From contig JADFWS010000003.1 of the NCBI GenBank assembly GCA_015234065.1, positions 1 to 38,054 on the forward strand: a stretch of 38,054 nt of DNA, in the 5' to 3' direction. The translations under genes and the position numbers were made by a program. Origin of the DNA: Candidatus Omnitrophota bacterium (lineage in GTDB: Bacteria > Omnitrophota > Gorgyraeia > Zapsychrales > Fredricksoniimonadaceae). The notes below the pieces were generated by a model. The model was not told where the DNA came from and ran no database searches. It worked only from the letters and a program-made list of their open reading frames with translations. Of this stretch, positions 1 to 38,054 are shown piece after piece. Each line of letters begins with the position of its first letter. The stretch's first letter is position 1.

Positions 1-21
1 CCCTCGTTCCTCCTGTTATCC

Positions 22-363
22 CTACAGATTAAACAACAGATCACGCAAATCCGGCGGCGTCTTGAGTTTATCATGCCCCTGCTCGACCCGCTCGACAATG
101 CCTTTGGCGATCTTTTTTATTTCTTCTTTTAACGGCTCTTGACTGCTGCCGCCCATTTTAAGCTTGGCCACGATCCCCATCAAACGGGTCGTTTCCCCCC
201 AGGAAATCGCATCACAGATCCGGCGAATATCTTCTTCCAGGAGGCTTTGCACATCCAATTTCTTGATCTTTTGAGCGATCGGAGAATCAACATCCAACTG
301 TTGAAGCCCTGACTTGGCCGCGCCCATCAACATCGACGCCATTTGTCCGCGCAAAGGGTTCAT
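22..363 (-). CDS. Small helical protein of unknown function, last gene of operon 1
   Basis: I do not recognise this protein. From the ATG at 363 it is 113 residues, hydrophilic and mostly helical, rich in Lys, Glu and Leu, with no signal peptide, membrane segment or Cys pair. A GTG 48 bases further upstream would give 129 residues but lies inside the preceding PDZ gene. The ATG at 363 follows that gene's TAA stop by one base, which suggests translational coupling, although no good Shine-Dalgarno is visible. As the last visible gene of the magnetosome operon it is probably cytosolic and co-expressed with it. Its job is unknown. Confidence 0.6.
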   Translation of the reverse strand: MNPLRGQMASMLMGAAKSGLQQLDVDSPIAQKIKKLDVQSLLEEDIRRICDAISWGETTRLMGIVAKLKMGGSSQEPLKEEIKKIAKGIVERVEQGHDKLKTPPDLRDLLFNL

Positions 364-364
364 A

Positions 365-919
365 TTATTTCGGCTGCGGGATCGGAAGAAACCCGTCCAT
401 TTCGCCTTCACCGATAAAGATCACTGTATTTTTCTTGTGCGTTCCACGCATATAATCCAATTTATAGTCTTTTTCCGGCGGAGCTTTCACGAGCATATCC
501 TGGAACTGCGCCAGGCTTTCAATACTCTTCCCATTGAATGACAGGAGCATATCCCCGATCTTAAGGCCGGCCTTCTCAGCCCAGGAATTACCCATGATCC
601 CGGTCACCTTAACTTTGCCCCCATTGATCGCGATCACCTCGCACCCGAAATACTTGATGAGAACAGGCTTATCAGGCGCATCCGTAATCGCCGGAGCCGT
701 TGCAAACGCGGCCTGCGCCATAGCCGCGGGCTGCATCATCACCTGCTGGCCGCCAACGATCGGGCAAGGCGCTGCCGCCTGCTTGAACGCATCAACGGCC
801 TGGATCTCATGGAACGTATCTACGGCGACATCCTGCGTCTCCTGATGCGTAAAGATCGCGATCACCAGCATGCCCAGGAATCCCACCCCGCAGAGCCCGA
901 TAAAAATTTCTCTCTTCAT
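365..919 (-). CDS. Membrane-anchored single PDZ-domain protein (magnetosome-associated)
   Basis: A 184-residue protein with an N-terminal membrane anchor (about residues 5-23), a linker, and one PDZ domain of the HtrA type (about 85-175). The ligand-groove core is visible as AGLKIGDMLLSFNGK. The opening YFGCEV resembles the W-x-G-x-EV start shared by PDZ domains of MamE, MamP and two other proteins here. The linker carries AQAAF, a variant of the recurrent Q-V-A-F motif. No protease domain is present, so a scaffold or adaptor role is likelier than cleavage. With one N-terminal segment the PDZ domain should face the periplasm or magnetosome lumen. The gene follows the PLDc_N-type gene by 14 bases. 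Confidence 0.8.
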   Translation of the reverse strand: MKREIFIGLCGVGFLGMLVIAIFTHQETQDVAVDTFHEIQAVDAFKQAAAPCPIVGGQQVMMQPAAMAQAAFATAPAITDAPDKPVLIKYFGCEVIAINGGKVKVTGIMGNSWAEKAGLKIGDMLLSFNGKSIESLAQFQDMLVKAPPEKDYKLDYMRGTHKKNTVIFIGEGEMDGFLPIPQPK

Positions 920-933
920 ACAAACCCTTTCTC

Positions 934-1119
934 TCAGTTACCCTGCGGTTGGTCCGCCCGGCCTGTCAAATAATAAAGAATGATCCCCAACACCGGCACG
1001 GCCAGCACAAGAACGATCCAGAGGATCTTTTTATCCAGGGACAAATACCCCTTCAGAATATCCACTAACGCAATGATCGCGATCAGGACATATAGAATAA
1101 AAACCAGTGAAAATTCCAT
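934..1119 (-). CDS. Two-helix membrane protein with PLDc_N-like domain
   Basis: A 61-residue protein with two hydrophobic helices (about 3-22 and 32-52). The intervening DILKG and the LWIVLVLAVPVLGIILYYL stretch match the PLDc_N family, the two-helix module found at the N terminus of cardiolipin synthases and as a stand-alone protein. No phospholipase HKD motif exists, so it is not a lipase. A clear AAGGAG lies seven bases before the ATG, and the gene follows the TauE permease gene by 12 bases. In this context a role in magnetosome membrane composition is possible, but that is inference from location only. Confidence 0.75.
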   Translation of the reverse strand: MEFSLVFILYVLIAIIALVDILKGYLSLDKKILWIVLVLAVPVLGIILYYLTGRADQPQGN

Positions 1120-1131
1120 TCCTAACTCCTT

Positions 1132-2190
1132 TTAACGCAAGAATAACTTGATCGCAAATACAACAAGAATAATAATAAACAGATACAACGTCACTTTGGT
1201 ATTCAGCTTGGAGGCAATACGCGCCCCGACCTGAGCGCCAACAACCACGCCCACGCCCATCCAGCCCGCTTCGTTATACATGACGTTGCCCAAAAAGATA
1301 TGCGGCAACAACGCCACTGCGCACGTAAGCAGGGTCACAAAGTGGCTCGTGGCTGTTGCTACGTGTGTCGGATAATACAATAAGAAGATCAGGATCGGCA
1401 CCTGGAACACGCCGCCGCCGATACCTAAAAAGCCGCAAAAGAAGCCCAACAGCAAATTCATGGAAATACCAAGTTTGTCGTTGGAATAGTAATCGTACTT
1501 GATCCCGAAATTATCCATGAATTTGACCCGGCGAAACCCTCCGGCCTTGGCCGCTTTCAGCTGTTTCTGTTTTTCATGGGCGTTCTTGTCCAGCTTGCCA
1601 ACACTAAAGAATGTATATCCGGCGAGAAACACCAGGAAAATACCAAAAATAATATCAAAAAAGGTCAGATTGACCAGGTGATGAATATAACTGGAAATGA
1701 ACGCTCCCGGCATAGCGGCCAGTGTGAACTTAATCCCGCCTTTATAATCGATGCGCTTTTGCATGGCATATCCGGCGCACCCGGAAAGCGCGTTCAGGAA
1801 CACAATAAAAAGCGATGTTGCCACCAGAAGCTCATTCTCCCAGCCGTAAAAGAATACCAGGATCGGGAGAATCAACGGGCCGCCGCCAATACCCACGATC
1901 GTGCCATAACATCCGATCGCAAAACCGACCAGCGCCAGAACCCAGAACGGCTGATCCGCAACCGGTGCGGCTGGAACAACAGCACCACCGGGCGTCACAA
2001 CCCCACCCTGTGTCTGCAGCGCCACGGCCATGGGCGTACGCGCCATTGTCGTCTGTATCGTCACCGGAACACGGCCTGTCGGATCCGGCGGCCGGAACAT
2101 TGCGAACAACGCCAGGATCACCACTAAAACACCGGCGCCCAGCTTCACATAATCAACACGCTGATCTGCCATGACCTTCTCGGAATCCAT
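1132..2190 (-). CDS. TauE/SafE-family permease, like the MamO C-terminal domain
   Basis: A 352-residue multi-spanning protein of the TauE/SafE (sulfite exporter, DUF81) family. The two internally repeated halves each carry the family signature GxGGGxxxxP: GIGGGPLILPIL near residue 100 and GIGGGVFQVPIL near residue 257. An additional N-terminal helix (about 17-32) and an Ala/Val/Pro-rich linker precede the transport core. In alphaproteobacterial MamO a trypsin-like domain is fused to a TauE-like domain; here only the TauE part exists, and the only protease in the cluster is MamE. Substrate unknown. Start supported by AAGGAG upstream of the ATG at 2190. Confidence 0.88.
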   Translation of the reverse strand: MDSEKVMADQRVDYVKLGAGVLVVILALFAMFRPPDPTGRVPVTIQTTMARTPMAVALQTQGGVVTPGGAVVPAAPVADQPFWVLALVGFAIGCYGTIVGIGGGPLILPILVFFYGWENELLVATSLFIVFLNALSGCAGYAMQKRIDYKGGIKFTLAAMPGAFISSYIHHLVNLTFFDIIFGIFLVFLAGYTFFSVGKLDKNAHEKQKQLKAAKAGGFRRVKFMDNFGIKYDYYSNDKLGISMNLLLGFFCGFLGIGGGVFQVPILIFLLYYPTHVATATSHFVTLLTCAVALLPHIFLGNVMYNEAGWMGVGVVVGAQVGARIASKLNTKVTLYLFIIILVVFAIKLFLR

Positions 2191-2200
2191 GAAATACTCC

Positions 2201-4021
2201 TTACTGAGAATTACAAATTATAAAGATATACGCTGTTGAGATCACCAACAAAATAAGCGAGATCGGCAAACCGCGCCGGTTATAGCTCGCAAATGTCAGG
2301 CCTTCTTTGGAACGGCCGTCGAGTTTCGCCACATGTAACTCTTCGGTCAGCTGATGCGTGATCACACCGCCGCTCGCCGGCGTTAAACAGGTGCAGCTCC
2401 CCACCATGACGCCCAACGACAACGCCCACCACACGACATCCGTAAAGTCCGCAAACCCTGAATGCATGACCACCGGAATAAAGAACGCGGCCGCCGCGCC
2501 CGGATTCAAAAGGATCGTAAACGCCGCCACAAACCACAGCAAAAAGATCGGATATAATACCTTATTTCCCGCAGAAATGGACATAAGAATATCAGAAATA
2601 TTATTGAGCAGGCCCGAGTACACCGCACCGCCAACAATGATGAAAATAGCGATATAATAAATAGCGTCGATCAGGCGGACCTTGCGGATCACATGACGCG
2701 CCTTATGATGTTCAATGGCCAAAAGAAGGAACGCCCCACCGAGCGCGATCGGCGCCAGCTGGATCCGAAACACCGGCAGGACAAAAAACGCGGCAATAAC
2801 AGCGCCCAGCACATACAGCACCATCTTGACCGCAGGCCAGTCCATGTGCATGCCTTCCAGCTCATGCTCCACGCCCAGCAACAATACTTTTTCCTGCTTC
2901 ACAGACCGCAGGATCTTATGCTGCCTGAACTCTGTAAACCACATGTATGCCAATGATGCCAGAAAACACACGATCGTGATCGGCAATAAATAGATCAAGA
3001 AATCCAGAAATGTGATCCCGGTCACAGATGCAACCTGCATATTGGCAAAGCCGCCGATGGCCGTGGCAGTCGATCCGATATTCGCCGCAATGATCTCAAA
3101 GATCACGACCGGCACCGGATCAAACATCAGTGTTCTCGCCGCGTAGATCGTGATCGGAATCATGACCAATAAAAGGATCATCACGCGCAAGGACCCGGCG
3201 AACATGGAAAACAGGAATGTCATGACGCATAGCCCCATGAGGATCCTGACCTTATCCGCCTTAAAGAACACGATCATGCGCTTGGTCGCATACTGAAAGA
3301 ACCGCAGGTCTTCCAGAAACACGGCAAAAACGCCCATACCTAAAAAGATAAAGATCGGGCTCATCTTGATCGCATCAAACGCTTCGGACTGCTTGTAAAA
3401 ACCAAAAAGAGAGCCAGCCACAAGCATGACCACCGCACCGAGGATCGCGCACACGGTCCGGTCAAAAAGATTCAGGGATATCATGGCAAACGTTACCAGA
3501 ATAATAACAAGCGCGATCGCAATATTCCGGCCTTCAGGCGCGAAAATATCCAAACCCGTGGCTGCCGGGATCTTATTATTGATCGTAAGCATTTTGCCAT
3601 TACGCGACACAACGAACTGCACCGTATCGCCAGGCTTGCTGCTCGACATCAGAAATGCCAGATGATGCGCGGACTGCACATCCACATTGTTATATTTCAG
3701 GATAACATCCCCGCGGGTCAGGTCGAACAGGCGGCGCGCCGCACCTTTGGGCTCGCTGTTAATAAGAACACCCGCCGCATACGGAAGGTTGAAATCTTTC
3801 GCAATGATCGGATTTACCGTAATGACATCAAACTCAATGGCATTGCTGCCGCTCGTCTGCGCCAGGCGAGGCGCGCTCTGCGGCGCCATGTGCCGAGTAT
3901 CGATGAACATGGCCCCCAGGACAACGACCACGACCAGCGCTATCGCCGCCTCCACATAAGGAAAGCTCCGCAGACGCTCTAATTTGTCCGCGTTCATGAT
4001 CCCTCGTATGCTCAACGCCAT
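2201..4021 (-). CDS. mamN: PDZ-MamN fusion: Na+/H+ antiporter/ArsB-like permease with N-terminal PDZ domain
   Basis: A 606-residue protein. Residues about 20-42 form a membrane anchor, 60-155 a PDZ domain (DLTRGDVILKYNNVDV marks the groove region), and about 165-606 a multi-spanning permease of the ion-transporter superfamily (ArsB/NhaD). Key segments include ANIGSTATAIGGFANMQVAS and LNPGAAAAFFIPVVMHSG, the two re-entrant regions of this fold. MamN in Magnetospirillum belongs to this superfamily and is proposed to export protons released by magnetite formation. The attached PDZ domain is not part of the classical MamN as I know it. AGGAG six bases before the ATG at 4021 supports this start over the inner ATG at 3997. 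Confidence 0.85.
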   Translation of the reverse strand: MALSIRGIMNADKLERLRSFPYVEAAIALVVVVVLGAMFIDTRHMAPQSAPRLAQTSGSNAIEFDVITVNPIIAKDFNLPYAAGVLINSEPKGAARRLFDLTRGDVILKYNNVDVQSAHHLAFLMSSSKPGDTVQFVVSRNGKMLTINNKIPAATGLDIFAPEGRNIAIALVIILVTFAMISLNLFDRTVCAILGAVVMLVAGSLFGFYKQSEAFDAIKMSPIFIFLGMGVFAVFLEDLRFFQYATKRMIVFFKADKVRILMGLCVMTFLFSMFAGSLRVMILLLVMIPITIYAARTLMFDPVPVVIFEIIAANIGSTATAIGGFANMQVASVTGITFLDFLIYLLPITIVCFLASLAYMWFTEFRQHKILRSVKQEKVLLLGVEHELEGMHMDWPAVKMVLYVLGAVIAAFFVLPVFRIQLAPIALGGAFLLLAIEHHKARHVIRKVRLIDAIYYIAIFIIVGGAVYSGLLNNISDILMSISAGNKVLYPIFLLWFVAAFTILLNPGAAAAFFIPVVMHSGFADFTDVVWWALSLGVMVGSCTCLTPASGGVITHQLTEELHVAKLDGRSKEGLTFASYNRRGLPISLILLVISTAYIFIICNSQ

Positions 4022-4054
4022 TGAATGCTCCTTGTATTTCCTGTTATCACTTCT

Positions 4055-4753
4055 TTAATATCTGATCCGGTTCGTCTGCGACACATCAGAATCCACAGAC
4101 ACATAATGGAACATGTTTTCACGATAACCGAAAATGAACGCATAAAAACATGCCGGGACCTGACGCACATACGCATGAAAAACACTGGCCGCATGGTTAT
4201 ACGCCAAACGGCGGTCTGCAATACGATCTTCACTGGTGATCAGCGCATCCATCAATTTCTGAAAATTGGCGCTCAATTTAAGTTCAGGATACGCTTCGGC
4301 CAATGCCATGAACTTGCCCGCGACCTGGTCCAAACTCCCCGCACCCTTGCTGTTCTTGACCATGTCCATAATGCCCGCATCTTTGAGCGCGTTCATCAGC
4401 AGTTCAGGATTCTTGAGCGTCTCTTCGCGCTTGTTCGTCACATACTGGAACATGGTGCGCTCGTGCTTCGCATAATCAATGACCGTGGTCGTCAAATTGA
4501 ACGACAGGTCTTTTCTGCGCTGAAGCATGACTTCGATCTGATGCTGTTCCATTTCCGTGAAACGGTGAAGCTCAATGAATTTATTGTAATAATACACGCC
4601 GGACAAAAGGATGACCGCCACACCGGCGCCGATCCAAATGGCCTGCTGACTTTTCAAATTCTCAAAGTCGATCTTCTGCCACCAGTGCTTCTCCGACGGC
4701 TTCAGCTCTTTTGCAAAAATCTTCTTGATCGTGTATGACGTTAATCTATTCAT
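4055..4753 (-). CDS. mamQ: MamQ, LemA-family magnetosome membrane protein
   Basis: A 232-residue LemA-fold protein. A cytosolic N terminus and one transmembrane helix (about 39-56) lead to a long helical-bundle domain. The LemA hallmark region is RRKDLSFNLTTTVIDYAKHE and the downstream helix reads LSANFQKLMDALITSEDRIADRRLAYN, matching the family's E-x-x-I-x-x-R-x-x-YN signature. MamQ is one of the few proteins needed for magnetosome membrane formation in Magnetospirillum (with MamI, MamL and MamB), and all four have homologues here. It lies 15 bases after mamA. The C terminus ends in a short polar tail. Confidence 0.92.
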   Translation of the reverse strand: MNRLTSYTIKKIFAKELKPSEKHWWQKIDFENLKSQQAIWIGAGVAVILLSGVYYYNKFIELHRFTEMEQHQIEVMLQRRKDLSFNLTTTVIDYAKHERTMFQYVTNKREETLKNPELLMNALKDAGIMDMVKNSKGAGSLDQVAGKFMALAEAYPELKLSANFQKLMDALITSEDRIADRRLAYNHAASVFHAYVRQVPACFYAFIFGYRENMFHYVSVDSDVSQTNRIRY

Positions 4754-4768
4754 AAAGATTCCCTGAGT

Positions 4769-5509
4769 TTAGTCTTTCTTCCTCTTCTCCAAATCCATAG
4801 CCTTCTTAAAACAAACGATCGCGTCCTTATGATCACCGGAATTCTCGTACAGGAACCCGAGCGCGTGATAATACACCGACTCACGCGGATTAATATCGAT
4901 CGCCTTCTTATACATGGCCTTGGCATCTTCGACCTTGTCGGTCTTCTCGTAACAGGTGCCGAGATTATAATAATTATCTGCGACATCCGGCGTCATCTCG
5001 ATCAACTTTGTCAAATACGGCGTCGCATCCGCATACTGCTCCAGGTCAAGCAGGCAACCGGTCAGCGCGTGCATGATATCCGCATCCTCTGGCTTTATTT
5101 CCTCGGCCTTCTTGAAATACTCCACCGCCTCTTTAAACTCTTCCAGCTTTTCATGGCACTGCGCCATCAAAAACAACAACTCGGCATCATCCCCATGCCC
5201 CTTTGATATATAAGACTCAAAGAACTCAAGCGACTTGGTCCAATCACCTTTTTCAAAGAACTTGATGCCCTGCTCTTTATCGAAATCCTTGGTGATCTCC
5301 TCCGTATCTGCCACAAACAGCTTTTCATACGCATTGCCTAAACCCGCGACGATCTTGCCGCAGACATTCAGCGTTTTGTATGCCGCATAATTCAATTTCT
5401 TGCTGATCCCCAGGCTGCTTTCATCTTTTCTGGGGCGAGCCGCCTTCACCGGCGTTTCTGCCTCAACCTGCGGCGCTTCATGCTTTTTATGTCTTTTTAA
5501 CTCTTCCAT
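4769..5509 (-). CDS. mamA: MamA, TPR scaffold protein
   Basis: Tetratricopeptide-repeat protein of 246 residues. The reading frame stays open to 5584, but the ATG at 5509 has a perfect AGGAGG five bases upstream, so I place the start there. A Lys/Glu-rich N terminus (about 1-50) precedes four to five TPR units, visible as repeated FxxGDWxxSLEFF, LEEFKEAVEYFKKAEEIKPED, DNYYNLGTCYEKTDKVEDA and ALGFLYENSGDHKDAIVCF segments. MamA forms a cytosolic protein layer on magnetosomes and is involved in their activation. No signal peptide is present, which agrees. The start codon lies inside the end of mamB (about 23-base overlap), implying coupled translation. Confidence 0.92.
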   Translation of the reverse strand: MEELKRHKKHEAPQVEAETPVKAARPRKDESSLGISKKLNYAAYKTLNVCGKIVAGLGNAYEKLFVADTEEITKDFDKEQGIKFFEKGDWTKSLEFFESYISKGHGDDAELLFLMAQCHEKLEEFKEAVEYFKKAEEIKPEDADIMHALTGCLLDLEQYADATPYLTKLIEMTPDVADNYYNLGTCYEKTDKVEDAKAMYKKAIDINPRESVYYHALGFLYENSGDHKDAIVCFKKAMDLEKRKKD

Positions 5510-6467
5510 GCCGTCCTCCTGTGAATATAGATAATAAATTCGCCAAAGGATGTGCCGCTTCCTCGGGGCTGTCTGACACAACATGCTTCTCGTTCGGCGT
5601 CTCTTTACACGTAAAGGCGATATTCACTTCCTTGATCTGCGCGAAGCGGCGCATCAGCGCTGCGCGAGCTTCACGGGCGATCATGTGGCCTTCGGTAACT
5701 GTCTTTTTCGGATCAATAAATATCTCCATATCGATCCACGCTTCATGCCCGACCCGACGGGCATTGATATAATTGACACCTTTGACTTCGCGGTACTGAA
5801 GCACGGTCTTTTCGATCAGGCCACGCTTCTCCATAGGCAGCGATTCATCGATCAAGCTCTTGAAGGCCTCGATCCCGAGTTCGATCGCTGTCTTCGCAAT
5901 GATCAACCCGACGAGAACTGCCGCCAGCGAATCCAGGATCGGAAAACCGACATTCGCCATTACGATCCCGAACAAGACCGCGATCGACGAAATAAGGTCA
6001 GCCCGGTTCTCATTGGCATTCGCGATCATGGCCGGAGAATTAAGTTTTCTACCTGCGCAAAACCCGTAACCGGACAAAATATAGTTGGCAATGATCGAGA
6101 CCAGCGCACCAAAGAACGCAATAATATGCGGCGGATGGATCTGGCCGCTTAAAATAACCTCAACAGCGTCATACAAAATCAAAAGCGCAATACCCAGAAG
6201 GACCATGTACACAAGCGCCGCGCCTAAAAACTCAGCCTTGCCGTATCCCCAGGGATGCGTTTTATCTTCCTTCTTCCCGGAGATCGCGAGCGTCACAATA
6301 ACCATGAGCGTCGCGATCACGTCGGTGCCGGAATGGATCCCGTCCGCAATAAGCCCCTTGGACCCGGAAACATACCCGATATAAATTTTAAACAACGTCA
6401 ACGTCGAGTTTCCCAGGAAACATATCCAGGGAACGATCCGCCCGCATCTGACACATTTATCTTCCAT
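5487..6467 (-). CDS. mamB: MamB, cation diffusion facilitator (iron transporter)
   Basis: CDF-family transporter of 326 residues with six membrane helices and a cytosolic C-terminal domain. An N-terminal CVRCG pair resembles the CxxC of known MamB. The membrane metal site is intact: H and D in ADGIHSGTDV (helix 2) and E and D in NENRADLISS (helix 5). The helix-2 pattern matches Magnetospirillum MamB, with E replacing one helix-5 D. The C-terminal domain carries the usual EVKGV and RRVGHEAWIDMEIFIDP strands. The ATG at 6467 is preferred over an upstream extension because the extra 15 residues are encoded by a dispersed repeat; AGGATGA from that repeat may act as the ribosome-binding site. Confidence 0.93.
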   Translation of the reverse strand: MEDKCVRCGRIVPWICFLGNSTLTLFKIYIGYVSGSKGLIADGIHSGTDVIATLMVIVTLAISGKKEDKTHPWGYGKAEFLGAALVYMVLLGIALLILYDAVEVILSGQIHPPHIIAFFGALVSIIANYILSGYGFCAGRKLNSPAMIANANENRADLISSIAVLFGIVMANVGFPILDSLAAVLVGLIIAKTAIELGIEAFKSLIDESLPMEKRGLIEKTVLQYREVKGVNYINARRVGHEAWIDMEIFIDPKKTVTEGHMIAREARAALMRRFAQIKEVNIAFTCKETPNEKHVVSDSPEEAAHPLANLLSIFTGGRHGRVKKT

Positions 6468-6470
6468 TAT

Positions 6471-6514
6471 CGTCATCCTGAGTCTCGCCGAAGGCGGACG
6501 AAGGATCCCCAACG
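6471..6514 (+). repeat. Dispersed palindrome-forming repeat, copy 1
   Basis: Begins CGTCATCCTGAG and ends CGAAGGATCC, with an imperfect inverted core (CGCCGAAGGCGG). It matches, as a reverse complement, copies at 6556-6586 and 35513-35548. Such repeats are common intergenic REP-like elements in many bacterial genomes. This copy abuts the mamB start codon and supplies its only Shine-Dalgarno-like bases. Confidence 0.75.
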
Positions 6515-6555
6515 TTTTTAGTTTCCAAGAATATTATGCCAACCAAACAATGCCG

Positions 6556-6586
6556 GAGATTCTTCGGCTTCGCCTCAGAATGACGT
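6556..6586 (-). repeat. Dispersed palindrome-forming repeat, copy 2 (inverted)
   Basis: Reads AGATTCTTCGGCTTCGCCTC followed by AGAATGACG on the plus strand, the reverse complement of the copy at 6471-6514. The two copies face each other across about 40 bases between mamM and mamB, so the mRNA there could form a long hairpin. Confidence 0.75.
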
Positions 6587-6592
6587 ACTCTT

Positions 6593-7486
6593 TCAAACTT
6601 CAGCTGGCACGACCTGGATCATAATATTGCCGATATTCTTATCTTCACTGCGCAAATATGTTTTGATCGCCTGATTGATCCGTTTGGCTTCAAGCACTGT
6701 CAAATCCGCGTCCAACTGCATCAGGACATCCAGAACGATCTTGCGGCCTGTCTGACGTGCCCGGATATCTTCGATCTTGCGCACGCCCTTCACTTCAAGG
6801 ATATGTGCGCGGATCTTTTCTATATACTGCTCAGGCAGGCTCGTATCCATGATGCCCTTAACGCCGTCCATCAGGATAATGTAACTGCCATGAATAACAT
6901 GCACCGACTCAAAAATAGCGATCGCCGGATCCACCCAATGCATGCCCTTTTGCGCCACAATAACGCCGATCGCAACGAGCAACGATGAAATAACGTCAAT
7001 CTTATTATGTTCCGCATGCGCCTTGAGCACCGGGCTGTTCAGCTGTTTGGCCCCGCAATGCGAATATTTATACAACAAGCCGTTCACGATCGCGCTCAGG
7101 ATGGCCGTAAAGAATACGACCATATGCGGCACCACGATCACGCGCTTCGCGATCACGAATGTGGAACTTAAAATGATCGCCGCAGTACCCAAGATCATGA
7201 ACAAACTCATCACAGACTGGACGATGAATTCGATCTTGCCGTACCCGTACGGATAGCGCATGTTCGCCGGCCGCTTGGAATACCGCACCCCGATGATCGC
7301 CGCGATCGACGTGACAATATCGCTCAGGTTGCACATACCGCTGCCGATCAAGGCACGGCTGCGTCCGAGGAACCCTACAAAGAGCTTGAAGATCGCCAGG
7401 AAGAAATTCGCCAGCAGGCCGACAACGATCGTCCTGTTGGCACAGCCCTCACACTTCACCATGTCTTTATCAGCAGCAGGGCTCAT
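6593..7486 (-). CDS. mamM: MamM-like cation diffusion facilitator
   Basis: A second CDF transporter, 297 residues, six helices plus C-terminal domain. N-terminal CEGCAN corresponds to the CxxC of MamM/MamB. The helix-6 stretch WVDPAIAIFESV closely resembles the WIDPAVALWETI of Magnetospirillum MamM, which is why I call it MamM-like. The metal site differs: in helix 2 the MamM Tyr/Asp pair is Cys/Asp (MCNLSD), while helix 5 keeps His and Asp (AEHNKIDVISS). Classical MamM partners with and stabilises MamB, and the two genes are adjacent here. The start overlaps the mamL stop as ATGA; an inner ATG at 7462 is possible. Confidence 0.85.
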   Translation of the reverse strand: MSPAADKDMVKCEGCANRTIVVGLLANFFLAIFKLFVGFLGRSRALIGSGMCNLSDIVTSIAAIIGVRYSKRPANMRYPYGYGKIEFIVQSVMSLFMILGTAAIILSSTFVIAKRVIVVPHMVVFFTAILSAIVNGLLYKYSHCGAKQLNSPVLKAHAEHNKIDVISSLLVAIGVIVAQKGMHWVDPAIAIFESVHVIHGSYIILMDGVKGIMDTSLPEQYIEKIRAHILEVKGVRKIEDIRARQTGRKIVLDVLMQLDADLTVLEAKRINQAIKTYLRSEDKNIGNIMIQVVPAEV

Positions 7487-7755
7487 TCTTCTTCAAACAG
7501 CTCCTGTTCTTCTTCAGGAACCTCCTCAGACTTCCGCTTATCCCTGATCGCGGCGCCAACACGCGTCATCACGATCATGGACGTGATCGCGCCCATCATG
7601 TACGACCCGAAAATAATAAAGGTAAGCCCGATACGCTTTCCCCGGATGATCGGAAAGAATACCTGAACCGGCTCGAGGTTATCGACCACGAACATGATCA
7701 TACAGATCAGGATAAAAACCCCGATAACGATCTTTGCCACTGTTGCAAATTTCAT
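7483..7755 (-). CDS. mamL: MamL-like protein (LapA-type domain)
   Basis: A 90-residue protein with two membrane helices (about 5-25 and 42-65). The VQVFFPIIRGKRIGLTFIIF segment matches the LapA/DUF1049 fold to which MamL of Magnetospirillum is also similar. MamL is needed there for membrane invagination and has a basic cytosolic tail. Here the tail starts basic (RDKRK) but ends in a long run of Glu, an odd feature. The ATG has AGGGAAA upstream and lies 24 bases after mamP; the stop overlaps mamM. The family is right, but orthology to MamL rests on size, topology and context. Confidence 0.72.
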   Translation of the reverse strand: MKFATVAKIVIGVFILICMIMFVVDNLEPVQVFFPIIRGKRIGLTFIIFGSYMMGAITSMIVMTRVGAAIRDKRKSEEVPEEEQELFEEE

Positions 7756-7779
7756 AATATTTCCCTTAAGGGCAAAGCC

Positions 7780-8979
7780 TTATTTCTTCAAAATAATATG
7801 GCACGTTTTACATTTTCCACGAAACTCGTGGGGCGCAACCGCAGCCTTCGTGATCGGCGGCGGGTTGGGCAGAATATCTCCGGCATCCGTCGGCAGCTGT
7901 CCGCCGGTCACCATAATGATATGACATGTGGTACACGGCTTGTTCCTGTTGCGGTGCGGCGGCAACGCTCCCGGCGTGATCGGCTGAGCCGCTTCATTCT
8001 GGGAAAACCCGAGCGTCCTCAAAGATGTGATCGTAAACTCAAATAACTGCCCGCGCCTGGATACAAGCACCTTGGCTTTATGCTCATTCTTGACCCTGCG
8101 GGTCGCTTCTGTGAACGCCAGGATATCCGGCGTTGAAATGCGCTCCACCGCCAAAACCACGTCCCCGGCTAAGATCCCGGACTCCGCAGATTCAAGCGAT
8201 ATTTCATCGACCAGAATGCCTTTGGCATCCGGCGCCAACTTAAATTCCGTGGCCAATTCAGGCGTGATCGGAATAACTTCAAGCCCCAGCCAATGGCCTT
8301 CGATCAATTCTTTTTGGGCAGCATTTTGTTCTTTCGGTGAAGGCAGGTTCTGGCCTGACGGCGCCCGTTGCGTATTCGCCGGATTAAGCGCCCTGGCTTC
8401 TGTCGTTTCCGCCGGTGACCGGTTCGCAAACGCGACCTGGGTCATGCCCGGTTCTGTGACAAACCCCGGCGTCGGAACAGATGCGGCACCATTGCCTATA
8501 CCTACCGTCTCTGTCTGAACCTGCGCGACAGGCTTATCAAGCCCTATAGCCTGCTTCAGCACATCATGAACACCCACTTTATTTTCCATGGTGATATACA
8601 ACGGCTGGCCCTGACGCGACACATCGAGCAATGCCCCATCTGCAATATTCGTGACCTTGGTCACATTCAGAAAATCGGAAAGATTTTTGATCTTCTTATT
8701 ATTGATGCCTTTTAGCACGTCCCCGGTGCGCACGCCCGCGTCATACGACGGAGACTCGCACCAGTTGACCACAACACCAACCTCTTCCTTCGGGATGTTA
8801 TGCTCCATCGCGATCGAGGGCGTGATATTGCTCACGGACATGCCCGCCCATTCCGCGTCACCCGCACCAATGTGCATAAGCGCCGCCGTAATGAGAAGCC
8901 CCAGGAAAGACAGCACGGCAATAAAGATGACTATCTGTTTCTTTTTTGTCTTGTATTCAATAATAGAAGGCGTGGACAT
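7780..8979 (-). CDS. mamP: MamP-like protein: two PDZ domains and two magnetochromes
   Basis: A 399-residue protein: anchor helix (15-33), PDZ1 (about 44-131), a low-complexity linker with the QVAF motif (181-184), PDZ2 (about 228-322), and two c-type heme sites at the C terminus, CTTCH (349-353) and CKTCH (390-394). The second is preceded by PHEFRG, the magnetochrome signature. MamP in model species has one PDZ domain and two magnetochromes and oxidises Fe(II) for magnetite formation; this version has an extra PDZ domain. Heme attachment requires the lumenal or periplasmic side, consistent with one N-terminal anchor. No Shine-Dalgarno is obvious. Confidence 0.88.
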   Translation of the reverse strand: MSTPSIIEYKTKKKQIVIFIAVLSFLGLLITAALMHIGAGDAEWAGMSVSNITPSIAMEHNIPKEEVGVVVNWCESPSYDAGVRTGDVLKGINNKKIKNLSDFLNVTKVTNIADGALLDVSRQGQPLYITMENKVGVHDVLKQAIGLDKPVAQVQTETVGIGNGAASVPTPGFVTEPGMTQVAFANRSPAETTEARALNPANTQRAPSGQNLPSPKEQNAAQKELIEGHWLGLEVIPITPELATEFKLAPDAKGILVDEISLESAESGILAGDVVLAVERISTPDILAFTEATRRVKNEHKAKVLVSRRGQLFEFTITSLRTLGFSQNEAAQPITPGALPPHRNRNKPCTTCHIIMVTGGQLPTDAGDILPNPPPITKAAVAPHEFRGKCKTCHIILKK

Positions 8980-8987
8980 AGATTATT

Positions 8988-9266
8988 TTATTCTTCTTTT
9001 TTTGTCTCTGCGGCTTTGGTCTCAGACCCCACTTCAATACGTTCGATCGCGGTATGGCACTCGCGGCAAACCCATAACTGCCTCTTGGCGCTGACCATGT
9101 AGCCACCGATCAGCATGAGCGGAACGCCCAAGACCGGGCCGATCCAGAACAGCGTCGAAAGAATGCCGCCCACAAAAAGCACAGAACCAAATTTCTTATT
9201 AAACCTCGGGCCGGTATAAAGCTGCATTTCTCCACTGCAAAGATTACACGTCAACGCTTTTTTCAT
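8988..9266 (-). CDS. Small membrane protein with split Cys ribbon
   Basis: A 92-residue protein. CNLC at residues 7-10 and CREC at 67-70 bracket a hydrophobic hairpin (about 28-60), so the two Cys pairs could come together on one side of the membrane as a zinc- or rubredoxin-like site. The second pair reads CRECH, formally a c-type heme motif, but without the upstream PHxxRG of magnetochromes, so I prefer a metal ribbon. The tail is Lys/Glu-rich. GGGAG upstream supports the ATG at 9266. Family not recognised; the context suggests a magnetosome membrane protein. Confidence 0.7.
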   Translation of the reverse strand: MKKALTCNLCSGEMQLYTGPRFNKKFGSVLFVGGILSTLFWIGPVLGVPLMLIGGYMVSAKRQLWVCRECHTAIERIEVGSETKAAETKKEE

Positions 9267-9300
9267 GGATCAACTCCCGTATTAAAAATTGTACTGATGT

Positions 9301-9513
9301 TTACTGCTTGCCCGCGATCAGATCATCGATCGCCTTCTCTTTATCCGCATCGACGGCCTCTACGCTGGCTGCTGCTAACGGCTGTTCCGCAGGAGCTTCT
9401 TCTTTCGACGGCGCCGCACATGAAGACTTGCCTTTGCACAAATTCGCCAACATTGCACCCGCTGCCATGGATAACGCAATCACACCCATTGTGGTTAATG
9501 ATATCGGCTCCAT
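9301..9513 (-). CDS. Small single-span protein, unknown
   Basis: A 70-residue protein with a hydrophobic N-terminal segment (about 6-24), then CKGKSSC and an Ala/Glu-rich tail. GGGGAGGA precedes the ATG, a strong ribosome-binding site, and the gene lies 17 bases after its upstream neighbour, so it is very likely real. The two Cys residues flanking KGKSS could form a disulfide or lipid/metal site. No family recognised. Confidence 0.65.
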   Translation of the reverse strand: MEPISLTTMGVIALSMAAGAMLANLCKGKSSCAAPSKEEAPAEQPLAAASVEAVDADKEKAIDDLIAGKQ

Positions 9514-9530
9514 TTTATCCTCCCCGGTTA

Positions 9531-11018
9531 TTATCTGACCGCCTGGCCAAATGCCACGCGTGCTGTGTTCGCCTGCTGACCATTATCCATCATCTGATTA
9601 TTCTGAGCCGCCATCGGTGCGTTCATAACCTGATGACAATTCGTACACACACCCCTGTAGACATGCGGCATATTGGCATTGCTTGGAATTGGCGGAGCCA
9701 CAACAGCCGCGACCTGCTGGGCCGCGACCGGAAACGCATTCGCCTGCGTATTAACAGGCATAGCTACCGGAATACCGCCCTGACTGATCATCTGTTTACA
9801 ATTCGGGCATCTCGGATACCCATCATTCGGATCCAACCGGGCATAAAATCTCCAGTTGCACGTCGGACAAACAAACGCTTTCACCGGTGCCTGGCCTTGA
9901 TCAAAATTCGGCTGAACCGGCATCATCTGATTCATTTGCGGCTGCTGGAACTGCACCATGTTCGTCACCGGCTGTTCGATCACCGGGGCCGGCACATTGT
10001 TATTATTGGCCATTTCAAGAGCCATTTCTGCATCACAATTCGGGCATTTCGGAAATTTGTTCGCCTGCCGAACCGCTTTCATACGCCAATTGCAAACCGG
10101 GCAAATAAACCCCTGGGTCTGCTGTTGCTGCGCCGGCTGCACCTGCTGTGGCTGTACCTGCTGCGGTCCAAAACCAAACGCCACTTGCTGCCCTATGCCA
10201 TTCTGATTTCCCGGCAATGGGCACAACGGGCCGCCGTTCCAAGCCACGGGCATATTACCCTGATTAGCCGCTTGCTGCATCATCATACCATTGCCCTGCA
10301 TGCCCCCCTGTTGCATCATGGCCGGTTGCATCATCACACCCTGCTGCATCATGGCCGGGCGCATCATCATGCCGCCGCCTTGTCCCATCGGCATCGGGCA
10401 GTTCGGGCCCATGCCATTACCAAAAGCCACGGGAGCAGGCATCGCCTGACCCATATTCTGGTCTGGCATCTGTCCGGGCATGCCCGGCTGTGGCAGCGTA
10501 TTACTTGCTTGCGGTGTCGCCTGAATTCTGGCCTTGCGATACAACGTCACAACTTTCCTGGCCTGGCCCGTATAACCGCCAAATGCCCTAATACCAAACT
10601 GCATTAAAATGTTATAACTGTCCGGGTCAATGTTGCCAACAATGACCGCTTCTTCACCCTTACCCGCGATCAAATACACCAATTGCGGATTCGGCTGCGT
10701 GCCAAGATACGGATTCTTGATAGACTCAAGCATTTTCTTCGACAACGGATCAACAACCAGGAAATATTTAGCTTCGGGTAACGTAGCCGCCACATTCGCG
10801 TTCAAATTGGACCCGGTCGCGGCAATCACGATCTTCCCGCACGCCGGATTCCCGACATTCTGCGTCTGGCCTTCCGGTGAAAACAGCGCAAAGATCCCGA
10901 CCGCGAGCACCAGCAAAATCGCGCCAAAAATAAAATACGTGTTCAGGTCTGTTTCTTCGAGCCGCGATGAGAGATCGTCGATCGAAACATTCATTTTTTC
11001 TTTCGGATGCTTTACCAT
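9531..11018 (-). CDS. Lumenal multidomain protein: NifX-like domain, Met-rich segment, two Cys ribbons, one magnetochrome
   Basis: A 495-residue protein. One membrane anchor (28-46) is followed by a domain (60-160) whose KIVIAATG start, VVDP core and FGIRAF end resemble the NifX/NafY FeMo-cofactor-binding fold. Residues 180-250 are extremely rich in Met and Gln (for example MMMRPAMMQQGVMMQPAMMQ). Two four-Cys ribbons follow (C306, C309, C325, C328 and C384, C387, C404, C407), both with the CNWR motif, resembling rubredoxin or zinc knuckles. One magnetochrome, MPHVYRGVCTNCH, ends at 462. The VAF motif appears at 197-199, 277-281 and 488-490. Because heme is attached outside the cytosol and there is only one anchor, all domains should be lumenal. 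Probably an iron or redox protein of the magnetosome. Confidence 0.8.
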   Translation of the reverse strand: MVKHPKEKMNVSIDDLSSRLEETDLNTYFIFGAILLVLAVGIFALFSPEGQTQNVGNPACGKIVIAATGSNLNANVAATLPEAKYFLVVDPLSKKMLESIKNPYLGTQPNPQLVYLIAGKGEEAVIVGNIDPDSYNILMQFGIRAFGGYTGQARKVVTLYRKARIQATPQASNTLPQPGMPGQMPDQNMGQAMPAPVAFGNGMGPNCPMPMGQGGGMMMRPAMMQQGVMMQPAMMQQGGMQGNGMMMQQAANQGNMPVAWNGGPLCPLPGNQNGIGQQVAFGFGPQQVQPQQVQPAQQQQTQGFICPVCNWRMKAVRQANKFPKCPNCDAEMALEMANNNNVPAPVIEQPVTNMVQFQQPQMNQMMPVQPNFDQGQAPVKAFVCPTCNWRFYARLDPNDGYPRCPNCKQMISQGGIPVAMPVNTQANAFPVAAQQVAAVVAPPIPSNANMPHVYRGVCTNCHQVMNAPMAAQNNQMMDNGQQANTARVAFGQAVR

Positions 11019-11037
11019 ATCTTCCCCTTGTTTAAGA

Positions 11038-11631
11038 TCACTGCATGACCTGGCCGTAACCGAACGGTTTACCCAACAGCGGTGATCCGAGCTGCCAGCT
11101 TCCTTTATAAGGCCCCATGAGCGGCCCGTACTGATAATCGAACGGGATCGTCACATAAGAATTCTTGCCATTCCGGTACACATCCAACAAAATGCCATCT
11201 CTGTACTGAACGCCATTGGCCGCGTTCAAAAAACTTTTACTATCCGCAACAGCCTGACGGCTGATGGACACGATCACATCTGCGGTCTTAATGCCATACT
11301 TGAACGCCAGCTCTTTGCCTTCATCGATCACAAACATCCCTTTGATCTTTCCCGGGAGTTTGAATTCTTTACGGACCACGGCGTTAACCGGAGCCACTTC
11401 CATGCCGAGCCACATCAGGCTGTCCGCTTTTTCCAGCGCTACCGCCGGATTCACTTTCGGCTCGCGCACTTCTCCAAAAAACCCGAACGATGACAAAAGC
11501 TGCAACAAGACGATGACGGCAAGCAACACCGCGCCGAAGAAAATAACCGGCTTCTGTGCCGCGAATTTCTTAACCGCCTCTAAACGCTTTTCAAGATCGC
11601 TCTGATGTTGAGTGTGTTTTGTATGTGTCAT
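11038..11631 (-). CDS. Membrane-anchored PDZ protein next to mamE
   Basis: A 197-residue protein: cytosolic basic N terminus, membrane helix (about 30-50), PDZ domain (about 72-165) starting WLGMEVAP and containing KTADVIVSISRQAV. The last 30 residues are rich in Gly, Pro and Tyr. The PDZ opening is nearly the same as PDZ2 of the MamP-like protein, indicating duplication within the cluster. The ATG overlaps the mamE stop as ATGA, so the two are probably translated together and may form a complex. No protease or heme motifs. Confidence 0.82.
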   Translation of the reverse strand: MTHTKHTQHQSDLEKRLEAVKKFAAQKPVIFFGAVLLAVIVLLQLLSSFGFFGEVREPKVNPAVALEKADSLMWLGMEVAPVNAVVRKEFKLPGKIKGMFVIDEGKELAFKYGIKTADVIVSISRQAVADSKSFLNAANGVQYRDGILLDVYRNGKNSYVTIPFDYQYGPLMGPYKGSWQLGSPLLGKPFGYGQVMQ

Positions 11632-13010
11632 TGGACTTTAACCAACAGCTCATCTGTTTTCCCATTACGGATAATACGGACATTCACATTATCGCCCGGC
11701 CTGAAATGCGTGACAACTTTCTGCACTTCATCTTTACTTGACACCAGAACACCGGCGATCGACGTGATCACGTCCCCACGCTGTATCCCGGCAAAGCTCG
11801 CCGGTGATTCATCCACAACACGATTAACCAGGACTCCCTGCCCCTCGCCAATACCAAACTGGCGCGCCACCACATGGCTTACAGGCATCACTTCAAGCCC
11901 GAAATGGATCGGCACTGGAGCGCTCATGGCCGTAACCGGCAATTTTCCGGTCACCATACCCTTTTGATCTACAGGCACGGTAAAATTCCGGCCCAGATTG
12001 GCTGCCAGGAAATCCTTGCAATCATTGATCGGGATCGTAAATCCTGTGCCGCTGAAAACACCTGTCGGCGCATAAATAGCTGTATTGACACCCACCACCT
12101 CACCATCCAAATTCACAAGAGGCCCGCCGGAAGAACCACGATTAATGGGTGTATCTGTCTGAAAGAGATTCTGGTAACGCACCCCTTCGATCATCAGAGA
12201 CTTGCGAATACCACTGATAATACCGCTGGTGACGGTCTGTTCAATACCAAACGGACTGCCGACCGCGATCACATAATCGCCGATCTGGGTAAAGCTGGAA
12301 TCTCCGAGCTTTGCCTCTGGAAACGGGCCGTCCGCCCTGAGCTTCAACAGCGACAGGTCAAGATTCGGTTCCTGCGCCACAATATCCGCCTTAAGGTCCC
12401 GTGAAGGATTGCCGAACACGGTCACCACAATATCTGTCGCTTCCAGCGTAACATGCGAATTCGTCAGCACATAGCCGCGGTCATCCACAATAATACCAGC
12501 GCCAACATTCTCAAAACCCTTGTTCTCTACAAATTTATCGATCGCCCCGGTAAACGGAGGAACGAATTTAAAACCCTGGGCATCCGTTGTCTGCCGAACA
12601 GGCGTACGAACAATGTGCCTGGCATGAATATCACACACCGAAGGAATGATCGTATTCACGGAATCTTTTAAAGAATTCTGAAATTTGCTGTCCGTATTGG
12701 CCACCAGCTGGAACCCACCACCAGGCGTCGCCTTGGTGATCGCTGCCAACGAATAATTTTTTGCCGAACCCGGTTGCTGAGCCGGAAACGCAGCCGCCCT
12801 AACCTCGCGAGGAAACTTGGGTTCGTTCATGACCTGTGGCGGTGGCGGTGCCGACATCTGAGCTTTTAACTCTTCGGCCTCAACCCCCATCACGATCTCT
12901 TTACGCCTCATGATGACCCAGAACACCAGCATGATCGTGACAAAAACAATGCCAGCGATCCATGGCCCGAGCGGTTGACCGCAAAATTTATTTTTTTCTT
13001 CTTCCGGCAT
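11628..13010 (-). CDS. mamE: MamE-like HtrA serine protease
   Basis: A 460-residue HtrA/DegP-family protease. A helix at about 17-34 anchors it, a Pro-rich linker with AAAF follows, then a trypsin-like domain (about 115-350) and one PDZ domain (about 365-460). The catalytic triad is complete: H186 in TNSHV, D218 in NLDLSLLKL, S294 in RGSSGGPL. MamE of model species carries magnetochromes between protease and PDZ domains and cleaves other Mam proteins; this version has no CXXCH. It is the only protease of the cluster, so it should be active and essential for any processing. AGGGAG supports the ATG at 13010. Confidence 0.92.
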   Translation of the reverse strand: MPEEEKNKFCGQPLGPWIAGIVFVTIMLVFWVIMRRKEIVMGVEAEELKAQMSAPPPPQVMNEPKFPREVRAAAFPAQQPGSAKNYSLAAITKATPGGGFQLVANTDSKFQNSLKDSVNTIIPSVCDIHARHIVRTPVRQTTDAQGFKFVPPFTGAIDKFVENKGFENVGAGIIVDDRGYVLTNSHVTLEATDIVVTVFGNPSRDLKADIVAQEPNLDLSLLKLRADGPFPEAKLGDSSFTQIGDYVIAVGSPFGIEQTVTSGIISGIRKSLMIEGVRYQNLFQTDTPINRGSSGGPLVNLDGEVVGVNTAIYAPTGVFSGTGFTIPINDCKDFLAANLGRNFTVPVDQKGMVTGKLPVTAMSAPVPIHFGLEVMPVSHVVARQFGIGEGQGVLVNRVVDESPASFAGIQRGDVITSIAGVLVSSKDEVQKVVTHFRPGDNVNVRIIRNGKTDELLVKVQ

Positions 13011-13027
13011 CTTTGCTCCCTAACGTG

Positions 13028-13249
13028 TCAGAATGCGAACTTATCACCCGTTGTTGCGCCGCCTGTTGCGGCCTGCGGAAACGCCACCTGTGCCGCTGTT
13101 GTCTTGGGGACAGGCGTTTTATGGAGCCTCTTGTGATGCGTAGTTCCCTTGAATTCAAAGAATATCCCTGCCGCGATCAAAATACAGACCGCTGCAATGA
13201 TCAGAAATCCGAACCAGGGGCTGACACATGTTTCTTTATTGCCGATCAT
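13028..13249 (-). CDS. Small membrane protein with His-rich turn and QVAF motif
   Basis: A 73-residue protein: one membrane helix (about 13-30), then HHKRLHK and a lumenal or cytosolic tail with AAQVAF, ending in KFAF at the C terminus. The hydrophobic C terminus is of the kind bound by HtrA PDZ domains, and the gene sits directly before mamE. It lies between mamI and mamE with short spacers. Family not recognised. Confidence 0.68.
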   Translation of the reverse strand: MIGNKETCVSPWFGFLIIAAVCILIAAGIFFEFKGTTHHKRLHKTPVPKTTAAQVAFPQAATGGATTGDKFAF

Positions 13250-13262
13250 AAAATCCTATCGC

Positions 13263-13433
13263 TTATTTCTTGTCTTTAGCAAGCTTCAAACCGGTATTGA
13301 TCGCAATAAGCCCGCCAACAAGGATCGCAAGCGGCAAAGCCCCGCGCAGGAAATCGCCAAAATTATCCCACCATCCAATGATCCCCACAAGCCCGAGTAC
13401 TGCTGCAACTGCTCCACCGATAATATGTGCCAT
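13263..13433 (-). CDS. mamI: MamI, small two-helix magnetosome membrane protein
   Basis: A 56-residue gene: ATG at 13433, TAA at 13263-13265, GGAGAA four bases before the start. It has two hydrophobic helices separated by a loop reading GWWDNFGDFLRGALPLA. Magnetospirillum MamI has the same layout, with LGLLGVTAWW, then FLRGAVPVALIIFGL, so the match runs through helix 1, the WW pair, the FLRGA turn and helix 2. MamI is one of the four proteins needed for magnetosome membrane formation. It is the first structural gene after the HTH regulator in operon 1. The classical acidic C-terminal tail is absent; this one ends in Lys/Asp. Confidence 0.88.
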   Translation of the reverse strand: MAHIIGGAVAAVLGLVGIIGWWDNFGDFLRGALPLAILVGGLIAINTGLKLAKDKK

Positions 13434-13481
13434 CTTGTTCTCCTTTTTTACTTTTCGTTTAAAATCTTCCCTAAATATGCC

Positions 13482-13853
13482 CTAAACCCCACCGCGTAAG
13501 AACCGCGGGAGGCGATTCTTGATCGAAGCGATCTTTTGACCTAAAACATAAGCGCCTTTTTCAAAAGCAACCGGCTCATCAATTTTATCGGAAATAGCCG
13601 CCCCTGAAGCCGCTTCATGCGCCTTTGGAACGTGCTGGGATACCGATGAATTGCTCTTTTCAACTAATGCAAGAATAACTTTTTTGGGGATCCGCTGATG
13701 CCCACCAATGGTCTCAAAGGCCCGAAGCTTACCTTGCTTGATCCAATTAAGGACCGTAAAACGCGTAACATGGCAAAGCTCTGCGGCTTGAGTGGTGGTC
13801 AGGTAGTCTTCGCTGATCGTGGAAGTGAAATTGTCTTTTAAAGAATGTTCCAT
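13482..13853 (-). CDS. Excisionase-fold HTH regulator heading operon 1
   Basis: A 123-residue protein from the ATG at 13853; upstream in-frame codons reach a TTG at 13937, but that lies within the promoter. Residues about 15-66 form a MerR/excisionase-type winged helix: DYLTTTQAAELCHVTRFTVLNWIKQGK, then GGHQRIPK in the wing. It is roughly half identical to the N-terminal domain of the regulator at 22180-22641. The C-terminal half is short, contains EPVAFEKGAYVLG and ends RFLRGGV; no sensor domain is evident. As first gene after a strong promoter and before mamI, it probably regulates operon 1 and perhaps itself. No Shine-Dalgarno is seen. Confidence 0.8.
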   Translation of the reverse strand: MEHSLKDNFTSTISEDYLTTTQAAELCHVTRFTVLNWIKQGKLRAFETIGGHQRIPKKVILALVEKSNSSVSQHVPKAHEAASGAAISDKIDEPVAFEKGAYVLGQKIASIKNRLPRFLRGGV

Positions 13854-13908
13854 GACGAATGTAAGCGTATATTTTTCAAGGAGATTAAACGTTCTAAATA
13901 AGTGCCAA

Positions 13909-13937
13909 ATAATATCAATCAACCTAAATCTAGTCAA
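13909..13937 (-). promoter_or_regulatory. Sigma-70-type promoter of magnetosome operon 1
   Basis: On the minus strand TTGACT (13932-13937) and TATTAT (13909-13914) are separated by exactly 17 bases. The predicted start lies near 13902, leaving a leader of about 50 bases before the HTH ATG at 13853. It is the best promoter-like sequence in the 14 kb below it and probably drives mamI through the last genes. Confidence 0.7.
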
Positions 13938-13965
13938 GAAATATTTCTATACGGATCTATTCTTT

Positions 13966-15018
13966 TCAGCTTTCGACGGGAAAAAATTGTTGAAATCGTT
14001 GAGCATTGAACGCTGCAGCAAAATCGGGACGTTTTAAAGATGCACTTTTATAAACAACAAGAGCATCCTTCTTCTGTTCCACAATAAAAACTTCAACATT
14101 TTTTAACAACCGCGCTGCATGAAGGCCCTGCCGGCCTCCTAAAATACACATGACCGTTGACAGAACATCCGCTTCTTCTGCCGTTCGTGCAATCACGGTC
14201 GCACTGATAGCCCCTGTCTCAGGATAACCTGTCATAGGATCAATAATATGCGAATATTTAACCCCATTGATCATTGAAAACTTTTCATAACTGCCAGATG
14301 TTGATATGCCCTGGTCTTTGATGAGCGCGGCCGCCAGTACTTTAGTCTTATCCAGCGGATCCTGAATGCCGATCATCCAGGGTTTTTGGCCATGATCCAA
14401 ACCACGGCAAAAAAGCTCCCCTCCCATATCCAGCAAAAAGTGCTTTATCTCATTGGCATCTAGCATCTTAGCTAATTCATCGCAGGCAAACCCAGAAACA
14501 ATGCCACCCAAATCTATTCCCATGCCTTGTTTCTTGAAAAACACGCGATCCGGCCCTTCCAAGCGAATATTTTGATACCCAACCATCGCTTGAGCGCCTT
14601 TAACAGCGTTTGAATCAGGGATACAACCCTGCTGACTTGCATTTTTCCACAATTTGATCAGCGGAAGACAGGTAATATCAAACGTGCCGCGGGTCATTTT
14701 AGCCAAACGCAACGCATTTTTCACCACGCGATAAACATCCGAGCTTACTTTTACCCCATGAAACCCATCCTGATTTAATTTGGCCAAGTCTCCGGAAGAC
14801 GAAAAAACATTCATGTGCTGATGCCATTGCTCTATCTTGGCCCAACACGACTGTGTAACAGCAGAAATATCAATGGCGGGGTCATGATAAAGACGTATTT
14901 CAACCATTGTACCGAAATACGGCCTGATTTCCTGATACTCCTTAAGATTTACAGGCAATTTTTTCTCGGAAGAAAAACTCATGCGGGTTTGAAGGCTGGA
15001 AAGGATTTTGGTTATCAT
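13966..15018 (-). CDS. apbE: ApbE-family FAD:protein FMN transferase
   Basis: A 350-residue ApbE-fold enzyme, which transfers FMN from FAD onto Thr/Ser of target flavoproteins and needs Mg2+. Family motifs are clear: GTMVEIRLY near the N terminus, GTFDITCLPLIKLW, GIDLGGIVSGFACD (flavin/metal binding), GELFCRG, and SGSYEKF...YSHIIDPMTGYP, followed by TAEEADVLSTVMCILG. The usual signal peptide or lipobox is not obvious, and the N terminus is uncertain: a TTG at 15024 or ATGs at 15018 or 14982 are possible, none with a Shine-Dalgarno. Its likely target here is unclear, since no flavinylation-motif protein is encoded in the window. The polyferredoxin upstream suggests a shared redox chain. Confidence 0.88.
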   Translation of the reverse strand: MITKILSSLQTRMSFSSEKKLPVNLKEYQEIRPYFGTMVEIRLYHDPAIDISAVTQSCWAKIEQWHQHMNVFSSSGDLAKLNQDGFHGVKVSSDVYRVVKNALRLAKMTRGTFDITCLPLIKLWKNASQQGCIPDSNAVKGAQAMVGYQNIRLEGPDRVFFKKQGMGIDLGGIVSGFACDELAKMLDANEIKHFLLDMGGELFCRGLDHGQKPWMIGIQDPLDKTKVLAAALIKDQGISTSGSYEKFSMINGVKYSHIIDPMTGYPETGAISATVIARTAEEADVLSTVMCILGGRQGLHAARLLKNVEVFIVEQKKDALVVYKSASLKRPDFAAAFNAQRFQQFFPVES

Positions 15019-15035
15019 GCGCAACCGGAAACAGA

Positions 15036-15818
15036 TTAAACAAACCGGAGATACTTGCGGAAAAGGCCGGTCATAAAGATCGGCATTAAAAAGACCCCGA
15101 AAAACTCCTCGACTACCGTAATATACCCATTGATCCCCACAGGAACAATGTCTTTATAGCTGATATGGATGAGTGTCAGCGTGCTGTAATAGGTTGTTTC
15201 CAATAAACTGGGCTTTACAGTAACCCCGGCATTGATCATCTGGCCATGAGAGTACAGGTAGGAAAACGTCAAGATAAGAAATAACGCGAATAGAATGGTT
15301 CTCTGGGGCTTTTCGCCGTGTCCCCATATACAAAAGGAGAACGTCATGGTGATCCATGAAAAAACCATGCCCACTTGCTTTTTGAGGCCGTTATTCTGAT
15401 CAAAACCAAACGCGCCGCGCGGACGCAAAAAAGGAAATATATTTAAGGCAAGATGCTTGCGATAACACTCTTTGGAACGATAATAACACTCTGAAAATCC
15501 GGCGTCTTCAAGGTCCCGCTCATGCGATGTAGCCGCATATTTATACAGCATGCTGGCGTATTCAAGATCATACGCCAATTCAGCTTCTTTAGCGGCCTTC
15601 TCATAATTCAATGCCGCATAGTGAAAAAAGGTCTTGTCGCCAGCTTTCAGCGCCCAGCAACTAGCCGCTGATGAGAAACATAGCGCCGCACTTTGATGCT
15701 TGCCTTGACCCTGATGGATCCCGGCCGCTTGAACGAACAATTTTGACGCATCGCCGTAATGCTGTTCATCCAGAAGCCGATGCGCCTCTTTTTCAATCGC
15801 GGAAACATCGTTAGGCAT
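15036..15818 (-). CDS. TPR protein fused to a two-TM ion-channel-like domain
   Basis: A 260-residue protein. Residues about 5-130 are TPR/SNAP-like helices with repeated AxLCFxSAASCW and ALNYEKAAKEAELAYD units. Residues about 147-260 have hydrophobic helices and a segment, YYSTLTLIHISYKDIVPVG, that aligns with the pore loop of two-helix potassium channels (T-x-T-T-I-G-Y-G-D-x-x-P). The filter GYG is replaced by SYK, so potassium selectivity is doubtful. The following helix ends GLFRKYLRF. Such pores are sometimes regulatory or non-selective. It follows the STAS gene in operon 2. Ribosome-binding site not visible. Confidence 0.72.
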   Translation of the reverse strand: MPNDVSAIEKEAHRLLDEQHYGDASKLFVQAAGIHQGQGKHQSAALCFSSAASCWALKAGDKTFFHYAALNYEKAAKEAELAYDLEYASMLYKYAATSHERDLEDAGFSECYYRSKECYRKHLALNIFPFLRPRGAFGFDQNNGLKKQVGMVFSWITMTFSFCIWGHGEKPQRTILFALFLILTFSYLYSHGQMINAGVTVKPSLLETTYYSTLTLIHISYKDIVPVGINGYITVVEEFFGVFLMPIFMTGLFRKYLRFV

Positions 15819-15858
15819 ACATTAATTTCAGGTAAATGTTGAAAATGTTGAATTCGTT

Positions 15859-16188
15859 TTAACCCTTTAACGCCTGATCCATGGAATCGTGGATAGCGAC
15901 GATCTTATGCACTTTTGTGATCTCAAGAACGCCCCGGATATCCTTATTGACATTGCAAAGAGATAATTTCCCGTTCACCTTCCGAAGCTTTTGGACCAAC
16001 TCGATCAATGATGCGAGCCCGGAGCTATCCATAAAACTCACGGTTTCAAAATCCAATATCACTTTATTGATTTTTTCGCTGACGATCGGCATGAATACAT
16101 CACGCAGCTGTGCTACATTGTCGGCGTTGATCTCGCCATTCAGCATCAAGATCAGAAAATCATTGTTACGTGTGACTTTTATGTCCAT
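15859..16188 (-). CDS. STAS-domain anti-sigma factor antagonist
   Basis: A 109-residue STAS protein like SpoIIAA/RsbV. The phosphorylatable Ser lies in FMDSSGLASLIE, and LDFETVSFMDSSG is the classical strand-loop. The ATG at 16188 has GGGAGGG upstream, better than the TTG at 16191. With the RsbW-like kinase 15 bases upstream it forms a partner-switch pair that would control a sigma factor or another binding partner. No sigma factor is encoded in the window. It sits between the pore protein and the kinase in the magnetosome region. Confidence 0.9.
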   Translation of the reverse strand: MDIKVTRNNDFLILMLNGEINADNVAQLRDVFMPIVSEKINKVILDFETVSFMDSSGLASLIELVQKLRKVNGKLSLCNVNKDIRGVLEITKVHKIVAIHDSMDQALKG

Positions 16189-16203
16189 CAAGCCCTCCCT
16201 GCC

Positions 16204-16629
16204 TCAGAAGTTCTTTGTCATCCTGATCGTACGGCCATGATCTTCAAATTCCACATGATCCATCGCATTTTGTATCAAAAAGATGCCCCGTCCGCTCATC
16301 TTTTCCAAGTTTTCAGGCAAAATCGGATTGGGGATGCTTGTATAATCAAAGCCCGGCCCCTGATCTGTGACCTCAATAGTCAACTGCCGCTCTTGAGCCT
16401 GAATATCAACCTTAACAACAAGCGCGGCGTTTAATTTATTGCCATGCTTCATGGCATTGATCACTGCTTCCTGAAGCGCCAGTTTAATATCAAAAGACGC
16501 CTTCTGTTCAAACGGCAGGAAACACAATTTTCCCATGACCGCTGCTATAAAAGCCGGAACAAGGCCTATCCTGGACTGAAGCGTTTCTGAAATATGCAAC
16601 GGAATACCTGACATGAAGCACATGGCCAT
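16204..16629 (-). CDS. RsbW/SpoIIAB-like anti-sigma kinase (HATPase_c_2)
   Basis: A 141-residue GHKL-fold kinase. The N box is LALQEAVINAMKHGN, the G1 box DQGPGFD and the G2 box SGRGIFLIQNAMD. This is the anti-sigma/serine kinase type, which phosphorylates the Ser of the STAS partner and binds a sigma factor. Start uncertain: ATGs at 16629, 16623 and 16614 all lack a Shine-Dalgarno. A weak promoter-like pair lies upstream, so this pair may have its own transcript. Confidence 0.9.
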   Translation of the reverse strand: MAMCFMSGIPLHISETLQSRIGLVPAFIAAVMGKLCFLPFEQKASFDIKLALQEAVINAMKHGNKLNAALVVKVDIQAQERQLTIEVTDQGPGFDYTSIPNPILPENLEKMSGRGIFLIQNAMDHVEFEDHGRTIRMTKNF

Positions 16630-16663
16630 AATAAGAATTTATGAATACATTTAAGAATGGCTA

Positions 16664-16691
16664 ATTTTATCAGAAAAGATTTTTTGCGCAA
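16664..16691 (-). promoter_or_regulatory. Weak candidate promoter for the kinase/STAS pair
   Basis: On the minus strand TTGCGC (16686-16691), a 16-base spacer and TAAAAT (16664-16669) lie in the AT-rich 150-base gap before the kinase gene. The match is modest and AT-rich sequence gives such hits by chance. Confidence 0.35.
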
Positions 16692-16779
16692 ATTATTTGT
16701 TTCAGGTGATAAAACAGTTTTAATATTACGCATAATAGTGGGGCATTTGATGCGGCCGAAACGTACTTACAGGCACCAA

Positions 16780-16932
16780 TTAATGGCAGTTTCCTTTAGA
16801 CTTCGCGCCACACGACCCTTTATCTCCACTGCAACTGGAACATCCGTCACCCTGCTTGAGCGCTTTTTTCATATACCCGGCCAATGCTGCGATCGCGGCC
16901 CCGAATATAGCAAATACGACAAGAATTTCCAT
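16780..16932 (-). CDS. Cys-rich membrane peptide of the FeoB-associated type
   Basis: A 50-residue gene: ATG at 16932, TAA at 16780-16782, with GGGA nine bases upstream. One membrane helix (about 3-20) is followed by basic KKALKQ and a Cys cluster, CSSCSGDKGSC, ending in CH. Layout and Cys pattern resemble the FeoB-associated Cys-rich membrane protein family, small proteins often encoded beside the ferrous-iron transporter FeoB. No feoB lies in this window. It sits after two CDF genes, so an iron-related role in the magnetosome membrane is plausible but inferred. Confidence 0.72.
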   Translation of the reverse strand: MEILVVFAIFGAAIAALAGYMKKALKQGDGCSSCSGDKGSCGAKSKGNCH

Positions 16933-17048
16933 AATATTCCCTTCTTGATAATGTCTAAAACGTAAATATTAAACACGAGCGAACCTTATGTCCGCCCGCA
17001 ATAATCTAACATATTAGTCTATGCGACAGGGGAAACCATACGAAAATA

Positions 17049-17951
17049 TTACGCAGGGTCAATAAAGAAATCAATGTCACTTATTAACGGGAGATCCCGA
17101 AAAAGCGCCTGCTTCATGGCATCTGTAAACACGGCAGTATCTGCAATCGTTCCTTTGGAAGAACCGCGCAGGCTAATACCAACCCAGAATTTTTTCCCAA
17201 CCCTTTTAAATTTAATATGTTCCGGCCAGAAATCCGGGCGAATACGCGTAATAACATTACGGATATGCAGAATAAAGCCCGCATCCGGGGCCTGGTCCAG
17301 AATATTCTGTACGCTCATGACCCAATGCTTTAACGCGTCTTTAATGATCGCAACCCCGACGACAAGCGCCGCCAGCCTGTCGCATACGGCAAAATCCGGG
17401 CCAAACTGGGACAAAATAATGCCGCCAATGACCGCACTCGAAGAAATAACATCTGCCCCGGCATGTGCCCCGTTCGCGATCAGCGCCGGACTCTCCAATC
17501 TGCGACCGGCACAAAAATTATAGCGCTGCATCATATATGTCAGAAAAACAGATGTCATGGCCACCGGCAATACCATGATATCTGGCTGAACAAAATCACG
17601 CCGAAGAATAGCCAGAAGGCTGGACAGGGAAATAAATGCCCCCACTCCGATAAGAACGCTAAACGCAATAAGCGTCACCAGAAATTCAAGCCGGGCATAT
17701 CCATACGGGAACCGTGCATCCTGCGGACGGTTAGAGAATGAAAGCGTCACCATGATGGCAATGCTTGTTACCACACACACAATGGACTGAATGCCATCCG
17801 CCAGCATACCGGAACTGTTCGCAAGAACACCCCCCGCAAGCTTGATCACGACGAGAATGGCATTTCCTACAACAGTCCATGCCAGAACCTTTTTAGAACA
17901 CGCCACGCAAGCTTCTGCACTGGGACATGATTGAGCACGTGCTTTTGTCAT
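17049..17951 (-). CDS. CDF-family transporter with altered metal site
   Basis: A 300-residue CDF protein with six helices, a short C-terminal domain and an N-terminal Cys cluster (CPSAEACVAC). Helix 2 reads LADGIQSIVCV, so the metal-binding H/D-x-x-x-D pattern is Q and C; helix 5 keeps H and D in GAHAGADVISS. The NRPQDARFPYGYARLEF loop and the CAGRRLESPALIANG region place it with MamB/MamM proteins. Loss of the helix-2 Asp implies changed specificity or loss of transport. The start overlaps the upstream CDF gene as ATGA, so the two may act as a heterodimer. Confidence 0.88.
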   Translation of the reverse strand: MTKARAQSCPSAEACVACSKKVLAWTVVGNAILVVIKLAGGVLANSSGMLADGIQSIVCVVTSIAIMVTLSFSNRPQDARFPYGYARLEFLVTLIAFSVLIGVGAFISLSSLLAILRRDFVQPDIMVLPVAMTSVFLTYMMQRYNFCAGRRLESPALIANGAHAGADVISSSAVIGGIILSQFGPDFAVCDRLAALVVGVAIIKDALKHWVMSVQNILDQAPDAGFILHIRNVITRIRPDFWPEHIKFKRVGKKFWVGISLRGSSKGTIADTAVFTDAMKQALFRDLPLISDIDFFIDPA

Positions 17952-18844
17952 TGTTCGACCATGGGTTTCATCCCCACAAAAATCTCATGGGGTTTTAAAA
18001 ACTTTATTCTTAACGCTTCTTTGATCCTTGCAATAATCTTCTTGGCTTCTGATACCGGCATATCCTTGATCACCGTCAGAATGAGCACAATCTCATACAC
18101 ATGCCCCACTTTGTTCACGCGCAACGCTTCAAGTTCTGCGCCCCGTCCTGCCTGACGCACATGCCGTTCAACAGTACTGATGATCTCCTTATCGCACGAT
18201 GCATCCATAAGCCCGTTAAATGCTCTGTATAGAAACCACACACTGTACGCCACAATAAACACTGCCGCAAAGATCGCGCATGCATAATCAAGGATATACG
18301 CCCCCATCCTTGCCACCACCACCACGACCGCGGTCACGACTGAGAGGATAAAATTTGTTTCAAGGATGAACATGATGTCATGCGCATCTGTCTCACGAAC
18401 AGCAGCAACCTTATTACCAACGATCCCCATAAAAACAAGACTGACGACTGCCGTGCCAAGCGCGATCCATGCCCCCAGAAGTTCCGGCGGATACAGCGTA
18501 TGGAAAAAAACCATGTGACCGGTTGAAAAGATCATCTCCCCTGTAGCCAGCGCAATGATTGCCGATACGCCAAAGAGAACCATGTATTCAAGCTTTCCCT
18601 GGGTAAAAAGCATTTCCCGGCGCCCTGGCCGCACCGACGGATGCGCAACCGCGATCCGCATCAATGTCGCCACTGCGATCAAAATACCGAACAGGGCAAA
18701 AATACCGGCGACGAGCAGGCTTTTCGATGCACTCATAACGCCAAAAACAGTTTTAACAATAAAATCCAACATAAAGAAATAAAGAAGCGCGTACGCAAAA
18801 CGCTCTTTGTTTTCTTTAGCAATATCCAACTTGAATTTCTTCAT
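17948..18844 (-). CDS. Degenerate CDF-like protein without metal site
   Basis: A 298-residue protein from the ATG at 18844, two bases after the stop of the previous gene. It has the CDF layout: six helices, a GKLEYMVLFG segment after helix 2 (PYGYGKIEF in true members), and a C-terminal domain with LRVNKVGHVYEIVLILTVIKD. The expected helix-2 site reads VAGIFALFGI and the helix-5 site ILETNFILS, with no Asp or His pairs. It is probably a non-transporting partner, comparable in principle to pseudo-enzymes, for the next gene product. The N-terminal Cys pair is also missing. Confidence 0.78.
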   Translation of the reverse strand: MKKFKLDIAKENKERFAYALLYFFMLDFIVKTVFGVMSASKSLLVAGIFALFGILIAVATLMRIAVAHPSVRPGRREMLFTQGKLEYMVLFGVSAIIALATGEMIFSTGHMVFFHTLYPPELLGAWIALGTAVVSLVFMGIVGNKVAAVRETDAHDIMFILETNFILSVVTAVVVVVARMGAYILDYACAIFAAVFIVAYSVWFLYRAFNGLMDASCDKEIISTVERHVRQAGRGAELEALRVNKVGHVYEIVLILTVIKDMPVSEAKKIIARIKEALRIKFLKPHEIFVGMKPMVEQ

Positions 18845-18846
18845 TC

Positions 18847-19671
18847 TTACTTTGCCCCTGTTGTAAGCCCCTGGATCAAATGGCAATTAGAACAGACACC
18901 CCGATAGTTATGCGGCATCTGCGCCGTGATCGGAATAGCGATATCAGGATTAACAACATGACAGCGCTCACATACACCCCGATACTCATGCGGCATGACC
19001 GCATCACGAAATATCATCGGCGCGCCATTGGCTTGCCCTGCCATCGGCTGCGTAAAAGCCACGTTTTGAATGCCCGCTCCCTGCGCCTGACTGTTCATGG
19101 TAATATTCGCACCGCAACGAGGGCAGCGTGAAAATCCGTTTGCACCGGCATTTTGATCAATATAGGAATGATTACAGCGCGGACAGCGAATCCCACTATA
19201 AACCGGCCGCTGAAACGCGACCTGTTGTACGCCAACCGCACAACCGGGCCTGAACGCTACTTGTTGAGCCCCATTAATACCTTGAGGAAAGCATTGGGCA
19301 ACGCTTGGACATGTCGCGCAATTCGGATTTGTTAAAGCCACCTGCTGGGCTGATCCTGCGGCCCCTGGGAAACAATTCGTTACCGTCGGGCACGTAGCGC
19401 AGCCTGGTGGCACATAAGCTGCCTGCAAAGCTCCGCCCAGAACAACAGTTTCCTGCCCGGGCTGAAATGCCACCTGCTGGGCCCCCTGAACCATAACGCC
19501 ATGAACTTGATCCGGCATCGGAATCGGCTTCTTTGCACTACTAAAAACTGCAACGCAAAAGAACGTGGCCAGCCCAAGAATGATAGTTCCAATGATCCAT
19601 AAACTCTTGGAGCTCAAGTTCACACACGACCCGTATTCCCACGCCTCATTTTTCTTTTTTTCACTGCTCAT
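18847..19671 (-). CDS. Membrane-anchored protein with Cys repeats, one ribbon and two magnetochromes
   Basis: A 274-residue protein. Anchor helix 24-44; then a repeat region with CATCPTVTNCFP (91-102) and CATCPSVAQCFP (118-129); a four-Cys ribbon (C163, C166, C183, C186); and two magnetochromes, PHEYRGVCERCH (ends 238) and PHNYRGVCSNCH (ends 264). The motif QQVAF occurs at 65-69, 136-140 and 149-153, with variants QQVAL (109-113) and NVAF (203-206). Heme sites and a single anchor place everything after the helix in the lumen or periplasm. It looks like an electron carrier with extra metal sites. AGGGC precedes the ATG. Confidence 0.83.
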   Translation of the reverse strand: MSSEKKKNEAWEYGSCVNLSSKSLWIIGTIILGLATFFCVAVFSSAKKPIPMPDQVHGVMVQGAQQVAFQPGQETVVLGGALQAAYVPPGCATCPTVTNCFPGAAGSAQQVALTNPNCATCPSVAQCFPQGINGAQQVAFRPGCAVGVQQVAFQRPVYSGIRCPRCNHSYIDQNAGANGFSRCPRCGANITMNSQAQGAGIQNVAFTQPMAGQANGAPMIFRDAVMPHEYRGVCERCHVVNPDIAIPITAQMPHNYRGVCSNCHLIQGLTTGAK

Positions 19672-19683
19672 AATAATGCCCTT

Positions 19684-20112
19684 TCATGGCCTTGTTCCTA
19701 CAACAATATAAACCGAAACCGGCTGCCCCTGTCGGTCGACTGTGAGCGCAACCTTCTGATTTTCCTGCGCCGCCTGAATCAAGCCCTGCAACTCATCCGA
19801 ACTTGTAATACTGACCCCGTTCCAACGTCGGATCACATCTCCGACCTGAATACCCGCCACCTGCGCCGGAGAGTCAATGAACGTTCGCGCCACAAGAACA
19901 CCGCTCGAAGACGGAACGCTGAATTGCCGCTGAACATCCGAGGTCAGATCAATCGTCTCGGCCCCGATCCACACCTTTGTTTTCATAGCGTTAAAGTACA
20001 TGGGGATCAATTTCAAATAAATGATAAAGACCGCGGACATAAACAACAGGACCAGAACAACAATCCCCCGCCCTTTATATGCTGAACTCGCGCGTTGCAC
20101 AGGTTTAAACAT
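19684..20112 (-). CDS. Membrane-anchored PDZ protein in operon 2
   Basis: A 142-residue protein: basic N terminus, membrane helix (about 17-37), and one PDZ domain (about 47-140) opening WIGAETIDL and containing AGIQVGDVIRRWNGVSI. It belongs to the same PDZ subgroup as those of MamE, the MamP-like protein and the 11038-11631 gene product. The start lies within the end of the polyferredoxin gene (8-base overlap). A docking role for neighbouring lumenal proteins is likely. Confidence 0.85.
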   Translation of the reverse strand: MFKPVQRASSAYKGRGIVVLVLLFMSAVFIIYLKLIPMYFNAMKTKVWIGAETIDLTSDVQRQFSVPSSSGVLVARTFIDSPAQVAGIQVGDVIRRWNGVSITSSDELQGLIQAAQENQKVALTVDRQGQPVSVYIVVGTRP

Positions 20113-20968
20113 CTTTAGGCCTATCTTTAAAAGCTTCCTTTATCGGATCTCCCGGCCCTATCTGAACACGAACATTCTCACACTTCAAACACTTGAAACA
20201 TCGGACACAGGTTGCTGCGCCGGTGTTATCACTGATATTGATATCCACCGGGCAAACGTCCCGGCACTTTTGGCAGTCTTTACAACCATGCGTATCCACC
20301 TTCAACTGAAGGATACTGTACTTGTTAAAAAATCCGAATATTGCACCGAGCGGGCAGGCTAATGTACAAAACGGCCTTTTTGCCACCATAAAAAGTCCGA
20401 TGAACGCAAACGCGATCAAAATTTTAATAATAAACAGTAGTCCCAACGTCTGCGTTGATACCGCAGGCTCTCCGTACACCGGAATAATCGGATTCCATGT
20501 CACCCACGGGATCGCGGCCTGAAATGTCCCCATGGGACACACTTTAGAAAACCATGTTTCCTGGGTGATCAGCGGGAATAAAACAACCAAAAAGAACAAT
20601 ATGAAATATCTCAAATTTGACAACTTTTCAGGAATCCGGATCTTAATGCTTTTGACCTTATACAACAGGTCCTGAAGAAGCCCGAACGGACACACCCACC
20701 CGCAAGCAAGGCTGCCCACCAGAATACCGATCGTCGCAAGATACGCTGTCACCATGTACGGAAACTTCCGGATGGTCATAAAATGCTGGACCGTACCGAT
20801 TGGGCATGAAAAGAATGCCGACGGACAACTGTGGCAATTCAAAACCGGCACGCAAATACTTTTAAGGTCGCCCTGATACACCTGCTTTGTCTTAAAGAAT
20901 CCCACATACGCGTTCATCAAAAGCGCCGAACACCACTGAACCGTAAGTCGTATGCCTTGAAGATCCAT
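20105..20968 (-). CDS. NapH/CcoG-like membrane polyferredoxin
   Basis: A 287-residue protein of the NapH/NosR-C-terminal type. Several membrane helices carry conserved Cys loops: CHSCPSAFFSCPIG, CGWVCPFGLLQD, CPMGTFQ and CTLACPLGA. The C-terminal cytosolic part has two ferredoxin-type [4Fe-4S] sites, CKDCQKCRDVCPV and CVRCFKCLKCENV, the latter lacking the usual terminal CP. Such proteins pass electrons across the membrane between the quinone or ferredoxin pool and periplasmic carriers. Here the acceptors could be the magnetochrome proteins. GGAGTAGGGA precedes the ATG; the CXXC peptide gene ends three bases before it. Confidence 0.9.
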   Translation of the reverse strand: MDLQGIRLTVQWCSALLMNAYVGFFKTKQVYQGDLKSICVPVLNCHSCPSAFFSCPIGTVQHFMTIRKFPYMVTAYLATIGILVGSLACGWVCPFGLLQDLLYKVKSIKIRIPEKLSNLRYFILFFLVVLFPLITQETWFSKVCPMGTFQAAIPWVTWNPIIPVYGEPAVSTQTLGLLFIIKILIAFAFIGLFMVAKRPFCTLACPLGAIFGFFNKYSILQLKVDTHGCKDCQKCRDVCPVDINISDNTGAATCVRCFKCLKCENVRVQIGPGDPIKEAFKDRPKDV

Positions 20969-20971
20969 TCC

Positions 20972-21106
20972 CTACTCCAGTCCTATACACGCCATGCACA
21001 TGGTGGCGCCATTATTCTGTATTTCCAACGGCTCATTATTCGTATCGCCGATCAGAAAGAAAACAAACGTCAAAAAGAAGACACCTGTAACTGCTATTTT
21101 TTTCAT
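20972..21106 (-). CDS. CXXC peptide, CD1871A-family-like
   Basis: A 44-residue gene: ATG at 21106, TAG at 20972-20974, GGAGT upstream. A signal-anchor-like hydrophobic stretch (about 5-20) is followed by a polar tail ending CMACIGLE. The terminal CxxCIG pattern is typical of the small CD1871A-family CXXC proteins, which are often encoded directly before NapH-like 4Fe-4S proteins, exactly as here. Function unknown; a redox partner of the polyferredoxin is the natural guess. Confidence 0.78.
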   Translation of the reverse strand: MKKIAVTGVFFLTFVFFLIGDTNNEPLEIQNNGATMCMACIGLE

Positions 21107-21125
21107 TATGTACTCCGGACACTCT

Positions 21126-21482
21126 TTACTGCGTTTCTATCCAGGTCATTGGCCTCCCACAATGCGGGCACAACGGAAATCCACCTTTGCCGCACGCAGG
21201 ACAAACAAAAATTCCTCTGTATCCGTTCCAAAACATCGCGACTTTACATGTCGGGCATAACGGGATCCCCTTGGTGCCGCATATAGGACACACGCTATAG
21301 ACATTATGCGCAATAACTTTCATGACCACATTGCCTGCAATAAGTGAACGCACCTGAAGGGTTTTATATTTCCCGACAGAATACGCACCGTACCCGGCCA
21401 CGAACACCATGAAGATCACGCCCATAATCAACAGCCTGATCCGGTCCTGTTCGTGAATGTTCGTTTGGTCGTTAATACTCAC
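21126..21482 (-). CDS. Membrane-anchored double Cys-ribbon protein
   Basis: A 118-residue protein starting with GTG at 21482, whose GTGA overlaps the upstream stop. One membrane helix (about 17-37), then two tandem ribbons: CPICGTKGIPLCPTC and CPACGKGGFPLCPHC. The two units are near copies, spaced by a hydrophobic strand (MFWNGYRGIF). The single helix may place the ribbons outside the cytosol, as for the magnetochrome proteins nearby. Zinc or iron could be bound; iron-binding rubredoxin-like knuckles cannot be excluded. Confidence 0.8.
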   Translation of the reverse strand: MSINDQTNIHEQDRIRLLIMGVIFMVFVAGYGAYSVGKYKTLQVRSLIAGNVVMKVIAHNVYSVCPICGTKGIPLCPTCKVAMFWNGYRGIFVCPACGKGGFPLCPHCGRPMTWIETQ

Positions 21483-22183
21483 AGCACCTTTACCTTTGGT
21501 TTCACGCCGCCCGCCGGAGCCGGCGCTGTCACCGCCGTTACTTCATGCATGGCCCCGCCGCATTTGGGGCATTTGTCCGGGATCACCTTGCCGGCGCTCT
21601 TTTCCGAAATGCGATACTGGCAATCGAAACAAATATAATATTTGCCCTGAACGACCCGTCCGAGGTTGGCCTGCGTATCAAAAGAATTGCAGGCCACGGC
21701 CTTTTTGCTTCCCGTAATACCAAAATGCGCCGGAACATTCTCCGCGGTCAGTTTGGTCAGCGCATCCGGATAATCCTGAAGCGCCTGCCAGGCCGTCCCG
21801 TGAATGTCCGTATACACATCAATACGTGCCTGATCAAAAATACGGAAAGGCTCAAAGCCGACATTGTTCCCCAAGACCACATCCACGCCAAGATCAACCA
21901 ACATTTGCGCCGAGCGCAATCCCGCGGCATGCTGAGCATCCATATATTTATTTGGAACAGCTTTCCATGTTCTTCTGGCACGGTCGCAAATGATATAGTA
22001 CGGCGCGCGCCCAAAAAGATAGGAAACAGGGCTCGTAATATCTTGCCCAGTCGCGGCAATAGCCACCAGAACAGCCTTTCTTCCGCTTAAAACAAGCGGA
22101 TTATCCATTTCATACCATGCACGGCCGGCTACAAGGCCAAGTGCGCACAAAAGAACCAGTAGAAAGGCTGATCTCTTCTTCAT
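21479..22183 (-). CDS. Exported NifX-like domain protein with C-terminal Cys ribbon
   Basis: A 234-residue protein. N-terminal signal or anchor helix (4-22), NifX/NafY-like domain (about 36-150: VLVAIAATG start, SPVSYLFGRAPYYIICD core, DLGVDVVLGNNVG and YTDIHGTAWQAL end), then a four-Cys ribbon (C185, C188, C205, C208). The core FGRAPYY is shared exactly with the C-terminal domain of the CDF fusion at 26226-27380. NifX-type domains bind Fe-S or FeMo-cofactor precursors in nitrogenase assembly; no nitrogenase gene is near, so an iron or cluster carrier for the magnetosome is suggested. The start overlaps the HTH stop as ATGA. Confidence 0.82.
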   Translation of the reverse strand: MKKRSAFLLVLLCALGLVAGRAWYEMDNPLVLSGRKAVLVAIAATGQDITSPVSYLFGRAPYYIICDRARRTWKAVPNKYMDAQHAAGLRSAQMLVDLGVDVVLGNNVGFEPFRIFDQARIDVYTDIHGTAWQALQDYPDALTKLTAENVPAHFGITGSKKAVACNSFDTQANLGRVVQGKYYICFDCQYRISEKSAGKVIPDKCPKCGGAMHEVTAVTAPAPAGGVKPKVKVL

Positions 22184-22641
22184 TTCCTGGGACGCCTCTG
22201 TTTCACGTCACCAGAGTCAATAACTTCTGTATTCCCGTGCTCAAAATGTATCTTTTTGTAATACTCACAAGAAAGGCAGGATGTCTTGCAGAATATCTTC
22301 TGATGCGCCACATGCTCGCGCAGGGCATAACACTTTTTGGTGTCCGAGAGAAAAACCACGCACAGCTTGCAATTATGAACGCCATTCATCTTCGGCGTCT
22401 GATGATACTCCCAGCACCTGAGAAAATCCGATTGCGATATGAGTTTTTCCGATTTAAACGCATCGATCCCGATCTTGTAGGTCTTGATAAATGCGATAAG
22501 GTCCGCCCGATGGATCCGGCGATGCCCTCCAGGCGTTTTTGTGCTTTTAAGGATCCCCTGCTTGGCCCAATTAATGACTGAAAATCTTGTGACACTACAA
22601 AGTTTGGCCGCATCCACGGTCGAATAATATTCCTTCATCAT
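22180..22641 (-). CDS. Excisionase-fold HTH regulator with Cys cluster, heading operon 2
   Basis: A 153-residue protein from the ATG at 22641, behind GGGAGGG. The N-terminal winged helix (YYSTVDAAKLCSVTRFSVIN, then GGHRRIHR) is paralogous to the regulator at 13482-13853. The C-terminal half holds six Cys: CKLC, a single C, then CKTSCLSC. This could bind an Fe-S cluster, iron or zinc, so redox or iron sensing is a reasonable hypothesis. It heads operon 2, and repeats and a palindrome in its promoter may be its own binding sites. Confidence 0.82.
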   Translation of the reverse strand: MMKEYYSTVDAAKLCSVTRFSVINWAKQGILKSTKTPGGHRRIHRADLIAFIKTYKIGIDAFKSEKLISQSDFLRCWEYHQTPKMNGVHNCKLCVVFLSDTKKCYALREHVAHQKIFCKTSCLSCEYYKKIHFEHGNTEVIDSGDVKQRRPRK

Positions 22642-22659
22642 GCACCCTCCCAAGGCAAC

Positions 22660-22698
22660 TCAACATATTATACTAATTCAACATATTCTACATTGTAG
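22660..22698 (-). promoter_or_regulatory. Promoter and operator region of magnetosome operon 2
   Basis: The -10 box TATAAT lies at 22667-22672 on the minus strand, leaving about 20 leader bases before the ATG at 22641. At the -35 position there is no good hexamer but a perfect 11-base palindrome, CTACATTGTAG (22688-22698). Two direct repeats of TCAACATATT occur at 22660-22669 and 22678-22687, 18 bases apart. A missing -35 box replaced by symmetric sites suggests an activator-dependent promoter. Confidence 0.65.
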
Positions 22699-22795
22699 GC
22701 CAAAAAAAATCAGTCCCCGTCGGAACTTTAATTCTTGAAGCCACGCGATCCGTGGTCATCAATTGTTTTGGATTCTAACAAAATGCACAGCAAAG

Positions 22796-23170
22796 TCAAA
22801 TATTTTTATTTGCCTGCCGCTCACATATTCCATCAACATGCGTTGCGACCATCTCAACACATCCGACGCAAGGCAGTTTCTTCAACGCGCGGATCTCCCG
22901 GCATTGGATGGATCCGGCACGGGCCAACAGCGCCGCCGCGCAATCCTTCGCCGCCTGCGAATGATTCTTTTCCAATATCACCTGGGCCGCATACAAAGAA
23001 CCGCATACGCCACCTGGAGCCCGCCCGCCTCCACACGCAACAAAGCGCGACAGGTCTTCCGCAGACAATTTGAATTTATCCTGGAAAGCATACGCGATCG
23101 CCTCTGCGCAGTTAGACTTTTTAAACCCTGAAGTTCCTGAATAGTGTGCTTTTGCTTTTTCAACTGACAT
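22796..23170 (-). CDS. C_GCAxxG_C_C family putative redox protein
   Basis: A 124-residue protein of the C_GCAxxG_C_C family. The signatures are NCAEAIAYAF, the family core VACGGGRAPGGVCGSLYAA and the late Cys residues CREI and CVGCVEM. A functional role is not established; redox activity is inferred from the conserved Cys. GGAGG six bases before the ATG supports the start. It follows arsC by 138 bases and may be the last gene of the arsenic operon. Confidence 0.85.
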   Translation of the reverse strand: MSVEKAKAHYSGTSGFKKSNCAEAIAYAFQDKFKLSAEDLSRFVACGGGRAPGGVCGSLYAAQVILEKNHSQAAKDCAAALLARAGSIQCREIRALKKLPCVGCVEMVATHVDGICERQANKNI

Positions 23171-23308
23171 TTAAAACCTCCGCTATATTGATATTCCTTT
23201 TCCTGAAAATCTCAGGCAGTTGATCCACAGCGCTTTGCCGCGAATCAGTACCGCCGCATCTTCCTGATGCATTTGGCGATTGTATCCATCTACGACCAAA
23301 GAAATAAC
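23171..23308 (-). other. Intergenic region with possible very short ORF
   Basis: The minus strand has one open frame: an ATG near 23270 would encode about 29 residues rich in basic and hydrophobic amino acids and ending in a TAG just before the C_GCAxxG ribosome-binding site. No ribosome-binding site or recognisable family supports it. It may be a gene remnant or simply leader sequence. Confidence 0.25.
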
Positions 23309-23737
23309 CTAAAATTGTTTTAGCCAACCTTCGATCTTTTGCCTGATCTCCTCACGAACAGCCCTGGTCTTGGCAAGCTTCTCTTCAAAAGCCCCCTCGA
23401 ACTTCGACGGGTCTGTGAAGCCCCAATGAAGCCTCTTGGCCACGCCCGGAAATACCGGACAGCGCTCAGCACTTGTTTCATCGCACACCGTGACTACATA
23501 GTTATACAACTTGCGCTGTTTCAAAAGATCAAAAACCGCCTGCGTTTTCTTCCCGGTAATATCAACCCCGATCTCCTTCAAGGCCTCAATAACAACTGGA
23601 TTCAACTTGCCCGGCTCGATCCCGGCACTTTCTACCTCAAACCTATCCCCGCCCAGCTTGCGCAAAATCTCTTCTGCCATCTGGCTTCTTGCTGAATTGT
23701 GAATACACACAAACAACACCTTTACCTTGCCCATCAC
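23309..23737 (-). CDS. arsC: Arsenate reductase, thioredoxin-coupled LMW-PTP type
   Basis: A 142-residue ArsC of the low-molecular-weight phosphatase fold. The P-loop is CIHNSARSQ near residue 11, and the redox Cys pair lies in TVCDETSAERCPVF, as in the Staphylococcus aureus pI258 enzyme, which passes electrons from thioredoxin. It reduces arsenate to arsenite for export by the ACR3 gene product upstream. It lies six bases after the ArsP-type permease gene. Confidence 0.93.
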   Translation of the reverse strand: MMGKVKVLFVCIHNSARSQMAEEILRKLGGDRFEVESAGIEPGKLNPVVIEALKEIGVDITGKKTQAVFDLLKQRKLYNYVVTVCDETSAERCPVFPGVAKRLHWGFTDPSKFEGAFEEKLAKTRAVREEIRQKIEGWLKQF

Positions 23738-23743
23738 AACCCC

Positions 23744-24712
23744 CTAGCTAGTTAGAACAATTTGAAGAAAATTAAACGCATATCCAATAGCGATAATTCC
23801 CGCCGTTACGACCCCGAAATAAATAAGGATCAAATGGAGATTCATTGCCCGTCTCAGCATGATAGCCTCGGGCAAACTTAACCCGGTGACCGCCATCATA
23901 AAAGCCAAGGCAGTCCCCAGCGGTATCCCTTTTTGAAATAAAACCAATGCAACGGGCACGATTGCGGCACAACTACCATACATCGGAACACCTAAAAGAG
24001 TCGCTATTGGCACCGAAAAGATCCCCGTGCCGGAAATCAGCGCATGGATCTGTTCTTGAGGGAGATAATTGTGTATGAAAGACCCTAAAGCAACGCCCAC
24101 CAAAATCCATAACCAGATCTTCTGAACGATCGAGGACGCCTCATTCAGACCAAAAACAATTCTATCTTTGAAGGACGAGATCTGTGGTTCATTGGAGGAA
24201 AGCTCTTCGTTTCCACTGGCAACCATATCAACAACAAGATGCCGCTCCAGCTTCATCCTCCCAATAACAAGCCCTGACACAATGGCTAACAGCAATCCGC
24301 TCAATACATACAGAACAGTTATTTTCCAGCCGAACAGCCCTATCATGATGATAACCAGGTATTCGTTGATCAGAGGAGATGCCACTAGAAAAGTAAGCGC
24401 CGCGCTCAACGATATGCCCGCCTTAAGAAAACTTAAAAACATCGGGATCGATGAACAGGAACAGAACGGCGTGATAGCACCGAACAAAGCCGCGTAGACA
24501 TTTCCCATCAGCCCGTTATTAGCCATCCACTTCTTGACCGACCGCTGCGGAATAAATGTCCTTAATACTCCGATAACCAGGATCATCACATAGAGCAAGA
24601 ATAATATCTTTATTGAATCGTAAATAAAGAAATCCAATGCTGCTGCCAGCGTCGATGATCTTGGCAGATCCAAGACTTGATAAACAAACCAATCAGAGAA
24701 ATTTAACAGCAC
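23744..24712 (-). CDS. ArsP-type permease (organoarsenical/DUF318 family)
   Basis: A 322-residue membrane protein with about eight helices in two related halves. The first half has [22 protein letters not shown], with the CSC motif of ArsP/SO_0444-like permeases. The second half has the matching [28 protein letters not shown]. Members export trivalent organoarsenicals or other oxyanions. The start overlaps the ACR3 stop by ten bases. Location in an ars operon supports the arsenical role; the substrate is not provable here. Confidence 0.85.
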
Positions 24713-25761
24713 TTGCCCTCCTTCTTAATGTCGACCAACCAAACGCTGCTTTTCAAATACAACGCCACATTGACCAACCCGATCATGACCGGCACCTCGA
24801 CCAAAGGCCCGATGACCGCGGCGAAAGCCACGCCAGAATTGATACCAAAGACAGCAATCGCAACGGCAATAGCCAACTCAAAATTGTTGCTTGCCGCCGT
24901 GAACGAAAGCGTCACGGTCTTGCCATGATCAGCCCCCGCCTTCCCGCTCATGAAGAAGGAGAGAAAAAACATGACCACAAAATAAATCAGGAGCGGAATC
25001 GCGATCCGAAGAACATCCCACGGGATCTTTACGATGTACTCCCCCTTAAGCGAGAACATCACAAAGATCGTGAACAGAAGGGCGATCAGCGTCATGGGGC
25101 TGATGCGAGGAATGAACACCTTCTCATACCATTCCTTGCCCCTCAGCCGAAGCAGGGCAAACCTGGAGATCATTCCAGCCAAGAACGGAATACCCAGATA
25201 AATGAATACACTTTTGGCGATCTGCATGATCGTGACATTAACAATCACGCCTTTAAGACCAAACCAGCCAGGAAGGATCGTAATAAAGACCCACGCGTAC
25301 ACCGAGAAGAACAGCACCTGAAAAATGGCGTTAAACGCCACCAACCCGGCGCAATACTCGGTATCCCCATCAGCCAGGTCGTTCCAGACAATGACCATGG
25401 CAATGCACCGCGCCAAGCCGATCATGATAAGACCGACCATGTATTCCGGATAGCCTCGCAAAAAGACGATCGCCAGGGCAAACATCAATATTGGGCCAAT
25501 AATCCAGTTCTGAACCAGCGACAGCGCCAGGATCTTGTAATCCTTAAACACATCCCCCAATTCCTCATACTTCACCTTCGCCAAAGGTGGATACATCATG
25601 AGGATCAATCCAATAGCGATCGGTACATTGGTTGTCCCTGATTGAAACTGATTCCAGAATCCCATAACTCCCGGAATAAAGTACCCGACGCCAACGCCAA
25701 GCGCCATCGCCAGGAATATCCATGCCGTCAAATACTGATCCAGGAATGCCAGCTTCTTCAT
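24703..25761 (-). CDS. acr3: ACR3-family arsenite efflux permease
   Basis: A 352-residue ten-helix permease of the BASS superfamily. The essential Cys of ACR3 lies in [14 protein letters not shown] and the conserved Glu in [14 protein letters not shown]. It exports As(III) by proton antiport in the cytoplasmic membrane. The C terminus ends KCC. The start overlaps the regulator stop as ATGA. Confidence 0.93.
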
Positions 25762-26066
25762 CCCTTCTCCTCGGGCGTCTTAATACTGCAACATCCACCT
25801 TCAATCTTGATAGCCTTGATGTTAACCAGCCCGTCAGCCACTTTCTTATGGGCAGAAGATAATATCCTGGTAAATGTCGGGCGCGACACCTTCATCAGTT
25901 TCCCCGCCTGCGCGTGGGTCAAATCTTCAAGATCCGCCAACCGAATGGCCTCGAACTCATCAATGGTCACGGCCACGCCCTCCAGCACGCCCGGTTTCTT
26001 ACACTTGGGACGAAAGCATCTCTCCCCCGGCAGGCACTTGATCCATCTGGTCTTTTTTGGTCTCAT
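25758..26066 (-). CDS. DUF134/UPF0251 HTH protein, likely ars operon regulator
   Basis: A 102-residue protein of the DUF134 family: [20 protein letters not shown] start, Cys-rich N terminus, and a sigma-70 region-4-like HTH in [34 protein letters not shown]. The C terminus has GGCC, a possible metalloid-binding vicinal Cys pair. It is first in the arsenic operon and takes the position normally held by ArsR. A perfect palindrome overlaps the -10 box, so arsenite-responsive repression is likely but unproved. GAGG precedes the ATG. Confidence 0.85.
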
Positions 26067-26078
26067 CTTAAACCTCGA

Positions 26079-26098
26079 TTATGAACTATGGTTCATAA
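26079..26098. promoter_or_regulatory. Perfect palindromic operator of the ars operon
   Basis: TTATGAAC (26079-26086), a four-base spacer, and GTTCATAA (26091-26098) form a perfect inverted repeat. It overlaps the -10 box and the expected transcription start of the regulator gene, so a bound protein would block transcription. Confidence 0.75.
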
Positions 26099-26122
26099 TA
26101 ACAGCGGTCGCAATTTTGTCAA
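26095..26122 (-). promoter_or_regulatory. Promoter of the ars operon
   Basis: TTGACA (26117-26122), 16 bases, and TATTAT (26095-26100) on the minus strand. The consensus -35 box is perfect. The predicted leader of about 20 bases includes the GAGG ribosome-binding site. Confidence 0.75.
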
Positions 26123-26225
26123 CTGCTTTCGTAAACCCTAAATCGTACATGCTAATTGTTTGGTAATTCGAAAGATGCAATTCTCTCTGACTGCTACAAG
26201 ATTCAGAATTGTATTGGGATGCTGC

Positions 26226-27380
26226 TTACCACGGAGTGATCCATCGGCCCTGATTACGGCCAAAGCCGGTATACACATGCGCAATGAGCGCCATTCTAAG
26301 ATGCCCGTCCTGAAAAGCGGCGAACGTCTGCTCGACCGTGGCGGGACGATCAATATAGTAAACTCGAACGCCCACAGACCTGAGCGCCGCATACATCTCG
26401 GGATCCATCTGTGCCGCCAGGACTGTGCCGACATTATTCTGACGCACCAGCGCGGTCAGCATCTGGATCGTGTTCCCGTTAAAGAACTGGCTGTTATTCA
26501 TAAACACAACCGTCTTGTTCTGTGTCATATCCGCGACAAAATAATACGGGGCCCGGCCGAACATATTCTCAACCGGGCTCTGGGCGAACTGCCCCTGCGC
26601 CGGAATCAGGACGACCTTTCTCTTATTCAGCGTATCGTGGGCATCATGGGCGAACAAAAGGACGATCAACACGGTCAACACATACAAAGCCGTCGCAACC
26701 CGCCGCTTGATCGCCACTTCATTCGGGATCTGCTCCGCAAAAGCTTCCTTAAACAGTACAAACGCGCCCCGGAATTGGAAACAGGCGATCAAAACAGCAC
26801 CCAGAGGATCGCAATATACCAATCCCGCTTCGGCGAGCGTCAGCCCAACCAGCGCCACGATCGTCGAATAGAAATTCGCCTTGTTCTGCACCATGCAGAT
26901 ATAAATACTGCTGTTGTCCGGCTTTTGCTTGAGCGCACTGACAGAAACCCGATACAAATGTGTCGTGGCTAAAAAAGAAACGAGCGCAACAAAAAGCGAC
27001 AGGATCCCAGGATGCCCCGGCAAATGCACAAAAAGGATCGCCACATTATCCGAAAGGATCCAAACGCCCGACAGGAACATCACGATCCCGATCAGAATCC
27101 CCTGCCAGAACGGCGAAAGCCTGAGGCGGCGGACACCCTGATAATTGATCCCGAACGCAACACAATCCGCGAACGAATTCACAGCATCAGCAACGAGGAT
27201 CTTACTTCCGGTCAAAAGCCCGACAAAACCTTTGACGATCGTCGCGATAATATAATAAATGAGCGAGCCGAACACAACGCGCGAATGGCAATTGCGGCAC
27301 TTGGGATTGATCTTGCCCTTGAACAGAAGTTGATTACAGGTACAGGCTTTATCTTTAGGATGGTGTTCCGCGAGCGGCAT
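26226..27380 (-). CDS. CDF transporter domain fused through an extra helix to a NifX-like domain
   Basis: A 384-residue fusion. Residues 13-31 hold two Cys pairs (CTC and CRNCH); 35-210 form six CDF helices; 218-234 is a seventh helix; 244-350 is a NifX-like domain (KVVLIPAQGQ start, SPVENMFGRAPYYFVADM core, VGVRVYYI end). The normal cytosolic CDF C-terminal domain is missing. The metal site is changed: N and D in VNSFAD (helix 2), Q and N in MVQNKANF (helix 5). Seven helices put the NifX-like domain on the opposite side from a normal CDF tail, outside the cytosol. Its core FGRAPYY equals that of the 21479-22183 protein. It lies beyond the ars operon yet clearly belongs to the magnetosome set. 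Confidence 0.83.
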   Translation of the reverse strand: MPLAEHHPKDKACTCNQLLFKGKINPKCRNCHSRVVFGSLIYYIIATIVKGFVGLLTGSKILVADAVNSFADCVAFGINYQGVRRLRLSPFWQGILIGIVMFLSGVWILSDNVAILFVHLPGHPGILSLFVALVSFLATTHLYRVSVSALKQKPDNSSIYICMVQNKANFYSTIVALVGLTLAEAGLVYCDPLGAVLIACFQFRGAFVLFKEAFAEQIPNEVAIKRRVATALYVLTVLIVLLFAHDAHDTLNKRKVVLIPAQGQFAQSPVENMFGRAPYYFVADMTQNKTVVFMNNSQFFNGNTIQMLTALVRQNNVGTVLAAQMDPEMYAALRSVGVRVYYIDRPATVEQTFAAFQDGHLRMALIAHVYTGFGRNQGRWITPW

Positions 27381-27496
27381 TCAAATCTTTCTGATCAAAG
27401 AATGTTAACGAATAATGTGCGGTGAATTTTATGCGCAAGCCGCCCGAATGTCAATTATTTTAAACGGCCCATTATCCTTAACAGCCATGCTCTCCT

Positions 27497-28714
27497 TTAA
27501 CATCTCTTCGTTACACGATCCGACACTTTTTGAATATCGTCGGGCCGCATGAACTGGCTCGTTGAAAATGTCCACAGATGCGCTGCCATAAAACGGGCAT
27601 TCGGGCAGGCTCCGGGCAAGACCACGCCCTTTAAATCTTCATAATCAGGCACTGCCCTGCTAAAAGAACGCGACAGGCCGATCCCCATTTCCTCCAGGGG
27701 CTGCATGGCGACTGGATCCGCCGCATCAACAATAACCGCGACATAAGGATATGTCGCACGCGCACCCGGCGCTTCCTGGACAACGATGATCCCCGGATAC
27801 CGCTGCAATGCCTTTTTATAAACCTCGGCTTTTTGCCGCTGTGATCCGATCGCGGACTCCAGTGTATGAAAATTCCTGTGCCCGATAAATTTGCGGAACA
27901 ACGAAACTTTCTGAATAGGAAAATCACTGGCAAAATCCTCAGACAGCGCTTTCATTTTGTGCCCGGCCCATTGCCAGAATATTTCCGGCAGGCGATATAC
28001 AAACCAGAATAACGACGGCCGGTAAAACACAGCATACCCGCATAATCCCGTGATCCGCTTTGCCTCTTCCCAAGGATCTTTTCTTTCCAGCGCATCAATG
28101 TTCTGGTCAAGAAGCCGGGCATGATTCGACAATTTCGCCGTCACAACGCCGCCTTCATACATGGTCAGGCCCTTGCCTGCGGCCATACTGAAAAACGCAA
28201 AATCCCCGAACGTCCCGACCTTGCGCCCCTTATATTCCGCGCCCAAAGACTGCGCACAATCCTCGACGATCAAAATGCCGCGATTTTGAACAATGCCGGC
28301 AATGGCCTCCATGTCAGACGGCAATCCGCCCAAATGATTGACCACAACAGCCAGAATGTCATTATTCTCACGGCACAGGCGCTCCAGCTCCGTCGCATCA
28401 ATATCAAAATTATCTTTACGAATATCGCAAACCTGAACTTTGAGCCCTGCCCTTGCGATCGCAAGCGGCACCAGCGGACACGTAAACGCCGGGATGATCA
28501 CCGTTCTTTTAGGCGACAAGGCCTTCAGCGTTTCTGCGATAAAATAAAGCCCTGCGGTACCGGAACAGGTGACCCGTGTATACGCAACATCCAAAAAAGA
28601 GGTGAAATCGCGCTCCAAAGATCCACCGTCGCGCTCCTTGCTGAAGAACGCGGCAATATCCCTGATCGACACCGGCAAGCCGGCTGTAGGTGGAATTTCT
28701 CTCCAAAAACTCAT
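27497..28714 (-). CDS. DegT/DnrJ/EryC1/StrS-family aminotransferase
   Basis: A 405-residue PLP-dependent aminotransferase acting typically on nucleotide-linked keto sugars. Signs are TCSGTAGLYFIAETL, VIIPAFTCPLVPLAIARAGLKV, VVVNHLGGLPSDM, IVEDCAQSLGAEYKGRKVG and the PLP lysine in AAGKGLTMYEGG. Close to the FemAB-SMR gene, with which it shares a divergent promoter, it likely serves cell-envelope glycan or lipid modification. The -10 box ends only six bases before the ATG, so the mRNA may be leaderless. Confidence 0.88.
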   Translation of the reverse strand: MSFWREIPPTAGLPVSIRDIAAFFSKERDGGSLERDFTSFLDVAYTRVTCSGTAGLYFIAETLKALSPKRTVIIPAFTCPLVPLAIARAGLKVQVCDIRKDNFDIDATELERLCRENNDILAVVVNHLGGLPSDMEAIAGIVQNRGILIVEDCAQSLGAEYKGRKVGTFGDFAFFSMAAGKGLTMYEGGVVTAKLSNHARLLDQNIDALERKDPWEEAKRITGLCGYAVFYRPSLFWFVYRLPEIFWQWAGHKMKALSEDFASDFPIQKVSLFRKFIGHRNFHTLESAIGSQRQKAEVYKKALQRYPGIIVVQEAPGARATYPYVAVIVDAADPVAMQPLEEMGIGLSRSFSRAVPDYEDLKGVVLPGACPNARFMAAHLWTFSTSQFMRPDDIQKVSDRVTKRC

Positions 28715-28720
28715 GGGGTG

Positions 28721-28756
28721 ATTATAACATTATATCCAAAAAAGTTATGTTATAAT
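28721..28756. promoter_or_regulatory. Symmetric divergent promoter pair
   Basis: ATTATAACAT (28721-28730) and ATGTTATAAT (28747-28756) are perfect 10-base inverted repeats 16 bases apart. Each arm contains an extended -10 box, TGTTATAAT, one per strand. The minus box serves the DegT gene (ATG six bases on) and the plus box the FemAB-SMR gene (ATG ten bases on). Both transcripts would start at or within a few bases of the start codon. Confidence 0.65.
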
Positions 28757-28766
28757 GCCATCCCTT

Positions 28767-30323
28767 ATGGCCGAAACGCATCATTTTTCAAGCATCGTAA
28801 CCCCTGATATCACCGCGATCCCCGAGCAGGATTGGCATGCTGTTTTTCCTTCTATCGCGGAAAGTTACGGATTCTTTAAAACACTCGACGAGACTCTAAC
28901 CGGACAATTCAAGCCATGGTATATCATGCTGTACGAAAACAGCATTCCTGTGTGCCTGGCCCCCTGCTTTATCATGGAATACCCGCTCGACACCACACTC
29001 GAAGGAAAGCCCAAAGAGCTCCTTTGCTGGATCCAGAAGAAACTGAACAAAAATTTTACACTAAAAATGCTTCTCTGCGGCTGTCAGGCGGCCGAAGGGC
29101 GGCTCGGGCTTTCTGATATGCGCCGGGCCGATATTGCCAGCGCCCTTCTTCATGAAATGGAAGCCCTCGCAAGAAAAGAAAAAGCCTCTCTTGTCGCGTT
29201 TAAAGACTTTCCTGATGACTATGGCCCGTTCTTTCAGACACTTTCCAAACGCGGCCTGCACAAGATGGAAAGCTACCCGTCGGTCGAACTGCACCTGCCG
29301 TTCACGTCGTTTGAAGAATACTTTGCTACTTTAAGCAAGGCCACGCGCAAGGACTTGCGCCGGAAATTTCAAAAAGTAGACGCATTGCCCAAGGTCAGCT
29401 TTGACGTCGCCCATTCTCTTAAAGGTGCGCTTCTCGATGAAGCATATCCTCTTTACCTGAACACCCTCGATAAAAGCGATGTTCAGTTCGAGCGCCTGAG
29501 CAAAGAATTCTTTCAATGCATCAGCGATAATCTACCGAAAGAAACTGTCTATTTCCTCTGGAAACTCGACGGGAAACTTGTCGCCTTTGATTTGTGCCTG
29601 ATACATAACGGCATTCTCGTCGATGAATATATCGGCATGGATTATTCCGTGGCTCTGCAATATCACCTGTACTATGTGACGTTCCGCGATATGGTGCGCT
29701 GGTGCATCGCGAACAATGTCCGCGTTTATGAGAGCGGCGCTTTAAACTATGACCCAAAAAGACGCCTGGACTTTCAATTCGTGCCGGAGAATATTTATCT
29801 CAAGCACTTAAACCCGTTCATTAATCCTTTATTCGCACCAGTGTGCCTTCTTCTCAAACCCGACAACTTTGACCCGATCCTCAAAGAGATCAAGCACGGG
29901 AAACCCGCGAAGAAATCCTCGAGCGGCCTTACCTTGAAGCTCCTGTTCCTTATTCTCATGACCGACATCCTTGAATCTGTAGGCGAAATATTTTTCAAGC
30001 AGGGCGTTACTGCGACGGGATTCAGCAATGTCACACTGCACAACGCGCTGGCTTTTCTTGTCAAATTAAGCGCGACCCCGGCGTTATGGTTCGGCGTCCT
30101 TACCTACATCCTCAATTTTGTCCTGTGGATGGCGGTTCTGTCGCGTGTCGATCTAAGCATCGCGTTTCCCATTGGAAACGCGACCTATATCATTATCCCG
30201 TTCTTATCCATGCTCATCCTGCATGAAAAAGTCTCTCTCCTGCGCTGGGCCGGCATCGCCTGCATTATTATCGGCGCGGCTTTGATCACCCGCTCTGCGC
30301 ATAGCAAGGATGTGGCCTCATGA
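28767..30323 (+). CDS. FemAB/GNAT-like acyltransferase fused to an SMR-type membrane domain
   Basis: A 518-residue fusion. Residues about 1-390 resemble the DUF482/FemAB peptidoglycan-biosynthesis acyltransferases: LSKATRKDLRRKFQKV, AYPLYLNTLDKSDVQFERL, DGKLVAFDLCLI and YESGALNYDPKRRL. Residues about 400-518 form a four-helix SMR/EamA-half domain (TDILESVGEIFFKQG with the helix-1 Glu, WMAVLSRVDLSIAFP, HEKVSLLRWAGIACIIIG). The following gene encodes a second SMR unit, so a heterodimeric flippase tied to an acyltransferase is plausible, like ArnE/ArnF beside ArnB. An ATG at 28755 is excluded because it overlaps the -10 box. Confidence 0.82.
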   Translation: MAETHHFSSIVTPDITAIPEQDWHAVFPSIAESYGFFKTLDETLTGQFKPWYIMLYENSIPVCLAPCFIMEYPLDTTLEGKPKELLCWIQKKLNKNFTLKMLLCGCQAAEGRLGLSDMRRADIASALLHEMEALARKEKASLVAFKDFPDDYGPFFQTLSKRGLHKMESYPSVELHLPFTSFEEYFATLSKATRKDLRRKFQKVDALPKVSFDVAHSLKGALLDEAYPLYLNTLDKSDVQFERLSKEFFQCISDNLPKETVYFLWKLDGKLVAFDLCLIHNGILVDEYIGMDYSVALQYHLYYVTFRDMVRWCIANNVRVYESGALNYDPKRRLDFQFVPENIYLKHLNPFINPLFAPVCLLLKPDNFDPILKEIKHGKPAKKSSSGLTLKLLFLILMTDILESVGEIFFKQGVTATGFSNVTLHNALAFLVKLSATPALWFGVLTYILNFVLWMAVLSRVDLSIAFPIGNATYIIIPFLSMLILHEKVSLLRWAGIACIIIGAALITRSAHSKDVAS

Positions 30324-30694
30324 ATCCTGTGAGCCTTATTCTCCTTCTCATCCACCAGGTTTGTGCGACTGTCGAACAGATCGTATTTAAGAAAGCCGCA
30401 GACCGCCTGGGCGGGCATGCGCTTAAAAACCCGCGCGACCTTTTTCTGTTTATTCTCAAAGCTGTTCAAATGCCGCTGATCTGGGCAGGGTTCCTCCTTG
30501 TGGTCGGAGCCTGGGTCTTCTGGTTCGCGGTGCTATCCTACCTGGACCTGAATGTCGCGGTCCTGGTCGACAGCATGCAATACATCATGATCCTGCTGGC
30601 GTCTTATTTCTTGCTAAAAGAAAAGATCGGGTGGCTGCGCATTCTGGGGACCGCTTTCATTCTCGGCGGTGTCTTACTCGTTGTGAAGGGCTAA
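30320..30694 (+). CDS. Small SMR/EamA-type four-helix transporter
   Basis: A 124-residue SMR-like protein with four helices. Helix 1 carries CATVEQIVFKKA with the conserved Glu, and helix 3-4 has KEKIGWLRILGTAFILGGVLL. The start overlaps the upstream stop as ATGA. It is slightly larger than EmrE (110) and resembles ArnE/ArnF half-transporters. Together with the fused SMR domain it likely makes a lipid-linked sugar or lipid flippase. Confidence 0.85.
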   Translation: MNPVSLILLLIHQVCATVEQIVFKKAADRLGGHALKNPRDLFLFILKAVQMPLIWAGFLLVVGAWVFWFAVLSYLDLNVAVLVDSMQYIMILLASYFLLKEKIGWLRILGTAFILGGVLLVVKG

Positions 30695-31615
30695 AACTTC
30701 AAGGATCTTCAGGTTCTGGGCCTGGTTCAAGGCCTGGATCGCGGCCGCATCATGGCCCTTCGCGCTAAACGCCCTCGGATGATCCATTTCCGCAAGGATC
30801 GTTTTAATCTTGCCGTTCATGATCGGAACAGAATAATCCCCGGTCACGTCACAACCCGCAATATCCAGATGCTCTCGAATAAGTTTCAATAACAGCTCAA
30901 AGCCTTCCCATGGAAAAAGCCCTTCTTCCCAATTGGTCAAGGCATACCCGGATTGAAGGCAATCTTTATCCAAGCTGAGATACACCTGTTGTGTTTCAAT
31001 GCGGCCAAGAAGTCCCATGAAAAATGCGGTGAGGTCTTTTCCTTTCAGCTCTGTCCATGAAATCTTACTTCGAAAAATACCGTTCTCGACGCGCACCGAC
31101 ACATTATCCGCCGGAACTTTCTGAAAAAGCGTAAAAGTGGGCTCATGCGCATATGGATAGATCTCAACCCGGCTCTGGTGCAACGCCTTCAGGTTCCCGG
31201 TCTGGATGGAATAACTGGAAATATCATCCGAACTGATGCCTAACAGAATAACTTTCTTAACGTTGGGCCGGCGCAGGATCCTGGAAACCCATGATCCACA
31301 CCCCAGTTTCGGCGGAAGGATGTCCCAATCAGGATGATGATCAAACACAATGACCGTGATCGGCGCATCGAATTGCTCGACGAGAAGGCTTGAAATATGA
31401 TGAAAATCGCCGGAACCAAGGAACGTCACCGCGTTCTTCAATTCCGGCGATAAAATATTCTTAACCTTATTGGCATTCTGCCGATTGCTCCACAACCGGA
31501 CCGCTGGCCCCAGCGCCTTAAGATCCGAGATTACGGGCTGATACCGGCGAACCAGGCCCTCCTGCCCGGCGACTGTCCCATCAAAATCCAGGATGCGCAC
31601 TTGGCCTGAAAGCAT
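30674..31615 (-). CDS. Arginase/ureohydrolase-fold protein
   Basis: A 313-residue protein with arginase-type metal motifs: GSGDFHHIS, IVFDHHPDWD (the D-x-H-x-D pattern is varied) and VYLSLDKDCL (S-x-D-x-D-x-x). It also has ILLGISSDD and AGCDVTGDYS. Members of this fold hydrolyse guanidino or amide compounds with a binuclear Mn site. Its substrate is unknown. It is the last of four genes in an operon with a class III aminotransferase, so a nitrogenous product is implied. AAGGAAA precedes the ATG; the 3' end overlaps the SMR gene convergently by 21 bases. Confidence 0.75.
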   Translation of the reverse strand: MLSGQVRILDFDGTVAGQEGLVRRYQPVISDLKALGPAVRLWSNRQNANKVKNILSPELKNAVTFLGSGDFHHISSLLVEQFDAPITVIVFDHHPDWDILPPKLGCGSWVSRILRRPNVKKVILLGISSDDISSYSIQTGNLKALHQSRVEIYPYAHEPTFTLFQKVPADNVSVRVENGIFRSKISWTELKGKDLTAFFMGLLGRIETQQVYLSLDKDCLQSGYALTNWEEGLFPWEGFELLLKLIREHLDIAGCDVTGDYSVPIMNGKIKTILAEMDHPRAFSAKGHDAAAIQALNQAQNLKILEVLALHNE

Positions 31616-31623
31616 TTTTTCCT

Positions 31624-33027
31624 TTATTGCGTCATCGCAATGCCCTTTTTGAGCGCTTCCTCAAAAAGGTCGATCGACAGGTCGATCTCTTTTTCCGTAA
31701 TATATAACGACGGCGCCAATGTGAACACGTTCTTATAATAACCGCCAACGTCAAGGATCAGGCCGCGGGTTTTCCCTCCGGCAGTCAACGTCCCGCTTAG
31801 TCCGATATTCATGATCGCATCCGTCAGCTCACGATTAGGCGTAAAACCATCTTTCTGGCATATTTCCACACGAAGAGCCAAGCCCAGGCCTTCGGCCTCG
31901 CCGACCTGAGGATACTTCTTCTGCAACGCTTTTAAGCGTGCCACAAAATAAGCACCCTTTTCCGGGACCGTCCGCTCAAAGTCTTCTTCTTCGATCATCT
32001 TCATGACCTCAAGTCCTGCCGCCGTACCCAGAGGATTGGACGAGAATGTCGCGTGTGTTGAACCCGGCGGAAATACTTCCGGAGATATCAATTCTTCTTT
32101 AGCCCAGATCGCAGAAATAGGATTCAGCCCATTCGTTAAAGCTTTTCCAAGAACCATCACATCCGGCGTAATGCCAAAATGCTCAATAGCCCAAAGTTTC
32201 CCTGTCCTAAAGAAGCCCATCTGGATCTCATCGTCCACAAAAAGAACCTTATAACGGTCGAGGATCTTTTTCAGCTCCTTAAAATAGTTCATCGGCGGAA
32301 TAATATACCCGCCTGTGGCCTGAACAGGCTCAACATAAAAAGCGCCGAACTCACAATTCCCTGTTTTCGTATTCACCAGAGAATAATATTCGGATTCAAA
32401 AAGCTTCTCAAATTGCCGCAAGCAGGCAAGGTTACAGCTCTCCTTCTTTTTCCCGAGCGGGCAACGGAAACAATACGGATACGGAATAAAGTTTGCCCGA
32501 TCTGCAAAATGCCCGAACTTTTCACGGTAACGGAAGCTCGACGTGATCGCAGTTGCGCCCAGCGTCCGGCCGTGATAGCTGCCGGTAAATGCGAACGCCA
32601 GATTCTTTTTCGTCTTATTTCGAACAAGCTTCATGGCATCTTCGATCGCGGACGCCCCGCCCACGTTAAAATGCACCCGGCCTTTTTCCTTGAATTTCTT
32701 TTCAACATCCTGCGCAATCTTCATCGAAAGCAGGACTTTTTCCTCATGGAGATATTGGCATGCCAGCTGAGGCAGGGTATCGATCTGCTTCTTAAGTGCC
32801 TCATTCAACCTTTTATTCTTATACCCGAACGTGGCGGCAGAATACCACATCTGAAGATCCATATATTCAACATCATTACGGTCATACAAAAATGACCCCT
32901 CTGCCTGCTGGAAAAACCTGAGTTCCTTCGCGTAATGGACCGTGTCCCCCCAAGAACAATATTTTGCTTCAAGAGCCAGAAGCTCTTTTTCTGTCATTCT
33001 TACCGGATCAATTTTCTTGACTACCAT
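31624..33027 (-). CDS. Class III aminotransferase
   Basis: A 467-residue PLP-dependent class III (acetylornithine/GABA-type) aminotransferase. FNVGGASAIEDAMKLVR, AFTGSYHGRTLGA, VLFVDDEIQMGFFRTGKLWA and the PLP lysine in VLGKALTNGLNPISA define it. A Cys-containing insert, CFRCPLGKKKESCNLACL, is present in some GABA-aminotransferase relatives. The substrate cannot be read from sequence. AGGGGAAGAGG precedes the ATG. Confidence 0.9.
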   Translation of the reverse strand: MVVKKIDPVRMTEKELLALEAKYCSWGDTVHYAKELRFFQQAEGSFLYDRNDVEYMDLQMWYSAATFGYKNKRLNEALKKQIDTLPQLACQYLHEEKVLLSMKIAQDVEKKFKEKGRVHFNVGGASAIEDAMKLVRNKTKKNLAFAFTGSYHGRTLGATAITSSFRYREKFGHFADRANFIPYPYCFRCPLGKKKESCNLACLRQFEKLFESEYYSLVNTKTGNCEFGAFYVEPVQATGGYIIPPMNYFKELKKILDRYKVLFVDDEIQMGFFRTGKLWAIEHFGITPDVMVLGKALTNGLNPISAIWAKEELISPEVFPPGSTHATFSSNPLGTAAGLEVMKMIEEEDFERTVPEKGAYFVARLKALQKKYPQVGEAEGLGLALRVEICQKDGFTPNRELTDAIMNIGLSGTLTAGGKTRGLILDVGGYYKNVFTLAPSLYITEKEIDLSIDLFEEALKKGIAMTQ

Positions 33028-33042
33028 GACCTCTTCCCCTTT

Positions 33043-33690
33043 TTACTTGAAATATTGCGCAATACTCCCGAGATCTTCAAAAGGAATACATTCTTTTTTA
33101 ATACTATTCAAATGCTTGAGCAACGTGGCTTTAGCAAACACAATATCACTGTATTCCGCCGGACAAATATCCGAACGGCCATCGCCCACATAAACCGTTA
33201 AACCTTTTCGAACCCCGCTTGCCGGCAAATGGGACTTTTTGCAGTTTCCACACTTGGGGCAATCAGCCTTGAAATACGGAAAAGAAAGCGCCCAGCGATC
33301 CCCATGAACAAGCAATTCATTACTGAAGATCGGAATATCTGAAATGCCCTGATGGCCCAGGATCTCCCGAATAATAAAAGATACATTATCACTCGTAATG
33401 ACCGGCTGAAGCCCACCATTGCGAAGCCTCTTTAAAAGAGGCTTGAATTGCGGATCGATCTCAACAGTCTTTAAATATTCAACAAGCTTTTCCTGTGTGA
33501 TCCTGACACCCGAAAGCTGTTGTTCCAAACAGAGCCTGGAACCTATTTCTCCTCGAGCCCACGCTTCTTCCAGCTTTTGCCAGTCATCATTAATAGAAAA
33601 ACGTTGAATGATCTCATCCAGGACATCTACCCGGGCGATCGTATTATCAAAATCAAAGAACACGGCTTCTATCTCGGAAAACTTAAACAT
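33043..33690 (-). CDS. HAD-family phosphatase (PSP/MtnX-like)
   Basis: A 215-residue HAD-superfamily hydrolase. Motif I is FFDFDNTI, motif II ITSDNVSF, and motif III/IV VYVGDGRSDICPAEYSD. An insert with CPKCGNCK could bind zinc. The cap is of the phosphoserine-phosphatase kind. The ATG at 33690 overlaps the end of the hydrolase gene. The likely substrate is a small phosphorylated metabolite of the same pathway as the two downstream enzymes. Confidence 0.85.
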   Translation of the reverse strand: MFKFSEIEAVFFDFDNTIARVDVLDEIIQRFSINDDWQKLEEAWARGEIGSRLCLEQQLSGVRITQEKLVEYLKTVEIDPQFKPLLKRLRNGGLQPVITSDNVSFIIREILGHQGISDIPIFSNELLVHGDRWALSFPYFKADCPKCGNCKKSHLPASGVRKGLTVYVGDGRSDICPAEYSDIVFAKATLLKHLNSIKKECIPFEDLGSIAQYFK

Positions 33691-34555
33691 GGATCTTCTC
33701 AAAAAAACTTTCCATTTTATGCGCTACCTTGTCCCGCTCCTGGTCAGCCGTTATGACATGATAAGAATTCTTGAGAATAACCATCTCTTTTATCTTCGAG
33801 CCGATCCGGTCAAAAATAAACCTGGAATTCTCAAGGCTTGCCGTATCATCCTCTTTGGAATGGATCAATTGAACGGGGACCTCGATATCTTTTAGTTTCG
33901 AGGTTAAATGCTTTACCAGAAGTTCCAACTGATATAAAAGCGTAACCGGAAAGAATGCATAACCGAACTTATCGATCTCATCAATGTTCTTGAGCTTGGC
34001 CTTGGTGAAATATTTATGGACCAAATCACGAATGCGCTCATTCTTGATCCCGTATGGCGCGTCTTCTTTAAAATAAACAAAATTCTTCAATCCTGTGTGG
34101 CAAATGACCGGTAAGAAACAACGATACCAGGGGATCGCCCAACCATCAAAAAAGAGTGTCGGCGCCAGGCAGGCGACTCCACCCACCTCATCGCCAAATT
34201 CATTCGCGAGAAGCAATACTAGGAGTGCGCTCATAGAAAGGCCGGCAACAAAGACCTTATCCCCTCTTTTGCGCGCTTCCAGAAAAGCTTCCCGCACAGA
34301 CTGATAAAATTCTTCCCACGACGTGTATTTAAGTTTTTGCAATGGTTCGCCGTGATTGGCAAGGCGCGGGCAATGGACCGAATAGCCGAGTTTATTAAAA
34401 TAATACGCCAAGAACTTCATTTCGTTCGGGGTCCCGGTCAACCCATGAACTAAAATAAGCGTACGGGGAAGATCCCCTTTCAGGGATATTTCCTCCATCG
34501 GAAAGCTGGCAGGGCGGGTTAACCGCTTGCGTCTAAAAGAGAATACGACAGACAT
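33683..34555 (-). CDS. Alpha/beta-hydrolase (carboxylesterase/monoacylglycerol lipase-like)
   Basis: A 290-residue alpha/beta hydrolase. The oxyanion motif is LVHGLTGTP, the nucleophile elbow GLSMSA, the acid SKEDDTAS and the catalytic His in NSYHVIT. It resembles the Est30/YvaK carboxylesterases. It is first in the four-gene operon with HAD, aminotransferase and arginase-fold genes. A -10 box TATAAT ends eight bases before the ATG, so the mRNA may be leaderless. Confidence 0.87.
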   Translation of the reverse strand: MSVVFSFRRKRLTRPASFPMEEISLKGDLPRTLILVHGLTGTPNEMKFLAYYFNKLGYSVHCPRLANHGEPLQKLKYTSWEEFYQSVREAFLEARKRGDKVFVAGLSMSALLVLLLANEFGDEVGGVACLAPTLFFDGWAIPWYRCFLPVICHTGLKNFVYFKEDAPYGIKNERIRDLVHKYFTKAKLKNIDEIDKFGYAFFPVTLLYQLELLVKHLTSKLKDIEVPVQLIHSKEDDTASLENSRFIFDRIGSKIKEMVILKNSYHVITADQERDKVAHKMESFFEKIHV

Positions 34556-34563
34556 GAAAAGTT

Positions 34564-34569
34564 ATTATA
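34564..34569 (-). promoter_or_regulatory. -10 box of the hydrolase operon
   Basis: TATAAT on the minus strand, eight bases before the hydrolase ATG. The upstream DNA is AT-rich without a clear -35 hexamer. Such spacing predicts a transcript starting one or two bases before the ATG. Confidence 0.5.
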
Positions 34570-34660
34570 CGCCAATAATAAATAAAAGAAAGTAAAAGGA
34601 CAGGACTATTTTATTCCAATTGCCTGCCTTGTCCGCATAAAACAACATATCCCTATTGTA

Positions 34661-35152
34661 TTAATTCTGATGCCTGTGCCCGATTGAACGATGACATTGC
34701 GTACAACGGGCCTGGTCTTTCCCGGCATCCTTGTGCGCCGCGATATCCTCCGGCATCGACGAATGGCACGCCGCACAATTGTACTGCAACGCGTCTAAAT
34801 TTAACGGAGCGATCCTAACCGGCTCCACAAAATTCTGCAGCGTGAACGACCTGGAATAATTAAACCCGTTAGAAATTTTTGCATAACACCGTTCAATGAA
34901 GCCGCGCGGCAAATGACAGTCATTACAAGCCGCGGCCTGATGATGCGATGACTTGGCCCACGAATCATAATCCTCCTGCATCACATGGCAATTCGTGCAG
35001 GCCTTTGGATCATTGCTGATATAGGAATACCCCTTAGCATAAATAAAGAAAAAGATACTCACGCCGGCCGCGATACCGAGAGCCGCGCAAATAAACACCA
35101 CAAATGGCTTATTGAATATCCCAGAATTAAAGAAATTCTTTACAGGCGCCAT
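34661..35152 (-). CDS. NrfH/NapC-like tetraheme c-type cytochrome
   Basis: A 163-residue membrane cytochrome from the ATG at 35152: one membrane helix (about 16-40) and four CXXCH motifs, CTNCHVM, CNDCH, CAACH and CTQCH. NrfH-type proteins oxidise menaquinol and pass electrons to a periplasmic reductase. No nrfA or other partner is encoded in the window. The start is marked by an extended -10 (TGTTAAAAT) only seven bases upstream, so it may also be leaderless. Confidence 0.88.
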   Translation of the reverse strand: MAPVKNFFNSGIFNKPFVVFICAALGIAAGVSIFFFIYAKGYSYISNDPKACTNCHVMQEDYDSWAKSSHHQAAACNDCHLPRGFIERCYAKISNGFNYSRSFTLQNFVEPVRIAPLNLDALQYNCAACHSSMPEDIAAHKDAGKDQARCTQCHRSIGHRHQN

Positions 35153-35153
35153 A

Positions 35154-35170
35154 GATGTTATTTTAACATC
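35154..35170. promoter_or_regulatory. Palindrome containing the cytochrome -10 box
   Basis: GATGTTA (35154-35160) and TAACATC (35164-35170) form a perfect inverted repeat with a three-base spacer. On the minus strand it contains TGTTAAAAT, an extended -10, directly before the ATG at 35152. Confidence 0.55.
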
Positions 35171-35271
35171 AGAAAGTAAAAATAAAGAATAATAGCAAAA
35201 AAATGAAGACACTCGGCATTTCAACGGCTAACCATACAAGCATTGCCAACGACCATATCCCGCCGTTTAAT

Positions 35272-35303
35272 AAAAAAGCCCGCTATAAAAGCAGGCTTTT
35301 TTA
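35272..35303 (-). terminator. Rho-independent terminator after tRNA-Ser
   Basis: On the minus strand GCCTGC and GCGGGC pair around a short AT loop and are followed by TTTTTTATT; the single non-Watson-Crick pair is a G-T wobble only in this orientation. It lies just downstream of the tRNA. Confidence 0.8.
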
Positions 35304-35308
35304 TTAAA

Positions 35309-35400
35309 TGGCGGAGAGACAGGGATTCGAACCCTGGGATACCATTTCTGACATCACACACTTTCCAGGCGTGCGCCTTCAACCACTCGGCCATCTCTCC
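35309..35400 (-). tRNA. tRNA-Ser(GGA)
   Basis: Class II tRNA. The acceptor stem pairs GGAGAGA (5') with TCTCTCC (3'), discriminator G, and CCA is encoded. The anticodon loop CTGGAAA gives anticodon GGA (serine). The T arm GGGTTCGAATCCC and the long variable arm, with pairing around TGTGATGTCAG, fit tRNA-Ser. Confidence 0.95.
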
Positions 35401-35512
35401 CTAAAATCAAAGCGCGCTCAAAAGAACGGGCAAGATAATATCATTCCCTCTGGAGAAAGTCAACCACAGGACGTTTGAACAAGCCGTCACCTGTTGACAA
35501 ACCAAAAACCTT

Positions 35513-35548
35513 GGGGATCCTTCGCTTCGGGCTCAGGATAACGTCATC
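35513..35548 (-). repeat. Dispersed palindrome-forming repeat, copy 3
   Basis: GGATCCTTCGCTTCGGGCTC followed by AGGATAACGTCAT; the same family as the two copies between mamM and mamB. It lies just downstream of the rubrerythrin gene. Confidence 0.7.
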
Positions 35549-36164
35549 AATAATTCTTCACTTTCATCTCAAACACCGCCTGCGGATATTGGCACGTCGG
35601 GCACGCGTTCGGCGCCTGCTTGGCAACATGAACATGCCCGCACTCCCGGCATACCCAAACTGTTTCAGCATCCTTGGCAAATACTTTTCCGCTCTTCACA
35701 TTCTCAGCGAGCGCACGATAACGCTCCTCGTGCTCTTTTTCCACCTTCGCGATCATTTTGAACTGATTACTGATCTTCGGAAACCCTTCTTTTAACGCCA
35801 CTTCGGCGAACTGCGGATAAATGTCCATGAACTCTTCATGTTCGCCAGCGGCAGCCGCCATCAAATTATCAACTGTCGTTGCAACAATCCCCGCAGGATA
35901 TGTAGCCGTGATCTCAACCGGAGCACCTTCAAGAAACGCAAAGAATACCTGAGCATGATGCTTTTCATTATGCGCAGTTTCTTCGAAAATAGCCGCGATC
36001 TGATTAAACCCGTCTTCTTTCGCGCGTTCCGCGAACATATTATACCGATTCCTTGCCTGGGATTCCCCGGCAAACGCCTTGAGTAAATTCTTTTCTGTTT
36101 CTGTCCCGCGTAATGACTTTCCACCCCTGTACCCGGCAAAACGCTCTCTTAATTCCGCTTTCAT
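35547..36164 (-). CDS. rbr: Rubrerythrin
   Basis: A 205-residue rubrerythrin: N-terminal ferritin-like di-iron domain (KNLLKAFAGESQARNRY, EETAHNEKHHAQVF, AAAGEHEEF and EKEHEERY give the Glu/His ligands) and a C-terminal rubredoxin site (VCRECGHVH...ACPTCQ). It reduces hydrogen peroxide in anaerobes and microaerophiles. AGGAGG precedes the ATG. The nitroreductase gene lies just upstream. Confidence 0.95.
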   Translation of the reverse strand: MKAELRERFAGYRGGKSLRGTETEKNLLKAFAGESQARNRYNMFAERAKEDGFNQIAAIFEETAHNEKHHAQVFFAFLEGAPVEITATYPAGIVATTVDNLMAAAAGEHEEFMDIYPQFAEVALKEGFPKISNQFKMIAKVEKEHEERYRALAENVKSGKVFAKDAETVWVCRECGHVHVAKQAPNACPTCQYPQAVFEMKVKNY

Positions 36165-36199
36165 TGATCCTCCTTATGGTGAACCCGTCAAACCATTAT

Positions 36200-36733
36200 T
36201 TATTCTGCGTTGCCCCAACTATTCCAAAAAAGACTCTTGGGATCAAATTTATCCCGCGGCTTTTCATCTCCGGTAGATTTTCCCACTGCGATCGCGCATA
36301 ACGGCATCACATGCGCTGGAATCCCCAGAAACTCCCTTAAGAACGCCACACGCTCAGGCCTCGGATGAACGCCTGTCCAGCATGCGCCATACCCCAAGGA
36401 ATGTGCCGCCAACAGGACATTCTCCGCCGCAGCCGCACTGTCCTGAACCCAGTAATCGATCTCGGCGCCGCCGTACGCGATATTCAGGTCGCTACACACA
36501 ATGATCGCATGTTTTGCGGTCAAAAGCATTTTGGCATACGGCAAACCTTCGGTCAGTCTTTCCACCTTAGCCGCATCATCTACCACCATAAAACGAAGAT
36601 GCCGCGTGTCTTTCGATGTTGGCGCGGCCATGCCCGCACGCACCATTGTTTCAAGATCAGCCCGGCTCACCTTTTCGCCGGTGTACTTGCGAACACTCCG
36701 ACGAACTAATATCGTTTCAATGATTTTATTCAT
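36200..36733 (-). CDS. Nitroreductase-family FMN protein
   Basis: A 177-residue nitroreductase fold. RRSVRKYTGEKV is the FMN-binding start, followed by AAPTSKDTRHLRFMVV, DSAAAAENVLLAAHSLGYGACWTG and CAIAVGKSTGDEKPRDKF. The family uses NAD(P)H and FMN; the physiological substrate is unknown. GAGGA precedes the ATG. It is directly before rubrerythrin and may be co-transcribed. Confidence 0.88.
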   Translation of the reverse strand: MNKIIETILVRRSVRKYTGEKVSRADLETMVRAGMAAPTSKDTRHLRFMVVDDAAKVERLTEGLPYAKMLLTAKHAIIVCSDLNIAYGGAEIDYWVQDSAAAAENVLLAAHSLGYGACWTGVHPRPERVAFLREFLGIPAHVMPLCAIAVGKSTGDEKPRDKFDPKSLFWNSWGNAE

Positions 36734-36754
36734 ATCGTCCTCTTATACAATGAG

Positions 36755-36777
36755 AAAGGAGGCTCTTCGCCTCCTTT
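36755..36777 (-). terminator. Hairpin, possible terminator after the acyl-CoA synthetase gene
   Basis: GGAGGC and GCCTCC form a perfect six-pair stem with a five-base loop, flanked by AAA and TTT. The T tract is short, so termination may be weak. It lies between the acyl-CoA synthetase stop and the nitroreductase start. Confidence 0.55.
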
Positions 36778-36806
36778 GCCCAACGAAGAATTATTGCCTT
36801 ATCTCA

Positions 36807-38054
36807 TTAAATAATGATCCGCGCATCCACTGCAAAAGAACCGTCCTTATTGGTGATCAGCGGATTCACGTCCACTTCTTTCACATGATCCGCGATCTTC
36901 TGGACCGCCATGAGCGTCTTGATGATCGACTCCTTATGCGCGCCCTGGCCGCGATACCCGTCGAGAAGCTTTTTGGCCTTGATCTCGCCGACCAAACGCG
37001 TTGCCTCGCCCTCGCTGAAAGGCACAATACGAAACGACACGTCTTTCAAGATCTCCACAAAAATCCCACCCATGCCGAACATGACCGCGGGCCCGAACTG
37101 CGGGTCTTTATTCATGCCGACGATGCACTGCACACCCTCGACCATCTGGCAGAGATTAACACCCAGGATTTTGGCATTCGGCGCATTCTTTTTGACCGTT
37201 TCCATCATCTGATTGAACTTCGCCTTCATGTCCTCGGCGTTCTTGATATTAAGGATAACACCGCCCACATCAGACTTATGAATGATATCAACAGAGGCGA
37301 TCTTCATCGCGACCGGATACATCTGTTTGGCTTCCGCAACCTTGGCCGCTTCTTCTGCCGTCGTTGCAAAACCCCACTTAGGCATCGGCACGCCGCACGC
37401 TTCAAGCACTTCACGCGACTCATGTTCCAGAAGGAACGTACGCCCTTCTTTACGGACCCGATCGATCACCTCGAGAGCCTTGGCCGGAGCCTCAGGCGCT
37501 TTCACTTTTTCCTTGGGCCGCGCAGAAATTTCTTTCCATGTATACAGCGACCTGAGCCCGCCGACCGCTTCACGCACTTCGGTCATGGCCGGGATCTGAT
37601 TCTCATTAAGGATCTGTATCGCCTGACGGGAGCGCTCACCACCGACGATCGTTACCACGAGCGGTTTATTACGCTTCACGGCGTTATATTCTGCCACGAT
37701 CGCTTTGGCGATCTCAACAGGATCTGTGACCGCCGTTTCACAATAAAGCACGATCAAAGAATGGATCTTTTCCTCAGTCAGGGCAATATGCACGGCTTTG
37801 CGATAACTCTCGCATCCACCGCCGCCCGTAACGTCGATCGGATTCTTGGTAGACCCGAATTCCGGCATCGTATGGCGAAATTTCTCTTCCAACCACACTG
37901 GGTCTTCCAGCAACTTAACACCGGCATTCTCACATTCATCTGTCGCGCTCACGCCGATACCGCCGCCATTGGTAATAATAAGCGTTTCATCGCCCGTCGG
38001 AAGGGGCATGGACAGCGCGGAGGACATGGCAAATGCCTGCGTAAACGTCTTGGC
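36807..38054 (-). CDS. ADP-forming acyl-CoA synthetase, partial (5' end outside the window)
   Basis: The C-terminal 415 or so residues of an ADP-forming acetyl/acyl-CoA synthetase; the reading frame stays open through the window edge. The CoA-ligase part has TNGGGIGVSATDECE and NPIDVTGGGG; the ATP-grasp part has SREVLEACGVPMPKWGF, IHKSDVGGV and KEVDVNPLI. It makes acetate and ATP from acetyl-CoA, ADP and Pi, or acts as a protein acetyltransferase-like relative. This suggests fermentative metabolism. Confidence 0.92.
   Translation of the reverse strand, partial: AKTFTQAFAMSSALSMPLPTGDETLIITNGGGIGVSATDECENAGVKLLEDPVWLEEKFRHTMPEFGSTKNPIDVTGGGGCESYRKAVHIALTEEKIHSLIVLYCETAVTDPVEIAKAIVAEYNAVKRNKPLVVTIVGGERSRQAIQILNENQIPAMTEVREAVGGLRSLYTWKEISARPKEKVKAPEAPAKALEVIDRVRKEGRTFLLEHESREVLEACGVPMPKWGFATTAEEAAKVAEAKQMYPVAMKIASVDIIHKSDVGGVILNIKNAEDMKAKFNQMMETVKKNAPNAKILGVNLCQMVEGVQCIVGMNKDPQFGPAVMFGMGGIFVEILKDVSFRIVPFSEGEATRLVGEIKAKKLLDGYRGQGAHKESIIKTLMAVQKIADHVKEVDVNPLITNKDGSFAVDARIII

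Follow-up and report, generated by a model that had tools for sequence, protein, structure and literature searches.

A CDF-type membrane domain joined through a seventh helix to a Nitro_FeMo-Co domain in an Omnitrophota magnetosome gene cluster

FmpB (DMR_41100) of Desulfovibrio magneticus RS-1 is a magnetosome protein with magnetochrome and NifX/NifB domains (PMC4287615) and is a precedent for lumenal NifX-like domains. In the same strain, a MamB C9Y mutant, altered in a cysteine that matches the CxxC motif discussed below, is non-magnetic (PMC4287615). Among soluble proteins, IssA binds Fe-S, builds thioferrate particles and carries a basic Trp/Gly/Arg tail of 70 residues, and the ORP/TM1290/MTH1175 branch has been tied to IssA (PMC5524996). 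MrpORP is a Mrp ATPase fused to a Di-Nase domain, and both of its domains bind Fe-S (PMC6345978).

The window analyzed here is a 38,054-base contig from an Omnitrophota bacterium. It contains a magnetosome gene cluster with homologues of MamA, MamB, the protease MamE, MamM, MamN and MamQ, magnetochrome proteins and two further CDFs, which bears out the magnetosome context first proposed for the fusion gene. The cluster contains five CDF-like genes (5487-7486, 17049-18886 and 26226-27380), where a MamB/MamM pair is usual. A MamB-type CDF with a C-terminal domain (CTD; 5487..6512, minus strand), a MamM-type CDF (6593..7486, minus strand) and a third CDF (CDF3; 17049..17951, minus strand) were identified by profile match and alignment. 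The MamN-type transporter at 2201-4021 has a PDZ-like stretch at its N-terminus. A single ORF at 28755-30323 combines a FemAB/GNAT-like domain with an EamA/ArnE-like membrane domain, and the gene after it is a second EamA-like one, of small size.

The CDF-NifX fusion is encoded by a whole CDS of 384 amino acids with an ATG start (26226..27380), recognized as an ORF and by its ortholog in genome G027. The coordinates of the sequence-only reading were correct; the strand, which it did not give, is minus, and all features of the fusion gene given below lie on this strand. A promoter-like site (TTGACA, 17, TAAAAT; 11/12, a consensus match only) is located 46 bases 5' of the start codon (27426..27454). 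Two plus-strand ORFs across the gene (26160-26972 and 27012-27425) are regarded as shadows, as both protein families are read from the minus frame. A chance ORF or an assembly join was rejected because another genus has an ortholog that carries this fusion and aligns without gaps.

The predicted protein matches Pfam PF01545 (Cation_efflux) at residues 39-215 (61.8 bits, cut-off 26.6; E 1e-16) and PF02579 (Nitro_FeMo-Co) at residues 267-357 (40.2 bits, cut-off 26.3; E 4e-10), the latter overlapping the stretch, residues 244-350, proposed for comparison with the NifX family. The six-helix Cation_efflux domain of the CDF family is present; no Pfam match to the CDF C-terminal (ZT_dimer) family was found, and that region is occupied by a seventh helix and PF02579. 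AlphaFold models of the fusion and its ortholog were each built from 41 aligned rows, after two earlier folding alignments (A2, A3) had been discarded for misplaced fragments. The fusion model (pLDDT 86) has helices at residues 29-57, 60-83, 90-118, 125-152, 157-184, 190-216 and 222-253, then an alpha/beta domain at 256-357 and a disordered tail; the model of the ortholog, also with a pLDDT of 86, shows the same seven helices, domain and tail. A Foldseek search with the fusion model matched ORP (TM-score 0.87 by target) and YiiP/FieF. Three modules are thus delimited: a CDF-type membrane domain with TM1-TM6 (residues 29-216, 26733..27296; Pfam, AlphaFold model and fold match to YiiP/FieF), a seventh membrane helix, TM7 (residues 222-253, 26622..26717; hydrophobicity and the models of both copies), and a Nitro_FeMo-Co (ORP/MTH1175-like) domain, predicted to be lumenal (residues 256-357, 26310..26615; Pfam, sequence and fold matches). 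This fusion architecture is solid. Lys/Arg residues number 7, 3, 3 and 3 in loops 0, 2, 4 and 6 and 1, 0 and 0 in loops 1, 3 and 5, and this odd/even bias indicates an N-in orientation for TM1-6, as in the usual CDF. Seven helices and a cytosolic N-terminus would therefore place the soluble domain on the lumenal (or periplasmic) side, a topology that is predicted with good confidence. The lumenal position argued in the sequence-only reading from a seventh helix agrees with the odd helix count in both models and is likewise a prediction. Neither an even number of helices nor a tail matching a normal CDF CTD, the two outcomes named beforehand as contrary, was obtained when both were looked for.

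We read the whole protein as a transport-dead CDF scaffold whose soluble domain, placed in the magnetosome lumen, would handle Fe or Fe-S, and give this function an even chance of being correct. Its relation to magnetosome CDFs is seen at the N-terminus. The motif C28-x-x-C31 of the fusion (27288..27299; alignment) recurs in its ortholog and in every aligned row of MamB, MamM or CDF3 type, whereas the ordinary CDF rows all lack it. The best NCBIfam model for the fusion is MamB (68.5 bits, with MamM at 37.2 bits), both scores lying under the cut-off, which is 350 bits for MamB; the MamB- and MamM-type CDFs of the window, at 255 and 251 bits, also fall under the 350-bit NCBIfam cut-off. The only CxxCH of the fusion (C28-H32) is on the cytosolic N-terminal side, so that the magnetochrome and NifX combination of FmpB is not found here. 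Heme binding at this CxxCH was rejected, as the ortholog has CxxCQ.

Site residues were aligned against ordinary and magnetosome CDFs and mapped to YiiP. The TM2 half of site A is N68 and D72 (27165..27179; alignment and YiiP mapping), where ordinary CDFs have H/D, and the TM5 half is Q165 and N169 (26874..26888; alignment), where most ordinary CDFs have H/D. Site A of the ordinary rows is H/D + H/D in nine of ten and H/D + E/D in the tenth; it is N/D + Q/N in the fusion and H/D + Q/N in the ortholog, in which His stands at the N68 position. The HxxxD-type site A in TM2 and TM5 that is characteristic of CDFs is therefore found in neither copy. Both altered pairs reported in the sequence-only reading were confirmed; N/D is limited to the window copy, and only the TM5 change, from HxxxD to QxxxN, is common to both. 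A second loss had been overlooked: the TM2-TM3 loop (27114..27131; alignment) is 12 residues shorter in both copies and lacks the site-B motif HPYGHGKxE. The transport site looks lost because of the TM5 QxxxN and the site-B loop deletion in both copies. With TM5 ligands, site-B loop and CTD gone from both, few of the known CDF metal sites remain, and the CDF part has probably lost metal transport, as judged from the alignments; weak transport may persist through D72 in the fusion and the TM2 H/D in the ortholog, the site-A residues that remain. An iron channel, as was also suggested, does not fit a CDF part with an antiporter-type fold.

A working transporter in which the site chemistry is unusual and the lumenal domain accepts metal on the exit side, drawing iron through, is rather unlikely. 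The CDF fold is intact in the model, D72 is kept, and other magnetosome CDFs of the cluster are also site-altered, such as MamM with C/D-H/D and CDF3 with Q/C-H/D; MamB has H/D-E/D. These points are set against the loss of both TM5 ligands and of the site-B loop in both copies, and against the absence of the regulatory CTD.

By both sequence and fold, ORP, TM1290 and MTH1175 are the closest to the soluble domain, whose fold matches NifX (9ian) and NafY (1p90) weakly (E about 0.1). The profile score above the cut-off and the shared fold place it in the Nitro_FeMo-Co superfamily (IPR003731); the closest structures and the nif gene context that would mark a NifX/NafY chaperone were not found, the window containing no nif genes. 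The earlier claim that the CDF CTD is replaced by an extra helix and a NifX/NafY-like domain thus holds for TM7 and for the superfamily, while the ORP/MTH1175/TM1290 (IssA) branch is closer than NifX/NafY proper. A NifB-like gene with a nitrogenase-cofactor-type neighbour is present on another contig of the same genome (L001, G000:C131), and from these two genes the source bacterium may fix nitrogen. No Cys is present in the soluble domain of the window copy and one is present in the ortholog, so that any cluster in the window copy would need ligands other than Cys. The disordered C-terminal tail TGFGRxQxRWxxPW (26229..26270; model and two-copy alignment) is the best-conserved segment, with 10/14 residues identical, a suggestive figure drawn from two sequences only. 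It is basic and aromatic with a pI near 12, is much shorter than the IssA tail, and was not seen at any other locus examined.

Two other proteins of the cluster contain a NifX-like domain. One (9531..11018, minus strand) has one TM, the NifX-like domain, Zn-ribbons and a CxxCH (magnetochrome-like) motif; proteins of this kind recur in the family, and several genomes carry them on the contig of the MamB/MamM pair. The other (21479..22183, minus strand) has one N-terminal TM, the NifX-like domain and a Zn-ribbon. Taken with the fusion, these proteins suggest that deep-branching magnetotactic bacteria use the NifX-like domain repeatedly inside magnetosomes.

In G027, genes for NapH-like, PDZ, magnetochrome, CDF4, CDF3 and PAS proteins are followed in one direction by the fusion gene, which has the CDF3 ortholog as a near neighbour. 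The window keeps the NapH-PDZ-magnetochrome-CDF4-CDF3 order at 20968-17049, and its fusion gene lies further upstream, past an arsenic operon. The arsenic block in this intervening stretch (22796-26066) encodes a C_GCAxxG-type protein, an arsenate reductase-like protein, an ArsP-type permease, Acr3 and a DUF134 protein. Membership of the fusion in this operon is not favoured: the fusion gene and the DUF134-acr3 run are each preceded by promoter-like sites, which are consensus matches only, and arsenic genes do not adjoin the ortholog.

The PAS gene of G027 (L045:4187-5143), which has a Cys-rich CW-type tail, overlaps the fusion start by four bases (ATGA). This overlap, together with pocket loops that differ from those of the soluble relatives, would suit a lumenal redox or sensing protein. 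In such a protein the iron or cluster status of the lumen would be read by the NifX-like domain and passed on through the CDF helices, either to the cytosolic side or to partner CDFs. No PAS gene adjoins the fusion gene in the window, and Pfam detects no signalling domain in the fusion itself; we consider such a sensor improbable.

TM7 also bears on a different arrangement, in which it does not cross the membrane and a cytosolic NifX-like domain substitutes for the CDF CTD in iron loading or dimerising. The charges at its flanks are balanced, with three K/R on each side, so that the orientation is not settled by them alone, and a lumenal domain follows from the helix count. Basic residues on both sides, the cytosolic location of free NifX-family proteins and that of normal CDF tails (PMC7170241) would be in keeping with a cytosolic domain. 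In both copies, however, TM7 is strongly hydrophobic and ranks with the most hydrophobic segments, and the models give it a length of about 32 residues; another NifX-like protein of the cluster, with its domain after a single TM and its CxxCH, points to the lumen. A cytosolic domain is accordingly doubtful, and we regard it as quite unlikely.

The search for the same fusion in other genomes, proposed with the sequence-only reading, returned one ortholog, in G027, which belongs to another Omnitrophota genus of the same family. The two copies share 44% amino acid identity over 377 residues in an ungapped BLAST alignment, with 49% in TM1-6, 27% in TM7, 43% in the domain and 71% in the last 14 residues. 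Besides these two genomes, no further fusions were found among the 384 phylum genomes sampled and 92 relatives. A scan of 84,980 species genomes by two short peptide patterns, which distant fusions could escape, retrieved only the known ortholog, and plasmid searches retrieved no fusion. No report of a CDF-NifX fusion was found in the literature covered. Other NifX-domain proteins of the family are separate, either soluble, single-TM, single-TM with Zn-ribbon, or NifX with magnetochrome, as judged by length and by the proteins actually read. In trees of the CDF and NifX parts, in which placement is weak and branches are long, the fusion's NifX part clusters with the two membrane-anchored types at moderate support (83/85), and TM7 aligns with the TM of one of these. 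A simple origin would be that a single-pass protein of this sort was joined to a truncated CDF. A decaying fusion without present function would suit the long branches in both trees and the occurrence in two genomes only, but is very unlikely given open frames of 384 and 385 amino acids, the gapless alignment, a pN/pS of 0.49 (an upper bound, as synonymous sites are near saturation) and a tail conserved above the rest of the protein.

For the transport-dead scaffold, the following course is proposed. The fusion would be a seven-helix protein of the magnetosome membrane, with the degenerate CDF TM1-6 serving as an anchor and partner surface, not as a pump; its partners would probably be the working CDFs MamB, MamM or CDF3. 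TM7 would carry the ORP/MTH1175-type domain to the lumenal side, where the domain and the basic aromatic tail may bind either iron or an anionic cluster (Fe-S or Fe) during iron delivery. The bound iron or cluster would then be held for, or handed to, the growing mineral or lumenal redox proteins. By analogy, IssA and MrpORP are Fe-S-binding precedents for such putative handling, and a receptor or chaperone role is a plausible candidate, with the iron binding of the domain putative. Tentatively, the protein could be a membrane-tethered nucleation or cluster-delivery device, in which a dead CDF among working iron CDFs places an IssA/ORP-like, putatively iron-binding domain with its basic aromatic tail at the exit on the lumenal side; iron, once imported, would be captured there as an Fe or Fe-S cluster and transferred to the mineral or to lumenal redox proteins. 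Against the scaffold reading stand the arsenic operon that separates the fusion gene from the core cluster in the window and the total of two examples. The step addressed by the fusion would be the holding of iron between magnetosome import and mineral growth. If the reading is true, a transporter-like domain and a lumenal iron- or cluster-binding domain in one protein would point to a physical connection of both steps, and the NifX/ORP superfamily, known for cytosolic cofactor chaperones, would reach into the lumen of an organelle.

Compared with known systems, the fusion shares with the magnetosome transporters MamB and MamM the six-helix CDF membrane domain, the N-terminal CxxC and the location in a magnetosome cluster, but it has no cytosolic CTD, its site A is altered, its site-B loop is deleted, and TM7 and a predicted lumenal domain are added. 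FmpB is likewise a magnetosome protein bearing a NifX/NifB domain; it lacks a CDF domain but contains a magnetochrome domain, and within the window the protein encoded at 9531-11018 is more nearly its analogue. The IssA/ORP/MTH1175 branch of IPR003731 has the same fold and, in IssA, a basic Trp/Gly/Arg tail, whereas these proteins are soluble and cytosolic and the tail of the fusion, at about 14-27 residues, falls short of the 70 in IssA. The nitrogenase cofactor chaperones NifX and NafY have the same superfamily fold, but their matches are weaker and no nif genes are near the fusion. In MrpORP, the same domain is also fused to another module, which is a cytosolic ATPase and not a membrane transporter.
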